Assembly: GCA_018000995.1 (NCBI GenBank)
Contig: JAGNIU010000004.1
Coordinates: 1 to 64,000, forward strand
Reading direction: 5' to 3'
Length of the DNA stretch: 64,000 nt
DNA from: Bacteroidia bacterium
GTDB taxonomy: Bacteria > Bacteroidota > Bacteroidia > B-17B0 > Aurantibacillaceae
Shown here: positions 1-64,000 of the stretch, piece by piece
Position numbering within the stretch: the first letter of the stretch is position 1
Layout: each line of letters begins with the position of its first letter
The notes under the pieces: model-generated
The model's database searches: none
The model's input: the letters and a program-made list of their open reading frames with translations, nothing else
What the model was told of the DNA's origin: nothing
Translations under genes and position numbers: made by a program

Positions 1-142
1 TTTTATCATCAAAATGCTGACCCGTATGCACAATTTTTAAATCGTAATTATGTTGCAAAGCCACTTTTTTAAATTGAGTAACTTTTATAAAATTAGGGCG
101 GGTGCCTACTACCACTAATATTTTTTTTGGTGATAAATTCAT
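1..142 (-). CDS. wecB: UDP-N-acetylglucosamine 2-epimerase, N-terminal fragment
   Basis: Only the first 47 codons are inside the window; the gene runs off the left edge. The translation begins MNLSPKKILVVVGTRPNFIK and continues to HTGQHFDDK. The GTRPNFIK and TGQH(F/Y)D motifs are hallmarks of the non-hydrolysing UDP-GlcNAc 2-epimerase family, which interconverts UDP-GlcNAc and UDP-ManNAc for surface polysaccharide synthesis in the cytoplasm. An in-frame ATG at 169 would add MLFFNSFID; I prefer 142 because family members usually begin a few residues before the KILVVVGTRP strand. It lies downstream of a glycosyltransferase and asnB on the same strand, which fits a polysaccharide locus continuing to the left. 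Family assignment is strong; the exact sugar pathway is inference. Confidence 0.85.
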   Translation of the reverse strand, partial: MNLSPKKILVVVGTRPNFIKVTQFKKVALQHNYDLKIVHTGQHFDDK

Positions 143-239
143 GTCGATAAAGCTATTAAAAAATAACATGGTTTGCAATTAAGAAAACCCTTGAAAGCTA
201 TCATAGATTAAAGATAATTTGTAATAATATTCAACAAGT

Positions 240-1508
240 TTAGTTCGACTTATCCTCGATAACTTCAATCAATTTATGTGTAAGGGAATTCAATGAAAAG
301 TTTTCTATATCAAACGTACTATCCCATTTTTGAGCGTTGCCATTTAGAGATTCGCTAAGTAATCTTGTTAAGTCGCTATAGGCATTTACAGGATCAATCC
401 AATACCCCAACTTATTATTTACAATAAACTCTGAAGCTGACCCTTTATTAGAAATAACAATTACTTTTTTCTTTAAGGCAATGTATTCGAAAAATTTTGT
501 ACTCAAATTAAAACTATAAACATCGTTAAGCATCAGCATGCAATAGTTCGCACTTTTAATCTTTTTAAGAACTTGTTTTAGAGGTAAAAAATCAGAAATC
601 TTAATAACGTCGGCAATATCATATTCACTAATAAAATTACGATACTCGTTTGGAAATTTCCCTATAAAATGAATTTGAATTTTGCTGTAAAGGATAGGAT
701 TATTTTTTTTTAATTTCCCTATAGCTTCAAATAAGGGCTGGATGATGTACTGAAGATTAATATATAAAGTACCGGCGTAAACAAACTTTATTTTCCCATC
801 CGCTGTCTCTTCAATATCGCCAATATTTTCAAAATCATCTGGATCGTAACCGTTTGAAATAGTTATGCATTTTTCGGAAGAACTTAGTAACGAAAAATAA
901 TTTGTTATACTATCCATAGTAGTAATTACCTTATCGGCAAAAATTACAGTTTCTTTCTCAATCTTCTTCTCTACTTCTTTTCGTTTGTCCGACATCACCG
1001 AAAAAAAAGTTATTTCCGAGTCTTCAGTCCATAAATCTCTGAAATCAACAATAAATTTAACTCCTGGGTAGTGTTTTTTTAAACTAGCCACGTGGTGAGT
1101 TAATCTGAATGGTCCTCCCGTAACAATAACACATTCGATATTTTGCTTAACAATTAGTTCAGATATTTTGGATTGCACTTGTCTCCGCCAAAAAATACTT
1201 TTGTCAAAATAATTTCCGGACTCAACCAGTTTTAAAATTTTAACCCAAATAAAATAACCAATCTTATCGAAAATACTTTTACCCGGATTAGAAATTACTT
1301 TTGGAAAACGAAACGGGAGCGTTTCAATTTTCAAATCTTTTACATCATCCACCCATTCAGAAACAGATTTAGAAACATTTTCTGAAGTCAAGATGGTTAA
1401 ATCATATCCTTTACGTTTTAAATATTTCGCAAACTTAGCCCAACGCCTCCCGCCAATACCGGCAGTTGGTGGAAATACATAGGAAACTATGAGTAGCTTT
1501 TTAGGCAT
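240..1508 (-). CDS. Glycosyltransferase family 4 (group 1) protein
   Basis: The 422-residue protein has the two-Rossmann-fold layout of GT-B glycosyltransferases. The N-terminus reads LLIVSYVFPPTAGIGGRRW, the usual donor-side glycine-rich start of GT4 enzymes with a 'YxFPPxxGxGGxRW' pattern. The C-terminal half has the nucleotide-sugar-binding region: a NGYDPDDF segment near residue 220, a VYAGTLY strand, and a KFFEYIALKKKVIVIS segment in place of the classical E-x7-E motif. It is cytosolic, without signal peptide or membrane helices. It probably adds one sugar to a lipid-linked surface glycan; donor and acceptor cannot be read from sequence. It sits 97 bp from wecB and 76 bp from asnB on the same strand, consistent with one polysaccharide operon. 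Confidence 0.85.
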   Translation of the reverse strand: MPKKLLIVSYVFPPTAGIGGRRWAKFAKYLKRKGYDLTILTSENVSKSVSEWVDDVKDLKIETLPFRFPKVISNPGKSIFDKIGYFIWVKILKLVESGNYFDKSIFWRRQVQSKISELIVKQNIECVIVTGGPFRLTHHVASLKKHYPGVKFIVDFRDLWTEDSEITFFSVMSDKRKEVEKKIEKETVIFADKVITTMDSITNYFSLLSSSEKCITISNGYDPDDFENIGDIEETADGKIKFVYAGTLYINLQYIIQPLFEAIGKLKKNNPILYSKIQIHFIGKFPNEYRNFISEYDIADVIKISDFLPLKQVLKKIKSANYCMLMLNDVYSFNLSTKFFEYIALKKKVIVISNKGSASEFIVNNKLGYWIDPVNAYSDLTRLLSESLNGNAQKWDSTFDIENFSLNSLTHKLIEVIEDKSN

Positions 1509-1584
1509 AATTCGTATAAAAATGCGATAAAACTCAATTCAAAAATGGTTAAAACACTAAAGTTATTAAAAAGAGAGCGTTAAC

Positions 1585-3438
1585 TTATTGGTTCACTTTA
1601 AACCAAGCTCCTAGAGCGTATTTTAAGAATATATCGTTGGTGTTTATTGATTTGTACTCTGAAGGAATATGATTAAGATAGCTTTCAAAATCCTTTTTGT
1701 ATAATGATAGCCATTTATCCTGAGGTGTGGTATATCCTTTTTTATCTTTACGATAACGAATTTCATTTGGCATTTGCCCTAAAGTTTCGCGCATTAAATA
1801 TTTTTGCCAACCCTCATTTATCTTCATGTTATCAGGTAATGTAAAGCAAAAATCAACCAAGCGATAATCTAAAAACGGATGACGTGCTTCTACATGAAAG
1901 GCCATACTGTTACGATCGTCTGCCCGCAAATAGAACGGAATCATAGTTTCGGTAAGATCCATTTTTAATAGTTCAATTAACTTACTTGCTCTATTCCATT
2001 TATCAGCTAATTTGCCGCCGGTTTTAGCCAGGCCGACTTTAAATTTGAGAGCGAGTTTCACATCATTTAATATTAAACGGTGAAGTGCATCTACATCAAA
2101 ACCTTTTAGCGCAGCATATTTTTTTAATTCGGATAAGTATGTTGTGATTTTACCACTCAAAATTAATTGGCGACCATAACGGTAAAAATGGTGATGATAA
2201 CCGGCCAATATTTCATCAGCTCCCTGTCCTACTAATAACACGGTAACATTACTTTGGCGGACTAATCTTGATACACTCCAACCGGCGTAAAATGCAGTGC
2301 TTAATACAGGTTCATCCTGATGATAAATATGCTTTTCGAAATCATTTATATTAAATGTTTCCATTGGGTTTACATAGTACGATTTTACTTTCAAATCGTT
2401 TTCTACCAATTTTATAAAATAAGATTCGTCGCCTGTATCACCGGGGAAAATAGCAGAAAATGTATTGATATTAGCAGTTGCATTCTGCTTAGTTAAAATT
2501 TGATGTGCTGTATATAAAATTGCACTCGAATCTAATCCGCCTGAACTTGCAAAACCAACCGGCACATCACTTCTCATTCTTAAGTTAACTGCGCTTTTAA
2601 GTAATTCCCCAAACTGCTGTTTAGCGTCTTCGAAATTCAATGCAGATGTTTTTTGTGTTGAAACCTGATAATACGGCGATTGTTTGTATTCAATTTCTTT
2701 AGAAACATTAATCAAGGCTAAATGAGCAGGACTATGTCGCTTCACTTCATTATAAAACGTTTCGTTATTATAATTAATATAATGCTCATTTAAAAAAACA
2801 CTGACTGCATCCTTATTTAAAGTAACATTAAAATCAAACTCCTTAACTTGTTTAATTTCGGAAACAAATAAAAGTTTATTATTATCACCAATATAATATA
2901 AAGGTTTAACCCCGAACCTGTCGTTTGCAACAAATAAGTTCTTTGTTTTGGCATCAAACAACACGATGGTGAACATGCCATTAAACTTTTCGAGGCATTT
3001 AGAACCCCAATGTTGGTAAGCGGCGTGTATAACTTCCGTATCTGAATCGGTTTTAAATTTGAAGCCTTCTAGTTTAAGTTCTTCGCGTAATTCAATATAA
3101 TTATAAATTTCGCCATTAAACACTATCCAATTTCCGTTTGGATGATACATTGGCTGATGACCGTTATTACTCACATCAATTATGCTTAATCGGCGGTGAC
3201 CAAGAATTAAATCGTAATCTAATTCCACAGCTTCATTTAAAGTGGTTTTATTTTCGAATGAAGCGTTTGGTGTTTCTGGAGTAATTAAATTATGAAAGGA
3301 TCCAGTTTTGGTGTTTATTAAAACTACACCTTCACCATCAGGACCACGGTGTTTAATTTTTTGTAAAGCGTTTAGAGATTGTTTTAATTCTTTTCCTGAA
3401 ATGCCATTGCGGTTAAAGTATGCTAATATGCCGCACAT
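1585..3438 (-). CDS. asnB: Asparagine synthetase (glutamine-hydrolysing)
   Basis: Length 617 residues, normal for AsnB. Cys2 right after the initiator Met (MCGILAYF) is the glutaminase nucleophile. An N-terminal class II glutamine amidotransferase domain (about residues 2-220, with RHRGPDG-like and GHRRLSIID motifs) is followed by the ATP-pyrophosphatase synthetase domain carrying SSGGLDSS at about 297-304. It transfers ammonia from glutamine to aspartate, or to another carboxylate in polysaccharide-locus paralogues. The stop of the upstream DUF4270 gene is only 3 bp before this start, so the two are co-transcribed, and a glycosyltransferase and wecB follow. This context allows a sugar-amidating role as in some O-antigen clusters, which sequence alone cannot separate from ordinary asparagine synthesis. 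Confidence 0.92.
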   Translation of the reverse strand: MCGILAYFNRNGISGKELKQSLNALQKIKHRGPDGEGVVLINTKTGSFHNLITPETPNASFENKTTLNEAVELDYDLILGHRRLSIIDVSNNGHQPMYHPNGNWIVFNGEIYNYIELREELKLEGFKFKTDSDTEVIHAAYQHWGSKCLEKFNGMFTIVLFDAKTKNLFVANDRFGVKPLYYIGDNNKLLFVSEIKQVKEFDFNVTLNKDAVSVFLNEHYINYNNETFYNEVKRHSPAHLALINVSKEIEYKQSPYYQVSTQKTSALNFEDAKQQFGELLKSAVNLRMRSDVPVGFASSGGLDSSAILYTAHQILTKQNATANINTFSAIFPGDTGDESYFIKLVENDLKVKSYYVNPMETFNINDFEKHIYHQDEPVLSTAFYAGWSVSRLVRQSNVTVLLVGQGADEILAGYHHHFYRYGRQLILSGKITTYLSELKKYAALKGFDVDALHRLILNDVKLALKFKVGLAKTGGKLADKWNRASKLIELLKMDLTETMIPFYLRADDRNSMAFHVEARHPFLDYRLVDFCFTLPDNMKINEGWQKYLMRETLGQMPNEIRYRKDKKGYTTPQDKWLSLYKKDFESYLNHIPSEYKSINTNDIFLKYALGAWFKVNQ

Positions 3439-3441
3439 AGT

Positions 3442-4824
3442 TTATTTATCGTAAGGAAAACGAACATATGTTAGCTTGAACGTTGGTTTGTATAATGCAT
3501 TATTTATGCCTCCAAAAATAGCACGCTCGGCTTTATCATCTCTTCTTGCAACAGCAAAACGATCAGGATCAGCCACAACTAAATAAAAACCATAATTCTC
3601 AAGTTTACCTGACATAATATCCTGTATATGTCGCGCGAAATTAAAAACATATTGTTTATTTACCGCATCATAAGAACCTCCAAAACGAATGATATCCGCA
3701 GTATAGAATTGGTCTTTCACATAAATCTCAGCGCCTTTAGAATCGCAGGCTACTAACGAAATTTTATTAGGCGGACTGTAATTACCAACAGTAGTTGTAT
3801 AGGATTGATCTACTTTAAAAATTAATTCAGCACGGTTAACTGAAATTGGACAAGAATCGGAATAGTTTTTTAGGAATGGTAAACGGATTACGGTTTTAGC
3901 GCCACCTAATCCTTTAATAAAAATATTTTGTTTTCCATATACCGAATCATTTGCTACAAGCTGCTGAACCAGCAAACTGTTTCCTCCAAATACAGGATCG
4001 TATTGTATGTAATTATATCGCGCTGCATCAACTCCGCCAAACGGAAAGCGATAAGATTTTGGTTCTTTTGATGAAGAAGGTCCGCCGTTATGGTAATATA
4101 AATACACGCCTGAAGTTGGGTTATCTAAATCAATTTTCATTAGCGCTCCTTGCGCAGCAGAGCTAAGAGTTGAATTTTTTGTAGTAATATAAAATCCTTT
4201 ATAAGTACTTTGGAAAACTGAATTAGAAGTTAAGTAAGTTGGATTATTTAAAATTGCTTCAGCAAAAGTGTGATTTAAAGGTAAACGAATTGTATAAAAG
4301 CTTCCGGTTTTACTGATTCGACGCATTACATCTGTAAGCAAACTACTGCTAAAAGGAACGGTTTGATCGGTGTAATAAGATTGGGTTTTATCCAACGCTT
4401 GAGTTATTTGATGTACTTGATAACGGAGCGCAGTAGTACTATCGCCAACAAAACTTTGAGTAAAGGTTAATATTAATTCAGCAGAATCTAAAACAGCATC
4501 TTCTCCAAAAGAAATATTAGAAACACTATTAGGCATCGAGAAATTAGTGAAAATCTCGGCACTTGTACGCCCAAAAACCGGATCTTGATTAGAACCTAAA
4601 TATTTATATTGATCTTGGAATGTACGTGTGGAATCATACTTTACAGTGTGCATTTCGAAAGTAGCGGTATCAGAAACAATAGAAAACAAAGCATCGCCTT
4701 CATCCTGAACATCAGTTCCTAATGTAGAATCTGCTTTCTTTTTGCAGGAAATGAGTCCGCAAACTAAAAGAGTAAGAAAACTATATTTAAAAAAATGTTT
4801 CAATATTTTATCAAGGGCTTCCAC
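3442..4824 (-). CDS. DUF4270 family lipoprotein
   Basis: About 460 residues with a lipoprotein signal ending LLVCGLISC (lipidated Cys27 with the start used here) followed by KKK. The mature protein carries the DUF4270 pattern near its start, including YLGSNQDPVFGRTSAEIFTNF, then a beta-rich region typical of cell-surface or periplasmic Bacteroidota lipoproteins. Function is unknown. In many Bacteroidota this family neighbours a GT5-type glycogen synthase gene and panC, as here. The longest frame begins at a GTG at 4824; a TTG at 4803 would give the compact signal MKHFFKYSFLTLLVCGLISC. The promoter at 4841-4872 allows either. It is followed after 3 bp by asnB. Confidence 0.85.
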   Translation of the reverse strand: MEALDKILKHFFKYSFLTLLVCGLISCKKKADSTLGTDVQDEGDALFSIVSDTATFEMHTVKYDSTRTFQDQYKYLGSNQDPVFGRTSAEIFTNFSMPNSVSNISFGEDAVLDSAELILTFTQSFVGDSTTALRYQVHQITQALDKTQSYYTDQTVPFSSSLLTDVMRRISKTGSFYTIRLPLNHTFAEAILNNPTYLTSNSVFQSTYKGFYITTKNSTLSSAAQGALMKIDLDNPTSGVYLYYHNGGPSSSKEPKSYRFPFGGVDAARYNYIQYDPVFGGNSLLVQQLVANDSVYGKQNIFIKGLGGAKTVIRLPFLKNYSDSCPISVNRAELIFKVDQSYTTTVGNYSPPNKISLVACDSKGAEIYVKDQFYTADIIRFGGSYDAVNKQYVFNFARHIQDIMSGKLENYGFYLVVADPDRFAVARRDDKAERAIFGGINNALYKPTFKLTYVRFPYDK

Positions 4825-4840
4825 AGAGAAGTCCTTCGGG

Positions 4841-4872
4841 CAAAAGTAACAAAAGAATACAAGCTCAACAAA
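4841..4872 (-). promoter_or_regulatory. Bacteroidota housekeeping promoter for DUF4270-asnB
   Basis: On the minus strand TACTTTTG (4848-4841) matches the -7 consensus TAnnTTTG, and TTTG (4872-4869) matches the -33 box, with a 20-bp spacer. Transcription would begin near 4835, just before the GTG or TTG start of the lipoprotein gene. Confidence 0.6.
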
Positions 4873-4956
4873 ACGCGGGGATGGAAATTGGCTTTATTTA
4901 TGAAGAGGCTTTGTTAGCTTATAACGTAATAAGCACTTTTAAATTGTACATAGCAT

Positions 4957-4985
4957 AAAAAACCCCGAGGTTTAGACTCGGGGTT
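4957..4985 (-). terminator. Rho-independent terminator after the GT5 gene
   Basis: A perfect 9-bp stem (AACCCCGAG with CTCGGGGTT) and a 7-nt loop are followed on the minus strand by a T-run. It lies 7 bp beyond the stop of the GT5 gene, so that gene is a separate transcript from DUF4270-asnB. Confidence 0.85.
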
Positions 4986-4991
4986 AGTTTT

Positions 4992-5819
4992 TTAAGCACT
5001 TACTACTTCTTCGAGTACCATATCGTAGAAATCGTTACATGCATCCATATATTCAGTTTCATTTTTAAATGCTAAAAATGGCTTACCTGATTTTTTTATA
5101 CATTTTTCCAATTCAGGATTAATTGTTTCACTTCCCTGAATGATACCATCAGTAAACTCTAAAGCTTGCTTTACAAAGTTCACGTAGTTAATCTCTTCAG
5201 TAAGGTGTTTCATGTCCTTTTTAGCAAAACCATCAAGTGTTAATTTATCAACTAACTTTTTGCTTAATGTTTTAGGGAATTCGTCTTCATAAACAGAAAC
5301 AATTACTTTAGTTTCAGCAAATAAAGGGTCTTCAGCGTAAAATTTCTTAATATATAAAGGCATTAAAGATGAAAACCAACCATGACAGTGGATTACATCG
5401 GGAGCCCAACCTAATTTTTTAACAGTTTCAACAACTCCACGTACAAAAAACATAGCTCTTTCGTCGTTATCATCAAAAAACTTACCCGAAGTTTTGTCGG
5501 TTAAGATAGATTTACGTTGAAAAAACTCTTCATTATCAATAAAATACACTTGCATACGTGCACTAGGGATTGAAGCAACTTTAATAATTAGCGGATGATC
5601 AACATCGTTAATTACAAGGTTCATCCCTGAAAGGCGTATTACTTCATGCAATTGGTGACGGCGCTCGTTAATGCAACCGTACTTTGGCATGAATGTTCTT
5701 ATTTCTTTTCCTCTTTCTTGTATTGCTTGTGGCAATTTCCTCGAAATTTTACCAACAAATGTCTCGTCAAGATAAGGGGTGATTTCTTGCGACACAAAAA
5801 GAACTTTTGCCTTTTTCAT
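4992..5819 (-). CDS. Glycogen/starch synthase-like GT5 catalytic-domain protein
   Basis: The 275-residue protein resembles the N-terminal half of glycogen synthase: KVLFVSQEITPYLDE with a KISRKLPQAIQERGKEIRTFMPKYG segment, then DVIHCHGWFSSLMPLY near residues 141-156. The C-terminal GT1-like half of GlgA is absent. Such short versions are widespread in Bacteroidota and usually annotated as glycogen synthase. The K-T-G-G-L-A ADP-glucose-binding loop of GlgA is replaced by ETFVGKISRKLP, so classical glycogen synthase activity is doubtful. It is monocistronic, with its own promoter at 5851-5882 and terminator, divergent from panC. Family is clear; activity uncertain. Confidence 0.8.
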   Translation of the reverse strand: MKKAKVLFVSQEITPYLDETFVGKISRKLPQAIQERGKEIRTFMPKYGCINERRHQLHEVIRLSGMNLVINDVDHPLIIKVASIPSARMQVYFIDNEEFFQRKSILTDKTSGKFFDDNDERAMFFVRGVVETVKKLGWAPDVIHCHGWFSSLMPLYIKKFYAEDPLFAETKVIVSVYEDEFPKTLSKKLVDKLTLDGFAKKDMKHLTEEINYVNFVKQALEFTDGIIQGSETINPELEKCIKKSGKPFLAFKNETEYMDACNDFYDMVLEEVVSA

Positions 5820-5850
5820 AAATAGTGGAAGGGGGTTATTTAGTTATATA

Positions 5851-5882
5851 CAAAAGTAATAAAAAAAATCCCATATTTCAAA
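5851..5882 (-). promoter_or_regulatory. Housekeeping promoter for the GT5 gene
   Basis: Minus-strand TACTTTTG (5858-5851) with TTTG (5882-5879) 20 bp upstream. It is nearly identical in layout to the promoter at 4841-4872. It lies in the 90-bp divergent gap shared with panC, for which TAGCTTTA near 5888 is a weak plus-strand candidate. Confidence 0.6.
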
Positions 5883-5909
5883 GTAAATTGTAGCTTTAAA
5901 GCGATTTTT

Positions 5910-6755
5910 ATGATAATAGTTGGCGCCAAAACCGAATTAGGTCAGATACTTGATAAATACAGAGAAAATGGCAAAACCATTGGCTTTGTGCCAACTATGG
6001 GTGCTTTACATGCCGGACATATTTCCTTAATTGAACAATCCATTAAAAGCACTGATGTCACCGTTTCCAGTGTATTTGTAAATCCAACTCAATTTAACGA
6101 TACAGCCGATTTGGCGCGTTACCCCCGCATGCCTGAAAAAGATGCTCAAATGCTTGAAAAAGCGCATTGCGACGTTTTATTTTTACCCGAGGTAAGCGAA
6201 ATCTATCCCGAAAAGGATAACCGCGTTTTTGATTTCGGGAATTTAGATAAAGTTCTAGAAGGCGCTAAACGTCCGGGCCACTTTAATGGTGTTGCCCAAG
6301 TGGTGAGCATTTTATTTGATATTGTGAAGCCTGACAAAGCCTTTTTTGGAAATAAAGATTATCAGCAAGTAATGGTAATCAAAGCGTTAACCAATCAATT
6401 GAAACTAAATATTGAAGTCGTTGGCTGTCCAACCCTTCGCGAGAATGATGGTTTGGCTATGAGCTCCAGAAATATGCTTTTGAATGCTGAAGAACGTAAA
6501 GCTGCAAGCCTCATCCCTACTCTAATGCAAGAGGCTAAAAAGTTGAAATCAGAGGGAAAAACTATTCTTGAAATAAAACAATTTGTAAACGAAAAGTTGA
6601 GTTCAAACCCACTCTACAAACTCGATTATTTCGAGATTTGTAACGCTTCTACTCTCGAACCGTTATCTTCACTAAATAATAACCTTAAATCAATCAGTTT
6701 AATAGCCTGTTTTGTTGGAAAAATCCGATTAATTGATAACTTAGCCTTAGAATAA
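5910..6755 (+). CDS. panC: Pantothenate synthetase (pantoate--beta-alanine ligase)
   Basis: 281 residues, full length for PanC. It condenses D-pantoate with beta-alanine using ATP to make pantothenate in coenzyme A synthesis. The nucleotidylyltransferase HIGH-type motif is in VPTMGALHAGH (His34 and His37), followed by SVFVNPTQF for pantoate binding, KPDKAFFGNKDYQQ, and the KMSKS-like stretch LAMSSRNMLL. Start is an ATG directly before IIVGAKTEL. It is divergent from the GT5 gene, the usual Bacteroidota arrangement. panD does not follow; an ECF sigma gene with its own promoter lies 60 bp downstream. Confidence 0.95.
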   Translation: MIIVGAKTELGQILDKYRENGKTIGFVPTMGALHAGHISLIEQSIKSTDVTVSSVFVNPTQFNDTADLARYPRMPEKDAQMLEKAHCDVLFLPEVSEIYPEKDNRVFDFGNLDKVLEGAKRPGHFNGVAQVVSILFDIVKPDKAFFGNKDYQQVMVIKALTNQLKLNIEVVGCPTLRENDGLAMSSRNMLLNAEERKAASLIPTLMQEAKKLKSEGKTILEIKQFVNEKLSSNPLYKLDYFEICNASTLEPLSSLNNNLKSISLIACFVGKIRLIDNLALE

Positions 6756-6762
6756 CTATATA

Positions 6763-6789
6763 CCCAACCTTTGGGTCAATTCAAACGTA
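6763..6789 (+). promoter_or_regulatory. Predicted ECF sigma promoter (autoregulatory)
   Basis: ACCC precedes AACCTTT (6766-6772), then 13 bases, then CGTA (6786-6789). The same -35/-10-like pair with the same 13-base spacing recurs at 10163-10186 and 10378-10401, and as AACCTTT-N13-CGTC at 40699-40722. AAC-containing -35 and CGT-containing -10 elements are typical of ECF sigma promoters. It lies 26 bp before the sigma gene. A 6-bp inverted repeat (ACCCAA/TTGGGT) overlaps the -35 region. Confidence 0.6.
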
Positions 6790-6815
6790 CTGATTAATAG
6801 AACAAAATCATCTCA

Positions 6816-7382
6816 ATGGACGTTCAGCCTAAACTGATAAAGGATTGTATTAACCGTAACAGGAAGGCTGAGTATGAATTGTATAAAGTGACTTATAGTT
6901 ATTTAATGAGTATTTGCATCCGTTACACAAAAAATCAAGATCAGGCTAAAGAACAGCTTAACATGGGATTTCTTAAGATTTTAAATAATCTTGAGAAGTA
7001 TAGTGTTGAAGTGCCGTTTAAAGCCTGGATACGGAAAATCATGATTAACACGCTTATTGATGAATACCGTAAGCACAAAAAAAATAGTGAGGTGATTGAT
7101 TACGTTGAGGATTATTACGAAACCAGTAATTATTCTGAACAAAATATGGCTATTGATAAAATAAGTGTTGATCAAATTCACACCCTTATTGCAAAATTAC
7201 CGCCAATGGCACAACAAGTGTTTAACATGTTTGTTATTGATGGTTATTCACACAAAGAAATTGGAGAGTTTTTAAATATTGAAGAGGGCACTTCAAAATG
7301 GCACTTAAATTCTGCCCGCCAGAAGTTAAAAGAAATGTTAGAAAAATTAGTAACCCCCGCAACACTACAACACCATGGTTGA
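6816..7382 (+). CDS. ECF-family RNA polymerase sigma factor
   Basis: 188 residues. Sigma region 2 spans about 22-90, with YLMSICIRYTKNQDQAKE and FKAWIRKIMINTLIDEYRK (the '-10' recognition helix region). Region 4 spans about 125-178, with LPPMAQQVFNMFVIDGYSHKEIGEFLNI followed by GTSKWHLNSARQKLKEML, a clear helix-turn-helix for the -35 element. There is no region 1 or 3, as expected for an extracytoplasmic-function sigma factor. It overlaps the next gene by 8 bp, so sigma and membrane partner are translationally coupled. A candidate self-recognised promoter lies just upstream. The signal sensed is unknown. Confidence 0.92.
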   Translation: MDVQPKLIKDCINRNRKAEYELYKVTYSYLMSICIRYTKNQDQAKEQLNMGFLKILNNLEKYSVEVPFKAWIRKIMINTLIDEYRKHKKNSEVIDYVEDYYETSNYSEQNMAIDKISVDQIHTLIAKLPPMAQQVFNMFVIDGYSHKEIGEFLNIEEGTSKWHLNSARQKLKEMLEKLVTPATLQHHG

Positions 7383-8967
7383 TTTTGACAAATTTGAAAA
7401 GAATGTAAAGAGTAAGTACGGCAATCAAGAGTTCCCTTTTGATGAACAGAATTGGGAGAAAGCCGCTAAAATGATAGATGCTTCGCGTCAGGGTAAAAAC
7501 CGAGGCGGCATCTTCTTATTATCGGCCGTAGCCTTATTGTGTACCACCGGTTTGGTTTACTACTTTGGTTTTAGTGATAACAAAGCTCTAGAAAAAAATA
7601 ATTTGGCAGCAAATCAAGTTGTTGCTGCTAACGAAAATGTAGTAGCTAATAATGAAACAGGTTCTTTAAATGAAACTTCAACTGCCAATACTGATAACGT
7701 AAATAGTAATTCTAACACATCTGCAACTAATTCAACTGAAACTACAAACGAATTAGCAAAAACTAATTCTTCAAACCTGAAATCAAATTCAAATACTAAA
7801 ACATCCTTAAACTCTAAAAAATCTACAGCTGTTGTTACAACTGAAAAAGCAATTGCCGAAAACAATACAAACCAAACTATTGAAAACAACTCTGAAGAAA
7901 AAACAGCAACCACTTCTTCTAACTCAGATATAAAATCAAACACTCCTAATTCTCAATCTCAAAAATCAACACAGACTAAATCAACTTCAGAAACTTCAAG
8001 TTCAAATGTTTTAGGTAATAATTCAACTGCTCAAAATACTGCGAAGCCTTCTTCAACAATTCCTAATACAACCGCAACAGAAAGCGGTAACACAAATAAA
8101 CTAGGAGAAAGTGAAAATACAGAAGAAAACACAACTGCTGAAACTTCAACTAAAAATAATCCAACAGTTACAGATTCTTCAACTGCAATTGTTGTAGCTA
8201 CAGTTAAACCAACAAAAACTGCTGTTGTAGATTCTGTTCCGCCAATGCGTAAATCAAGAGCCGATTCACTTGCTGCAATGCTACCTAAAGGTGATGGCGT
8301 TTCTTATGCTACTAATGTTAAAGAAAAACACAACGCTAAAAATATTTTATTTATGGAAGCCGGCGCCACTTATTTATTAGGTTGGAACGGTGGCGGAAAA
8401 AATGAAGCAGGCGGTTTTAATTTATTAGCCGGTATCAATTTCCAACATTATTTTTCAAATACTATCTCAGCACAAATTGGAGCACAATATAGTACCATTA
8501 GTAATTTAACTAATACCTCACACACCATCAGCACTGTAAAATATGATTTTGGTATGGAACAGGATGTTACTGCTATTAAATATCAAAAATTACATTACCT
8601 GGTTGCGCCTATTAAAGTGGTGTTTAATGTGGGCGACAAAAACTTTATTGGAGTTGGATGTAACGTAGGCTATTTATTAAACAGCGATAGTAAAAAAGAA
8701 AATTATAAAACAAACAGTAACGATCCTAACGCCACTAAAAACGGATTAACATCAACTAAAGAATCGGGTTATGTGCAAGGATTTAATCCTTTTGATATTC
8801 AAGTGTCTGCTTCTTACCGACGTAAACTTTATAAAGGTTTAAGTGCAAATGCTGAATTTATTTATGGTTTAACCGATACAAAAAACAACGACTTCTTTAA
8901 ATCAAATAATTTTGACAGAACTGTTGGTTTTAAACTGACATTGTGTTACGATTTATTTAAAAAGTAA
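7375..8967 (+). CDS. Predicted trans-envelope anti-sigma / outer-membrane beta-barrel protein
   Basis: 530 residues in four parts. Residues 1-43 are a charged cytosolic segment with the FPFDEQNWEKAAKMID pattern seen in products encoded after Bacteroidota ECF sigma genes. Residues 44-66 form one membrane helix (GGIFLLSAVALLCTTGLVYYF). Residues 70-300 are extremely rich in Asn, Ser, Thr, Glu and Lys and look disordered. Residues 316-530 look like an outer-membrane barrel (PorT-like): alternating strands with aromatic residues, ending in LTLCYDLFKK. Overlap with the sigma gene suggests the N-terminus binds the sigma factor. One chain could then link the cytosol to the outer membrane. The sigma interaction is inferred from position and architecture; no anti-sigma zinc motif is present. 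Confidence 0.65.
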   Translation: MVDFDKFEKNVKSKYGNQEFPFDEQNWEKAAKMIDASRQGKNRGGIFLLSAVALLCTTGLVYYFGFSDNKALEKNNLAANQVVAANENVVANNETGSLNETSTANTDNVNSNSNTSATNSTETTNELAKTNSSNLKSNSNTKTSLNSKKSTAVVTTEKAIAENNTNQTIENNSEEKTATTSSNSDIKSNTPNSQSQKSTQTKSTSETSSSNVLGNNSTAQNTAKPSSTIPNTTATESGNTNKLGESENTEENTTAETSTKNNPTVTDSSTAIVVATVKPTKTAVVDSVPPMRKSRADSLAAMLPKGDGVSYATNVKEKHNAKNILFMEAGATYLLGWNGGGKNEAGGFNLLAGINFQHYFSNTISAQIGAQYSTISNLTNTSHTISTVKYDFGMEQDVTAIKYQKLHYLVAPIKVVFNVGDKNFIGVGCNVGYLLNSDSKKENYKTNSNDPNATKNGLTSTKESGYVQGFNPFDIQVSASYRRKLYKGLSANAEFIYGLTDTKNNDFFKSNNFDRTVGFKLTLCYDLFKK

Positions 8968-8998
8968 TGAAGCAGACGCGAAAAGCGACGCTTCATTA
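8965..8998. repeat. Palindromic hairpin TAATGAAGC...GCTTCATTA (copy 1)
   Basis: Nine-base perfect arms (8965-8973 and 8990-8998) enclose AGACGCG-AAAA-GCGAC, giving a long stem with an AAAA apex. It overlaps the stop codon of the preceding gene and lies before the PKD lipoprotein gene. A second copy with identical arms and related loop lies upstream of htpG at 54479-54509. It could act as a processing or attenuation hairpin between the two operon genes. Confidence 0.6.
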
Positions 8999-9031
8999 TT
9001 AATATAAAGTAAAAGAATAGAACAAGAAAAA

Positions 9032-10153
9032 ATGAAACAGTCACGTACCCTGATTATTGCCTTACTTACAGTTGGATTATTTAATGCCTGTAAAAAGAAA
9101 ACATTGCCTGAACCTGAAGAAGGAAATAATCCTCAGTTCTATTTTTCAGGAAAAGTAAATGGTACAGATATCAGATTAGATGCCGGAGTAAATGATTACT
9201 ATATGTATTCAGGTTATTCTCAAAATTCAACAACCAATGTTTATGGTTTTTCTGCGACTTTAAAGCAGGGTTCTTGTACAACTTGTAATAACAGTATTAA
9301 AATTGAAATTAACGATCACCGCTATAGTACTTATAACGGACCTTCAGGAATCGATTCAGCTTTTATGTCAACCTATTATCCTTTTTGCGAGGGCACTTGG
9401 GCTCCGGTTGAACACAAACTAACTTTTTATCCATTATTTAATAATACAGCTCAAAGTTATCTTTGGGATTTTGGTGATGGAAACACCTCTTCCCTATTTA
9501 GTCCTTCGCACACTTACCGTAACTCGGGCGAATATAAAGTGAGTTTAACTGTTGTAGATAATTTCTCTTGTTCAAATACAGTAAATAATATTCAGAAAGT
9601 TGGATTTGAAGGCATTTATTGCAATACAACTATTACTGTAACTTCTACATCTACATTAAACGCAACCTTTACCCATTCAACAATTGGTACACCACCTTAT
9701 AATTTTTATTGGGATTTAGGAGATGGTAATTTTTCGACTGCCACTGCCCCATCTCACACTTATGCCTCACAAGGCAGATATCCTGTTTCTTTAAAAGTTA
9801 TTGATGCTGCTAATGATACCGCAAAAGCTAATTTTAATTATGTTACTAATGCCAGTAATATTTGTACCACTAACTATTTAGTACTAAAAGATAGCGCCTT
9901 AGCAAATAATTTAGGCGTATCCAATATTATAATAAAATGGACTGATGCCGGTGGTACAGAATATACTTCTAATAGTGTTTTACAGCCATCTACATCTTAC
10001 TTTAAGATTATTTCAGCATCTGATTATCATACCAACGAGTCCGGACAAAAAACAAAGAAACTGCACGTGAAATTTAAGTGTAATGTGTACAACGGCACAG
10101 CAAGTTTACCAATTGATAATGGTGAAGCTGTTGTTGTGGTCGCTTATAAATAA
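9032..10153 (+). CDS. PKD-domain lipoprotein
   Basis: 373 residues. The signal MKQSRTLIIALLTVGLFNAC ends in lipidated Cys20, followed by KKK. Two PKD domains carry their hallmarks: YLWDFGDGNTSS with SHTYRNSGEYKVSLTV (about 140-182), and FYWDLGDGNFSTATAPSHTY (about 222-268). The N-terminal part has a Cys-x2-Cys (TCTTC) segment and the C-terminal part is beta-rich. PKD domains usually mediate protein or carbohydrate binding at the cell surface. It follows the sigma and barrel genes by 64 bp without its own recognisable promoter, so it probably belongs to the ECF operon. Its precise role is unknown. Confidence 0.85.
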   Translation: MKQSRTLIIALLTVGLFNACKKKTLPEPEEGNNPQFYFSGKVNGTDIRLDAGVNDYYMYSGYSQNSTTNVYGFSATLKQGSCTTCNNSIKIEINDHRYSTYNGPSGIDSAFMSTYYPFCEGTWAPVEHKLTFYPLFNNTAQSYLWDFGDGNTSSLFSPSHTYRNSGEYKVSLTVVDNFSCSNTVNNIQKVGFEGIYCNTTITVTSTSTLNATFTHSTIGTPPYNFYWDLGDGNFSTATAPSHTYASQGRYPVSLKVIDAANDTAKANFNYVTNASNICTTNYLVLKDSALANNLGVSNIIIKWTDAGGTEYTSNSVLQPSTSYFKIISASDYHTNESGQKTKKLHVKFKCNVYNGTASLPIDNGEAVVVVAYK

Positions 10154-10158
10154 CAATT

Positions 10159-10186
10159 ACCCAACCTTTTTAAAAGGGAGACCGTA
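10159..10186 (+). promoter_or_regulatory. Predicted ECF sigma promoter for small RNA 1
   Basis: ACCC-AACCTTT (AACCTTT at 10163-10169), 13 bases, CGTA at 10183-10186. Spacing is identical to the promoter before the sigma gene. The downstream DNA has no gene but a strong terminator 50 bp later. Confidence 0.55.
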
Positions 10187-10192
10187 ATAGTT

Positions 10193-10267
10193 GATAAGGT
10201 AAATAAAACGCTTGTTTAGCAATAAACACGCAGAAAAAAGCAGCTTTTGGGATGGAGCTGCTTTTTT
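10193..10267 (+). ncRNA. Predicted ECF-dependent small RNA 1 (about 75 nt)
   Basis: Expected start about 7 nt after the CGTA box; end at the terminator stem-loop at 10234-10267. No credible reading frame is present. The 5' end (TAGTTGATAAGG) and the 3' hairpin resemble those of small RNA 2, including an identical TTTGGGATGG loop. The transcript boundaries are inferred, not observed. Confidence 0.5.
10234..10267 (+). terminator. Terminator of small RNA 1
   Basis: A 12-bp perfect stem (AAAAAAGCAGCT with AGCTGCTTTTTT) around TTTGGGATGG. The A-run and T-run flanks make it able to work in both directions. Confidence 0.85.
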
Positions 10268-10274
10268 CGTTTGG

Positions 10275-10342
10275 CTTCGACAAGCTCAGCCACCATGCCT
10301 TTTCGGAGTTTTTAACGTATTCGGTGCCTGAGCTTGTCGAAG
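10275..10342. repeat. REP-like inverted repeat (CTTCGACAAGCTCAG family)
   Basis: CTTCGACAAGCTCAG at 10275-10289 and its exact reverse complement at 10328-10342 bracket 38 bases. The same 15-mer or close variants occur at 12120-12134, 18176-18266 and 34676-34695. It is inserted between the two predicted small RNA genes. Confidence 0.85.
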
Positions 10343-10373
10343 GCACATTACCAATAAAATTATTTTAAAACCC

Positions 10374-10401
10374 ACCCAACCTTTCCATTTTAGCCTCCGT
10401 A
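10374..10401 (+). promoter_or_regulatory. Predicted ECF sigma promoter for small RNA 2
   Basis: ACCC-AACCTTT (AACCTTT at 10378-10384), 13 bases, CGTA at 10398-10401: the third exact-spacing copy of this motif within 3.7 kb. Confidence 0.55.
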
Positions 10402-10407
10402 TAGTTA

Positions 10408-10518
10408 TCTAAGGAAGTCCTTACTTCGAATCATAATATAGCTTAACAATAAAAAACGAGGTAAGTTTTGTTAGTTTGTTTTGTAAAAAAGCTGCCTTTG
10501 GGATGGGGCGGCTTTTTT
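10408..10518 (+). ncRNA. Predicted ECF-dependent small RNA 2 (about 110 nt)
   Basis: Runs from just after the CGTA box to the terminator at 10485-10518. It shares the 5' element (TAGTTATCTAAGG), an internal AACAATAAAAAACG-like stretch and the terminator loop with small RNA 1, so the two look like diverged duplicates. A GGAAGTCCTTACTTCG segment (10413 onward) can fold on itself. No gene is apparent. Boundaries are inferred. Confidence 0.5.
10485..10518 (+). terminator. Terminator of small RNA 2
   Basis: Stem AAAAAAGCTGCC with GGCGGCTTTTTT (one G-T wobble) around the same TTTGGGATGG loop as the terminator at 10234-10267, then TATTT. Confidence 0.85.
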
Positions 10519-10525
10519 ATTTCGC

Positions 10526-10533
10526 TATTTTTG
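10526..10533 (+). promoter_or_regulatory. -7 element of glyS promoter
   Basis: TATTTTTG matches TAnnTTTG and lies 16 bp before the glyS ATG, giving a very short leader. No convincing -33 box is visible; that region overlaps the preceding terminator. Confidence 0.5.
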
Positions 10534-10549
10534 TGCTTTAATTACAATT

Positions 10550-12091
10550 ATGTCACAAAAGCCAGAAGATTTTTTCAAGAACATTATCTCTCATTGTAAA
10601 GAGTACGGTTATATTTTCCCATCCAGCGAAATTTACGACGGACTAAGCGCCGTTTACGATTACGGTCAGTATGGTGCTGAGCTAAAAAAGAATTTGCGCG
10701 ACTATTGGTGGAAAGCCATGGTACAAATGCACGAGAACATTGTTGGTATTGATGCCGCTATTTTTATGCATCCAACCACTTGGAAAGCGAGCGGACACGT
10801 TGATGCATTCAATGACCCATTAATCGATAACAAAGATTCTAAAAAAAGATACCGCGCCGATGTTTTAATTGAAGAACATGTTGCGAAGATTGAAGATAAA
10901 ATAAATAAGGAAGTTGAGAAGGCTGCAAAACGTTTCGAGAATTTTGATGCAGTCATGTTTAAAAGCACAAACGCACGGGTTAAAGAATATCAAGATAAAA
11001 TTGACGCCATTAACTTACGTTTCAAAACAGCTTTAAACGATAATAATTTAGCAGAAGTAAAACAAATTATTGTTGACTGTGAAATAGTTTGTCCGATAAG
11101 CGGTTCACGTAATTGGACAGATGTTCGTCAGTTTAATTTGATGTTCTCTACTTCTATGGGTGCTGTTACTGAAGAAGGAAATGTTATTTATCTTCGTCCG
11201 GAAACCGCACAAGGTATTTTTGTGAATTATTTAAATGTGCAAAAAACGGGACGAATGAAAATTCCGTTTGGAATTGCACAAACAGGAAAAGCGTTCCGTA
11301 ATGAAATTGTAGCGCGACAATTTATTTTCCGTATGCGTGAATTTGAACAAATGGAAATGCAATTCTTCGTGAAACCGGGAACAGAAATGCAATGGTACGA
11401 ATATTGGAAAACCGCGCGTTTAAAATGGCATAACAGTTTAGGTTTAGGAAATGATAATTACCGTTTTCACGATCATTTAAAATTAGCGCACTATGCGAAT
11501 GCGGCTTGTGATATTGAATTTAAATTTCCGTTTGGATTTAAAGAATTAGAAGGAATTCACTCAAGAACAGATTTCGATTTAAAGCAACACGAACAATTCA
11601 GCGGAAAAAAATTACAATATTTTGATCCGGAAGAAAATAAGAGTTACGTTCCTTACGTAGTAGAAACTTCTGTAGGATTAGACCGTTTATTTTTATCTAT
11701 CCTCTCAGCCGGATTTAAAGAAGAAGCTTTAGAAGGCGGCGATACAAGAACTGTATTGAGCCTCCCTCCTGCTTTGGCGCCAATTAAATGTGCTATTTTC
11801 CCATTAGTAAAAAAAGATGGTCTGCCTGAATTAGCAGAAAAAATATTGAACGAATTAAAATTCGACCACAATGTTATCCTTGATGAAAAAGATACTGTAG
11901 GAAAACGTTACCGCCGACAAGATGCTATCGGAACTCCTTATTGCATTACAGTTGATCACCAAAGTTTAGAAGACCAAACTGTAACAATACGCGATAGAGA
12001 TACGATGAAACAAGAACGTATTAAAATTTCGGAGATTGCTTCCATCTTAATTGATAAAGTAAGTTTGAAGAGTTTGTTGAAACAGCTTTAA
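10550..12091 (+). CDS. glyS: Glycyl-tRNA synthetase, single-chain (dimeric) type
   Basis: 513 residues, the size of the homodimeric glycyl-tRNA synthetase (GlyQS type), not the alpha/beta form. It charges tRNA-Gly in the cytoplasm. Landmarks of class II enzymes are visible: the N-terminal YDYGQYGAELKKNLRDYWW, motif 2 region FRNEIVARQFIFRMREFEQMEMQFF (about 245-270), and motif 3 with VGLDRLFLSIL (about 377-387), followed by the anticodon-binding domain containing IKCAIFPLVKKDGLPELA. The ATG start is directly before SQKPEDFFKNI. It has its own -7 box and is followed by a repeat-type hairpin. Confidence 0.96.
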   Translation: MSQKPEDFFKNIISHCKEYGYIFPSSEIYDGLSAVYDYGQYGAELKKNLRDYWWKAMVQMHENIVGIDAAIFMHPTTWKASGHVDAFNDPLIDNKDSKKRYRADVLIEEHVAKIEDKINKEVEKAAKRFENFDAVMFKSTNARVKEYQDKIDAINLRFKTALNDNNLAEVKQIIVDCEIVCPISGSRNWTDVRQFNLMFSTSMGAVTEEGNVIYLRPETAQGIFVNYLNVQKTGRMKIPFGIAQTGKAFRNEIVARQFIFRMREFEQMEMQFFVKPGTEMQWYEYWKTARLKWHNSLGLGNDNYRFHDHLKLAHYANAACDIEFKFPFGFKELEGIHSRTDFDLKQHEQFSGKKLQYFDPEENKSYVPYVVETSVGLDRLFLSILSAGFKEEALEGGDTRTVLSLPPALAPIKCAIFPLVKKDGLPELAEKILNELKFDHNVILDEKDTVGKRYRRQDAIGTPYCITVDHQSLEDQTVTIRDRDTMKQERIKISEIASILIDKVSLKSLLKQL

Positions 12092-12104
12092 GAATAAATC
12101 ATTT

Positions 12105-12167
12105 CCTCCCCTTCGGTAACTGAGCTTGTCGAAGTTAAGGGGAGGTGTCACGAAGTGACGGAGGGGT
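12105..12167. repeat. Composite REP/palindromic element after glyS
   Basis: CCTCCCCTT (12105-12113) pairs with AAGGGGAGG (12137-12145) around an internal CTGAGCTTGTCGAAG REP core (12120-12134). A second palindrome GTCAC-GAA-GTGAC follows (12147-12159), then GGAGGGG. It lies 13 bp after glyS and may double as its terminator. Confidence 0.75.
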
Positions 12168-12334
12168 TTGTACTAACAAGCCCCTTTTTTATTTGGCAAA
12201 ATTTTGTACATTTAATGAAACAAACGGTTAAAGCGTTTATAAGCATTTGTAATTATTTGTTTATGGCGCTTAGCAACTAGTTAGCAGTAATAGCTGCGGA
12301 CAATTTCTCCGAGACAAATATTTGGATAAGAAAA

Positions 12335-12703
12335 ATGAAAAAAAGAATACTAACAATACTTGTTTTGACCTTGACTGTTTCATTTACATCATATAGCACA
12401 GCACTAATTTATGCGGACACATCATATTACGAAAAATCATTGATTATTGAACGAATAAGCGGTATATCTACAATAGCAATTCCCTTTCTAATAGTTCTCG
12501 CATTCTTCAAAAAAACCATAAAATTACTCGCTGGACTCAATATCCTGTTTTTTATTCTCTGTTTTTCATATGCATTTTATTTTGTTGGTTCGGATGTGAT
12601 GTTATCACATTACCTTTACCTGCCGGTTGGTTGGCTATTGTCCATAATATTATTATCAATTGTTATATGTAAAGACAAACAAACAAATACGGCGGACACT
12701 TAA
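12335..12703 (+). CDS. Small hypothetical integral membrane protein
   Basis: 122 residues, not recognised. Hydrophobicity suggests four membrane segments at about 5-27, 44-60, 65-87 and 93-112, with a short charged tail (CKDKQTNTADT). It starts at an ATG followed by KKR, which places the N-terminus in the cytosol or forms a signal anchor. It sits alone in accessory DNA between a REP element and an attC-like palindrome, flanked by sequence with different composition (GC-richer on the right), which suggests a mobile, cassette-like gene. No function can be assigned. Confidence 0.6.
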   Translation: MKKRILTILVLTLTVSFTSYSTALIYADTSYYEKSLIIERISGISTIAIPFLIVLAFFKKTIKLLAGLNILFFILCFSYAFYFVGSDVMLSHYLYLPVGWLLSIILLSIVICKDKQTNTADT

Positions 12704-12732
12704 TCGTGTTGCAACTGTGTGGCAGCTACAAC

Positions 12733-12827
12733 TGCTAACACGGGTCGTGGCGACAATTTTTCCTTTGCGCCTTCACGGGCATCGCGCGGACAAATTGCCC
12801 GCCGACAGCGGAACTTAAAACGCTAGC
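12733..12827. other. attC-like imperfect palindrome
   Basis: The left end TGCTAACA and right end CGCTAGC resemble integron attC R'' and R' core sites. Between them GGCGACAATTT (12749-12759) pairs imperfectly with AAATTGCCCGCC (12792-12803), with a GC-rich centre (GCGC...GCGCG). A related partial sequence (TTAGCAACTAGTTAGCAG) lies at 12273-12290 on the other side of the small membrane-protein gene. The right core is degenerate (GCTAGC, not GTTAGC). No integrase gene is in the window. Confidence 0.4.
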
Positions 12828-12928
12828 CTTAAGAAAGAGGTTCAAAATAAAATCATTATCTTTATTAAAGAGTTTCTGGAAGCGCAAAGTAAAAACTGCG
12901 CCAGTCCCGAAACCGTTTTGCGCAATCT

Positions 12929-14296
12929 ATGACAAGAACTATTCTGATAACAATATTTATTCTAAAAAGTTTTCTAAATTTTTCACAATTAACGGTCGAT
13001 ACGACACTTTCTGTTGAATATTTGGTAGACAAAATTTTAGTTGGAAACGGAATCAGAATGGGAAATATTCAATGTAAAACTGACAAACAAGCAATTGGCT
13101 ACTTCAAATGCCCAGACAATAAAATCGGCATTAAAAGCGGACTAATAATCGCATCTGGGCAAGCTGCTAATGCCGTAGGGCCAAACAACTCTCCCGGTTC
13201 AACAACTTTTCTACGGCTAATCAAAAAGAAAAGAATGCGTATAGACAAAGATATTAGAAAAATATCTCATGGCTCTAGACTGTACGACATATCTATAATT
13301 GAATTTGATTTCATTCCTTTGTATAACAAAGTTGTATTTGAATACTCATTTGGCTCCGAAGAATACAAAGAATATGTTGGCTCACAATTTAACGACGTTT
13401 TTGGTTTTTTTGTCTCTGGTCCAGAAATGAAACAAAAAAATGTTGCACTACTTCCTAATGACAAAAATGCTGTTACTATTAATAATGTAAATCAAAAGAA
13501 AAATAAAATATACTTTATTGATAACGATCCATTTTTAAACAATAAGCTTTTTAAAAGTGTTTCCTTTAAGCCAAGATTAAGTTTTTGGCAAAAACTTTCG
13601 ACTTTATTCAGTAAAAAAACTAAACAAGGTGACTCTGTTTTGTTTTACACAAAAGCATTCAAAAGTGGACTTGACCCTACACTTCTAAAAACCTTCCAAT
13701 ATGATGGGTTTACTAAAAAAATGAAAGTTATTTTTTTTGCAACGCCTTACGAGAAATATCATATTAAAATTGCTATTGCTGACGCAGGTGATGCTGCATT
13801 TGATTCGGGTGTATTTCTTGAAGAAAAATCTTTTGTTTCGTTCACAGATAGCCTTGACCCAAACTATTTAGCAGTAAAAAAGAAAAAATCTTACACCAAT
13901 TTTGACAGTATATTCGGCAACAATAAAGTTATACCAATACTTGAACCTGAAAATTATGAAGTATTTGAAAACACTATTATAAATTTTGGTTCAGATTCTT
14001 TTATAATTCCAGACAGTTGTAAAAAGAAACTTGATGATTTAGCTGCATTTATGAGAAAAAATCAAAAGCTTACTTTCAGCATTACTGGTTACACTGATAA
14101 TACAGGTAAGGAAAAGAAAAACAAAGAACTTTCAGAAAAAAGAGCCGCTTCAGTTATGTACTATTTGACAGAACGCGGTGTTGAAAGGCAACGTCTTAAT
14201 TACTTAGGATACTCCTCAGACAACCCAATAGGCGACAATAAAACCGAGCAAGGTAAAGCAGTTAACAGACGTGTTGAAATTGAACTAGACGAATAG
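12929..14296 (+). CDS. Choice-of-anchor L domain protein with C-terminal OmpA domain
   Basis: 455 residues. A signal peptide (to about residue 19, ...NFSQ) is followed by a choice-of-anchor L-type domain (about 20-290): GIKSGLIIASGQAANAVGPNNS, then IEFDFIPLYNKVVFEYSFGSEEY and FNDVFGFFVSGP, the adhesin-like pattern for this family. The C-terminus (about 340-455) is OmpA/Pal-like: FGSDSFIIPDSCKKKLDDLA, ITGYTDNTG and NRRVEIEL, which bind peptidoglycan. The protein is thus probably anchored to the cell wall, exposing an anchor-L fold. This domain is more often found in T9SS-secreted adhesins with a C-terminal sorting tail, so the OmpA anchor is unusual. It sits beside the attC-like element and may be accessory. 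Confidence 0.8.
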   Translation: MTRTILITIFILKSFLNFSQLTVDTTLSVEYLVDKILVGNGIRMGNIQCKTDKQAIGYFKCPDNKIGIKSGLIIASGQAANAVGPNNSPGSTTFLRLIKKKRMRIDKDIRKISHGSRLYDISIIEFDFIPLYNKVVFEYSFGSEEYKEYVGSQFNDVFGFFVSGPEMKQKNVALLPNDKNAVTINNVNQKKNKIYFIDNDPFLNNKLFKSVSFKPRLSFWQKLSTLFSKKTKQGDSVLFYTKAFKSGLDPTLLKTFQYDGFTKKMKVIFFATPYEKYHIKIAIADAGDAAFDSGVFLEEKSFVSFTDSLDPNYLAVKKKKSYTNFDSIFGNNKVIPILEPENYEVFENTIINFGSDSFIIPDSCKKKLDDLAAFMRKNQKLTFSITGYTDNTGKEKKNKELSEKRAASVMYYLTERGVERQRLNYLGYSSDNPIGDNKTEQGKAVNRRVEIELDE

Positions 14297-14340
14297 CAGC
14301 GTATAACAGCAAATAAACGTTAACTCATATTATTAGATTT

Positions 14341-15924
14341 ATGAATAGAATCCATGTACTCATTCTTACTCTTCTTTTTGCGGTAGCTATTAATGGCCAA
14401 ACAAAAAAGCTAGATTCTCTTTGGAAAGAGTATAATAATAAGACGCAAATCGATACAAATCGTTTAAAGGCGCTACATGCAATCGCAAGCCTTTATATAA
14501 ATAGTCAGCCTGATACTGCAATTATAATTGCTGAACAAGAATTACAATTAGCTCAAAAAACAAAACAGAAAAAGTTCGAAGCTAAAGCTCTCAATTTAAT
14601 TGGCGTGGCTTTTGATATTAAAAAAGATTCTTCCATGGCTTTGAAGTATTTTTTTAAATCTTTAAAAATACGGGAAGAGATTAAAGATAAACTAGGCATG
14701 TCTCAATGCTTTAATAATATCGCCAATCTTTATAATAATCAAGTTGATTTTCCAAAAGCTGTTGAGTATTACCTTAAGTGTATAGAAATTTCTGAAGAAA
14801 TAGGTGATAAAGATGGGGCTGCTTATAGTTATCTAAGTTTGGCTGAGATCCACCGTATTCAAACGAACGCCTCTAAGGCCATCAAAAATTATTTTAAAGC
14901 CATGAAGCTGTTTGAAGAAATGGGAGGCAATAATGATGGTGTTGCAACTTGTTATAATGGCATCGGAACTATCTATTCTTCAGAATCCGATTATCCTAAA
15001 GCTTTAGAGTATTATCAAAATGCTTTAAAAATTTATAAAAAGACTTTGAACAAGACGGGCGAAGGTGCTTGTTATAATAGAATTGGTCTCATTTATTCTG
15101 ATCAATCTGATTATCCTAAGGCCTTAGATTATTTTTTCAAGTCTATAAGAACCTGGGAGGAAAGCGGGTTTAATAAGGCGATGTGGCTGCCCTATAATAA
15201 TATTGGAGCTATCTACTTAAAACAAATGCAGTACGCAAAAACTTTAGAATATTTTTTGAAAGCACTAAAGAGTTCAAAAGTAAGCGGAAGTATACGCGGC
15301 ACAGTAGGCATGTATTCAAGTCTTGGTGAATTGTACAATCACCTCGCCGATTATAAAAAGTCCATACAATATTCTGATTCGGCCATATCAATCTATGAAA
15401 AAATAGGAGAGCTTGATGGTGGATTAACGAATGCTTACAAAAATTTGTCGTTTGCCTATAGCAAAACAGGAAAATATAAAGAGGCTTATGAATACCAAAT
15501 AAAATTTAAATCTTTAAGCGATAGTATGTTTAATGCTGAAAGCGCGAAACAATTGAGTGATTCAAGAAACAAATTTGAAATGGAAAAAAAAGAAGCTGAA
15601 CTGAAAATTAAATCAGAAGCGCAACAAGCTATTGCAGATGAAGAAAAGAAAAGACAACAACTTATTATTTATTCCGTAGCCGGCATATTGTTAATTGTTA
15701 TGATTTTCTCCGGCCTTTTATACAAACGTTTTAGACTAACAAACAAGCAAAAATTAGTTATCGAGGAAAAGAACAAAGAAGTTGAAGAAAAAAATAAAGA
15801 TATACTTGACAGCATCCGTTATGCTAAACGAATTCAAATATCATTGTTACCGACAGAAAAATACATTGAGCGTGTTTTAAACAAAGACAATGAAGCGAAA
15901 GTAAAAGACAAATTAAAAAAATGA
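14341..15924 (+). CDS. TPR membrane protein with truncated SpoIIE-linker C-terminus
   Basis: 527 residues. Signal peptide to about 20 (VAINGQ), then eight or more tetratricopeptide repeats of about 40 residues (GDKDGAAYSYLSLAEIHR and similar; about 30-400). A coiled region (FEMEKKEAELKIKSEAQQA) leads into one membrane helix (about 440-461), then a cytosolic coiled coil NKEVEEKNKDILDSIRYAKRIQISLLPTEKYI. That last motif normally links a sensor to a PP2C/SpoIIE phosphatase, but here the protein ends about 20 residues later. It is either a truncated phosphatase sensor or a short form acting as partner. It overlaps the next gene by 4 bp. Confidence 0.8.
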   Translation: MNRIHVLILTLLFAVAINGQTKKLDSLWKEYNNKTQIDTNRLKALHAIASLYINSQPDTAIIIAEQELQLAQKTKQKKFEAKALNLIGVAFDIKKDSSMALKYFFKSLKIREEIKDKLGMSQCFNNIANLYNNQVDFPKAVEYYLKCIEISEEIGDKDGAAYSYLSLAEIHRIQTNASKAIKNYFKAMKLFEEMGGNNDGVATCYNGIGTIYSSESDYPKALEYYQNALKIYKKTLNKTGEGACYNRIGLIYSDQSDYPKALDYFFKSIRTWEESGFNKAMWLPYNNIGAIYLKQMQYAKTLEYFLKALKSSKVSGSIRGTVGMYSSLGELYNHLADYKKSIQYSDSAISIYEKIGELDGGLTNAYKNLSFAYSKTGKYKEAYEYQIKFKSLSDSMFNAESAKQLSDSRNKFEMEKKEAELKIKSEAQQAIADEEKKRQQLIIYSVAGILLIVMIFSGLLYKRFRLTNKQKLVIEEKNKEVEEKNKDILDSIRYAKRIQISLLPTEKYIERVLNKDNEAKVKDKLKK

Positions 15925-16265
15925 GAATATTAGTATCAATACTATTAATCCTAACAACAACACTAACCTTTTCTCAAACAAGAAACATAAGGGTTAATGT
16001 TAATATGCAGGAATTAACATCAGATACACTTAAAATAAGTTTGAACTCGCAAGCAGAGGATCTTTCACATTGTTCTATTCACATTACGGATACATCCAAA
16101 AAAGTAATTCGTACAACAGATTTTCCAAAACCATGGAAAAAAGCGGGTATCAAACAATGGACAGAAGTTTCGGTTCCTATAGCTGATTTACCGGTTGGAG
16201 CTTATACTTATATTTTATATTTAGGAAAAGAACTGATGCATAAGGAAGCGTTTACAAAAAAATAA
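15921..16265 (+). CDS. Small secreted hypothetical protein
   Basis: 114 residues, not recognised. A signal peptide (MRILVSILLILTTTLTFSQ) precedes a mature domain of about 95 residues predicted to be beta-rich (TLKISLNSQAEDLSHCSIHITD; LPVGAYTYILYLGKEL), reminiscent of short Bacteroidota periplasmic or surface modules with an immunoglobulin-like fold. The start overlaps the stop of the TPR gene (ATGA), showing translational coupling, so it may be a partner of the TPR sensor's periplasmic domain. That role is inference. Confidence 0.7.
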   Translation: MRILVSILLILTTTLTFSQTRNIRVNVNMQELTSDTLKISLNSQAEDLSHCSIHITDTSKKVIRTTDFPKPWKKAGIKQWTEVSVPIADLPVGAYTYILYLGKELMHKEAFTKK

Positions 16266-16358
16266 ATCCTGAACAATGATGCAAAACCTATTTAAATCAT
16301 CCAAAATTTCTTGAATTTAGTGGTCAATAATCAAGTTGATAATCCGTCTTAATTGTTT

Positions 16359-16366
16359 TAAATTTG
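16359..16366 (+). promoter_or_regulatory. Housekeeping promoter of the second TPR gene
   Basis: TAAATTTG matches TAnnTTTG; TTG at 16336-16338 lies 20 bp upstream as the -33 box. The gene starts 22 bp downstream. Confidence 0.55.
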
Positions 16367-16388
16367 ACTAGGAACTAATTTTCCGGAA

Positions 16389-17729
16389 ATGAATAGATTA
16401 TCAATCTGTATCTTAATTCTTCTACTTCAATTTTTGTCGGCAATTTGTTTTGCTCAAAAGGAAAGTTCACGGATTGATTCTTTGAAAAAAGTTTTAAAGA
16501 ACCCAATTAACGATACAATTCGGGTAAATACATTAAATCGTTTATGCGTAGAATTTTTTGAATGCAATTTAAATGACAGCGCTTTACGCTACGCTTTAAT
16601 TTCTAAAAATATTTCGGAAAACATTGATTATAAAAATGGATTAGCATCAGCTTGTATTGTTTTAGGGAATGCGTACTACTATCAGGGTAATTACCCAAAA
16701 GCTTTAGAAAACAACTTACTCTCATTAAAATTAAGGGAACAATTAGGTCAAACAAAAAGAATGGCAGATTGCTACAATAACATTGGCAATGTTTACATTA
16801 ATATGAATAATATTGACTTGGCTCTTAAAAATCATCTGATGGCCTTAAAAATCCGGCAGCAAATAAATGATAAATTAAACATTTGTAACTCTTATAATAA
16901 TATTGGTAATGCTTATCAAAGACAGGGAAACTATTCTGAAGCACTTAAATATCATTTCGAATCATTAAAAATGAAACGAGAAATTAATGACCCTAACGAA
17001 GTTGCAACATCGTTAACCAACATTGGTACAGTTTATAGTGAAATGGGAAATTTTCCGGAAGCTATTAAGTATCACTTTGAGGGGTTAAAAATAAAGAGTG
17101 AACTAAATAATAAAGAAGGTATAGAAATATCTTATGTAAATTTATGTAATACTTATTTAAAACTGAAAGATTATAACAAAGCTGAAGAATACGGTTTAAA
17201 AGCACTGGATATTGCTTCTGAAATTAGCGACGCCGAAACTATTGTAGAGGCAAATTTATTACTGAGTAGAATTTATAAATCCAAAAAAGACTTTGAAAAA
17301 TCGTTAAATTATTATTCGTCATATGTTTCGATTCGCGATAGTTTATTTAATGCAGAAAGTATTAATAAAACTATTCAAGCGCAATTTCAGTATGAATTTG
17401 ATAAATCAGCGGCAGCCGCTAAATTAGAGCAAGAAAAAACGGAAGCAATTGCAAAAGTAGAGAGCAAAAAACAAAAGATAGTTTTAAGCCTTGTCTCTTT
17501 CGTTTTGATATTAGTTATCATTTTTGCTGTATTTATCTATCGCAGTTTTTTACAAAAGCAAAAAGCGCATAAAATCATTTTACAACAGAAAGAAGCGGTG
17601 GTAGAAAAGAATAAAGAAATAGAAGAAAAACAAAAGGAAATATTAGATAGTATTAAATACGCAAGAAGAATTCAACGTTCACTATTACCAACAGAAAAAT
17701 ATATTAATAAGAATTTGAAGAAAACATAA
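16389..17729 (+). CDS. TPR membrane protein, paralogue with SpoIIE-linker C-terminus
   Basis: 446 residues with the same plan as the gene at 14341: signal peptide (...SAICFAQ), six or more TPR units (RMADCYNNIGNVYINM, NICNSYNNIGNAYQRQ, EVATSLTNIGTVYSEM; about 65-300), a coiled segment, one membrane helix (about 360-384) and a coiled coil ending KEILDSIKYARRIQRSLLPTEKYI. Again no phosphatase domain follows; the frame stops nine residues after YI. The repeat of this exact architecture argues that the short form is a stable product and not a random frameshift. Own promoter at 16336-16366. Confidence 0.8.
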   Translation: MNRLSICILILLLQFLSAICFAQKESSRIDSLKKVLKNPINDTIRVNTLNRLCVEFFECNLNDSALRYALISKNISENIDYKNGLASACIVLGNAYYYQGNYPKALENNLLSLKLREQLGQTKRMADCYNNIGNVYINMNNIDLALKNHLMALKIRQQINDKLNICNSYNNIGNAYQRQGNYSEALKYHFESLKMKREINDPNEVATSLTNIGTVYSEMGNFPEAIKYHFEGLKIKSELNNKEGIEISYVNLCNTYLKLKDYNKAEEYGLKALDIASEISDAETIVEANLLLSRIYKSKKDFEKSLNYYSSYVSIRDSLFNAESINKTIQAQFQYEFDKSAAAAKLEQEKTEAIAKVESKKQKIVLSLVSFVLILVIIFAVFIYRSFLQKQKAHKIILQQKEAVVEKNKEIEEKQKEILDSIKYARRIQRSLLPTEKYINKNLKKT

Positions 17730-17770
17730 AGAATTAGATTAAACGACAACCTTAATTTTTAAAACTCATT

Positions 17771-18166
17771 ATGAATAAAGATGTAAAAGCATACAATAGC
17801 TCTCAATCGGCAGAAGACAAAGCTATTTGTAATTTATTAGCAAAAGAAATTGATGCTGCTTTACCAAAAGCAGAAAATAAGATTTGGCATTCTCACCCTG
17901 TTTGGTTTGATGACCGAAATCCACTTGTTGGTTACGATAAATTAAAAAATGGTGTTCGCCTAATGTTTTGGAGCGGCGTTAGTTTTGAAGAAGAAGGATT
18001 AAAACCCGGAGCAAGCGGAAAATTTAAAGATGCTTCAGTAACTTATACTTCAGTTGATGAAATCAACACAAAAGATTTAAAACGCTGGCTCAGCAAATGC
18101 AAAAAAATACAATGGGATTATAAGAACATTGTTAAGATGAAAGGGAAACTAGTGAGATTGAAGTGA
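17771..18166 (+). CDS. DUF1801 (YdhG-like) domain protein
   Basis: 131 residues, cytosolic, no signal. The pattern KIWHSHPVWFDDRNPLVGYDKLKNGVRLMFWSG matches DUF1801 proteins, which have a central W-x-HP-x-W/F core and are small single-domain proteins of unknown function. The start ATG precedes NKDVKAYNSSQSAEDK. It follows the TPR gene by 41 bp and may be co-transcribed. A REP element lies just after it. Nothing in the context indicates a role. Confidence 0.75.
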   Translation: MNKDVKAYNSSQSAEDKAICNLLAKEIDAALPKAENKIWHSHPVWFDDRNPLVGYDKLKNGVRLMFWSGVSFEEEGLKPGASGKFKDASVTYTSVDEINTKDLKRWLSKCKKIQWDYKNIVKMKGKLVRLK

Positions 18167-18173
18167 CAATTGT

Positions 18174-18266
18174 GGCTTCGACAAGCTCAGCCACCGAAGA
18201 ACACAAACTCAATCACCAAAGAACACAACTCCGATTCACAAATGCCGGTGACTGAGCTTGTCGAAG
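18174..18266. repeat. REP-like inverted repeat pair
   Basis: CTTCGACAAGCTCAG at 18176-18190 and its reverse complement at 18252-18266; the arms extend as GGCTTCGACAAGCTCAGCCACCG and an imperfect partner. It fills the convergent gap between the DUF1801 and SpoIIE genes. Inside lie two imperfect copies of an ATTCACCAAAGAACACAA-like stretch. Confidence 0.8.
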
Positions 18267-18276
18267 TCCCGGATTA

Positions 18277-21200
18277 TTACGCCTTCACTCCTATTACCAA
18301 TAAATCATCCACCTGTTCCAGATTTCCTTTCCAAGCATTAATTTTATCAGCAAGCAATTGCTTTTGTTCTTCAACAGGCAAAGTCATAATGTCTTTCAAG
18401 AAATCCTTCATAGCTTTTGCCATGAATTTTTTACCGTTTGGTCCGCCAAATTGATCAGGGTAACCGTCGCTCGTTAAATAAATAACATCGTTAGTTTCAA
18501 CTTTAAATTCGTTTTGCTCGTATTCAAAATTATAAGGCGTAAAGCTGGCAATACTTGCTTTAGTTGGTTTAGCTTCCAATAATTCTTTACTACCGGCTTT
18601 TACAATCCATAAAGCGCGATTAGCTCCGGCGTAGACTAATTGTTTTGTTTTGATATTGTATTTTATCAAAGCGATTTCCATTCCGTCTTTATTGGTTCCT
18701 TCAGCTAAAGCATCTTGCTTTAAAACCTTTTTAATGGCGTTATTAGCGTTAAATAATATTTTTGCGGGTTCGCTACTCTGTAATGCTGATTCTGTCATTT
18801 TCTCAGCACAAATGGTACTCATAAACGCACCCGGCACACCGTGGCCGGTACAATCTGCACAAGCAATTAAAAATTCATCGTTGCTTACTTTATGGAACCA
18901 ATAAAAATCGCCGCTTACAATGTCTTTTGGTTGAAAGAACACAAAAACATCTTTGTAAGCCGAACTGATTTCGTTTAACGATGGCAATATCGATTGCTGA
19001 ATACGTTGCGCATAATTTATACTATCCGTAATCTCTTGTTTCTGATGTTGTAATTCGTGTTTTTGGTGTTCTAATAAAAACACTTGCTCTTCAATAGTTG
19101 AAGTTCGTTGTTTAATTACAGCTTCCAGTTTTAAATTTTGCTCAATTAATCGTTTCGAGTTTAATTTAATAACGATGAACAAGAATAAACCGAATAAAAT
19201 CAAATACGCTAAATACGCCCAAATGGTACGGTACCAAGGGGGTAAAATTTTAAATGGGAAATGGATTTCTAAAATATCTTTATTTAAATCGCAACGGGCT
19301 TTAATGTGTAAAATATAATCGCCTTCGTGAAGGTTAGTGGTTTTAATAATATTCTGAGTGGTCCAATTTCCATAATCTTCATCATCGCTTCCTTCAATAT
19401 AATAACTAAAATCAACTGCGCTCTTATTCTCAAAACAGTTATACCCTGCAAAAAAACTGAGTTGATTATTTTTAAACGGAATAGTAAAGTCTTTAGTAGA
19501 TAAATCATCCTTAAACGAATAATTATCAATGATAGTATCGTTCTTAGCCAAAACCAAACGCAAAAAGAAACTGAAGTGACGGTCGATTTTTTCTTTTTGT
19601 TTATTTACTAAAAACAAACCTTCATCGGTACAAATAAAAGTAATTTTGTTTTCGCTGTCGTAAGTAATTAAATTAACCTTGGTGTCTTTTAATTTATTGG
19701 TGATTTCGTTATTGATATAACACCTACCCTCGCTATTGCTGATATAAATTACTTTGTTCTCAATTTTATCTGTCTTTTTGTTTTCGAACGACTGGGAACA
19801 AATAACATCACCTGCTAACTCTGCGCCACGGAATATTTCAGTTCCTTTGGTTAAAGGATAAAACGCTTTTGATTTTTCGCAAAAGAAACGGTCGTTCTTT
19901 TCTCTTCTTACTGTATAAATCCCGCTATCCGTTCCAATTAATAATTTGTTATTGTAACTGAATACATAATTCTCCCCGAATTGTTCCGGCAAACCTTCAG
20001 GCTTTTGTATGGAATCTAATAAAAATGAATTATAATAGTTTAAATAATAAATACCATTACTCTCACATCCAAAATAAATATTCTTGTTCTCATCGGAGGC
20101 AATACTTTTTACAGGTATATTTAATTGATAGGTTTTAATATAAGTGAGTTTTTTCTCGATATAACTAAACACATCTACGCCCTCATCTGTTCCGGCATAA
20201 ATTAATTCAGGTTTGTAAGGATCGCATAAAATGCAGAATGTGGTTTTTTCGCTTTTTTGAGAAATCGTTTTTCCATCGTAAATAAATAAACCTTTTTCGG
20301 TTGAGATAAATAATTCGTTATTTATTTTTGATAGTCCCCAACTTTGTTTAGTAAAATCTTGAAGTAATTGAAAAGAACTTTCTTTATCGTTAATATACTG
20401 AACGCCTTTATCGGTGCTTACGTATAAACTGTTATTGTAATAAGAGGCGCCAGTTACTAAACCGGAGATTCCATTTTGACGATCGAATTTATAAAGTTTG
20501 CTGTTTAATTCAACAAACGAGATTCCATAATAGGTAGCCAACCATAAATTTCCGTTCGCATCCTGAAAACCTGCTTTCACATTATCTTCATAAATACCGC
20601 TTTTAGAATTGAAGCGTTTTACCATCTCCAAATTTTTATTGATGATGAAAACCCCTTTCTTATTGGTGGTGATGATATAATTTCCATCACTTAACGGGCA
20701 TCCATTATTAAATTCAGATTCGTTTAACTCTTCATCGATTGCACAAGGCCATCTCTCAAATTTCGATTTTCCAGGGAATATAGAGTCATAAGTAACTTTA
20801 TACATTCCATCACCACGGTAACCAACAGCATACGTATTTGCATTTATTTTATAAGAGAAGAATGCTTTTTTGGAAATTAAATTTTCGGTATTTACTACAT
20901 ACTGCAAAACGCCGTTATCTAATACCATTAAATTATAATCGAGGTCGGTAACAAATAAATGTTTACCAATACTAAGAGCTCTGATGTTAAATGAATTTTG
21001 TGGGGCAAAAGCTTTATAAGAATTTCCTTTTTTCTCAATTAACTTATCGGCCGATAAAAAATATAAATTATTGTTATGCTTAACAATTTGTTTAATGGGT
21101 TCGTGGGGTTGGTCGTTTGCATTTAAATTTTCTTTCAACGAGGTGGGTAAATATTTTCCTCTTTTGTTTTTTTCAATCATGAAAAATTCACCATTATCAG

Positions 21201-21483
21201 CACCAACATAAATAGTTCCATCGGCATCACTAATAATACTAAAAGCAGTTATTTGTTGCGGAAGGGCTATGGTGTGCCAGTTTGTTCCGTCGTAAACCAA
21301 AACCCCTGCCCCACCGGCAATAAAAATACGACCGTCTTTGTCTTGAGCGATTCCGTTTGTATTTGGACCTGCGTTATAGTGTTTTGGGAGATAATTCTGT
21401 ATAAAATACTCTCCTTTTTGGGAATAGAGCTGTACGTTAAGGAACGCAGCGAATACTAATAGATATTTAAACTTTTTAAGCAA
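18277..21483 (-). CDS. Two-component-type beta-propeller sensor with SpoIIE phosphatase output
   Basis: 1068 residues. Signal peptide to about 21 (LNVQLYSQ). Residues 25-640 hold repeated propeller units of the reg_prop kind (GIAQDKDGRIFIAGGAGVLVYDG; FQDANGNLWLATYYGISF), and about 660-745 is a Y_Y_Y domain (YSFKDDLSTKDFTIPFKN...YYIEGSDD). One membrane helix (about 755-778) is followed by a coiled coil and SINYAQRIQQSILP, then a PP2C/SpoIIE domain (about 845-1066) with VSGDFYWF, ADCTGHGVPGAFMS and TSDGYPDQF metal-binding motifs. It probably dephosphorylates a cytosolic anti-sigma-antagonist-type partner in response to an external ligand. The start is a TTG at 21483; an upstream in-frame TAA leaves no ATG. 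Confidence 0.88.
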   Translation of the reverse strand: MLKKFKYLLVFAAFLNVQLYSQKGEYFIQNYLPKHYNAGPNTNGIAQDKDGRIFIAGGAGVLVYDGTNWHTIALPQQITAFSIISDADGTIYVGADNGEFFMIEKNKRGKYLPTSLKENLNANDQPHEPIKQIVKHNNNLYFLSADKLIEKKGNSYKAFAPQNSFNIRALSIGKHLFVTDLDYNLMVLDNGVLQYVVNTENLISKKAFFSYKINANTYAVGYRGDGMYKVTYDSIFPGKSKFERWPCAIDEELNESEFNNGCPLSDGNYIITTNKKGVFIINKNLEMVKRFNSKSGIYEDNVKAGFQDANGNLWLATYYGISFVELNSKLYKFDRQNGISGLVTGASYYNNSLYVSTDKGVQYINDKESSFQLLQDFTKQSWGLSKINNELFISTEKGLFIYDGKTISQKSEKTTFCILCDPYKPELIYAGTDEGVDVFSYIEKKLTYIKTYQLNIPVKSIASDENKNIYFGCESNGIYYLNYYNSFLLDSIQKPEGLPEQFGENYVFSYNNKLLIGTDSGIYTVRREKNDRFFCEKSKAFYPLTKGTEIFRGAELAGDVICSQSFENKKTDKIENKVIYISNSEGRCYINNEITNKLKDTKVNLITYDSENKITFICTDEGLFLVNKQKEKIDRHFSFFLRLVLAKNDTIIDNYSFKDDLSTKDFTIPFKNNQLSFFAGYNCFENKSAVDFSYYIEGSDDEDYGNWTTQNIIKTTNLHEGDYILHIKARCDLNKDILEIHFPFKILPPWYRTIWAYLAYLILFGLFLFIVIKLNSKRLIEQNLKLEAVIKQRTSTIEEQVFLLEHQKHELQHQKQEITDSINYAQRIQQSILPSLNEISSAYKDVFVFFQPKDIVSGDFYWFHKVSNDEFLIACADCTGHGVPGAFMSTICAEKMTESALQSSEPAKILFNANNAIKKVLKQDALAEGTNKDGMEIALIKYNIKTKQLVYAGANRALWIVKAGSKELLEAKPTKASIASFTPYNFEYEQNEFKVETNDVIYLTSDGYPDQFGGPNGKKFMAKAMKDFLKDIMTLPVEEQKQLLADKINAWKGNLEQVDDLLVIGVKA

Positions 21484-21496
21484 AACACGAATTTAC

Positions 21497-21526
21497 AAAA
21501 AAAGCCCCGCATTTGTGCAGGGCTTT
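21497..21526 (-). terminator. Terminator after the first propeller T9SS gene
   Basis: AAAGCCC/GGGCTTT stem with extra GCA/TGC pairs, followed on the minus strand by TTTTTTT. It separates the T9SS gene ending at 21551 from the SpoIIE sensor gene, whose start is only 14 bp further on. Confidence 0.85.
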
Positions 21527-21550
21527 AGGTATTTATAAAAAAGTGCTTTT

Positions 21551-24361
21551 TTACTTCTCAATAACCACCTTTTTAACAGCTATTATACTGCCATTTTGCT
21601 TAATATTTACCATATAAACGCCACAGGCGATAATAGTTGTATTAATGGTTAGATATTGGTTCAATGATTTGGTTTGATAAACTATCTGTCCTAACATATT
21701 CCTGATTTCAACCTCAGTTTCTGTTTTACTTAAGGCATTTAAATCAATATTTAAAATATCGTTGGCCGGATTAGGATACAAATTGATAACATCTGTGTAT
21801 CCATATTCTTTAATACCAATTGCATTTTTGTCGTTAGATTGATTACTCTTAGTCTTAGTTTTTAAAAGCATAATTTTTGCGGTAGCATTACAATTAAAAC
21901 CAACAGCATCAACAAACCATTTAATGTTGTTTGGCCAAACTGTGCTATATATCGGATCATTAGCTAATCCTCCTGTTGTGCTGGTTACTATTGTTTCAGT
22001 ACCAACTGTTAAATCTCTTCGCTTTAAATTATAAATTGAGATAGGCGATGTGCTTGATTCAATAGCATAACTATTCCAGTTAAAATTACCGTTTGCTTGA
22101 TCTTGAATAAAAATGGTTTCATGCCATTTACTTAATGCACTGTAATTACCGCACGAATCACGCATTTGCAATTTATATTTATAATATGTTGCATTAGGAT
22201 TTCCATTAGCCGGACCGATAGTTCTATTTGTGTCAACGTACATACTAAATGCAGTACGACTTAATCCGGCAATTTTTTTGTAAACGTTTAAACTGGTTTC
22301 GCGATAAACAAAAAAGCTATCTGCAGCAGGGTATAAAGTTTTATCCCAATAAATTTCGTTATTAATTCCTAAACTGTCTACCGTAACCTGACAAATATCC
22401 GGCACTTGTGTTAATGCCGTAACCCCAAGAGTTGAAGTTACAACACAACCGTTACTTAGATTAACTGTTACGCTATACGTTGTGCTTATTCCCGTACCTA
22501 TTGCAGTTGGTGTTAATACCGCAGCATTACTTAACCCTACTGTTGGAGTCCAAATAACACTTGTTGGTGCAGGAGGGTTTGACATTGCGTTTACAAATTG
22601 TTGTTGTCTACAAGCTAAGTTTAAACTTGAGCCGGTATTAACACTTGCTTGCAATGGATTTACATTTAACAATTGTAATGAACTTGTTCCACAGGCATTA
22701 CTTGCTGTAAGTAAAATTGATCCGCTCATTCCTGGTGTGCCAGTTAGAATATTTGTTGTACTTGTTCCCGACCAAGCAAATGGAACAGTCCATGAATAAG
22801 ATGCAGCCAAAGGATCAGGAGTTACGCTATAAGTATAAGGTGTTCCGGTACAAGGAGCAGTATTTCCACTGATAATTCCGGGTACTAAAGGTAATTGACA
22901 CATTTTATGTACGTAAGCATCAATACTACTCATTGTAGACGTAATAGTGAATGATGAAGGACCTGTATCAAAATCAACTGTTCCGTTAAAATAACCAGTA
23001 GTGTAAACATTTCCAACCGCATCTACATTTATGGCGGTACCAAATTCATTCATCGAACCACTTAAAGCTTTTGCCCAAACATAATTCCCTGCATTATCTA
23101 ATTTAGAAATAAAAATATCACTGTTGGAAGCTATTAAGTTTGCGTTACCCGGACCCGGATCGAAATCTACAAACATTTCGAATGAGCCTGTGGTATAAAC
23201 ATTACCTGCTGCATCTAAAGCTAAACCGTTAGAAGAACTAGTGCCCGTAGCTGCGCCCCATGATTTCGCCCATACAAAATTTCCGGAGGCATCTAATTTA
23301 GAAACGAAAGAATGTGAACCGCCTGATGAAATCAAATTAAAAGTACCTGCGCCTGGGTCGAAATCAGCAGTTCCATTAAAATACCCTGCTGTAAAAATAT
23401 TACCGGAAGGATCAACAGCAATACCGCCGTACGGAATGTCCTGGCCAGTACCGCCAAACGATTTTGCAAAAACAAAATTACCTGTTGCATCTAATTTCAG
23501 AACAAAAATATCTGTAAAATTAACAGCACTTAATGTTGAAGTTCCAACACCCGGATCGAAATCTATATTGGTTCCATTATAGTCACCTGTTATGTAAACA
23601 TTTCCTGTTGGATCGGTGGTGATTGAACGACCAAAGTCATTACCGCCCGTTCCTCCAATTGATTTAGCCCAAACAAAATTCCCTGCTGCATCTAATTTTG
23701 AAATGAAGATAGTATTATAAATAGCAGGGGCAGTTAAATTATTTACTCCAACGCCCGGATCAAAATCTACAGTGCCTTTGTAAACACCTGTTGTATAAAT
23801 ATTACCTGAACCGTCAACCTTAATAGAATAACCAGACTCAGCGTCTGAACCTCCCATTTGTTTTGCCCAAATAAAATTTCCGGAAGCATCCAATTTAGAA
23901 ATATAAATATCATCTCCTGCTACTGAAGCTAAAGTGAATGTGCTTGCTCCGGGATCAAAATCTACCGTACCGTTAAAATAACCCGTAGTATAAACATTAC
24001 CTGAAACATCTGTTGTAATTGAAAAAGCTACATCGTTATTTGCTGGACCTCCAAATGATTTTACCCAAACTAAATTACCGGCTGAATTTAATTTTGTAAT
24101 AAAAACATCTGCAGCGCCAGTTGATGTTAAATTAACAACACCCGGACCCGGATCGAAGTCAACAGTACCATCAAAATGCCCGGTAGTATAAACATTACCT
24201 GACGCATCACTACAAATTGAAAATCCATACTCGGCACCGTTGCCGCTAAATGATTTAGCCCAAACAAAATTTTGAGAGAAAATAGAAGAATTAAAAAAAA
24301 GAAAACTAACTAGAAATAATAAAGAGGTTCCTTTAAGAATAGATTTTTTTTGGTTTTTCAT
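21551..24361 (-). CDS. T9SS-secreted SBBP-repeat beta-propeller protein (type A, copy 1)
   Basis: 936 residues. Signal peptide (LFFNSSIFSQ), then about nine SBBP-type repeats of about 50 residues with DxxGNVYTTGxFNGTVDFDPGxG (about 30-490), then Ig/PKD-like domains. A 230-residue module (CQVTVDSLGINNEIYWDKTLYP ... WHETIFIQDQANGNFNW) is shared with the three upstream paralogues. The end (from about 855) is a type A sorting domain, YPNPANDILNIDLN to VVIEK, which directs export through the T9SS. It is the last of four tandem genes. A Cys replaces the usual Gly in the penultimate strand (IIACGVYMVNI). It probably is an extracellular surface protein; ligand unknown. Confidence 0.9.
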   Translation of the reverse strand: MKNQKKSILKGTSLLFLVSFLFFNSSIFSQNFVWAKSFSGNGAEYGFSICSDASGNVYTTGHFDGTVDFDPGPGVVNLTSTGAADVFITKLNSAGNLVWVKSFGGPANNDVAFSITTDVSGNVYTTGYFNGTVDFDPGASTFTLASVAGDDIYISKLDASGNFIWAKQMGGSDAESGYSIKVDGSGNIYTTGVYKGTVDFDPGVGVNNLTAPAIYNTIFISKLDAAGNFVWAKSIGGTGGNDFGRSITTDPTGNVYITGDYNGTNIDFDPGVGTSTLSAVNFTDIFVLKLDATGNFVFAKSFGGTGQDIPYGGIAVDPSGNIFTAGYFNGTADFDPGAGTFNLISSGGSHSFVSKLDASGNFVWAKSWGAATGTSSSNGLALDAAGNVYTTGSFEMFVDFDPGPGNANLIASNSDIFISKLDNAGNYVWAKALSGSMNEFGTAINVDAVGNVYTTGYFNGTVDFDTGPSSFTITSTMSSIDAYVHKMCQLPLVPGIISGNTAPCTGTPYTYSVTPDPLAASYSWTVPFAWSGTSTTNILTGTPGMSGSILLTASNACGTSSLQLLNVNPLQASVNTGSSLNLACRQQQFVNAMSNPPAPTSVIWTPTVGLSNAAVLTPTAIGTGISTTYSVTVNLSNGCVVTSTLGVTALTQVPDICQVTVDSLGINNEIYWDKTLYPAADSFFVYRETSLNVYKKIAGLSRTAFSMYVDTNRTIGPANGNPNATYYKYKLQMRDSCGNYSALSKWHETIFIQDQANGNFNWNSYAIESSTSPISIYNLKRRDLTVGTETIVTSTTGGLANDPIYSTVWPNNIKWFVDAVGFNCNATAKIMLLKTKTKSNQSNDKNAIGIKEYGYTDVINLYPNPANDILNIDLNALSKTETEVEIRNMLGQIVYQTKSLNQYLTINTTIIACGVYMVNIKQNGSIIAVKKVVIEK

Positions 24362-24400
24362 GAGGGTTTTTTAAGTATTTAAAATAAATAAAAAACCCTC
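24362..24400 (-). promoter_or_regulatory. Leader hairpin abutting a start codon
   Basis: On the minus strand GAGGGTTTTTT and AAAAAACCCTC form a perfect 11-bp stem with a 17-nt loop, ending one base before the ATG of the T9SS gene that starts at 24361. There is no T-run after it, so it is not a canonical terminator; it would cover the ribosome landing site. Confidence 0.55.
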
Positions 24401-24438
24401 ACAAAACCTAATTTTACATAGATAAAACCTAAATAAAG

Positions 24439-27198
24439 CTATTTATTAATAACCACTTTTTTAACGGCTATTATGTTGTTATTTTGTTTAATGTTTACAA
24501 TATAAACGCCTCCGGCTAATGAGCTGGTATTAATAACCAAATGTTGATTTAAGGATTTGGTTTGGTATACCAATTGCCCTAATGTATTACGGATTTCAGT
24601 TGTCGTTTCAGTTTTTGGCAAACTATTTAAATCAACATTTAGAACATCATTGGCTGGATTTGGATACAGGATTACCTTTCCATCAAATTCCAATTCCTTA
24701 ACACCAATAAATTGTTTGTCGTTCGATTGATTACTTTTTGTTTTGGTTTTTAACACCATTGTTTTTGCTGTAGCATTACAAGAGAAGCCAACAGCATCAA
24801 CAAACCATTTTATATTGGTTGGCCAAACAGTATTGTATTGTGGGTCGCTGGCTAAACCGCCTGTAGTACTAGTAACAATTGTTTCTGTACCAATCGCTAA
24901 ATCTCTTCGCTTTAAATTATAATTGGAAACCGGTGTTGTTGTTGTTGATTCGATTGAATACATATTCCAATTAAAATTACCATTTAACTGATCCTGAATA
25001 AAAATAGTTTCATGCCATAAACTTAAAGCGCTTGCGTTTCCACACGAATCTTTTACTTGAAGTTTATATTTATAGTATGTTAAGTTTGGATTTCCATTTG
25101 CCGGACCAATACTTCTGTTAGTATCGATATACATGCTCATTGCAGTTCGACTTATAGCAGCAATTCTGGTATAGGTATTTGTACTTACTTCACGATAAAC
25201 CACAAAACTATCGGCTTGAGGGTATAATGTTTTATCCCAATAAATTTCGTTATACACACTTAAACTATCTACCGTAACTTGACAGATGTCCGGAGTTTGT
25301 GCATATGAAGAAACATTTACAGTACCAGTTTTAACGCATCCATTACTTAATGTTGTAGTCACAGTATAATTTGTTGCTCCTGTTGCAGCAGTAACAGTTG
25401 GTGTTAAAACAGAACTACTACTAAGGTTTGTAGCGGGCGACCATGTAACTAAAGTTGCCGTTGGATTACATGTTGCACTAATAACTGCTTTTTGTTTGCA
25501 TAATAAATTTAAACTAGAACCTGCATTTAAACTTGCAGGCAAAACTGTTATAGTTAAACTACCGGGTGTACCAACACAAGTGGCAGAAGAACCTGTAACC
25601 GAGTAAACGGTATTTGTTGAGGGTGCAATTACAATTGAAGAAGTTGTTGCTCCTGTGCTCCAGGTATAAGAACTAGCACCGGATGCGGTTAATGTTGCTG
25701 ATGAACCTGTACAAACATTGGAAGGTCCGGTTAAAGTAGTTGTTAAACATCCAATCTTAGAATAAAAACCATCGTTTCCACCCGCGCTATTTAAAGTAGT
25801 AGTGCCGAAGGCAGTTGGTCCGGCAATGTTATAATATCCGGCCACATAAACATTGCCAACAGCATCGGAAGCTATACCAGAAGCATATTCATTACTTGAT
25901 CCATTCGCACTTGTTGCCCATTGTGCTACACCGGCTGAATTATATTTTACAACAAAAGCCTCAGTAGTTGTTCCCGGATTTGAGTTTGTTAAATTTCCTG
26001 CTCCGGTTGTAACTACCGTGCCGGCAAACGAACCGCATACATAAACATTATTATTTCCGTCAGTAGCAATTGAACGTGTATCTTCGTTGAGTGCATTGCC
26101 TGTCATAACCTTGTTCGCCCATTGTAAAGTTCCTGCAGAATTATATTTAGCTACAAAAGCATCATAACCACCAGAGTATGCTAATGTTGTTGTACCAATA
26201 GTATAAGGCGTTCCAAAATAATAACCGGTAATGTATGGATTGTTTGAAGCATCAACCGCAAGCTCTCCAAAGTAGTCGACACCGCTCGTTGAACTTCCTC
26301 CAGAGCCTCGAGCCCATGAGAAACCTCCAACATCAGTAAACTTAGAAACAAATAAATCTTGACCACCATAAGATGTTAATGTTGTTGTTCCTATTATTGA
26401 AGTTGGCGTTAATGTTGAAGTAGGAGAAAAACTGCCTGCGACATAAGGATAACTATTAGATGCGTCAATACTAACTGAATGTCCGTAATCATTAGAAGCT
26501 GACCCTCCTGTACGTAAAGCCCATGTTGGATTTCCAAAACTGGATAATTTTATAAGGAAGATATCGAAGGTAGCACCAGAAGTACTTGCATTTGCCAGAG
26601 TAGTAGTTCCTATTGCTAAATTGGGTGTATTAAAATAACCGGTCATATATAAACTGGATTGCGTATTTGTATAAGCAACGCCTCCACCCGTTTCGTTTCC
26701 ACTTCCACCGTATTTTCTTAACCATTGTGGAGAACCAAAACCATCGAAACACGCCACGTAAGCATCACTTGTAAAATTGGTATAATTGGAAACGCTAAGT
26801 GGTGAAACTGTAATACTTGGGCTATCGAACGAACCTGTTACATAAACTCTACCTGCAGCATCAGAACAAATTCCATTAACGGATTCCTGTCCTGTACCGG
26901 CAATACGTTGTGACCAAATGTAATTACCATTTGCATCAAATTTAGCAACAAACACATCACTACCACCGGCATTTGCAATACTAACTGTACCGATATTCAT
27001 TGATACACCTGAGAAAGTACCGGTCACAAATACATTCCCTGATGGATCGGTACAAGTTAAACTTGCTACATCACTATTTGAACCACCTAAACTATTGGCC
27101 CATTGCCAAGCTTGAGAAAATGCCGGATTAGTTATGCTAATAAAACCAATTATTAAAAATAAAAAGGTTTTGTTTGTCTTGTTTTTAAAAAATCTCAT
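24439..27198 (-). CDS. T9SS-secreted SBBP-repeat protein (type B, copy 1)
   Basis: 919 residues. Signal peptide (ITNPAFSQ), then SBBP-type propeller repeats of a second flavour: SLGGSNSDVASLTCTDPSGNVFVTGTFSG, with MNIGTVSIAN or AIGTTTLAN in place of the VDFDPG loop (about 30-480). Next come Ig-like domains (CTGSSATLTASGASSYTWSTG), the conserved NEIYWDKTLYPQADSFVVYREV module (about 650-820) and a T9SS type A sorting domain (YPNPANDVLNVDLN ... VVINK). It is more similar in its N-terminal 550 residues to the gene at 30525 than to its immediate neighbours, while the C-terminal third is alike in all four. Probably cell-surface or secreted. No separate terminator divides it from the downstream copy. 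Confidence 0.9.
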   Translation of the reverse strand: MRFFKNKTNKTFLFLIIGFISITNPAFSQAWQWANSLGGSNSDVASLTCTDPSGNVFVTGTFSGVSMNIGTVSIANAGGSDVFVAKFDANGNYIWSQRIAGTGQESVNGICSDAAGRVYVTGSFDSPSITVSPLSVSNYTNFTSDAYVACFDGFGSPQWLRKYGGSGNETGGGVAYTNTQSSLYMTGYFNTPNLAIGTTTLANASTSGATFDIFLIKLSSFGNPTWALRTGGSASNDYGHSVSIDASNSYPYVAGSFSPTSTLTPTSIIGTTTLTSYGGQDLFVSKFTDVGGFSWARGSGGSSTSGVDYFGELAVDASNNPYITGYYFGTPYTIGTTTLAYSGGYDAFVAKYNSAGTLQWANKVMTGNALNEDTRSIATDGNNNVYVCGSFAGTVVTTGAGNLTNSNPGTTTEAFVVKYNSAGVAQWATSANGSSNEYASGIASDAVGNVYVAGYYNIAGPTAFGTTTLNSAGGNDGFYSKIGCLTTTLTGPSNVCTGSSATLTASGASSYTWSTGATTSSIVIAPSTNTVYSVTGSSATCVGTPGSLTITVLPASLNAGSSLNLLCKQKAVISATCNPTATLVTWSPATNLSSSSVLTPTVTAATGATNYTVTTTLSNGCVKTGTVNVSSYAQTPDICQVTVDSLSVYNEIYWDKTLYPQADSFVVYREVSTNTYTRIAAISRTAMSMYIDTNRSIGPANGNPNLTYYKYKLQVKDSCGNASALSLWHETIFIQDQLNGNFNWNMYSIESTTTTPVSNYNLKRRDLAIGTETIVTSTTGGLASDPQYNTVWPTNIKWFVDAVGFSCNATAKTMVLKTKTKSNQSNDKQFIGVKELEFDGKVILYPNPANDVLNVDLNSLPKTETTTEIRNTLGQLVYQTKSLNQHLVINTSSLAGGVYIVNIKQNNNIIAVKKVVINK

Positions 27199-27231
27199 GG
27201 TTAATTTAAATATATGGGAACACTAATTTAC

Positions 27232-27261
27232 AAAAAAAGCCCTACTTCTAAGCAGGGCTTT
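27232..27261 (-). terminator. Terminator after the third propeller gene
   Basis: AAAGCCCT...AGGGCTTT stem followed on the minus strand by a T7 run, between the genes ending at 27288 and starting at 27198. It is nearly the same sequence as the terminator at 21497-21526. Confidence 0.85.
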
Positions 27262-27287
27262 AAACTAATTTTTAGCTTTTTGATCGC

Positions 27288-30200
27288 TTATTTGTCAATA
27301 ACCACCTTTTTAACAGCAATTACATTGTTATTTTGTTTAATGTTCACAATATAAACACCGCCGGCTAATTCAGATGTGTTTATTACTAAATGTTGATTTA
27401 ACGATTTGGTTTCGTAAACAATCTGCCCAAGCGTATTTAGAATTTCAATGTTTGTTTCGGTTTTTGACAATCCGTTTAAATCTATATTTAATAAATCGCT
27501 AGCCGGATTTGGATAAATATGAACATTGTTAGCCAAAGCGTAATTAGTAATTCCCATTGCTAATTTGTCATTGGATTGATTACTCTTAGTTTTAGTTTTT
27601 AAAACCATAACCTTAGCAGTAGCATTACAACTGAAGCCAACAGCATCCACAAACCATTTTACATTTAACGGCCAGAATGAAGCGTAAAAAGGATCATTAG
27701 CTAAATTACCAACTGTACTTACAATTAACGTTTCTGTACCTGTTGAAACCATACGACGTTTTACGTTGTAAAGTGTAATTGGTGGTGCGCTTAATTCAAT
27801 CCCATAACTATTCCAATTGAAATTACCGTTTAATTGATCTTGAATAAAAATTGTTTCATGCCATTTACTCATGGCACTTAAATTACCACAAGTATCACGG
27901 ATTTGCATCTTGTATTTATAGTAAGTTAAATTTGGATTTCCATTAGCTGGACCAATACTTCTGTTAGTATCCACATACATACTGTACACTGATTTGTGTA
28001 AAGCTGCAATTCTTTTATAATTGTTTAAGCTTGTTTCACGATAAACAATGAAACTATCTGCCGAAGGATATAGAGTTTTATCCCAATAAATTTCATTATT
28101 AAAGCCTAAACTGTCAGTTGTAACTTGACAAATATTTGGTATTGGAGGTTGAACAATATTTACGGTAAATGAACCGCCACCATTACATCCGTTTAAGGAA
28201 GTAGCATTAATAGTATAAACAGTAGTGACTGTTGGTGTTGCAGTAATAGTTGAACCTACAATAGAACCAGGGAACCAAGTGTATGTTGAGGCTCCTGCAC
28301 CTGTTAACGTTTGTGGTTTATTTAAACAAATAACATTTTTACCTGAAACTGTAACAGTTGGATTGGGTGCTTGGTTAACTGAGATGGTTGCAGAATTTGT
28401 ACAACTAGTCAAAGCAGTTCCCATAACAGTGTAAGTTGCAGAAGCTGTAGGCGTGAAAGGAACAGTATTAGCAACTCCACTACTCCATGTATAAGTATTT
28501 GCACCCGAACCGCTCAATGTCAGTAAACTTCCAGAACATACTGCTGTTGGAGTTGCAATACCAACTATAGTAGGTTTCGGATTCACAAAAACTGTATTAA
28601 CCTGAGATGTAGTAGTACCACAAGCATTCGTTGCAGTAATAATAATACTAAACGAGGTAGTACCGGTAAACGACATAGAGGTATTTGTTGCAGTGGATGG
28701 ACTAAAGCCAACTCCACTCGCTCCAGAAACACTCCAGCCGTAATTAGTTCCAGCCTGAACAAGAGAACCTGTTAATGCTACAGGTATTGTAGTTGGTGTT
28801 CCTGCACAAATTGTAAAATTTGAAGACGTAGTACTAATTGTTGTAGGTAAAGTACAACTTAATTTGTGTATGTATCCATCGGTTTGACCAACTGCAGTTA
28901 GAGAATAAGAACCTGGTCCCGGATCAAAATCAACGGTACTCCAAAAAGAACCTATAGTATAAACGTTACCTTGAGCATCAAGGTCGAGGTCACTTGGACT
29001 ATCTCCAATATTATTACTTCCAAAACTTTTTGCCCAAATAAAGTTTGTGTTATTATCCCATTTCAAAATAAAACAATCCTGATTAAGTCCGTTTGCTTGC
29101 ATGGTATATGAAGATGTGGCGCTCGGATCGAAATCTACAATATCATCAAAAGAACCGGTAACATAAATATTTCCTAATGGATCAAGTGCCATACCTGGAC
29201 AACTTTGTGTATTTAATCCACCAATTTGTTTCGACCATTGATAAACTAAGGTTGGTGACCACTTACAAACATATCCATCAGATGAACCCATTGAAGCTAA
29301 AGTATTAATTCCAAATCCCGGGTCAAAATCACATAAGGTGCTAAACTGACCTGATAAATAAACGTTATCAGAAGCATCGAGTAATATTTGTGAATTATTA
29401 TCATAACTATTTCCACCAATAACACCTAAGGAATTGTACCCACCGCTACTTGTGACTAATTTAACAACGTAAACATCGCCTTGTCCGGCCGAAGTATAAG
29501 TAGCGCAAGCGCAACCGGGTGTAAGATTAACATTGCTTCCATAAAAAATACCTGTACAATAAACTATAGTACCTGCAGCATTTACAGCAACATCAGAACC
29601 ATAGTCAGTTGAGGCGCCACCTAAAGAAACTGCCCAAACATAATTACCATTTAAATCGTATTTACCTACAAAGGCATCTTGAGAGCCATGAACTGTTAGC
29701 GTATTCGTAGCTGCACCCGGATTGAAATCAGCCGTACCGGTAAAAGTTCCTGTTACATAAAGCGCTGTGTTTGCTGCATCCATAGTAATAGAGCTAGCCC
29801 AATCACCAAAAACACCACCCATACTTTTTGCCCATACAAACGTTCCTGCTGAATTTAATTTCCACATAAAACAATCTGTATTTCCTGCAGAAACCAAATT
29901 TGTTGTTCCTACTCCCGGATCAAAATCAACTGTTCCTCTATATTGTCCAACTACATATATATTTGATGCCGCGTCAACAATAACATCAGAAGCTGTTTCG
30001 TCTGTGGCAGCTCCAACTTTTTTAGCCCATACCAAAGCTCCAGCTGAAGTTAGTTTCATAACGAAGATATCATCTCCACCTGCTACTGAAGTCATATTAA
30101 AAACCCCTACTCCTGGGTCAAAGTCAACTGTTCCTGAAAATGAACCGATAGCAATAACGTTACCGGAAGCGTCAATAGCAGTAGCACGCCAGTCATCATA

Positions 30201-30326
30201 AGTTACACCTCCAAATGTTCTAGCCCAAACAAAATTTTGAGAAAAAACAGTTGTTGTGAAATAGAAAAAGCTTAGAATAAAAAATAAACTTGTTTTCGAT
30301 AACTTAAATTGTAAATGTTGTTTCAT
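27288..30326 (-). CDS. T9SS-secreted SBBP-repeat protein (type A, copy 2)
   Basis: 1012 residues, the longest of the four. Signal peptide (FTTTVFSQ) and NFVWAR, then propeller repeats with the VDFDPGVG loop (GTVDFDPGVGVFNMTSVAGGDD; about 30-500). Three Ig/PKD-like domains follow (CAGTPTTIPVALTG; VCSGSLLTLSGSGANTYTWSSG; ICLNKPQTLTGAGASTYTWFPG), more than in the other copies and accounting for the extra length. The shared NEIYWDKTLYPSADSFIVYRET module and a type A sorting domain (YPNPASDLLNIDLN ... VVIDK) close the protein. Terminators on both sides make it an independent unit. The role as surface adhesin or binding protein is inference from architecture. Confidence 0.9.
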   Translation of the reverse strand: MKQHLQFKLSKTSLFFILSFFYFTTTVFSQNFVWARTFGGVTYDDWRATAIDASGNVIAIGSFSGTVDFDPGVGVFNMTSVAGGDDIFVMKLTSAGALVWAKKVGAATDETASDVIVDAASNIYVVGQYRGTVDFDPGVGTTNLVSAGNTDCFMWKLNSAGTFVWAKSMGGVFGDWASSITMDAANTALYVTGTFTGTADFNPGAATNTLTVHGSQDAFVGKYDLNGNYVWAVSLGGASTDYGSDVAVNAAGTIVYCTGIFYGSNVNLTPGCACATYTSAGQGDVYVVKLVTSSGGYNSLGVIGGNSYDNNSQILLDASDNVYLSGQFSTLCDFDPGFGINTLASMGSSDGYVCKWSPTLVYQWSKQIGGLNTQSCPGMALDPLGNIYVTGSFDDIVDFDPSATSSYTMQANGLNQDCFILKWDNNTNFIWAKSFGSNNIGDSPSDLDLDAQGNVYTIGSFWSTVDFDPGPGSYSLTAVGQTDGYIHKLSCTLPTTISTTSSNFTICAGTPTTIPVALTGSLVQAGTNYGWSVSGASGVGFSPSTATNTSMSFTGTTSFSIIITATNACGTTTSQVNTVFVNPKPTIVGIATPTAVCSGSLLTLSGSGANTYTWSSGVANTVPFTPTASATYTVMGTALTSCTNSATISVNQAPNPTVTVSGKNVICLNKPQTLTGAGASTYTWFPGSIVGSTITATPTVTTVYTINATSLNGCNGGGSFTVNIVQPPIPNICQVTTDSLGFNNEIYWDKTLYPSADSFIVYRETSLNNYKRIAALHKSVYSMYVDTNRSIGPANGNPNLTYYKYKMQIRDTCGNLSAMSKWHETIFIQDQLNGNFNWNSYGIELSAPPITLYNVKRRMVSTGTETLIVSTVGNLANDPFYASFWPLNVKWFVDAVGFSCNATAKVMVLKTKTKSNQSNDKLAMGITNYALANNVHIYPNPASDLLNIDLNGLSKTETNIEILNTLGQIVYETKSLNQHLVINTSELAGGVYIVNIKQNNNVIAVKKVVIDK

Positions 30327-30412
30327 TGGTTTTGAGTTTTAATAACTAAAATTACTAAATACAACTGACACTATTAGTTAATTAGAACGAACGCTGATAA
30401 ACTCAATAAAAT

Positions 30413-30443
30413 AAAAAAGGCCAAAGAATTACTTTGACCTTTA
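30413..30443 (-). terminator. Terminator after the fourth propeller gene
   Basis: On the minus strand AAAGGTCAAAG pairs with CTTTGGCCTTT (one G-T pair), then TTTATTTTATT. It lies between the genes ending at 30525 and starting at 30326. Confidence 0.75.
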
Positions 30444-30524
30444 ATTATATGATTTTCAGTACTTTGACTAGAAATTAGTTTTAATAATCAAAACCTGGTT
30501 TTTTAACAAACGTAAGGTTTGATA

Positions 30525-33263
30525 TTATTTACCGATTACAATTTTCTTTACTGATATGGTTTTATTGTTTTGAACTATGTGAACCATGTAAACACCATTT
30601 GAAATTGAACTTGTATTTACCACCAAATGCTGATTTAAAGATTTGGTTTCGTAAACAGTTTGTCCTAACATGTTTTTAATTTCCACAACTGTTTCTGTTT
30701 TATCAAGTGCATTTAAATCGATGTTCAAAATATCACTTGCTGGATTCGGATAAATTTTAATGGCACTATTTAAACTGTAACCATTAATTCCTAAGGCAAT
30801 TTTATCATTCGACTGATTACTCTTGGTTTTAGTTTTAGTCACCATTACTTTTGCCGTAGGATTACAATTGAAACCAATTGCATCAACAAACCATTTCACA
30901 TTTAATGGCCAGAATGAATTGTATAAAGGATCATTAGCTAAACCACCTGTTGTACTTACAATTAATGTTTCAGTACCTGTACTAACCATTCTTCTTTTTA
31001 AGTTATAATTTGATATTGGTGTTGCAGTTGTTCCTTCAATAGCGTACATGTTCCAGTTAAAATTACCGTTCATTTGATCCTGAATAAATATTGTTTCATG
31101 CCACAAACTCATTGCGCTCATATTGCCGCATGAATCTTTCATACGCAACTTATATTTATAATAAGTTAAATTAGGGTCGCCATTTGCCGGACCAATACTT
31201 CTATTAGTATCAACATACATACTCATGGCAGAATATCTTTGACGGGCAATAAGTTTATAAACATTAGTGCTTACCTCTCTGTAAACAAAAAAACTATCCG
31301 CTCTTGGGTATAACGTTTTCTCCCAATAAATCTCATTGTTATTTCCTAAACTATCTACTGTTACCTGACAAATATTGGGTGTTTGTACAGCGGAATTAAC
31401 ATTTACAGTTGATGTTTTAACACAGCCATTGCTTAATGTAACATTCATAGTATAAGTAATATTACCGGTTACTGTTGCTGTTGGTGTTAATACAGAAGCA
31501 CTACTTAATCCTGTTGCAGGAGTCCATGTAACAGAACTTGCCGAAGGGCTGCATGTTGCGGTTAGTACTGATTTTTGTTTACATAATAAACTCAAATTAC
31601 TGCCGGCAGAAGCACTAGCAGGTAAAAAAGTTAAACTTAAAGTACCAGCAGTACCAACACAAGAACCACTTGTTCCAGTAGCAGTATAAACTGTAGTAAC
31701 TGTTGGAGAAACTACAATATTTGATGTTGTAGCACCAGTACTCCAGCTATAAGAGGTAGCTCCGGTTGCAGTTAAAGTTGCAGTAGTACCAGCACATATA
31801 TTTGATGGACCAAGAATACCAGTTGTTAAACATCCTATTTTAGCAAGGAAAATATCGTAAGCACCAAGAGTTGTTATAGTATTAGAAGAAAAAGCACTAA
31901 GACCATCCATATATCCTCCAACGTAAATATTACCATTCGCATCAAGGTCTATTGCGGGAGCAGGTGCCTCATTAGCAGTACCGGTTGATTTGGCATTCCA
32001 TTGGTATGCACCAGAAGTGTTATACTTCGCTACGAATAAATCATATGTTCCAATAAAGGCATTAGACAAAGTTGCTGATCCTACATTACAACTTGTGCCA
32101 TCAAAATATCCTAAAAAATAAGCATTACCTGCAGCGTCAACCGTAACACCACCTGCATAATCATTAGTTGTTCCACTTGCCCTTACCGCCCACTGAGCAA
32201 TACCGCTTGAATTATATTTTGCTAAATAACCATCATAACCCCCGCTATTTGGCGAGCCAAAAGAACCAAAATTCATTGATGACTGACCACTTAATGCAAC
32301 ATAAACGTTGTTCGAGCCATCAACATCGAGATTACTTGGATAATCACCCGAAGTACTACCCATACCAGTCGCCCAAGTAAAGGCACCTGCTGCTGAATAC
32401 TTTGCTAACCATACATCGCCTGAACCATACTGAGCTATAACGGAACTGGTGCCAATAGTGGTAGTTGCATTATAAGTCCCAACAATATTTGGATTACCAT
32501 TCACATCAACTTCAACATCATTAGCATACTCATCGCAGTTCATAGAACCTAAATTTCTACCCCAATTCACTGTGCCGTTACTGTTAAAACGAATTAAAAA
32601 ACCTTCAGACTTACCAGTTAAACTACTATTGTTTATAGTAACAGTACCAATTGCTAAAGTAGGGTCGTAAAATGTACCACATACGTATAATCCGGAAACT
32701 GCATTTGAATAAGCACAACCACCGGGTAATTCCTGATTTACTCCGCCGTAAGTGTTAAACCATTGCGGTGTACCCAAAGAGTTTATACAGGTAACAAATA
32801 TATTATTTGTTGGTGAAACAGTATTTGAGTTGGCTGCAGTATACGGAGGAAAAGAAATAGAAGGGCTGATAAAATGACCTACTACATAAATTCTGCCGGA
32901 TGCATCTGAACTAAGACCGGTAACGTATTCACTCATTGTACCGGTAATACGTTGTACCCATTGAGCAACACCATTTGGATCATACTTCGCAATAAAAATA
33001 TCACGGCCACTAGTGCCTCCGTTATTAACTGTAATTGTTCCTATAGTAATCGAAACACTTTCAAAGCTACCAGCCACGTATACATTACCTGATGCATCTA
33101 CAATTGTACGACTAACATAATCATTTACGGGGCCACCACCGCTTTTAGCCCACTGCCATGCAGTAGATTGTGCAGTTATTGAATTTGAAATAAAGAAAGT
33201 TGAAATCGTAAAGAATACAACGCTCTTAAATAAATTGTAATTTTTCGTAAAGTTAAATTTCAT
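30525..33263 (-). CDS. T9SS-secreted SBBP-repeat protein (type B, copy 2)
   Basis: 912 residues, first transcribed of the four-gene array. Signal peptide (SNSITAQ), STAWQWAKSGGG, then type-B propeller repeats (GNVYVAGSFESVSITIGTITVNNGG; about 30-490), Ig-like domains (ICAGTTATLTATGATSYSWSTG) and the shared NEIYWEKTLYPRADSFFVYREV module. The C-terminus is a type A sorting domain (YPNPASDILNIDLN ... IVIGK). Layout and wording follow the gene at 24439 closely. It is divergent from the ureohydrolase gene at 33476. Between them (33264-33475, 212 bp) I see AT-rich DNA with AACC/GGTT stretches but no certain promoter. Confidence 0.9.
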   Translation of the reverse strand: MKFNFTKNYNLFKSVVFFTISTFFISNSITAQSTAWQWAKSGGGPVNDYVSRTIVDASGNVYVAGSFESVSITIGTITVNNGGTSGRDIFIAKYDPNGVAQWVQRITGTMSEYVTGLSSDASGRIYVVGHFISPSISFPPYTAANSNTVSPTNNIFVTCINSLGTPQWFNTYGGVNQELPGGCAYSNAVSGLYVCGTFYDPTLAIGTVTINNSSLTGKSEGFLIRFNSNGTVNWGRNLGSMNCDEYANDVEVDVNGNPNIVGTYNATTTIGTSSVIAQYGSGDVWLAKYSAAGAFTWATGMGSTSGDYPSNLDVDGSNNVYVALSGQSSMNFGSFGSPNSGGYDGYLAKYNSSGIAQWAVRASGTTNDYAGGVTVDAAGNAYFLGYFDGTSCNVGSATLSNAFIGTYDLFVAKYNTSGAYQWNAKSTGTANEAPAPAIDLDANGNIYVGGYMDGLSAFSSNTITTLGAYDIFLAKIGCLTTGILGPSNICAGTTATLTATGATSYSWSTGATTSNIVVSPTVTTVYTATGTSGSCVGTAGTLSLTFLPASASAGSNLSLLCKQKSVLTATCSPSASSVTWTPATGLSSASVLTPTATVTGNITYTMNVTLSNGCVKTSTVNVNSAVQTPNICQVTVDSLGNNNEIYWEKTLYPRADSFFVYREVSTNVYKLIARQRYSAMSMYVDTNRSIGPANGDPNLTYYKYKLRMKDSCGNMSAMSLWHETIFIQDQMNGNFNWNMYAIEGTTATPISNYNLKRRMVSTGTETLIVSTTGGLANDPLYNSFWPLNVKWFVDAIGFNCNPTAKVMVTKTKTKSNQSNDKIALGINGYSLNSAIKIYPNPASDILNIDLNALDKTETVVEIKNMLGQTVYETKSLNQHLVVNTSSISNGVYMVHIVQNNKTISVKKIVIGK

Positions 33264-33475
33264 GAAAATAAATTTTAAGTCTTAAAGATAAATAAAATAT
33301 AATAATACAACCTATTGGTTTTGGTTAAATTATAACTCTTTTACAAAGTTAAGCATTATCTAAATTTTAGATTCCTATTTCCCTTGTTTTAAGCTTTATA
33401 CTGTTAATTACTTTAGATTTTCTATACTTATTTGATGTTTTACTTGGGTATTTTAGCATATATAAATTCTACAAG

Positions 33476-34654
33476 ATGTCAGACATTGCCCATTATTTCA
33501 CACCTATCAATTTCGAACAAGTAACCGAAAACAAAGAACTTCAGGAAGGTCAACTTGGAAAAGACTTTGATGTTTATAAAGAAGGTTCTGATTTTCCTGA
33601 ACTTGAGAATATTGATATCGCTATAATTGGAGTTTGCGAAGATAGAAATGCTATTAATAACGAAGGTTGCTCTTTAGCTCCCGATACAGTTCGTAATTTT
33701 TTATACAGTTTATACAGCGGAAATTTTCAATCGAAAGTAGCAGATTTAGGAAATATTACGGAAGGACATTCGGTTGATGATACTTATTTCGCCTTAAAAA
33801 GCTGTGTCGATTTTTTAGTCCGTAAAAATATTATCCCAGTAATTATTGGTGGTAGTCAGGATTTAACCTACGCTCAATTTTTAGGATACAAAGATTTAGA
33901 ACAAACTATAAATATTGCTTCGGTAGATTCAACTTATGATTTAGGAAATCCTGAAGAGGATATTACCAATGTTTCTTACTTAGGAAAAATCATTTTACAT
34001 CAGCCCAATTATTTATTTAACTATAGTAATATTGGTTATCAAACTTATTTAGTTAGTCCGGCCTCAACAGCTATGATGACGAAATTATATTTCGATTCAT
34101 ATCGTCTCGGACAAATACGCGATAAAATAGAAGATGCGGAACCAATTATCCGTCAGGCCGACATGCTTAGTTTTGATATTACCTCTATAAAACATGCTGA
34201 TGCACCTGCTAATCCGAATGCATCGCCTAACGGTTTGTATGCCGAAGAAGCTTGTCAGGTTATGCGTTATGCAGGAATGAGTGATAAATTAACTTCATTA
34301 GGTATTTATGAAATTAATCCGGCTTTTGACGTCTCAGGAAAAACATCACATTTAGCGGCGCAAATGATTTGGTGTTTTATGGATGGGTTTTATAATCGTA
34401 AAAATGATTTTCCTTCACGTACCAATCCTGAATACTTACGTTTTAATGTAGTGTTGCAAGATGAGAAATACGAAATCAATTTCTATAAAAGTAAAAAAAG
34501 CGATCGTTGGTGGATGGAAATTCCGTACCCGCCTCATAAAGGATTAAAATTTGAACGTCATACTTTAATTCCATGTTCTTATAAAGACTATGAAATGGCT
34601 GTGAAGAATGAGATACCTGATCGCTGGTGGCAGACTTACCAAAAATTAAGCTAA
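33476..34654 (+). CDS. Formimidoylglutamase/arginase-fold protein with degenerate metal site
   Basis: 392 residues with the ureohydrolase fold: IDIAIIGVCEDRNAINNEGCSLAPDTVRNFL, IPVIIGGSQDLTY (about 120-132), INIASVDSTYDLG (146-157) and MLSFDITSIKHADAP (about 230-245). Active members have GG-x-HD, DAHxD and SxDxDxxDP to hold two Mn ions. Here they read GGSQD, DSTYD and SFDITSI, so most ligands are lost and hydrolase activity is unlikely. Such divergent forms occur in Bacteroidota near topA or gld genes, which are not seen here. Possibly a structural or regulatory pseudoenzyme. The last codons (PDRWWQTYQKLS) are repeated downstream of a REP element. Confidence 0.82.
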   Translation: MSDIAHYFTPINFEQVTENKELQEGQLGKDFDVYKEGSDFPELENIDIAIIGVCEDRNAINNEGCSLAPDTVRNFLYSLYSGNFQSKVADLGNITEGHSVDDTYFALKSCVDFLVRKNIIPVIIGGSQDLTYAQFLGYKDLEQTINIASVDSTYDLGNPEEDITNVSYLGKIILHQPNYLFNYSNIGYQTYLVSPASTAMMTKLYFDSYRLGQIRDKIEDAEPIIRQADMLSFDITSIKHADAPANPNASPNGLYAEEACQVMRYAGMSDKLTSLGIYEINPAFDVSGKTSHLAAQMIWCFMDGFYNRKNDFPSRTNPEYLRFNVVLQDEKYEINFYKSKKSDRWWMEIPYPPHKGLKFERHTLIPCSYKDYEMAVKNEIPDRWWQTYQKLS

Positions 34655-34675
34655 TCAAATTTAAAAACGAGTTGT

Positions 34676-34695
34676 CATCCTGAGCTTGCCGAAGG
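34676..34695. repeat. REP-like element between duplicated tail copies
   Basis: CATCCTGAGCTTGCCGAAGG, a variant of the CTGAGCTTGTCGAAG family found at 10328, 12120 and 18252. Here it is a single half with no inverted partner. Confidence 0.7.
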
Positions 34696-34696
34696 G

Positions 34697-34735
34697 CCGG
34701 ATCGTTGGTGGCAGACTTATCAGAAATTATCATAA
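34697..34735 (+). pseudogene. Duplicated 3' end of the ureohydrolase gene
   Basis: CCG GAT CGT TGG TGG ... TCA TAA encodes PDRWWQTYQKLS and stop, the same as the real 3' end at 34616-34654. The two copies differ at CCT/CCG, CGC/CGT, TAC/TAT, CAA/CAG and AGC/TCA, all synonymous. It lies 42 bp after the real stop with the REP element between. It has no start codon and is a remnant. Confidence 0.75.
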
Positions 34736-34790
34736 GAAATCCCCTTGTTTGCGGTAAGGGTATTTGAAAGTGTTTTTATACTTTCATTGC

Positions 34791-35528
34791 ATGAAATCAT
34801 TTTTATTTTATTTTAGTCTTTTCATTTCTTCAGTTTTATATTCCCAACAAATAAAAAACGGAAATGATGTAATAAATGCTATGTATAAAAAATACGATGG
34901 CGGAAAGAAATGGTACAAGTATTTTAGTTTTACGCAAGATGCTTTTTTTTATAGAAATGATTCTATGATTAAAAAAGAAGTGTGGCACGAAATCGGAAGT
35001 TTCCCGGGTTATTTAGCCATTAAATTTGATAGTAAAGAAAGTAAAGACGGCGTTATTTTTGCAGTGAATAAAGTGTATAGTATTAAAGATGGTGTAGCTA
35101 AAGAACCAAGAACATTTATTCATGATTTAATTTTAGTTGGATTTGATGCTTACTTTTTGAAACCTGAAATTACTTCTCACCTACTCGATTCTCTTGGATA
35201 TAATCTAAAAGAAATGCATACAGATGTTTTTGAAGGCCGTAAAGTTTATGTTATTGGCGCCCAACCCGGCGATGAAAAAACACCTCAGTTTTGGATTGAC
35301 GCAGAACGTTTGTATTTACACCGAATCATCTATAAAAAGAAGGAAAATGTTACCGATTGTGTTTTTGGAGACTATGAAAAAGTAGATGGAAATTGGGTGG
35401 CGAAAAAAGTTACATTCAAAAATAACGGTCAGCTGCAAATGGTAGAAAAATACTATGATTTGAAATTTCCAAAGGAATTAAATCCGGATATTTTTAATCC
35501 TTCAAAATTCACCCAAACTAAATGGTAG
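34791..35528 (+). CDS. Secreted LolA-like/outer-membrane-lipoprotein-sorting family protein
   Basis: 245 residues from the ATG at 34791; a TTG at 34764 would add nine residues before the signal and is unlikely. The signal peptide (MKSFLFYFSLFISSVLYSQQ) precedes a beta-rich domain with KEVWHEIGSFPGYLAIKF, FEGRKVYVIGAQPGDEKTPQFWIDAERLYLHRIIY and YEKVDGNWVAKKVTFKN. This is the shape of LolA/LppX-type half-barrels that bind acyl chains, common in Bacteroidota periplasms. The exact family and ligand are not certain. It is convergent with nothing and follows the REP-associated duplicated tail. Confidence 0.7.
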   Translation: MKSFLFYFSLFISSVLYSQQIKNGNDVINAMYKKYDGGKKWYKYFSFTQDAFFYRNDSMIKKEVWHEIGSFPGYLAIKFDSKESKDGVIFAVNKVYSIKDGVAKEPRTFIHDLILVGFDAYFLKPEITSHLLDSLGYNLKEMHTDVFEGRKVYVIGAQPGDEKTPQFWIDAERLYLHRIIYKKKENVTDCVFGDYEKVDGNWVAKKVTFKNNGQLQMVEKYYDLKFPKELNPDIFNPSKFTQTKW

Positions 35529-35651
35529 AAATCTAAAACACTTTTAGATTTTCGATTATTGCTCTTTACTCATTAACAATCCTATCTTACTAACTAGGGT
35601 GTAGTTACTCTTTTATAGATGAAAAAATCTATTAACTTTACATTAGTTATT

Positions 35652-36680
35652 ATGAAAACCAATTTTAACACTAAGTTTCTGTTTTTTGTTCTAGGGGTTA
35701 TATTTTCCTCTTTCAATTTAAAATCAGCTACCTGCATTTCCCAAGGCAATGGTGATTGGAGTAATTCAGCTACTTGGTCTTGTGGCACTGTCCCAGCTTG
35801 TGGCGATTCAATAGTTATTCTTGCTGCACATAATGTTACAATATCATCCCAACAAAATTATACAGGTTGTGGTACTGGACCTATTGTAGTAGTGTATGGT
35901 ACTTTGGATTTTACAAATGGAAATAAATTAAGACTTCCATGTAATTCTAGAATCTATATTATGTCTGGAGGTGATATTGATCCTGGAACAGGAGGAGGAA
36001 ACTCAAATACAATTGAAATATGTGGTGATATTTTATGGAATGCCGGGTCAGGCAATTTACCAGGACCCGCCTGTTTACCCGCGACTGCATCTTGGTGTGT
36101 TGGAACAGTTTTACCTGTAGAGTTAATTAGTTTTACGGGGGACGCAAAAGATGGATATGTAGATTTAAATTGGATAACTGCAACTGAATCCAACTCATCA
36201 CATTTCGAAATAGAACGCAGTGTTGATGCAACAAGTTTTTCTAAAATTAACACAGTTAATTCAATGGCTCCTAATGGAAATAGTAATAGAGCATTAATAT
36301 ATCATACCATTGATAATTCACCTTTAGGTAATATTAGTTATTACAGATTAAAACAATTCGATTTAGATAATTCAAGCAGTTACAGTAATATTATTTCAGT
36401 TAATTACATCAAGGCAAAAAATGTAAAGTTTGTGATTTATCCGAATCCAAATAAAGGTGAGTTTACTGCTGATATTTCAGGTATCGAAAATAATCACGAA
36501 GTACAAATAAGTCTAAAAGATGAAAAAGGGAATACTGTTTATGATTCTAAATTTTTTATTCAAGATGATAACTCAAGAAAACTAAACATTGTACCGGAAA
36601 CCAAACTTCCTAACGGACTTTACGTATGCACCCTTACTCTTGAGGGCATTGAATATCATGTGAAGGTTATTGTAAACTAA
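35652..36680 (+). CDS. T9SS C-terminal sorting domain protein with G8-like N-terminus
   Basis: 342 residues from the ATG at 35652. An upstream ATG at 35619 is in frame, but a -7-like TAACTTTA at 35632-35639 lies between them, so I prefer the inner one. Signal peptide to SFNLKSA. Residues 25-130 (GNGDWSNSATWSCGTVPACGDSIVILAAHNVTI) resemble the start of G8/beta-helix modules; 145-240 (VELISFTGDAKDGYVDLNWITATESNSSHFEIERS) is the common fibronectin-like spacer, and the end (YPNPNKGEFTADISG ... VKVIVN) is a type A sorting domain. Probably a surface protein. Its 3' end overlaps the convergent ATPase gene by 4 bp. Confidence 0.82.
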   Translation: MKTNFNTKFLFFVLGVIFSSFNLKSATCISQGNGDWSNSATWSCGTVPACGDSIVILAAHNVTISSQQNYTGCGTGPIVVVYGTLDFTNGNKLRLPCNSRIYIMSGGDIDPGTGGGNSNTIEICGDILWNAGSGNLPGPACLPATASWCVGTVLPVELISFTGDAKDGYVDLNWITATESNSSHFEIERSVDATSFSKINTVNSMAPNGNSNRALIYHTIDNSPLGNISYYRLKQFDLDNSSSYSNIISVNYIKAKNVKFVIYPNPNKGEFTADISGIENNHEVQISLKDEKGNTVYDSKFFIQDDNSRKLNIVPETKLPNGLYVCTLTLEGIEYHVKVIVN

Positions 36681-37822
36681 CGTTTAAAATAAACATTCGT
36701 TAACCAAGTTTTAAATAAGGGATCCATAAACTCTGGGTATGGATTAATCGTATCAATAATTTCTTTATTCTCTAATGCTTCTTTAATGCGGATAACGTTT
36801 GCCGATGTGCCCAATTTATAGGTATTGATAGTTTCGGCGGAGCTAAATTGTTTTACATTATGACACATTGCTTTTAAATAGTTTAATTGACTATTAGTTA
36901 AACTATCTGTTTCGCGCTGGAATAAGATAGCATTATGACTCCAAAGATTCTCTACGGCCCTTGTAATGTCTTTATCAGTGCATGTCTTTTTAGAGATGAG
37001 CCAAACTTGTTGCGATAATTGCTGAACAAAATAAGGATGGTTTTCCATTAGCTGAGCAATTTTAGCGGCTTGATGTGGCTCTATATTTTTACCGGTTTCC
37101 CTGAATCGTTTTTTAATAAAACTGACCCAATAGTTTTCTTTTATTTTTTCGAGAAAGATAACATCTCCGAATTTGTAAAATGGTTTTGAGGAACTTGAAA
37201 ATAATTCCATTAACAAATGACGTTTACTACCATATAAACAATACGAAGTTTGCTTATGATGTTGCCAATGGGCACGGAGTTTTTTCTGGAAACCTAAAGG
37301 GTCATCAAAAAAAGAAATGTTCTGGAATTCATCAATACAAATTACCAGTTTTATTTTTTTGACTTTGCAAATGGTTTCGGCGAGGTTTAATATTTCTTCG
37401 GGAGCTTTTTTAATTTCTTTTATATCTAAACCAATTGAAAATTCATTATCAGGATTTAAACCAATAGTAAATTGCGGGATTATTTTCTTGAATAGTTTTT
37501 TAGCCTGCTCTACCCTTTCTTCCCATTTTGTTGAAGTAACTTTAATCAATTCCCTAACATATACTTCATAAAACTCCTGCTCAGTACGGATGTTAAATAA
37601 ATCAATAAAGCAGTAACGGATGTTCTTGTTTTTATTGCGCGGATGTTCGGTTACTTTTTTAACTAAAGAGGATTTACCCCAGCGACGGGGCGAAATAAGA
37701 ATGGTGTTAATGCCCACATGAAAATTCTGAAGTAACTGAGTAGTTTCTTTTTCACGGTTAGTAAAATCCAAGCCACTGGCAATTCTGCCATACATAAACG
37801 GCGCATTATCCCTTATTTCCAT
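36677..37822 (-). CDS. AAA ATPase of the archaeal-type (PF01637-like) family
   Basis: 381 residues from the ATG at 37822; a TTG two codons upstream is also open. The N-terminus has GRIASGLDFTNREKETTQLLQNF, then Walker A in ILISPRRWGKSSLVKKV (about 37-52) and Walker B LVICIDEFQNISFF (about 155-168), followed by YCLYGSKRHLLMELFSSSSKPFYKFG (sensor region) and a C-terminal winged-helix-like part (LTNSQLNYLKAMC). These STAND-like ATPases are widespread, often accessory, and of unknown substrate. No partner nuclease or toxin gene adjoins it. A dense palindromic operator region overlaps its promoter, suggesting tight control. Confidence 0.82.
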   Translation of the reverse strand: MEIRDNAPFMYGRIASGLDFTNREKETTQLLQNFHVGINTILISPRRWGKSSLVKKVTEHPRNKNKNIRYCFIDLFNIRTEQEFYEVYVRELIKVTSTKWEERVEQAKKLFKKIIPQFTIGLNPDNEFSIGLDIKEIKKAPEEILNLAETICKVKKIKLVICIDEFQNISFFDDPLGFQKKLRAHWQHHKQTSYCLYGSKRHLLMELFSSSSKPFYKFGDVIFLEKIKENYWVSFIKKRFRETGKNIEPHQAAKIAQLMENHPYFVQQLSQQVWLISKKTCTDKDITRAVENLWSHNAILFQRETDSLTNSQLNYLKAMCHNVKQFSSAETINTYKLGTSANVIRIKEALENKEIIDTINPYPEFMDPLFKTWLTNVYFKR

Positions 37823-37825
37823 ACC

Positions 37826-37879
37826 CAAATTTAAGTAACATTTTTGTAACTTACAAACTACTAAGTTACATTTATGTAA
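37826..37879 (-). promoter_or_regulatory. Promoter with overlapping palindromic operators
   Basis: Minus-strand TAAATTTG (37833-37826) and TTTG (37857-37854), 20-bp spacer, form a perfect Bacteroidota promoter. GTAACTTA (37846-37853) and TAAGTTAC (37862-37869) are perfect inverted arms straddling the -33 box, and TTACAT-TT-ATGTAA (37866-37879) overlaps the outer arm. The expected start point is at or next to the ATG, so the message may be leaderless. Confidence 0.6.
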
Positions 37880-37935
37880 GTTATAAGTTTGTTACTTTTA
37901 AAAATATCGGTTTTGGACTCAAAATGGGTTAAAAC

Positions 37936-37966
37936 AAAAAAGCCCCGACATACGTCGAGGCTTTTA
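37936..37966 (-). terminator. Terminator of rpsO-pnp
   Basis: AAGCC-(T/C)-CGAC / GTCG-(G/A)-GGCTT stem with GTAT loop and a T6 tail on the minus strand, just after the pnp stop. Confidence 0.85.
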
Positions 37967-37984
37967 TTAGTATAAGAATTAAGA

Positions 37985-40117
37985 TTATTTACTCTCAGCT
38001 TCCTTTTCAGGCTTTGGTAATAACACCTTGCGTGATAATTTATACTTCTTCGTTTTAGGATCATTACCCATAAACTTCACTTGAATTTTATCACCTTCTT
38101 TTAATACACCTTCTAATGTATCTAAGCGTTTCCAGTCTACTTCACTAATGTGTAATAAACCTTCTTTACCCGGTAAAAACTCTACAAATGCACCGTAAGG
38201 CATGATCGTCTTAACAGTAGCGTCATAGATTTCTCCTTCTTCCGGAACTGCCACAATACCTTTAATGCGTGCCATAGCAGCATCAATGTATGCTTTGTTC
38301 TCACCAAATACTTCAACAATACCTTTGTTATCCACTTCAGTAATAGTGATTGATGTATTTGTTGCTTTTTGCATTTCCTGAATAACTTTTCCACCTGGAC
38401 CGATAATCGCTCCAATGAATTCACCAGGAATTTCAATCTTAGCAAAACGAGGTGCGTGTGCTTTGTAATCAGAATTCGGAACAGAAAGAGTTTTTAATAT
38501 TTCACCTAAAATATGTAAACGGCCTTCTTTAGCTTGGTTTAAAGCTTGCTCCATTACTTCAAATGGTAATCCGTTTACTTTTAAGTCCATCTGTACAGCA
38601 GTAATACCATCTTTAGTACCACATACTTTAAAATCCATATCTCCTAAGTGATCTTCATCACCTAAAATATCAGATAATACAGCGTAATTATTATTAGCAT
38701 CAGTAATTAAACCCATAGCAATACCTGAAACCGGTTTGCTGATTTTAATACCTGCATCCATCATCGCTAATGTACCGGCACAAACTGTTGCCATACTCGA
38801 TGAACCATTACTTTCTAAAATATCAGAAACGATACGGATAGTATAACCTGAATCAACAGGAACTACTTTTTTAAGCGCACGTAATGCTAAATTACCGTGA
38901 CCAACTTCGCGGCGACCAACACCACGGTTTGGTTTTGCTTCACCGGTTGAGAAACCAGGGAAGTTATAATGTAAAATAAAACGTGATTCACCAATTGAGA
39001 ATGCACCATCGATTTTCATTGCATCTTTAGGAGTTCCTAAAGTTACAGTAGTTAACGATTGAGTTTCTCCACGAGTAAATACAGCGCTACCGTGTGCAGC
39101 AGGTAAATATCCTACTTCACTCCAAATCGGACGAATCTGATTTGTTTTACGGCCATCCAAACGGATTTTAGTATCTAATGTAGCTTTACGTACCGCATGG
39201 TATTCCACTTCATGATAATACTTCTCAATTAAACCTTTTCTTGTAGCTAATTCTTCTTCAGTAAAAGTTAATTTGTATTCATCTAAAATTGCTTTGAAAG
39301 CAGCTTTACGTTCATTTTTATTTGGATTACCAGCTTTAGCAACGTTATATACTTTATCAAATGTAGCTGCGCTTACTTTTTCTTTTAAGTCAGCATCATT
39401 TACTTCGTGACAATATTCGCGTTTTGGTTTTAAACCTGCTTTTATTGCAAATTCATTAATAGCGTTGATTTGAACTTTAATAGCAGCGTGACCGAACTGA
39501 ATTGCTTCTAACATTTCTTTCTCGCTGATCTCGCTCATTTCACCTTCTACCATTACGATGTCTTTAGCTGATGCTGCAACAATCATATCGATAGTTGAAA
39601 GTGCTAATTGATCAATATCCGGATTCAAAACTAATTTGCCATCTATTTTACCAACGCGTACTTCTGAAATTGGTCCGTTAAACGGAATATCAGAAACTGC
39701 AACTGCTGCAGATGCTGCTAAACCAACTAAAGCGTCAGGCATTGTTTTTCTATCAGAAGAAATCAAACTTAACATCAATTGTGTGTCTGCGTGATAATCT
39801 TCAGGGAATAACGGACGCATAGCACGGTCAACGATACGGCTGATCAATACTTCATAATCCGATAATTTTGCTTCACGTCTGAAAAATCCTCCAGGGAATC
39901 GTCCTGATGAAGCGTATTTTTCTTGGTAATCTACTGTTAATGGTAAAAAGTCTACACCTTCTTTTGCTTCCTTGTTACTTACAATGGTTGCTAAAATCAT
40001 AGTGTCACCTAATTTTACGACTACGGCACCATCAGCTTGTTTCGCTAATTTGCCTGTTTCTAGAGTTACGATACGGCCATCGCCAATATCAAAACTGTGT
40101 GTTGTTCCTAATTGCAT
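37985..40117 (-). CDS. pnp: Polyribonucleotide nucleotidyltransferase
   Basis: 710 residues, full length. Two RNase PH domains flank an alpha-helical linker: the first begins [29 protein letters not shown], and the second (about 310-545) contains [34 protein letters not shown] and the catalytic [29 protein letters not shown] domain ([20 protein letters not shown], about 555-615) and an S1 domain ([20 protein letters not shown], about 623-695) bind RNA. The trimeric enzyme degrades RNA phosphorolytically and joins the degradosome. rpsO precedes it in the classical order, 126 bp away; a weak hairpin lies between. Confidence 0.97.
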
Positions 40118-40191
40118 CTTTTTGTTTTTATGTTCGGGCGTTTCCCAAACGGTTTATATTTATTTTTATTTTATGCTCTTATAATAAGAAA

Positions 40192-40216
40192 GGCATTCCG
40201 CTTTTTTCGAAATGCC
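40192..40216 (-). terminator. Weak hairpin between rpsO and pnp
   Basis: GGCATT (40192-40197) pairs with AATGCC (40211-40216), followed on the minus strand by TTTCTTATTAT. Probably a partial terminator or RNA processing site allowing separate control of rpsO. Confidence 0.5.
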
Positions 40217-40243
40217 CCCTTTTCAATAAATAACAGCCGTAAA

Positions 40244-40513
40244 TTACTTACGGATATCTAATGTTTTAATAATCGCACGATAGCGATTAATATCAGTATG
40301 CTTTAAATAATCTAATAAAGCACGACGCTTACCTACTAAGTTTAATAGTGAACGCTGTGTTCCAAAATCTTTTTTATTGTCTTTTAAATGACCAGTTAAA
40401 TGATCGATACGGAATGTAAATAACGCAATTTGCGATTCAGCACTACCTGTATTTTTTTCACTTCCACCGTGTTTCTTAAACACATCTTTTTTTACTTCTG
40501 ACGTCAGATACAT
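40244..40513 (-). CDS. rpsO: 30S ribosomal protein S15
   Basis: 89 residues, normal length. It binds 16S rRNA helices 20-22 in the platform. The family pattern is clear: AQI-like start (VFKKHGGSEKNTGSAESQIALFTFRIDHLTGHLKDNKKDFGTQRSLLNLVGKRRALLDYLK) and ending YRAIIKTLDIRK. The N-terminus MYLTSEVKKD is typical for Bacteroidota. A -7 box TATATTTG lies on the minus strand at 40554-40547, about 34 bp before the start. Confidence 0.97.
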   Translation of the reverse strand: MYLTSEVKKDVFKKHGGSEKNTGSAESQIALFTFRIDHLTGHLKDNKKDFGTQRSLLNLVGKRRALLDYLKHTDINRYRAIIKTLDIRK

Positions 40514-40546
40514 ATTATCTACTTTTAATTATTAAAATTCGAGTGG

Positions 40547-40554
40547 CAAATATA
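40547..40554 (-). promoter_or_regulatory. -7 element of the rpsO promoter
   Basis: Minus-strand TATATTTG matches TAnnTTTG. No good TTTG box is seen 19-23 bp upstream. The leader would be about 25-30 nt. Confidence 0.5.
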
Positions 40555-40698
40555 GAGATAATTTCGTGTACTTTAAAATGTTTTTTATTTGAAGTAGTTT
40601 GTAAATTAGTTCTTTCACCTAGAGTAAATTATGACAGATAAATAAAAATTAAATTATTGATTATCAAGCACTTAAAAACTATATCGAGATGTAGTTTA

Positions 40699-40722
40699 AA
40701 CCTTTAGTCAAATCCCTTCGTC
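40699..40722 (+). promoter_or_regulatory. Predicted ECF sigma promoter upstream of the lipoprotein gene
   Basis: AACCTTT (40699-40705), 13 bases, CGTC (40719-40722). Spacing equals the three copies in the ECF locus at 6.8-10.4 kb; the final base is C where those have A. The gene begins 33 bp after CGTC. The preceding ACCC extension is absent (TTTA). Confidence 0.4.
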
Positions 40723-40754
40723 TTAATAAAAAACAAAAACCCAAAACCCTAAAC

Positions 40755-41720
40755 ATGAAATCAAATAAATTAGTTTACGCTTTAGCCCTTATAGTATTAT
40801 CGGGGTCTTTAGTATTTACAGGATGTAAAAAAAGAAAAGCATTTAAAAACGAAGATGGTCAAACTTCGGCCGACAGCAGAACAGCTCAAGGTGAATCTGA
40901 CGGAGCTATTAGCGATGCAAACACTGTTATTTCAGAACAACCCTTACTTCATGGTAGAGGCGGTTCACCTAACGCCATTCAAGGTGTATTAGGTACCATT
41001 TGTGGTATGACTGTTGATACAAACGGGATGAGCACAGGAACTATAAAATTAAATTATAACGGTACAACTTGTAACAACCGTACTCGTACAGGTTCAATCC
41101 GCTTAACTATATTAAATTATTCAGGTGGTGTTAGATGGAAAAACGTAGGCGCTGTTTTACAAGTTGATTATATCAATTATAAAGTAACCCGCGCTTCTGA
41201 TGGAAAGAGCGTTGAATTAAACGGAACTCAAAACGTAACTAATAACTCAGGTGGAACATGGTTCGACTTAATTTTCTTAGGACAAACTAACTTATCACAT
41301 CAAGTTACAGGTACCAGCTTAAACGTTACGTTTGACGGAAGCAAAACAGCTGTATATAATATCAATCGTAAATTCACTTATACTTGGGCTTCGCCGGTTA
41401 TTACTTGTGTTGGCGAAGGTATCGGTAGCAGCAATAGCATCAACAATCTTGAAAACTATGGTACAACACGCGACGGTGATAATTTTACCAGTCAGGTTAC
41501 TACTCCTGTAGTTTGGAATTCAACTTGTGGTGCGTGGGCTCCAATTCAAGGTGGCGTAAACATTAAAGTGGATAGCAAATCGTTCGATTTGAAATGTACT
41601 TTTGGTGTTGATGCTAACGGAAATTCAGTTACTGTTGCTCCAAATACTTGTGCTTATGGCTTAAAAGTAGAATGGACATACAAGAACAAAACGAAAACGA
41701 AAATTTTCGGTTACCAATAA
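40755..41720 (+). CDS. Hypothetical lipoprotein, possible ECF regulon member
   Basis: 321 residues. The signal MKSNKLVYALALIVLSGSLVFTGC (lipidated Cys24) is followed by KKRKAF and a polar, disordered stretch (about 30-70). The rest is beta-rich (GTIKLNYNGTTCNNRTRTGSIRLTILNY; GGVRWKNVGAVLQVDYINYKVTRASDGKSVELNGTQ) with several Cys pairs. I do not recognise a family. Similar proteins in Bacteroidota are surface or periplasmic lipoproteins of unknown role. A strong terminator follows, so it is monocistronic; the upstream motif suggests control by the ECF factor at 6816. Confidence 0.8.
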   Translation: MKSNKLVYALALIVLSGSLVFTGCKKRKAFKNEDGQTSADSRTAQGESDGAISDANTVISEQPLLHGRGGSPNAIQGVLGTICGMTVDTNGMSTGTIKLNYNGTTCNNRTRTGSIRLTILNYSGGVRWKNVGAVLQVDYINYKVTRASDGKSVELNGTQNVTNNSGGTWFDLIFLGQTNLSHQVTGTSLNVTFDGSKTAVYNINRKFTYTWASPVITCVGEGIGSSNSINNLENYGTTRDGDNFTSQVTTPVVWNSTCGAWAPIQGGVNIKVDSKSFDLKCTFGVDANGNSVTVAPNTCAYGLKVEWTYKNKTKTKIFGYQ

Positions 41721-41744
41721 TATTAAGGTTTTAATTTTTAAGGA

Positions 41745-41774
41745 ATCCCGTAGTCAAAAACTACGGGATTTTTT
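41745..41774 (+). terminator. Terminator after the lipoprotein gene
   Basis: AATCCCGTAG (41745-41754) and CTACGGGATT (41761-41770), perfect 10-bp stem, 6-nt loop, followed by TTTTATT. Confidence 0.9.
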
Positions 41775-41809
41775 ATTGAATCAAACCACTAATAACCCGC
41801 TCCTTTTAC

Positions 41810-41817
41810 TAAATTTG
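41810..41817 (+). promoter_or_regulatory. -7 element of argS
   Basis: TAAATTTG matches TAnnTTTG and ends 5 bp before the argS ATG, so the transcript could be leaderless. No well-placed -33 box. Confidence 0.45.
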
Positions 41818-41822
41818 CAGCT

Positions 41823-43622
41823 ATGTTAGCGCACCAGGTTTTAATAGCAAGTTTAAAGGAAGCCCTCCTCAAATCATACAACATTACTGCAAACGATGCA
41901 GATGTTATTTTACAGAAAACCCGTAAAGAGTTTGAAGGCGATTTTACATTGGTAACTTTTCCGTTTATTAAAGCTACAAAACAAAGTCCGGAGCAAGTTG
42001 GAGATACTTTAGGAAAATTTCTTTTGGCTAATAATCCAACCATCACAAAATATAATGTGGTGAAAGGTTTTTTAAATATCAGTTTAAGCAATTCGTTTTG
42101 GTTAGATTTTTTCTCAGGCTCTCAAACTGAAAATTACGGTTATAAAAAAGAAAACTCGAGCGGTAGAACTGTAATGGTTGAATACGCTTCTCCCAATACC
42201 AATAAGCCTTTACACCTCGGACATATCCGTAATATTATTTTAGGTTATTCAGTTGCGGAAATTTTAAAAACGCAAGGACATAAAATTTTAAAAGTTAGTA
42301 TTGTTAACGACCGTGGTATTCATATTTGCAAAAGCATGTTAGCTTGGCAAAAATTCGGCAATGGCGAAACGCCACAGAGTTCAGGAATGAAAGGCGATCA
42401 TTTAGTTGGGAAATATTATGTAGAGTTTGATAAACTTTACAAAAAAGAAATAGCCGAATTAATTTCACAAGGAAAAACGAAAGAAGAAGCCGAGAAGCAA
42501 GCGCCATCTATTATTGCAGCGCAAGAAATGTTGCAGAAATGGGAATTAGGCGATAAAGAAGTTAAAGAACTTTGGAAAACCATGAACCAATGGGTTTATG
42601 ATGGTTTTGATGTTACCTACTCTACTTTAGGTGTTGGCTTCGATAAAATTTATTACGAAAGCAATACTTATATTTTAGGAAAAGAAATTATTCAAGAAGG
42701 TCTTGCAAAAAATATTTTCTATAAAAAAGAAAATGGCAGCGTTGCTATTGATTTAAGTGCTGATGGTTTAGATGAAAAAGTTGTTTTACGTAGCGATGGA
42801 ACTTCTGTTTACATAACACAAGATATTGGAACAGCCATCGAGCGTTTTAAAGAGTATCCGGATTTAAAACAATTAATTTACACGGTTGGTAACGAACAAG
42901 ATTATCACTTTAAAGTTCTATTCTTGATCTTACAAAAATTGGGTTACGCTTGGGCTAAAGAGTGCTATCATTTGTCTTATGGAATGGTAGAACTTCCTGA
43001 AGGAAAAATGAAAAGCCGTGAAGGTACAGTTGTGGATGCGGATGATTTGTTAGATGAAATGTTTTCTACTGCAAAACAAACCACTCAAGAATTAGGAAAA
43101 GTTGAAGGCTTTAATGAAGCTGAATTAGACCATTTATATAAAACGCTTGGCTCTGGTGCATTGAAATATTTCATGTTGAAAGTTGATGCGAAAAAGAAAA
43201 TGTTGTTCGATCCCAAAGAAAGTATTGATTTCAATGGGAACACCGGACCGTTCATTCAATATACATATGCAAGGATTCAATCAGTTCTTCAAAAATCCGG
43301 CCGTCATCCTGAACTTGGTTCAGGATCTTTCGAACTACCGAACTCTATCGAATTAAACGAACTTGAACGTGAATTAATTAAATTGATTTATGAATTCCCG
43401 GCCGTGTTAGAAGAAAGTTCTAAATCATATAATCCTTCTCATGTTGCTAATTATATTTACGAATTAGCGAAGGTTTTTAGTCGTTTCTATCACGATTGCA
43501 GCATTTTAAAAGAAGAGAACGAAACTATAAAACAATTACGTCTCGCTTTAGCAAAACAATGCGGACAAATTATTAAAAATGGAATGAATCTACTGGGGAT
43601 TGAGGTTCCGAATAGAATGTAA
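41823..43622 (+). CDS. argS: Arginyl-tRNA synthetase (with REP-derived in-frame insert)
   Basis: 599 residues, a class I synthetase. Visible are the N-terminal Add-1 domain, the HIGH motif in YASPNTNKPLHLGHIRN (about 120-136), and the KMSKS-like KMKSREGTVVDADDLLDEM (about 397-415), then the DALR anticodon-binding domain (ALKYFMLKV...FDFNGNTGPFIQYTYARIQSVL). Between QSVLQKS and NSIELNELER a stretch of about 13 residues (GRHPELGSGSFELP) is encoded by a palindromic repeat at 43302-43334 and is not a normal part of the family. It sits in the anticodon-binding domain and evidently is tolerated. hisS follows 24 bp downstream. Confidence 0.95.
   Translation: MLAHQVLIASLKEALLKSYNITANDADVILQKTRKEFEGDFTLVTFPFIKATKQSPEQVGDTLGKFLLANNPTITKYNVVKGFLNISLSNSFWLDFFSGSQTENYGYKKENSSGRTVMVEYASPNTNKPLHLGHIRNIILGYSVAEILKTQGHKILKVSIVNDRGIHICKSMLAWQKFGNGETPQSSGMKGDHLVGKYYVEFDKLYKKEIAELISQGKTKEEAEKQAPSIIAAQEMLQKWELGDKEVKELWKTMNQWVYDGFDVTYSTLGVGFDKIYYESNTYILGKEIIQEGLAKNIFYKKENGSVAIDLSADGLDEKVVLRSDGTSVYITQDIGTAIERFKEYPDLKQLIYTVGNEQDYHFKVLFLILQKLGYAWAKECYHLSYGMVELPEGKMKSREGTVVDADDLLDEMFSTAKQTTQELGKVEGFNEAELDHLYKTLGSGALKYFMLKVDAKKKMLFDPKESIDFNGNTGPFIQYTYARIQSVLQKSGRHPELGSGSFELPNSIELNELERELIKLIYEFPAVLEESSKSYNPSHVANYIYELAKVFSRFYHDCSILKEENETIKQLRLALAKQCGQIIKNGMNLLGIEVPNRM
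43302..43334. repeat. Palindromic repeat inserted in frame within argS
   Basis: ATCCTGAAC-TTG-GTTCAGGAT (43306-43326) is a perfect 9-bp hairpin preceded by CGTC and followed by CTTTCGAA. The CGTCATCCTGA start matches the REP copy at 34672-34682. It encodes GRHPELGSGSFE without breaking the frame. Confidence 0.75.
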
Positions 43623-43630
43623 ATTATTTA

Positions 43631-43638
43631 TACCTTTG
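43631..43638 (+). promoter_or_regulatory. -7 element of hisS
   Basis: TACCTTTG matches TAnnTTTG and lies in the 23-bp argS-hisS gap, 8 bp before the hisS ATG. hisS may therefore have its own promoter besides read-through. Confidence 0.45.
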
Positions 43639-43645
43639 AATTGAA

Positions 43646-45019
43646 ATGAAACCAAGTATTCCAAGAGGAACAAGAGATTTTGGATCAGCAGAAATGCTGA
43701 AACGGAATTATATTTTCTCTATCCTCCGCAGAAATTTTGAATTATTTGGTTACGAGCCTATCGAAACTCCTTCGATGGAAAACATTGAAACACTTACCGG
43801 AAAATATGGTGATGAAGGCGATCAATTAATTTTCAAAGTGCTAAATTCAAGAATTCACGAAAGTAAAGACAAAGATAAACTTCGCAAGGAATTTGAATTG
43901 TCTTTAGAGACTTCAAGAAACTCAGCAGACTTAACAGAAAAAGCATTACGTTACGATTTAACTGTTCCATTTGCTCGTTATGTTGTGATGAATCAACACA
44001 ATTTAACTTTCCCATTTAAACGTTATCAAATCCAACCGGTTTGGAGAGCAGATCGTCCGCAAAAAGGACGTTACAGAGAGTTTTATCAGTGTGATGCGGA
44101 TATTATCGGAAGTGATTCGTTGATTAATGAACTGGATTTAATTTCATTAATTGATAAATCATTCTCGGAATTAAAAGTTCCTGTCTTATTAAAATTCAAC
44201 AACCGAAAAATATTAAGTGCTATTTCAGAAATCATTAACGCAAAAGATAAAATTATTGAAATAACAATTGCCATAGATAAATTAGATAAGATTGGGAAAG
44301 ATGGTGTGGTGAAAGAATTAACTGAAAAAGGAATTGATTCTTCAGCCATTCAAAAACTAACTCCCCTATTCGATTTTAAAGGAAGCAATGCCGATAAAGT
44401 AAAAACATTAAAGGCTTTTGTAGGCGAAAACGAAATTGGTAAAAAAGGAATTGAAGAGATTGAATATTTATTAAACAATTCAAAAGCTTCTCACGCCACA
44501 ATTGAATTAGATATAACATTAGCCCGCGGATTAAATTATTATACAGGAACCATCTTTGAAGTAAAAGCAAACGCAGGCACTTTCACCCCAAGTATTTTAG
44601 GTGGCGGTCGCTACGACGACTTAACCGGAATTTTTGGTCTGCCTAATATGAGTGGTGTTGGTATTTCTTTTGGTGTGGATAGAATTTATGATGTGATGGA
44701 TGAAATGAACTTATTTCCTGAATCCATCAGTAAAATTTCTTCAACCAAATTGTTGTTTGCGCATTTTGATGAAAGCAATCGTGATTATTGCATTCCTCTT
44801 GCAAACGAACTAAGAAAAAATAATATTTCCTGCGAAATTTATCCTGATGTTACTAAAAAAGTAGCCAAGCAGTTTGATTACGCTAACAAGAAGAATATTC
44901 CTTACGTATGCGTTATCGGCAGCAACGAAATGCAAAACAAACGTTACATGTTAAAAGACATGAGTAACGGAACTCAGGAAGAAATGAGTCTTGAAGAGAT
45001 AATTAAAAAACTTCGTTAG
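43646..45019 (+). CDS. hisS: Histidyl-tRNA synthetase
   Basis: 457 residues, class II. The start MKPSIPRGTRDF is typical. Motif 1 lies in FELFGYEPIETPSME, motif 2 in FRYQIQPVWRADRPQKGRYREFYQCDADIIG (about 130-160), the histidine-specific LARGLNYYTGTIFEV (about 292-306) and motif 3 GVGISFGVDRIYDVM (about 339-353), followed by the HGTP anticodon-binding domain (LLFAHFDESNRDYCIPLANELRKN). It charges tRNA-His. Proximity to argS suggests a shared transcript. A pair of palindromic repeats follows the stop. Confidence 0.96.
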   Translation: MKPSIPRGTRDFGSAEMLKRNYIFSILRRNFELFGYEPIETPSMENIETLTGKYGDEGDQLIFKVLNSRIHESKDKDKLRKEFELSLETSRNSADLTEKALRYDLTVPFARYVVMNQHNLTFPFKRYQIQPVWRADRPQKGRYREFYQCDADIIGSDSLINELDLISLIDKSFSELKVPVLLKFNNRKILSAISEIINAKDKIIEITIAIDKLDKIGKDGVVKELTEKGIDSSAIQKLTPLFDFKGSNADKVKTLKAFVGENEIGKKGIEEIEYLLNNSKASHATIELDITLARGLNYYTGTIFEVKANAGTFTPSILGGGRYDDLTGIFGLPNMSGVGISFGVDRIYDVMDEMNLFPESISKISSTKLLFAHFDESNRDYCIPLANELRKNNISCEIYPDVTKKVAKQFDYANKKNIPYVCVIGSNEMQNKRYMLKDMSNGTQEEMSLEEIIKKLR

Positions 45020-45023
45020 CTTC

Positions 45024-45089
45024 GGACCCTGAAGGGGTCCAATGTTAATAGAAAATATTTTTCACAAACCCACGACCCTGAAGGGGTCG
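45024..45089. repeat. Twin GACCCTGAAGGGGTC palindromes
   Basis: GGACCCTGAAGGGGTCC at 45024-45040 and CGACCCTGAAGGGGTCG at 45073-45089, each an inverted repeat around TGAAG, 32 bp apart between hisS and lhgO. It is a separate REP-like family from the CTTCGACAAGCTCAG one. Confidence 0.8.
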
Positions 45090-45106
45090 AACATCAAATT
45101 GAAGAA

Positions 45107-46327
45107 ATGAGTACAAACAAATACGATATCATTGTTGTTGGCGGAGGAATTGTAGGTTTAGCCACAGCTTACAAATTATCTTTAAAGGTTCCCAACAAAA
45201 CCATTTTAGTTCTGGAAAAAGAAAAAGAAGTCGCTGCGCATCAAACAGGACATAACTCCGGTGTTATTCACTCAGGAATTTATTACAAACCTGGTTCTTA
45301 TAAAGCGATTAAATGTGTTGAAGGAAGAAGAGAATTAGTTCAGTTTGTAAAAGACCATAACATCGCTCACGACATTTGCGGAAAGATTATTGTCGCTACC
45401 CACGAAAGTGAATTAGCGCACATGAACAAAGTTTTCAATAACGGTGTTGCGAATGATGTTGAAGGCATTGAAATGATTGATTCCAAAAAAATAAAAGAGA
45501 TTGAACCGTATTGTGAAGGCATCGCCGGTATTTGGGTGCCTTGCACAGGAATTATTGATTACACTGATGTATCAAGAAAATACGTTGAGTTAATTCATGC
45601 AAAAAGTAATGGCAGTAAAGTTTTAACGGGACAAGAAGTAAAATCGTTCGAGAAAAAAGGAGATATCACAGAAGTAAAAACACAGAACGCAACTTACGAA
45701 GCAAATTATATTATTACATGTGCAGGCTTACAAGCTGATCGTATCGCGAAAAAAGAAGGTCAGAAAAGTGAAGCAGAGATTATTGGTTTCCGCGGAGATT
45801 ATTATGATTTGACGGATAAAGGAAGAAGCAAGGTGAAAAATTTAATTTATCCTGTTCCTAATCCAAAATTCCCATTCTTAGGCGTACACTTTACACGAAT
45901 GATACAAGGTGGTGTGGAGTGTGGACCAAACGCTGTTTTTGTTTTTGACCGTGAAGGTTACAGTAAAACTGCATTCAGTTTAAAAGATACTGTTGCTGCA
46001 TTCACATTTAAAGGCACTTGGAAATTTTTCGGAAAACATTGGCGCTTTGGTATGGATGAATACCGTGGTGCGTTTAGTAAAACATATTTTTTAAATCGTT
46101 TACGTAAATTAATTCCAACGTTACAAATGGAAGATATTGTTACGGCACGTTGTGGTATCCGCGCAATGGCGTTAGGACCGGAAGGTGAAATGCTGGATGA
46201 TTTTAAAATTGAAAAGCACGGAAATGCAATGCACGTTATTAACTCGCCGTCTCCGGCAGCAACTGCATCGTTAGCTTATGGTAACGAAATAGCCACGCAG
46301 GCTGTAGAATACTTTAATTTGAAATAA
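45107..46327 (+). CDS. lhgO: L-2-hydroxyglutarate oxidase
   Basis: 406 residues. The FAD-binding GxGxxG dinucleotide motif is in KYDIIVVGGGIVGLATAYKLS (about 4-24), followed by AAHQTGHNSGVIHSGIYYKPGSYKA, a strong LhgO/L2HGDH signature. The end INSPSPAATASLAYGNEIA is the FAD-contacting C-terminal motif. The enzyme oxidises L-2-hydroxyglutarate to 2-oxoglutarate and passes electrons to the quinone pool at the inner membrane. The start ATG lies 17 bp after the second palindrome. It is probably the only gene on its transcript. Confidence 0.93.
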   Translation: MSTNKYDIIVVGGGIVGLATAYKLSLKVPNKTILVLEKEKEVAAHQTGHNSGVIHSGIYYKPGSYKAIKCVEGRRELVQFVKDHNIAHDICGKIIVATHESELAHMNKVFNNGVANDVEGIEMIDSKKIKEIEPYCEGIAGIWVPCTGIIDYTDVSRKYVELIHAKSNGSKVLTGQEVKSFEKKGDITEVKTQNATYEANYIITCAGLQADRIAKKEGQKSEAEIIGFRGDYYDLTDKGRSKVKNLIYPVPNPKFPFLGVHFTRMIQGGVECGPNAVFVFDREGYSKTAFSLKDTVAAFTFKGTWKFFGKHWRFGMDEYRGAFSKTYFLNRLRKLIPTLQMEDIVTARCGIRAMALGPEGEMLDDFKIEKHGNAMHVINSPSPAATASLAYGNEIATQAVEYFNLK

Positions 46328-46357
46328 TTTGTTTACGGGTGCAAGCGCACAGGTAGA

Positions 46358-46507
46358 TTACATTACAATTACCGCGTCTGGGTACTTTGCTTTCCAATTC
46401 TTTAAAGATGCTTCGTTACGAACCATGATGATGGTTCTTTTGTCGATGCGCAACTTTACAAGGTATTCTTGTTTACTAATGTCGATTTTTTTTGCTGAAG
46501 CTCTCAT
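46358..46507 (-). CDS. Small 49-residue conserved-looking protein
   Basis: MRASAKKIDISKQEYLVKLRI... to ...YPDAVIVM, 49 residues, basic, no signal. A perfect Shine-Dalgarno AGGAGG is centred 11 bases before the ATG (46514-46519 on the minus strand), rare in Bacteroidota, which supports a real gene. The composition (KLRIDKRTIIMVRN, then WKAKYPDAVIVM) looks like a compact two-strand, one-helix fold. It lies in a 430-bp gap, convergent with lhgO and on the same strand as efp. No function is known to me. Confidence 0.6.
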   Translation of the reverse strand: MRASAKKIDISKQEYLVKLRIDKRTIIMVRNEASLKNWKAKYPDAVIVM

Positions 46508-46700
46508 TTGTCTGTCCTCCTCTTTTCTTATTTAAATTCTATATAAAGAACGCAAAAAACGGGCAATTCTTACTTTTTTAGGGTGTTATTATCTGTTAAA
46601 TACGTTAAAACACTGGTTTTAAGGGTATTGATGGGATTTAGATTTCGACGGGAATTTGCCAATATTGGTTGATTTTCGGCTTTTTGTCAGTAAACCCAAT

Positions 46701-46732
46701 AAAAAAGCCCTCCGAGTAAATAGGAAGGCTTT
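46701..46732 (-). terminator. Terminator after efp
   Basis: AAAGCC(T)TCC with GGA(G)GGCTTT and an 9-nt loop, T6 tail on the minus strand. It separates accA-efp from the 49-residue gene. The stretch 46508-46700 otherwise holds only AT-rich sequence with no feature I can name. Confidence 0.8.
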
Positions 46733-46759
46733 AAGCTTTTTAAGTGTTGCAACTTGTAT

Positions 46760-47323
46760 TTACTTCTTTATTCTTTCTACGTATGCTCCGGTACGGGTAT
46801 CAATTTTAACCCAATCTCCTTCATTCATAAATAAAGGGACTTTAATTTCGCTACCACTATCAACAGTTGCAGGCTTCAATGTGTTAGTTGCTGTATCACC
46901 TTTAACACCCGGTTCAGTGTAAGTAATTTGACACTCCACAAAAGTTGGAGCTTCAGCTAAAATAACTTCATCACCTTCAAAACTTATTTTTACTTCCATT
47001 CCTTCTTTCAAAAATTTTCCGGCGTCACCGAATAATAACATAGGAATATGTGTTTGCTCATAAGTTGTATTATCCATTACAACAGCAAATTCTCCTTCAG
47101 GATAAATAAATTGCATTTGTTTGTAATCAACACGCACAACATCAACTAACTCACCACTACGGAAACGGTTTTCAATTTGTTTACCAGTTTTTAAACTACG
47201 CATTTTCGCTTGGTAAAATGCACGTAAGTTACCGGGAGTACGATGTTGGTATTCCATGATCTGCATTAATTCTCCGTTAAAACGAATTACTGATCCAATG
47301 TTTATGTCGCCTGTGTCTGCCAT
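46760..47323 (-). CDS. efp: Translation elongation factor P
   Basis: 187 residues, three beta-barrel domains: KOW-like N-terminus (1-64), central OB domain and C-terminal OB domain (PGVKGDTATNTLKPATVDSGSEIKVPLFMNEGDWVKIDTRTG). It rescues ribosomes stalled at polyproline. The tip loop reads QHRTPGNLRAFY, so the residue equal to E. coli Lys34 is Asn32. Lysine modification of the EpmA type is therefore impossible at that site; this PGN form is usual in Bacteroidota. It lies 38 bp after accA on the same strand. Confidence 0.95.
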   Translation of the reverse strand: MADTGDINIGSVIRFNGELMQIMEYQHRTPGNLRAFYQAKMRSLKTGKQIENRFRSGELVDVVRVDYKQMQFIYPEGEFAVVMDNTTYEQTHIPMLLFGDAGKFLKEGMEVKISFEGDEVILAEAPTFVECQITYTEPGVKGDTATNTLKPATVDSGSEIKVPLFMNEGDWVKIDTRTGAYVERIKK

Positions 47324-47361
47324 AATGAAATTTTAAATGTTGAATTATAAATTTTGATTTT

Positions 47362-48324
47362 TTACGCGTCTAATTCGTGAACAACACCCATTGCACTAAA
47401 TTTATCAATGCGTTGGTTAATGCGTTCTTCAGGACTTAATTTTTTTAATGTTGCAAGATGCTTAAGAATTTCTTGTTTAACAGTTTCAAAAGTTGCTAAT
47501 TGATTACGGTGTGCGCCTCCAACAGGTTCTTTTATCATTCCGTCAATCAAACCATTCTTACTCATGTCATCAGCAGTTAATTTTAAAGCTGCTGCTGCAG
47601 TTTCTTTAAAGCTCCAACTTCTCCATAAAATAGATGAACATGATTCAGGAGAAATAACCGAATACCAAGTGTTCTCTAACATTAATACTTTATCACCAAT
47701 GCCAATTCCTAATGCTCCACCACTCGCTCCTTCTCCAATAATAATACAAATCACCGGCACTTTTAATTGCGCCATCTCTAATAAATTTCTGGCGATTGCT
47801 TCGCCTTGTCCGCGCTCTTCTGCTTCTAATCCGGGATAAGCACCAGGTGTATCAATAAAAGTAACAATTGGTTTATTGAATTTCTCAGCCAGTTTCATTA
47901 AGCGTAAAGCTTTTCTGTAACCTTCAGGATTCGCCATACCAAAACGACGAATTTGACGCATTTTGGTGTTGATACCTTTTTGCTGACCAATAAACATAAC
48001 GGTCTGCCCATCTACGTCACCAAAACCTCCAACCATAGCTTTATCATCACCAACGGTGCGATCGCCATGCAATTCCATAAATGTTTTATTAGAGCAATGA
48101 TCGATATAAGCAAGTGTATAAGGTCTGTCGGGATGACGAGACACTTGCACGCGTTGCCATGGAGTTAAGTTGCTGTATAATTCAACAATTTTTTCCTGAA
48201 CTTTTCCTTCTAATTCGGTGATCGATTTGGATAGATCGACCTTACTTTTTGTAGCCATCTCACGGAGCTTTTCGAGCTCTTTCTCCATCTCCTCTACCGG
48301 CTTTTCAAAATCAAGATACGTCAT
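47362..48324 (-). CDS. accA: Acetyl-CoA carboxylase carboxyltransferase subunit alpha
   Basis: 320 residues, full length. N-terminal helices ([24 protein letters not shown]) precede the crotonase-like domain: [62 protein letters not shown] (about 150-180) and [24 protein letters not shown]. With AccD it moves the carboxyl group from biotin to acetyl-CoA in fatty-acid synthesis. A -7 box TATATTTG lies at 48355-48348, and efp follows in the same operon. Confidence 0.96.
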
Positions 48325-48347
48325 GTGTTTTTAATAAAATTAGCCTG

Positions 48348-48355
48348 CAAATATA
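48348..48355 (-). promoter_or_regulatory. -7 element of the accA-efp promoter
   Basis: Minus-strand TATATTTG, 24 bp upstream of the accA ATG. The -33 box is not clear. Confidence 0.5.
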
Positions 48356-48470
48356 ATCAAAAATAAAACAACTTAAAATGTTTAAAATCAATATGTTAAG
48401 AATGCAATTTATTTATTACTTTAGATTAAACTTTTAACTTGGTTCACGGTCATATATTAAACCCAATTTC

Positions 48471-49919
48471 ATGAAACATTTATACCTTCTTTTGTTTTCT
48501 GTTTTTATGCTTTTAACGCATACAAACTTTTCGCAATGCGTTATCCCGGCTACCTTAACAAAGCAAGGTGAAAAAGCAATGACTACTCCAATTCTAAATC
48601 ATAATATGTCTGCCCGTCGCGATAGTTCTGCTTCAAAACCATATTTATACGTTGCTGCCAAAGCTCAAGGTTTACAGATTTATAATATTTCAAGTTTGTC
48701 TACTCCTGTTTTTGCAGCTTCTGTTGCTGTTTCAGCATTAAGTAATTTAGATGTAAACAGTGTAACACAATCGGGAAATTATTTATTTCTTGCTCTGGGA
48801 GATATTTTTAGTAAGACGGCGCAGAATAGCGGAATGGCGATTGTAAATATTACAAATCCCAATTCTCCAACCGTAACAAGTGTATATTCGTTTACTGCTA
48901 CTAGCGGAACGGGATTTGTTGCCGTAGAAGGTAATTATGCTTATTTAGCAGCCATGCAAAACGGTTTAATAGTCTTGGATGTAACAAATAAATCGGCACC
49001 AGTTTTTGTGTCAAGAATAATTCCAAATGTCAACTTTCCAAAAAATGCTCCAAACGCCACAGAACTTGATAAAATAAATGCAAGAAGTATGGTGGTAAAA
49101 AACAGTATTGTGTATTTATGTTATGATGCAGGAGGGCTCCGTATTATTAACGCCACAACAAAAACGAATTTGAAAGAAACCGGTCGTTATTCAAATCCTG
49201 CTTTATTAACTCGTCCGCGTGCTTATAATAATTTAGTATTAAATGATAGTTTGGTATATGTAGCTTGTGATTATGCAGGGATGGAAGTATTAAAAATTAA
49301 AGACACTTCTAATATTACTTTAACAGGTTGGTGGAATCCATGGAACGCCCATTTAAGTTCTAATACTTGGTTTAATAGTCCAGGTCACACAAACGAAATT
49401 GAATTTGATGCCGGTTGTAAAATGTTATTTATGAGTGCGGGAAAAAGTGATTTAATGGCGGTGAGCGTTGCTAATCCATCTCTTCCTGATTCATGTTCTC
49501 AATATGGAAGTAAATTGGATAGTAGCGGAACGTGGGGTTTAGGAAAATATCAAAATCAAATCTATTTGTGTTATCTATCAACATGGCCTCTATTTACTCC
49601 CTTCAGATCAGAATGGAGTGGTGTCAAGGTTTTAACTTATAACAATGCTTGCTTTACCGGAATAAATGAATTAAAAAAAGAAAATAGTTTTACAGTTTAT
49701 CCAAATCCTGCTTCACAAGAATTATTCGTTAAGTCAGAAAGCGAAAATGGAACTCTTGAGATGTATAACGTAATTGGTGAGATAGTTTTGAAAACGGTAA
49801 TAAGAAAAGGCGAAAACAAATTAAATATCGCAGAGATAAACACAGGTTCGTATTTCTACAAAATAAAATCAACAGAAGGTACTGTAATAAAAACCGGAAA
49901 ATTAATTGTGATGAATTAG
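48471..49919 (+). CDS. T9SS-sorted LVIVD-repeat propeller protein
   Basis: 482 residues. Signal peptide (LLTHTNFSQ), then beta-propeller LVIVD-type units (PYLYVAAKAQGLQIYNISSLSTPVF; NYAYLAAMQNGLIVLDVTNKSAPVF; DSLVYVACDYAGMEVLKIKDTSN; about 55-390), followed by a type A sorting domain (FTVYPNPASQELFVKS ... KTGKLIVMN). It is an extracellular or surface protein of unknown ligand. The gene is convergent with the response regulator gene and their 3' ends overlap by 4 bp. The upstream 146 bp contain TTACTTTAG, a poor -7 match. Confidence 0.88.
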   Translation: MKHLYLLLFSVFMLLTHTNFSQCVIPATLTKQGEKAMTTPILNHNMSARRDSSASKPYLYVAAKAQGLQIYNISSLSTPVFAASVAVSALSNLDVNSVTQSGNYLFLALGDIFSKTAQNSGMAIVNITNPNSPTVTSVYSFTATSGTGFVAVEGNYAYLAAMQNGLIVLDVTNKSAPVFVSRIIPNVNFPKNAPNATELDKINARSMVVKNSIVYLCYDAGGLRIINATTKTNLKETGRYSNPALLTRPRAYNNLVLNDSLVYVACDYAGMEVLKIKDTSNITLTGWWNPWNAHLSSNTWFNSPGHTNEIEFDAGCKMLFMSAGKSDLMAVSVANPSLPDSCSQYGSKLDSSGTWGLGKYQNQIYLCYLSTWPLFTPFRSEWSGVKVLTYNNACFTGINELKKENSFTVYPNPASQELFVKSESENGTLEMYNVIGEIVLKTVIRKGENKLNIAEINTGSYFYKIKSTEGTVIKTGKLIVMN

Positions 49920-50593
49920 TTAGAGAACAAAAAATGATTTGTTTCTAAAAGCTGGTTTTTAACAGCGAACATTACTATACCGGCCGTATTATTTACATCC
50001 AGTTTATTCATAATGTTTTTACGGTGAGTATTTACGGTATGCGTGCTTAACGATAATTTATCGGCAATTTGTTTGTTTGATAAACCTTCGGCAATGTGTT
50101 TTATAATTTCAATTTCGCGTTCAGTAACACCAAAACCTTCGCAAGCGTAAGTTCTGATCATCGCTTTAGTATCCACAACTTCAGGAACAGAAGTTAATAC
50201 AGAAGTAATTTTACCACATAAGAAACGTTCGTTATTTAAAGTAGCAACAATCGCTTCAATAATTTCTTCTCTGTCACACTCTTTCAATAAGTAGCTATCC
50301 ACACCTGAATTAAGTGCGGTATTCATTTCGTTTTTACTTAATGCTTCAGTAATAGCTAGTACTTTTAAGTTTTTCTTTTTACGGCTTAATAATTTAATAT
50401 CTGCCGGAGAAAGATTGAAAGAATAAAAATCAAGAATTAAAATATCAGGAGAAAATGAATTAATTTTTTTAGTCAGATCATCTAAATCAATAACAGCAGA
50501 AGGCATTAACTCGTAACCTTTAAGGCTGCTGATTAAAAGCTCAGCACCTACTCGGCTCAGGTAATTTTTATCGGCTATAAGGACTTTTGTCAA
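49916..50593 (-). CDS. NarL/FixJ-family response regulator
   Basis: 225 residues. The receiver domain (1-120) has the phospho-acceptor Asp55 in DILILDFYSF and the switch residues in LAITEAL and LLKECD. The acidic pocket is weak: only Asp8 in LIADKN stands where most regulators have two acids. A LuxR-type helix-turn-helix follows (GVTEREIEIIKHIAEGLSNKQIADKLSLSTHTVNTHRKNIMNKL, about 155-205). It probably binds DNA as a dimer after phosphorylation by a kinase encoded elsewhere. It lies 57 bp downstream of rnz on the same strand. Confidence 0.9.
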   Translation of the reverse strand: MTKVLIADKNYLSRVGAELLISSLKGYELMPSAVIDLDDLTKKINSFSPDILILDFYSFNLSPADIKLLSRKKKNLKVLAITEALSKNEMNTALNSGVDSYLLKECDREEIIEAIVATLNNERFLCGKITSVLTSVPEVVDTKAMIRTYACEGFGVTEREIEIIKHIAEGLSNKQIADKLSLSTHTVNTHRKNIMNKLDVNNTAGIVMFAVKNQLLETNHFLFSN

Positions 50594-50650
50594 GATTTCT
50601 TATTTAGACTAATTTTAAACAAAAATATAGAAGAAAATCAAATCTACAAA

Positions 50651-51571
50651 CTAAATTTTAAATTTTTTGCCTTCACTTGCCAACATTACATTCTTAAAAA
50701 AGGGGCTGGCCTCCTGAATAAACGGCTCCAAATCACCATAACGGGCTGAATAATGTCCCAATAGTAATTGTTTAACCTTTCCAGCCTTTGCAATTTTTGC
50801 GGCTTGCTCAGCGGTTGAATGAAAGGTCTCACCTGCCCGCATTTCCTTATCATTTAAAAAAGTGCTTTCGTGATATAATAAATCAACACCTTTTATATAC
50901 TTCACTAAATCTTCATCATAAATGGTATCACTGCAATACGCATAACTACGAGGTGGTTCAGGATCAATGGTAACATCTTTATTCTTTATTTTCTTTCCTT
51001 CTTCATTCGTTACATCTAAACCGTGACGTAAATTATTTATTTCGGCTGTTGAGATTTTATTTTTGTCGAGTTTGTCTTTATCAATTTTCCGAAGCAAAGG
51101 TTTTTCTTTGATTAAAAAGCCGGTACAAAAAATACGGTGTTTCATTGGGAAAGAATGTACTTCTACTTTATCATCTTCAAATAATAAATTTAAACCATCA
51201 TCTTTTGTAAAATGCCATTTAATTTCATAATTCATTCTGGTTTCAGAAACATTATTTAATAAATCAATAATGCCTTTTAATTCTTTCGGACAATAAATAT
51301 GTAATTCTTGTTTTCGCCCCAATAAATGCATACTCGCTAAAAATCCGGGCAGACCTAAAAAATGATCGCCGTGTAAATGCGAAATAAAAATGTGATCTAT
51401 TTTCTGGAATTTGGTTTTGTATTTTCTTAATTGAATTTGGGTGGCTTCCCCGCAATCAATTAATAAAAAACGCTCAGCTACATTTAGTAACTGAGCGGAA
51501 GGGTTTCTTTTAGTTGTTGGCGCAGCTGAACTGCTACCTAATATTAATAAATCGAAGGACTGACGTTGCAT
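50651..51571 (-). CDS. rnz: Ribonuclease Z
   Basis: 306 residues, metallo-beta-lactamase fold. It removes the 3' trailer of pre-tRNA. The zinc motif HxHxDH is in FISHLHGDHFLGLPGFL (His65, His67, Asp69, His70); further ligands lie in FPMKHRIFCTGF, SYAYCSDT and LLLGHYSARYGD. The start MQRQSFDLLILGSSSAAPT is usual. Only 4 bp separate it from the T9SS gene upstream, so both share a transcript, an odd pairing of tRNA processing with a secreted protein. Confidence 0.94.
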   Translation of the reverse strand: MQRQSFDLLILGSSSAAPTTKRNPSAQLLNVAERFLLIDCGEATQIQLRKYKTKFQKIDHIFISHLHGDHFLGLPGFLASMHLLGRKQELHIYCPKELKGIIDLLNNVSETRMNYEIKWHFTKDDGLNLLFEDDKVEVHSFPMKHRIFCTGFLIKEKPLLRKIDKDKLDKNKISTAEINNLRHGLDVTNEEGKKIKNKDVTIDPEPPRSYAYCSDTIYDEDLVKYIKGVDLLYHESTFLNDKEMRAGETFHSTAEQAAKIAKAGKVKQLLLGHYSARYGDLEPFIQEASPFFKNVMLASEGKKFKI

Positions 51572-51575
51572 TAAA

Positions 51576-52415
51576 TTAGTTCGTGTACAAAATCATTCGT
51601 TTAGTTTCAGAAAAATTCTTGTATTTAATAGTGTAGAAATACATACCGTTACTTAAGTTCTTACCGTTAAATACGTATTCGTTGTTTCCTAATTGTCCGT
51701 TAATATCAGTTGTGTACATTAATTCACCTAACATATTATGTACTTCTAATTTTGCAGTCCCTTCATCAGCAAGGAAGAAACGTATTGTTGTAGAATTAGT
51801 AAACGGATTTGGAATGTTTTCAAGATTAAATGTATTCTTGCCAATTTCCTTTAAACCAACTGAAGGCGCAATATTAATTACATAATAATCTAATTGCTGC
51901 GTTGATACATTTGTTCCGCCTGTAATATTTGGAGTACTTGAACAATTTCCGAAAGGCTGAATAGTTGCGTAAGCATCAACTTGTAAATGTAAAGTATAAC
52001 TACCCGGTACAGTTGGCGTACCATAAATAGATGCGCAATTATTAGCGTTACCCGGAAACTTTAAAGATGGTGCTGAATTAATTGTACCATTTGCTACTAC
52101 AGGGGTTGAAGAACCAAAGTTTAAACCCGGAGGTAAACCATAATTAACGGTTCCAGTAGGATTGCTTAATACAAAACGGTTAAAGCAAAATTTGATGCTT
52201 AAAGAGATTGTATCTAAAGGAACTTTTACAGTAATATTTTGAACGTAAGGCAAACCAACAGTTCCTGAAATAAAATTGGTTGCGCTGTCAGGGGAAATTC
52301 CAACACTATTTGAAGCCACAAACACTGGGTTTAGTGAACACGTTGGAACCGATTGAGCATTTGACTTAAAACCAAACGCAGCTATTAATAATAAGGATAA
52401 GTAGATTTTCTTCAT
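51576..52415 (-). CDS. T9SS type A sorting domain protein
   Basis: 279 residues. The signal peptide (MKKIYLSLLLIAAFGFKSNAQS) precedes a single beta-rich domain (about 25-190; FISGTVGLPYVQNITVKVPLDT and GSYTLHLQVDAYA, resembling putative Ig-like or cadherin-like modules). A sorting domain follows (NIPNPFTNSTTIRFFLADEGTAKLEVHNMLGELMYTT ... KRMILYTN). It has a Cys-containing segment (KFPGNANNCASIYGTP). Probably secreted or surface anchored. rnz starts 4 bp after the stop. Confidence 0.85.
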   Translation of the reverse strand: MKKIYLSLLLIAAFGFKSNAQSVPTCSLNPVFVASNSVGISPDSATNFISGTVGLPYVQNITVKVPLDTISLSIKFCFNRFVLSNPTGTVNYGLPPGLNFGSSTPVVANGTINSAPSLKFPGNANNCASIYGTPTVPGSYTLHLQVDAYATIQPFGNCSSTPNITGGTNVSTQQLDYYVINIAPSVGLKEIGKNTFNLENIPNPFTNSTTIRFFLADEGTAKLEVHNMLGELMYTTDINGQLGNNEYVFNGKNLSNGMYFYTIKYKNFSETKRMILYTN

Positions 52416-52548
52416 AGGTTTTTATTTTGATTAAAAATACAAAAAACCACTCTTAAAAATCATTTAGATTCAAAAAATTATGAGCTATAAATGATTAGTT
52501 TAAGTAACAAAGCTAATTTTATGGGAAAGAGCTATTTACACAATTTCC

Positions 52549-54438
52549 TTAATCAATTAATTCAACCGAACGCTTAATAAAACTGGTTAGTTGCTCACCT
52601 TTTAACAAGCCCTGTGAAAGCAATGCTAAATCACTTGCCTGCTTAGCTAATGTCTGCTTTTTATCAGCGTTTGTCTCGTTAAGAAGTCGTGATATTAAAG
52701 GGTGATTTAAGTTTACAACCAAATTATACATTTCAGGAAGATTACCATAAAAATTCATTCCCCCTCCACCTAAAGCATTCATATCTTTCATGCGTCGCAT
52801 AAATTCGGGACGGGTAATTAGCATTGGTGCATCCTTTTCACTTAAACTTTCAAATACCACCATAAACTGTTCTTTTGGAACAACACCTTCAATTACGGGT
52901 TGCAATTCTTTTATTTGTTCTTCCGATAATTTACTTGGTTGTTTTTCGTCTTTCTTAATTAATTTATCTACGGTGTCAGAATCTACACGGACAAATGATG
53001 TGTCCTTTAATTTACTTTCTAACTGATTAATGTAATGCGCATCAATCATGGTCTCCATTAAAATAACATCATATCCTCTACTCTTTGCAGCATCAATATA
53101 AGCGTGTTGCTCTGATACATTTGTAGTATATAAATAAATTATTCTCTTATCAATATCAGTTTGATTGGCCTTTACGTGATTTTCATATTCTTCAAACGTG
53201 AAATATTTACCTTCTGTGTTTTTGAATAAAGCGAAGTTCTTAGCTTTCTCGAAAAACTTTTCATCGCTCATCATTCCATACTGAACAAATACTTTTATAT
53301 CATCCCACTTCTTCTCAAAATCAACGCGGTCTTTTTTAAATAGTTCTTCTAATTTGTCAGCTACTTTTTTGGTGATGTGAGAAGAAATCTTTTTCACATT
53401 ACCGTCAGCTTGTAAATAACTACGACTAACGTTTAAAGGAATATCCGGACTATCAATTACACCTCTTAATAGAGTTAAAAAATCAGGGACAATATTTTCT
53501 ACATTATCAGTCACAAAAACCTGATTGCTGTATAATTGAATTCTATCCTTAGGCATTTCCAATTTATTGGAAAGTCGAGGAAAATATAAAATACCGGTTA
53601 GGTTAAAAGGATAATCAACATTTAAATGAATATTAAATAAAGGTTCTTCAAATTGCATGGGATACAATTCGTGATAGAAACTTTTATAATCTTCATCTGT
53701 TAATTCCGTTGGTTTTTTAGTCCAAGCCGGTGTAGGATTATTAATGATGTTATCCGTTTCAATTTCTTTTTCTACTGCTTTTCCGTCTTTATCTTTCTCT
53801 TCGGTAGGAATAAATTCTTTCCGTGTTCCGAATTTAATTTCAACAGGTAAAAACTTACAATATTTCTTTAAGAGACCTTCAATTTTAGGAGTCTCTAAAT
53901 ATTCTAAACAATCATCCGCAATGTGTAAAACAATATCTGTACCTCTTTCTGTTTTGGTAGCGATATCTTCCATTTGATACTCAGGACTACCATCACATTC
54001 CCAACGAATCGCCTTTGAATTTTCTTTATATGACAAACTAAAAATCTCAACTTTTTTAGCCACCATAAAGGCTGAATAAAATCCTAAACCGAAATGACCT
54101 ATAACAACATTCTTATCTACTTTATCTTTGTATTTATTTACAAATTCCTCGGCGCCGCTAAAGGCAATTTGTGTAATGTATTTTTCAATCTCTTCAGAGG
54201 TCATACCAATTCCATTATCTTTTATGGTAATTGTACCTGCTGCTTTATCAACTATAACTTCAACGCGGAGACTTCCTAAGGTTCCTTTAAACTCGCCCAT
54301 TGAAGAAAGTGCTTTTAGTTTTTGTGACGCATCAACGGCATTACTAACTAATTCACGTAGAAAAATTTCATTATCACTGTAAAGAAACTTTTTAATTATT
54401 GGAAAGATGTTTTCGGTTTGTACTTTAATTGTTCCCAT
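52549..54438 (-). CDS. htpG: Chaperone protein HtpG (Hsp90)
   Basis: 629 residues, full length. The GHKL ATPase domain (1-215) shows ELVSNAVDASQKLKALSS (Asn for Mg), IDKGIGM-type IKDNGIGMTSEEI, and IGHFGLGFYSAFMVAKKVEI. The middle domain includes GILYFPRLSNKLEMPKDRIQLYSNQVFVTDNVENIVPDFL, and the end has the dimerisation domain (VNLNHPLISRLL). It folds clients in the cytoplasm in an ATP-dependent way. A palindromic element with copy elsewhere (54479-54509) lies 41 bp upstream of the ATG. Confidence 0.95.
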   Translation of the reverse strand: MGTIKVQTENIFPIIKKFLYSDNEIFLRELVSNAVDASQKLKALSSMGEFKGTLGSLRVEVIVDKAAGTITIKDNGIGMTSEEIEKYITQIAFSGAEEFVNKYKDKVDKNVVIGHFGLGFYSAFMVAKKVEIFSLSYKENSKAIRWECDGSPEYQMEDIATKTERGTDIVLHIADDCLEYLETPKIEGLLKKYCKFLPVEIKFGTRKEFIPTEEKDKDGKAVEKEIETDNIINNPTPAWTKKPTELTDEDYKSFYHELYPMQFEEPLFNIHLNVDYPFNLTGILYFPRLSNKLEMPKDRIQLYSNQVFVTDNVENIVPDFLTLLRGVIDSPDIPLNVSRSYLQADGNVKKISSHITKKVADKLEELFKKDRVDFEKKWDDIKVFVQYGMMSDEKFFEKAKNFALFKNTEGKYFTFEEYENHVKANQTDIDKRIIYLYTTNVSEQHAYIDAAKSRGYDVILMETMIDAHYINQLESKLKDTSFVRVDSDTVDKLIKKDEKQPSKLSEEQIKELQPVIEGVVPKEQFMVVFESLSEKDAPMLITRPEFMRRMKDMNALGGGGMNFYGNLPEMYNLVVNLNHPLISRLLNETNADKKQTLAKQASDLALLSQGLLKGEQLTSFIKRSVELID

Positions 54439-54478
54439 TGTATTCCTTTTTTATTAAAAATCTGTTTGTTTTATTGTA

Positions 54479-54509
54479 TAATGAAGCGTGCTTTTGCTCT
54501 GCTTCATTA
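54479..54509. repeat. Palindromic hairpin TAATGAAGC...GCTTCATTA (copy 2), htpG leader
   Basis: TAATGAAGC (54479-54487) and GCTTCATTA (54501-54509); on the minus strand the loop is AGAGC-AAAA-GCAC, close to the loop at 8974-8989. A second, wider inverted repeat ATGCCA (54521-54526) / TGGCAT (54547-54552) lies further upstream. Both may influence htpG expression. Confidence 0.6.
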
Positions 54510-54571
54510 AGTCAAAAGCTATGCCAACACTATAAAAATGTCAAAATGGCATTGTAATAAATAAATGATTA

Positions 54572-55534
54572 TTAGAACTTAGATCTTAAACGGGTTTTAC
54601 CACGTTTTTGTTTGATGATATAGCCAACGGTTAACTGAAGGCTCATGTAAGAATCTTTCTGTTTAGAATCACCTCTCATTTGAGGTGCCTTAACTGTAGC
54701 TCCAGGAGTTGGATCATAACCTGTAGTTTGACCAGGATTATGACCTAAATTTGGATCAGCGAAATAAGCAGCTTGCGGGCCATAGGCTGCTGCAATTTCA
54801 TTCTTATCATAGTACATACCACTAACATCATCTATATAATCGGTAAATGTTTTTCTGAAATTAAACTCTAAGCCAACACAAACTTTACGGTTAAAATAAA
54901 TTCTATAAGCTACGCCCATGGGGATACAAATAGAATAGTTTTTATATTGCTTAGGACCGCCTTCTAAACCTTGACCTTCGGTATGGTATTGTTTTAATTT
55001 TACCCAAGCTCCTTTTGCATCTCTTGCTTTTGGATTGTAGTAAAACCCACCAAACCCCACAAAAGCTGTAAAATCCCATGAACGGTTTTTCATACGACGG
55101 CTTAATGTACGCTTGATACCATAACGGTGTCCAACACGATTCGCCATATAAACAAACTCTAATCGTCCGCTTAACTCGAAAATATTTGATTTGAAATTAA
55201 GATTTCTGTTACTACGAAACTTTTCTTGAGTAAGCTTGTCATCACCTCTAACAATTAAATAATTGAATTGAGTACTAATGTTAAACCACTTTGCAAGTTT
55301 ATATCTATAACCTAATTGAAATGCGGTACGTGTTTCAGTAAACTCTATATCAACCGGACTATAATCCGTTCCAATTTTATTTAGACCACCTAAGTCGCCC
55401 AAAAAGTTAGCTGCGCCAACACTTCCATAAACTTCTTTACGGTACTTTTTCCACTCATTCGGGCGAATAAAGTTCTGCGAAACGGCAGTAACGGCAGATA
55501 AAAAACAGAATATTGCTAAGAGCCTTTTAATCAT
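54572..55534 (-). CDS. Outer-membrane beta-barrel protein (DUF6089-like)
   Basis: 320 residues. The signal peptide (LLAIFCFLSAVTAVSQ) precedes a barrel: EVYGSVGAANFLGDLGGLN, QLGYRYKLAKWFNISTQFNYLIVRGDD, RVGHRYG and strands ending DSYMSLQLTVGYIIKQKRGKTRLRSKF. The GxxNFLGDLGG opening is typical of Bacteroidota DUF6089-like barrels, but the family match is not certain. It has a Pro/Gly/Thr-rich loop around residues 270-295. Followed by a basic C-terminus, unlike classic Omp ends in Phe. Likely pore or structural protein, function unknown. Start region has TATATTCG as -7 (55549-55556). Confidence 0.75.
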   Translation of the reverse strand: MIKRLLAIFCFLSAVTAVSQNFIRPNEWKKYRKEVYGSVGAANFLGDLGGLNKIGTDYSPVDIEFTETRTAFQLGYRYKLAKWFNISTQFNYLIVRGDDKLTQEKFRSNRNLNFKSNIFELSGRLEFVYMANRVGHRYGIKRTLSRRMKNRSWDFTAFVGFGGFYYNPKARDAKGAWVKLKQYHTEGQGLEGGPKQYKNYSICIPMGVAYRIYFNRKVCVGLEFNFRKTFTDYIDDVSGMYYDKNEIAAAYGPQAAYFADPNLGHNPGQTTGYDPTPGATVKAPQMRGDSKQKDSYMSLQLTVGYIIKQKRGKTRLRSKF

Positions 55535-55650
55535 CTAATTAAGTTGCGAATATAGGAATAATTAACTTTTGGACAAAATTTTGGCATTAAACTATTATTA
55601 ACATTTAGTGAATCATATCTTTTCCGGTGTGAGACTATGTTTTCACCTAG

Positions 55651-57660
55651 TTACCAAATTTCTACCCTAACCTCAGGTTTACGATACATTTGGTCGGTTT
55701 CCTTAATGTTAAAAGCCTCGTAAAACTCTGGCATATTGGTTAATGGAGCAAATCCTCTAAACTTTCCGGGTGCATGTGGGTCGGTTGCTAATAATTGTTT
55801 CTCGGCTGCATCTCTAGCTAAATTTTTCCAACCCTGAGCCCAAGCAATAAAAAAGCGCTGCTCGCCTGTAAATCCTGCCATAACAGGTGATTTTTTTCCA
55901 TTTAACGACTTTTTATAAGCATAATAAGCCATTGTTAAGCCGCCTAAATCTGCAATGTTTTCACCTTGGGTTAATTCTCCGTTTACATGTAAAGTGTCAA
56001 TTGCAACAAAGGCATTAAACTGTTCAATTATAAATTTCTTTTTTGCTGTAAAATTTTTGTAATCTTCGTCGGTCCACCACATTTTTAAATTACCATCCGC
56101 ATCAAATTGCGAACCTTGATCATCAAAACCGTGTGTTAATTCGTGGCCGATAATTGAACCCATAACTCCATAATTAAATGCATCATCAGCTTCATAATCG
56201 AAAAAAGGTACTTGCATGATACCTGCAGGAAAAGCAATTTCGTTTGTAGTTGGATTGTAATAAGCGTTAACGGTTGGAGGTGTCATACCCCACTCCATTT
56301 TATCTACCGGTTTAGGAAGTTTATTTAATTTACGTTTACATTCGAACTCAGAAGAAGCCAAAATATTTTGCCAGTAACTGTCGGTTTTTATAGTTAGTGC
56401 CGAATAATCCTTCCATGTATCTGGGAAACCAAACTTTCTGATAAGTTTATCCAGTTTTAAGTTAGCTTGTTTTTTAGTGGTTTCGTTCATCCAAGTACGA
56501 CTTGCAATTCGTTCGCGGTAAGCAGCAACTAAATTATCAACCATGCGTTTTACTTTTTCTTTTGCATCTTTATTAAAATAAGATTCTACGTAAAGTTTTC
56601 CTAAAATTTCGCCTACCGATTTATTTACATCAGCTTGTGCTCTTTTCCAACGTGGTTTCATTTGTTTTGCACCACTTAAAGTTTTTCCAAAAAAATTAAA
56701 GTTTTCTACTACAGCATTAGAAGATAAGTAAGGTGCTGCATCATGAATTAATTTCCATTTCAAAAATGTTTTCCAATCATTAATAGAATAACTCTTCACT
56801 AAATTATTTAACTCAGTATAATAATCTACGTGAGCAACAATTAGTGTATCGGGCATTTTAACTCCTAATGATGTGAAATATAAATTCAAATTTATATTAG
56901 GAATTGTTTTAGCTAAATCAGCTTTCGAATACGGATTATATTGCTTTTGAACATCACGTTGAGCTGCTGCATTCATAGCTTTTGAAGCCAAAGCTTTTTC
57001 CATTTCGAAAACTTTTTTTCCGTTTGCTTCAGCACCTTCAGTTTTAAAACCTAATATCTCGAACATTTTATTTAAATGTAATTGATAAGCTGTACGGATA
57101 GCTTCAAACTGCGGCAAATAATAATAATCACGGTCAGGTAAAGTATAACCTGTTTGTCCCAAATAAATTAAATAACGATTACTGTTTTTTAAATCTACTT
57201 CTACATCAAAACCAATAAAGCTTCCAATTCCTTTTTTTCTGAACTCAGCCATTAATTTAATTAAATCATCATTGGTTTTAACCGCATCAATTTTTGCAAG
57301 TTGTGGTTTAATTGGTGCTAATCCCATTTTTTCTGCTTTAGCAGAATCCATTGCTGTTAAATAAAAATCGCGGAGTTTTTGTACATCGCTTCCGGGTTTA
57401 GCCGTTGTGTTTGTAGAAACCGAATTCAAAATGGTTTTAATGTTACCAAGATTGCGTTCGTTAATTTCATTAAAACTTCCCCAACGTGAATCGCTATCCG
57501 GAATTTTAGTAGTCGTTAACCATTTTCCATTGCAGAATTTATAAAAATCGGCTTGAGGTTTGTACGACGAATCGATGTAAGATAAATTAACGCCAATAGT
57601 TTGTGAAGCTAATTTTGCTCCTAATGCAATTAAAAAAACTGCGGTTACTTTTAATCTCAT
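55651..57660 (-). CDS. M13 family zinc metallopeptidase (neprilysin-like)
   Basis: 669 residues. The signal peptide (MRLKVTAVFLIALGAKLASQ) is followed by a PepO-type fold: FYKFCNGKWLTTTKIPDSDSRWGSFNEINE at the start, the zinc site IIGHELTHGFDDQGSQFD (about 503-520) with third ligand in GENIADLGGLTMAYYAY, and NAYYNPTTNEIAFPAGIMQVPFF preceding it. The end PEVRVEIW includes the conserved C-terminal Trp. Secreted or periplasmic peptidase cleaving oligopeptides. It is 64 bp downstream of the OmpA-like gene, which has its own terminator. Confidence 0.92.
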   Translation of the reverse strand: MRLKVTAVFLIALGAKLASQTIGVNLSYIDSSYKPQADFYKFCNGKWLTTTKIPDSDSRWGSFNEINERNLGNIKTILNSVSTNTTAKPGSDVQKLRDFYLTAMDSAKAEKMGLAPIKPQLAKIDAVKTNDDLIKLMAEFRKKGIGSFIGFDVEVDLKNSNRYLIYLGQTGYTLPDRDYYYLPQFEAIRTAYQLHLNKMFEILGFKTEGAEANGKKVFEMEKALASKAMNAAAQRDVQKQYNPYSKADLAKTIPNINLNLYFTSLGVKMPDTLIVAHVDYYTELNNLVKSYSINDWKTFLKWKLIHDAAPYLSSNAVVENFNFFGKTLSGAKQMKPRWKRAQADVNKSVGEILGKLYVESYFNKDAKEKVKRMVDNLVAAYRERIASRTWMNETTKKQANLKLDKLIRKFGFPDTWKDYSALTIKTDSYWQNILASSEFECKRKLNKLPKPVDKMEWGMTPPTVNAYYNPTTNEIAFPAGIMQVPFFDYEADDAFNYGVMGSIIGHELTHGFDDQGSQFDADGNLKMWWTDEDYKNFTAKKKFIIEQFNAFVAIDTLHVNGELTQGENIADLGGLTMAYYAYKKSLNGKKSPVMAGFTGEQRFFIAWAQGWKNLARDAAEKQLLATDPHAPGKFRGFAPLTNMPEFYEAFNIKETDQMYRKPEVRVEIW

Positions 57661-57681
57661 AATTCTTTTGGATTGTTTTAT

Positions 57682-57712
57682 AAAAAAAGCATCCGCCTCA
57701 GGCGGATGCTTT
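57682..57712 (-). terminator. Terminator after the OmpA-like gene
   Basis: AAAGCATCCGCCT / AGGCGGATGCTTT stem (57686-57712) with T7 tail on the minus strand. Very strong and almost perfectly palindromic. Confidence 0.9.
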
Positions 57713-57724
57713 AAATTAGTTTAA

Positions 57725-60328
57725 TTACTTAGCAGGTTCTTTAAAAAGGATCTTCATTTCTACCCTTCTGTTTTTCTGGCGACCAGCAGGTGTGTCATTA
57801 GATTCGATTGGTACTGTTTGACCAAACCATTCTGTAATAACATTTGTTGCTGTTACACCTTTCTTCACTAAATATCTCTTCACTGCATTCGAACGTTTTT
57901 CAGATAAATCCATATTCTTTTCAGCGTTACCTTGATTATCGGTGTGACCAGATAATTTCAACGTCCAATCTTTATCATGTTGTTTCAATAATTTCGCTAA
58001 CTCATTTAACGATGGTAACGATTTAGCAACAATGATATCCTTACCGGTTGCAAACTCAAGCGATTTAAATGCACGCTCAATAATTTTTAACTCAGCCGCT
58101 TTAATTGGCGGTGGTGGCGGACAACCTTGGTAATCTTTAACACCAGGAATTGTAGGACACTTATCGTCTTTGTCAATTAAACCGTCTTTATCAGTATCAG
58201 GCCAAGGGCAACCTTTGTTCTCAACCGGACCAGCTACATCAGGACATTCGTCTTCCTTATCAAGAACAGTATCACCATCGCGATCAGGACAACCTTTGTA
58301 TTCTTTAGGGCCAGGGATATCCACACAAGCATCTAACTTATCCGGTGTTCCGTCGCCGTCTTTATCAGGACAACCCATAAAGTCAGGTAAACCTGCATCA
58401 TCCGGACACTCATCATCCTTATCAATAATCTTATCACCATCACGATCAGGACAACCTTTAAACTCAAGTAATCCTTTATCATCCGGACAAGCATCTTCTG
58501 CATCAGTGATACCATCACCATCGCGATCAGGACAACCTTGTAATTCTTTTAAACCAGGAGTATCAGGACATTTATCTTCTGCATCCTGAATGTGATCACC
58601 ATCGCGGTCAGGACAACCCATAAATTCCCAAACACCGGGAACCGTTTTACACTTATCTTTCTTATCAGAAACCTTATCTTTATCTCTATCACGGGGGCCG
58701 TGGTAAGGGATAGGAACTTTAAGCATCATATAAAAATCAGCGCCAAATACATCTTTTTTAGTTGACACATATGTTGCTAAACGATTCGTTCCTAAAATTA
58801 GCGGACCTATACGAACCGAAGCACCAATACTAATTGGTTGATTGCTTTTTGCATAAAATGTATTGTATGAAATAGGAACTGCTACACCAAACCAACGGTG
58901 ATCCCAACGTGGTGTTAAGCTAATGTTTGTCCACTCATGTACTTTTGCTTCTTTGTTTTTAAATTTAAATGCAAAAGTTGGAGTAAGATTAACATAAAAA
59001 TCTTTCCAAATATTATAATCTACTTGGAAACTTAATTGTGTAGGTAAATACATTTTGTATGAACCCGCTTCGTTGTTATAGGTAGTTAATGAATCTAAAA
59101 CCCGGTCGAAGTTATACACCTGGTAATCTGTCCATTTAATTGTGTCGCCATTAACAACATCATAATTTTCATTATCTAACAACTCTCTAAAACGGATTGA
59201 ATCCAAATCCATTGTAACGTTATTACTATATTTTCCTTTACCGTATTTTATGTAACCTAAATCAGTAAGTGAAGCTCCAACTTTTAATTTGTATTTATTT
59301 TTATCTTTTCTCCATAAGCCTGTTTCGCCATCCATATCATACTGGAAATCTTTATACTTTGGACGGAATTCGTAAACAACACCTAAATCAAATCCCCATC
59401 CCGGTAATGAAGCTGCTTTAGGATAGCCACCGCCAAAAGTTGAATTTAAAGTAGGATCATCAACAACAGGATTATTTTTCTTATAATCACCCTCAAGACC
59501 CGATAATTCAAGATTTTCAGAGTGACCATAATTGATATCAGTATGGAAAATTCCCATAATGGTATCGTTATTGAACTTATAGGTTAAATCTTTAATGTTG
59601 AAATACGCTGAAGCAAGTCCTTGTAAATATTTTGCAGTAACACCTGCTTTAAAATAATGTTCGTCTTTATCTCTAAAAACATGTCCGTAAGTTAAACCAT
59701 ACTCCAACCAAGATTGGGTGTTAATACTTAAATGCTCAACATTAAATTCTTTTCCTAATAAATTTTGAATAAAAGCAACAGAACTATTATTAGGATCGAA
59801 AGCTTTTGTGCTTCCGTTACGACCAACGTCGTAATAAATTAAACGTGCTAAATCTTCAGAAACTCCATCAACGTTAAAGTAAGTACGGCTAGCGCTTGAA
59901 AAACCAATTGCATTTTTGCGGTTTAGGTTTATTAAAAATGAAGGTCCGTCAATTCTTAGTTTCAAAAAAACTGCTTTATCTTTTCCGTTAGTAACTTCAG
60001 TTAAATAACGTCCGTTAAACTGAGGATCTGAGAATGCAGGGAAATAAGCTCCTTTTTTACTTAAATCTTGTCCATCGTTCATTCCATCTTTTAATTTTCC
60101 TGAATGTGCGAATGCTGAACGTTTTACACCGATATAATTATTCCCGGCAGCAAAGTTGATACCGATTAAATTCATATCGAACTTCATGCGGCTTTCAACC
60201 ACATTAGCAGGATTTACCTGAACTCCGGTTATTCCACTATAATTACTGCTTGAATAACCCAAATAGTCTTGCGACTTTGAGATTAAAAATGAACCGGCTA
60301 ATAACACCGAAAGTATGGCTTTCTTCAT
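57725..60328 (-). CDS. DUF5723 barrel / TSP3-repeat / OmpA-family outer-membrane protein
   Basis: 867 residues. Signal peptide (LLAGSFLISKSQ). Residues 20-540 are a DUF5723-type beta-barrel region (YLGYSSSNYSGITGVQVNPANVVESRMKFDMNLIGI). Residues 547-737 are seven thrombospondin type 3-like repeats of 27 residues with DRDGDxIxDxxDxCPD and a closing GCP, a calcium-binding stalk. After a PPPP linker, the C-terminus is OmpA-like (LSGHTDNQGNAEKNMDLSEKRSNAVKRYLVKKGV ... GRQKNRRVEMKI), which binds peptidoglycan. It ties the outer membrane to the cell wall. A -7 box TATATTTG lies at 60352-60345. Confidence 0.92.
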   Translation of the reverse strand: MKKAILSVLLAGSFLISKSQDYLGYSSSNYSGITGVQVNPANVVESRMKFDMNLIGINFAAGNNYIGVKRSAFAHSGKLKDGMNDGQDLSKKGAYFPAFSDPQFNGRYLTEVTNGKDKAVFLKLRIDGPSFLINLNRKNAIGFSSASRTYFNVDGVSEDLARLIYYDVGRNGSTKAFDPNNSSVAFIQNLLGKEFNVEHLSINTQSWLEYGLTYGHVFRDKDEHYFKAGVTAKYLQGLASAYFNIKDLTYKFNNDTIMGIFHTDINYGHSENLELSGLEGDYKKNNPVVDDPTLNSTFGGGYPKAASLPGWGFDLGVVYEFRPKYKDFQYDMDGETGLWRKDKNKYKLKVGASLTDLGYIKYGKGKYSNNVTMDLDSIRFRELLDNENYDVVNGDTIKWTDYQVYNFDRVLDSLTTYNNEAGSYKMYLPTQLSFQVDYNIWKDFYVNLTPTFAFKFKNKEAKVHEWTNISLTPRWDHRWFGVAVPISYNTFYAKSNQPISIGASVRIGPLILGTNRLATYVSTKKDVFGADFYMMLKVPIPYHGPRDRDKDKVSDKKDKCKTVPGVWEFMGCPDRDGDHIQDAEDKCPDTPGLKELQGCPDRDGDGITDAEDACPDDKGLLEFKGCPDRDGDKIIDKDDECPDDAGLPDFMGCPDKDGDGTPDKLDACVDIPGPKEYKGCPDRDGDTVLDKEDECPDVAGPVENKGCPWPDTDKDGLIDKDDKCPTIPGVKDYQGCPPPPPIKAAELKIIERAFKSLEFATGKDIIVAKSLPSLNELAKLLKQHDKDWTLKLSGHTDNQGNAEKNMDLSEKRSNAVKRYLVKKGVTATNVITEWFGQTVPIESNDTPAGRQKNRRVEMKILFKEPAK
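58118..58690 (-). repeat. Seven 81-bp tandem TSP3-encoding repeats
   Basis: Each unit encodes DRDGDx4DxxDxCPDxxGxxxxxGCP. The units are similar but not identical at DNA level. Variants: the fifth has CVD for CPD and the last has an extra PW/PDT before it. Confidence 0.85.
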
Positions 60329-60344
60329 AATAAAATGTAAAACT

Positions 60345-60352
60345 CAAATATA
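60345..60352 (-). promoter_or_regulatory. -7 element of the OmpA-family gene
   Basis: Minus-strand TATATTTG, 17 bp upstream of the ATG at 60328. The divergent prfA promoter is at 60360-60394. Confidence 0.5.
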
Positions 60353-60359
60353 ATCAATT

Positions 60360-60394
60360 TTTGAAAACTATAAAGTAAATAGCCCGTATATTTG
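60360..60394 (+). promoter_or_regulatory. Housekeeping promoter of prfA
   Basis: TATATTTG (60387-60394) matches -7; TTTG at 60360-60363 is the -33 box with a 23-bp spacer. It places the transcript start near 60401, so translation begins at the ATG at 60426 and not the TTG at 60402. Confidence 0.6.
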
Positions 60395-60425
60395 TTTAAA
60401 TTTGTCCCCTATTTTTGAACCTATT

Positions 60426-61499
60426 ATGCTCGAAAAACTTGAAGAAATAAATCGCCGTTATCAAGATGTTGAACTTAAACTATCTGACCCAACTATTATA
60501 TCGGACATGAGGCAGTTTAAGAAGCTAAATATCGAGTATAAGGAGCTTCAGGCAATTGTTGAAGTTTATCATGAATATAAAAAAGTGATAGATAATATCA
60601 GTCAGGCTAAAGAGGTTTTAGCTAACGAAAAAGACAAAGATTTTTTAGAAATGGCTAAGGCCGAATTGGAAGAAAATCGCTTAAAAGAAGAAAAATTAGC
60701 TGAAGAAGTACGATTACTTTTAATCCCAAAAGACCCTGAAGACGCTAAAAACTGCGTAATGGAATTAAGAGCCGGAACCGGTGGCGATGAAGCTTCTATT
60801 TTTGCCGGAAATCTGTTTGAAATGTACAAACGTTACTGTGATAAAAAAGGACTTCAGGTAGAAGTTGTGGATATAAGCGAAGGTACTATGGGTGGATTTA
60901 AAGAGGTTGTTTTTAATGTGAAAGGTCCGGGCGCATACGGAATTTTAAAATTTGAAAGTGGAGTTCACCGTGTACAACGTGTTCCTGCAACCGAACAACA
61001 AGGACGGGTTCACACATCTGCTGCAACAGTTGTTGTTTTACCTGAAGCGGAAGAATTAGATGTTGATTTAAAAGATTCTGATATTGAAATTGCAACTGCA
61101 CGAAGCGGTGGTGCCGGTGGACAAAACGTAAATAAAGTGGAGAGTAAAGTTATTTTAACTCACAAGCCATCAGGAATCGTTGTTACTTGTCAAACTGAAC
61201 GTAACCAATTAGGTAATCGTGAAAAAGCAATGAACATGTTGCGTTCTAAATTATACGATATCGAATATCAAAAGCGATTAACCGAAACCACTAAGAGAAG
61301 AAAAACAATGGTAAGTACGGGTGACAGAAGTGCAAAAATCAGAACATACAATTATCCACAAAACAGAATTACTGACCATAGAATTAATTTAACGCTTTAC
61401 AATTTAACTGAATTTACCAATGGAGATATTCAGGAAATGATTGATGCTTTGCAGTTTGCAGAAAATGCAGAACGTTTAAAAGAAGGCGGATTGAGTTAG
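60426..61499 (+). CDS. prfA: Peptide chain release factor 1
   Basis: 357 residues from the ATG at 60426 ([16 protein letters not shown]). It recognises UAA and UAG stop codons. The tripeptide anticodon is in [19 protein letters not shown] and the catalytic GGQ in [18 protein letters not shown] (about 220-237); the end [12 protein letters not shown] is usual. The in-frame TTG at 60402 would lie at the predicted transcription start. The YbjN-like gene follows after 23 bp and probably shares its transcript. Confidence 0.96.
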
Positions 61500-61522
61500 T
61501 TTATAGCTTATAGAATTTAATT

Positions 61523-61912
61523 ATGATGAAAGAATTAGTTACAAAAGTTGAGAAGGTATTAACGCAAATGGGAATTCCTGCTGCGGAAGCAAGAACTGAG
61601 AATGAAGGTCAATGGAATATTGCCAAAGACGAAAATGTTGAGTTAATGTTAGATGTTTGGGAAGAAGATGAACATTTATATTTTCAAGTTTTAAGTTACG
61701 TTTGTGATTTGCAAGACGAGAGTAATCCTGCATTCTTAAAAATGTTATTAGAAGAAAATCACGGTTTTTGCGAAACGGCTTTTACTATTTTGGACGGACA
61801 AGTCTTTTTAAAATACACCAGCGAAGCTGATGAAATTGATGAACAACGCATTTACAGAAGCATCACCCGCATCGCCTATTATAACGATATGTTCAGAGAG
61901 AAGTTAAAATAG
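61523..61912 (+). CDS. YbjN-like / type III secretion chaperone-fold protein
   Basis: 129 residues, cytosolic and acidic. The layout MMKELVTKVEKVLTQMGIPAAEARTENEGQWNI, then short beta strands (ELMLDVWEEDEHLYFQVLSYVCDL), a helix (NPAFLKMLLEENHGFCETAF) and closing strands and helix, is that of YbjN/secretion-chaperone-like alpha-beta proteins. Members are often stress or chaperone related; the precise role is unknown. It lies 23 bp after prfA and likely shares its transcript. An imperfect palindromic AT-rich repeat follows it. Confidence 0.7.
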   Translation: MMKELVTKVEKVLTQMGIPAAEARTENEGQWNIAKDENVELMLDVWEEDEHLYFQVLSYVCDLQDESNPAFLKMLLEENHGFCETAFTILDGQVFLKYTSEADEIDEQRIYRSITRIAYYNDMFREKLK

Positions 61913-61933
61913 TTATCGATTATAAGTTATTGA

Positions 61934-61987
61934 GTTATTAGTTTATAATAATTTAACCTATAACTTTATAACCTAATAACTAATAAC
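61934..61987. repeat. AT-rich inverted repeat before the phosphatase gene
   Basis: GTTATTAGTT (61934-61943) and AACTAATAAC (61978-61987) are perfect 10-bp arms, with further ATAACTT/ATAACC tandem-like steps inside. It fills the gap between the YbjN-like and phosphatase genes. Confidence 0.6.
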
Positions 61988-61998
61988 CATTTTATATA

Positions 61999-62457
61999 AT
62001 GTCCCGAATTTTAGTCGTATGCCTCGGTAACATTTGTCGTTCCCCTTTAGCAGAAGGCATTTTATTACACCTCGTTAACGAAAAGAATCTAGCCCTTACA
62101 ATTGATTCAGCCGGAACATCCGATTATCATATTGGTGAAGCGCCTGATGCAAGAACAACTTCTAATGCTAAAAAACACAATATAGATTTATCACCTTTAC
62201 GAGCGCGACAATTTGTTGTGGAAGATTTTGATTTGTTTGATAAAATTTATGTGATGGATAAAAGCAATTTGCAAAATGTTTTGAAGTTGGCGCGTAATGA
62301 AGAGGATAAACAAAAAGTAGATTTATTTTTAAACATTTCGCATCCAAATGGAAATATGGAAGTACCAGATCCTTATTTTGGTGGTGAAGCCGGTTTCGAA
62401 AATGTGTTTCAAATGGTTTGGGAGGCCTCGAAAAAATTAGTGCATTCGATAAAATAA
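61999..62457 (+). CDS. Low-molecular-weight protein tyrosine phosphatase
   Basis: 152 residues. The P-loop ILVVCLGNICRSPLAEGIL contains Cys8-x5-Arg14, the nucleophile and phosphate-binding Arg. The general acid lies in EVPDPYFGGEAGFENV, matching the DPY motif. The middle (ARTTSNAKKHNIDLSPLRARQF) is typical of the family. It dephosphorylates tyrosine or arginine side chains in the cytoplasm. No tyrosine kinase gene is adjacent. The start MSRILVV is directly after an AT-rich palindrome. Confidence 0.92.
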   Translation: MSRILVVCLGNICRSPLAEGILLHLVNEKNLALTIDSAGTSDYHIGEAPDARTTSNAKKHNIDLSPLRARQFVVEDFDLFDKIYVMDKSNLQNVLKLARNEEDKQKVDLFLNISHPNGNMEVPDPYFGGEAGFENVFQMVWEASKKLVHSIK

Positions 62458-62461
62458 AATG

Positions 62462-62540
62462 GAACGCTGATGACGCAGATCTCTATGATTAGATATGATT
62501 TAATCTGCGTAAATCGTAATAATCAGCGTTATCTGCGTTC
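62462..62540. repeat. Nested inverted repeat (AACGCTGAT/ACGCAGAT family)
   Basis: GAACGCTGATGACGCAGAT (62462-62480) is answered by ATCTGCGT (62503-62510) and AATCAGCGTT-ATCTGCGTTC (62521-62540), forming two nested hairpins between convergent genes. Such AACGCTGAT...ATCAGCGTT units look like dispersed repeat sequences. Confidence 0.7.
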
Positions 62541-62547
62541 TATAATA

Positions 62548-63819
62548 TCAATAACCGTACTTCTCTTTCCAACGTTGTTTTAAAAAAGCGCGCAATTCAT
62601 TTTCGCGGGGATTGTTGTTGGGATTGTAAAATAATTTTCCGGAGAGTTGTGTTGGTAAAAATTCTAAATCAATAAAATTATTTTCGTGAGCGTGGGCGTA
62701 TTGATAATCCTTTCCGTAATCTAAATTCTTCATCAACTTAGTTGGCGCGTTTCTTAAATGTAAAGGCACAGGTAAATCTCCTGTTTGCCGAACAGCAGCA
62801 ATTGCATCATCAATCGCTAAATAAGCTGCGTTACTTTTTGCGGAACAAGCTAAATAAGTTGCGGTTTGTGATAATACAATTCTGCCTTCAGGCATTCCAA
62901 TTACATTTACCGCCTGAAAACAATTATTGGCAATCACTAATGCTGTTGGATTTGCATTTCCAATATCTTCACTCGCTAAAATCAACATTCGTCGTGCAAT
63001 AAATAAGGGATCTTCCCCACCCTCTAACATTCTTGCTAACCAATACACGGCTCCATTTGGATCGGAGCCTCGCATCGATTTTATAAATGCAGAAATAATA
63101 TCGTAATGTTGCTCTCCGTTTTTATCGTACAGCGCCAAATTATTTTGAATACATTTTAAAACGAATTCATTAGTTACAACAACATCATTAGTTGTAGTTG
63201 AATTCACAACAATTTCTAAAGCATTCAATAATTTTCTGGCATCACCACCCGAAACTCTGAACAAAGCTTCTGTTTCTTTTAAATCAATTTTCTTTTTGCT
63301 CAGAAATTCATCTTTTTCAATCGCATTTTTTACAATATCTAATAAATGCTGTTCTTCTAAATGTTTTAAAACATAAATCTGACAACGTGATAATAAAGCG
63401 GGAATAACTTCAAAACTCGGATTTTCAGTAGTTGCGCCAATCAAAGTCACAATTCCTTTTTCCACAGCTCCTAATAATGAATCCTGCTGCGATTTACTGA
63501 AGCGGTGAATCTCATCAATAAACAAAACAGGTTTATCTTGTGTAAATAAATTATTTTGTTGCGCTTTTTCAATCACTTCCCTAACATCTTTCACACCCGA
63601 ATTAATAGCGCTTAATGCATAAAATGGTCGTTTTAATGCTTGAGAAATTATTAATGCTAATGTAGTTTTACCAACACCGGGTGGTCCCCATAAAATAAGT
63701 GATGGCAACAAATTTTGAGAAATAGCATTACGCAAAGCCGTGCCTTCACCAATTATGTGCTCTTGGCCAGTATAACTGTTCAAATCTTTTGGCCTCACCC
63801 TCTCGGCTAATGGTTGCAT
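62548..63819 (-). CDS. rarA: Replication-associated recombination protein A (RarA/MgsA)
   Basis: 423 residues from the ATG at 63819 ([24 protein letters not shown]). An upstream ATG at 63870 would add 17 basic residues not seen in the family. AAA+ motifs: Walker [13 protein letters not shown] (45-52), Walker [20 protein letters not shown], sensor 1 [13 protein letters not shown], and the C-terminal tetramerisation part ([26 protein letters not shown]). It acts at stalled replication forks. Divergent from the partial gene at 63886. Confidence 0.93.
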
Positions 63820-63885
63820 GTTAGCTTTTTTAACTTTTAATTTGTAGGTAAAAGTATTACATTTACCCATATATAAATAACAATT

Positions 63886-64000
63886 ATGTCAACAAAAAAC
63901 GCACTTAAATTTTTATTTGTCACCGCTATAGTGGTATTGTTTGTTAATGCAACTTTAAAAGAAAAAGATCCATTAGGTAAGCGTGTTTATAATGTCATTC
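63886..64000 (+). CDS. Partial secreted or membrane protein (5' end only)
   Basis: 38 codons reach the window edge: MSTKNALKFLFVTAIVVLFVN ... KEKDPLGKRVYNVI. The N-terminus is a signal peptide or single membrane anchor, and the following DPLGKRVYNV stretch suggests a small cell-envelope protein. Family cannot be recognised from this fragment. It is divergent from rarA. Confidence 0.55.
   Translation, partial: MSTKNALKFLFVTAIVVLFVNATLKEKDPLGKRVYNVI

Follow-up and report, generated by a model that had tools for sequence, protein, structure and literature searches.

The closest described counterparts of the locus analysed here are the Dma (dual membrane-spanning anti-sigma) proteins of Bacteroides thetaiotaomicron, presented in papers of 2024 and 2026 (2026: PMC13088901). 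In these proteins, a sigma-binding domain at the N-terminus is followed by a membrane helix, a long disordered tether and, at the C-terminus, a barrel; their genes adjoin ECF21 sigma genes (PMC13088901). Dma1/Das1 and Dma2 (BT_1558)/Das2 (BT_1559) have been described; the dma2 operon has three genes, including a DUF4943 gene, and the hypervesiculation of the B. thetaiotaomicron dma deletions (Dma1, Dma2) depends on the cognate sigma (PMC13088901). Another system of reference is FecR/TonB-dependent receptor signalling. There, as proposed here, an ECF sigma factor responds to an event at an outer-membrane barrel, but the signal runs through two proteins that touch in the periplasm and not within one chain.

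Our results indicate with good confidence that the locus encodes a Dma-type single-chain envelope sensor, whose freed sigma would drive its own operon, two small RNAs and a small outer-membrane protein (OMP). The locus lies on the forward strand of a window of 64,000 nucleotides, which is the whole stretch of DNA that was analysed. Its first gene (6816..7382) encodes an ECF sigma factor of 188 aa, in which Pfam recognises the Sigma70 r2 and r4_2 domains (PF04542 and PF08281, both over cut-off); the ECF model TIGR02985 scored 74.1 bits, below its cut-off of 126.4. The second gene (7375..8967) encodes the 530 aa Dma-type anti-sigma factor, as judged from the open reading frame, the AlphaFold2 model and a comparison of barrel profiles. 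This frame lies exactly at the coordinates given in the earlier note, and it shares 8 nt with that of the sigma, the overlap claimed there. The third gene (9032..10153) encodes a 373 aa PKD-domain lipoprotein (PF18911, two stretches), the proposed partner of the sensor. Ahead of the sigma gene, at 6763..6789, stands CCCAAC-N17-CGTA, the predicted ECF-type promoter of this operon.

The sequence or the model establishes the anatomy of the anti-sigma protein, in which a short N-terminal module is followed by a single membrane helix, a disordered tether and an outer-membrane-type barrel. In the full-length AlphaFold2 model, built on an alignment of 24 homologues, helices are predicted at residues 4-15, 24-38 and 44-65, residues 65-319 nearly all have a pLDDT <50 (isolated residues excepted), and barrel strands run across 322-529 with a pLDDT of about 80-95. 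Residues 1-44 (7375..7506) form the proposed cytosolic sigma-binding module, which carries an invariant W27 and a basic stretch ahead of the membrane helix. By the positive-inside rule, basic residues just ahead of the helix fit a cytosolic N-terminus. The membrane helix itself is assigned to residues 45-65 (7507..7569); the single helix noted earlier was recovered both in the model, at 44-65, and as a hydropathy peak at 45-64. Residues 66-318 (7570..8328) make up the disordered tether, in which 49% of the residues are T, N or S, only 2 are aromatic and Cys is absent. The disorder previously proposed for this linker agrees with its low pLDDT; its length had been given as about 230 residues and is 253. 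Note that the NCBIfam matches of the anti-sigma protein (TopJ, YSIRK lipase, RecX) were discarded, being far below cut-off and mostly within the low-complexity linker.

The C-terminal part, residues 319-530 (8329..8964), is predicted to be an eight-stranded outer-membrane barrel. PF13568 (OMP_b-brl_2) was found on this region with 31.6 bits against a cut-off of 27, and comparison of the last 210 residues using Foldseek and VIA-align gave NspA (Z 16.1), OmpA, OmpW and OprF. Since the model, the structure matches and PF13568 agree with the description in the earlier note, including its C-terminal beta-barrel, we consider that description to be right. Pfam detected neither a FecR domain nor a TonB-dependent receptor in the anti-sigma protein or in its operon partner, and the barrel is small, with eight strands; a FecR relay was thus ruled out for this locus.

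Searches of Bacteroidia genomes recovered 82 distinct homologues with a barrel and the same layout, and because the architecture recurs in so many distinct proteins it is not a product of chance. The sigma gene is directly upstream in 81 of the 82, mostly overlapping, a recurrence that also rules out a chance adjacency of the two genes. A homologue of the PKD lipoprotein is found directly downstream in 74 of the 82 loci, with a lipobox-like site in 73 of these 74. The Dma design is thereby extended to many families of uncultured Bacteroidota. A search of contigs with a closer subset of the alignment returned 9 named loci, all from uncultured Bacteroidota; two of the nine bear the label Sphingobacteriaceae.

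The tether is kept in all these homologues, with lengths of 130-353 residues (median 200), and the shortest, of 130 residues, would have a contour of about 47 nm. Thus, of the conservation expected for the linker, its presence holds and it never falls below 130 residues; its sequence and exact length are not conserved. These data bear on the possibility that the protein is a precursor, in which the tether is processed to leave an ordinary inner-membrane anti-sigma and a barrel that works as a separate OMP, as in two-part relays. A long, exposed and disordered linker would indeed be an easy target for proteases, and the tether could be cut by a protease in the normal life of the protein. However, a single open frame runs across the 82 homologues, always with a linker of at least 130 residues, and the linker contained no conserved motif suggestive of a processing site. 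We therefore regard the cleaved precursor as unlikely, and favour the continuous chain of the Dma-type sensor.

Conservation of the N-terminal segment FDEQNWEKA, which the earlier note had proposed to examine, centres on its tryptophan: all 36 of the N-termini aligned have W27, those of two Bacteroides-type Dma proteins among them. When the N-terminal module was used alone as a query, 31 of the 40 matches sampled had no detectable barrel of this family, and all 40, which comprise several C-terminal types, had a sigma gene directly upstream. The sigma-linked module is therefore also carried on other C-termini and, since the sigma gene adjoins it in 40/40 cases whatever the C-terminus, the module is the constant partner of the sigma. 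As a separate observation, the N-terminal motif appears duplicated ahead of the membrane helix in L011 (minus strand), and perhaps also in L019 and L021.

The binding of the sigma by residues 1-44 was also modelled. For this, the alignment was restricted to in-frame read-through sigma/anti-sigma pairs plus sigma rows, and the sigma and module of a homologue were folded as a single chain with AlphaFold. The model reached a pTM of 0.43, with a pLDDT of about 61-82 in the module, and had no confident interface. For this reason, the sigma-binding step is here drawn from the genetic association and from the relationship to Dma1 and Dma2, which together suggest that residues 1-44 bind the sigma. The outcome of the modelling would also suit a module that does not bind the sigma at all, with the two genes adjoining for some other reason, for example because the sigma controls an outer-membrane protein. 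The constant adjacency of module and sigma gene in the 40 sampled proteins, across several C-terminal types, argues against this, as does the fact that the dma deletion phenotype of B. thetaiotaomicron needs the sigma (PMC13088901), and we consider such an explanation highly improbable.

Some of the variant C-termini deserve mention. In L114, L189, L191 and L197, the module and membrane helix lead into two PKD domains plus a CHU_C type IX secretion signal domain. These variants adjoin a sigma gene and, in two loci (context L145, L146), large proteins with similar C-termini come next; a secretion-linked variant of this signalling is possible. In the source genome, other sigma genes also precede genes for proteins that have a membrane helix close to the N-terminus and no evident barrel (G000:C69:78905, L134; G000:C4:7745, L137).

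The relationship with the Dma family was analysed at the level of both proteins. A dma2-type operon was located, via its DUF4943 gene, in two genomes of one genus. We call these Bacteroides-like on account of the operon itself and of a second sigma/Dma-like pair that has a NigD-like gene as its neighbour (our own reading of the sequences). Profile comparison with hhalign related the barrel of the anti-sigma to the Dma2-type barrel with a probability of 96.8 and an E value of 2.5e-10. In the two Bacteroides-like genomes, the sigma profile gave its best score to the dma2-linked sigma (123.8 and 114.8 bits) and its next best to the other Dma-linked sigma (112.0 and 102.8 bits), with all others at or below 76.5 bits. 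This ranking lends indirect support to a place of the sigma described here in group ECF21. The barrel, the single helix, the disordered tether and the adjoining ECF sigma gene, all of them features of the Dma family, are found here together with the N-terminal module. As with Dma2, the operon has three genes, the barrels are related and the Dma-linked sigmas are the nearest to the one described here. In contrast, the third gene encodes a PKD lipoprotein and not a DUF4943 protein, and the anti-sigma has 530 aa, compared to about 355 aa for the Dma2-type proteins of the two Bacteroides-like genomes. Moreover, the lineage is outside Bacteroides, and the predicted promoter and adjoining candidate small RNAs have no mention in PMC13088901. 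The single-chain relay proposed in the earlier note is consequently supported by the architecture and by the published Dma model; its novelty as a type of relay is not, since Dma was already known. The novelty would lie in the lipoprotein partner, in the promoter and in the candidate small RNAs, each of them a prediction.

As regards the promoter, the small RNAs and the targets, all the statements made here are predictions. Upstream of the homologous sigma genes, the motif CAAC-N17-CGTA was present in 32 of 81 regions, compared to a mean of 0.2 in shuffled sequences and 0 in the control. The longer form, CCCAAC-N17-CGTA, has three exact copies in the window (at 6763, 10160 and 10375; 0.02 expected), and only five copies in the 3.6 Mb of the genome, three of which are these. 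The second (10160..10186) and third (10375..10401) copies, both on the forward strand and conserved in relatives, the second at the same place, lie behind the lipoprotein gene. In 13 of 71 loci, the shorter motif was found no more than 400 nt downstream of the lipoprotein gene (shuffled mean 0.3). Each of these two copies precedes a short predicted transcript with no usable ORF and with an intrinsic terminator. Candidate small RNA 1 (10193..10269, plus strand, ends approximate) has its terminator at 10233-10268, a fold z of -5.5 and its sole ATG inside the terminator loop, and is conserved in two relatives. Candidate small RNA 2 (10408..10519, plus strand, ends approximate) has a terminator at about 10484-10519 and a fold z of -3.3, and is conserved in three relatives. 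Both are conserved together with their promoters in relatives of the same genus, and an Rfam search with the two candidates gave matches below the family cut-offs only. Note that the terminator loop UUUGGGAUGG is common to both; it may be a pairing or protein-binding site.

The fourth copy of the motif stands ahead of a gene for an exported protein of 186 aa, a small OMP candidate (G000:C68:64725; L267:126-772), and gene and motif are also present in four relatives (L259, L261, L265 and L270). Its barrel fold is guessed from its length, its export signal and weak profile matches; it carries a His-rich stretch, AHHHEVGHHTYMHHP, and metal binding would likewise be a guess. The TTT extension is missing from the fifth copy (C34:126232), which may be due to chance. 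In two other loci, membrane micropeptides of 23-27 aa (MKKIIAIPFIIAFTIIALIIGFS, MKVLINNILKVTCIIAFTIIAFIIGFS) are encoded directly behind the promoter motif (L252, minus strand, 3792; L253, 1853).

Taken in order, the proposed mechanism would be as follows. Residues 1-44 would keep the sigma inactive at the inner membrane, while the tether would span the periplasm to a barrel in the outer membrane, probably accompanied there by the lipoprotein. The trigger could be the binding of a ligand or partner by the barrel, a disturbance of the barrel or a failure in its assembly, and the signal would travel down the chain as a pull, a change of conformation or a proteolytic event until the sigma is freed. 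The free sigma would then transcribe from CCCAAC-N17-CGTA its own operon, the two adjoining small RNAs and the small OMP. In its most specific form, with a sensor OMP that has a dedicated PKD lipoprotein and a sigma that drives its own operon, the two adjoining small RNAs and the small His-rich OMP, we put this circuit forward tentatively, at slightly less than an even chance. For the questions of what Dma proteins sense and of which genes their sigmas control outside Bacteroides, the locus supplies a conserved lipoprotein that may be what is sensed, a promoter motif from which targets can be predicted, and a candidate output in the form of two putative small RNAs.

One alternative to the proposed mechanism concerns the trigger and not the architecture. 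The anti-sigma could be a sensor of assembly capacity, that is, a protein that itself depends on the barrel assembly machinery and whose periplasmic chain, if the barrel is not inserted, is degraded, releasing the sigma with no ligand involved. Having a barrel and a membrane anchor within one chain fits this idea, and the predicted targets (an outer-membrane protein candidate and two small RNAs) resemble those of sigma-E responses. However, it leaves the near-constant PKD lipoprotein unexplained, and the same N-terminal module is carried by other proteins with PKD and CHU_C domains in place of the barrel. We consider it a substantial possibility, though less likely than not.

The enterobacterial sigma-E response uses the MicA and RybB small RNAs. 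If our predictions hold, both systems would have an ECF sigma that responds to the outer membrane and has small RNAs and outer-membrane proteins as targets, and the Dma-type circuit, if true, would be a one-chain Bacteroidota counterpart of the sigma-E/RybB/MicA loop of outer-membrane homeostasis. They would differ in that the sensor here is one barrel-bearing chain, and in that the candidate small RNAs adjoin the sensor operon and belong to no Rfam family above cut-off. Within the Bacteroidota, Flavobacterium psychrophilum has an ECF-like CGT promoter class, SM6, that includes a sigma/anti-sigma operon and a putative regulatory RNA (PMC9723704). The shared ECF-like CGT box makes it a partial precedent for the promoter proposed here, although its targets are largely T9SS genes and the Dma architecture is not described there (PMC9723704).
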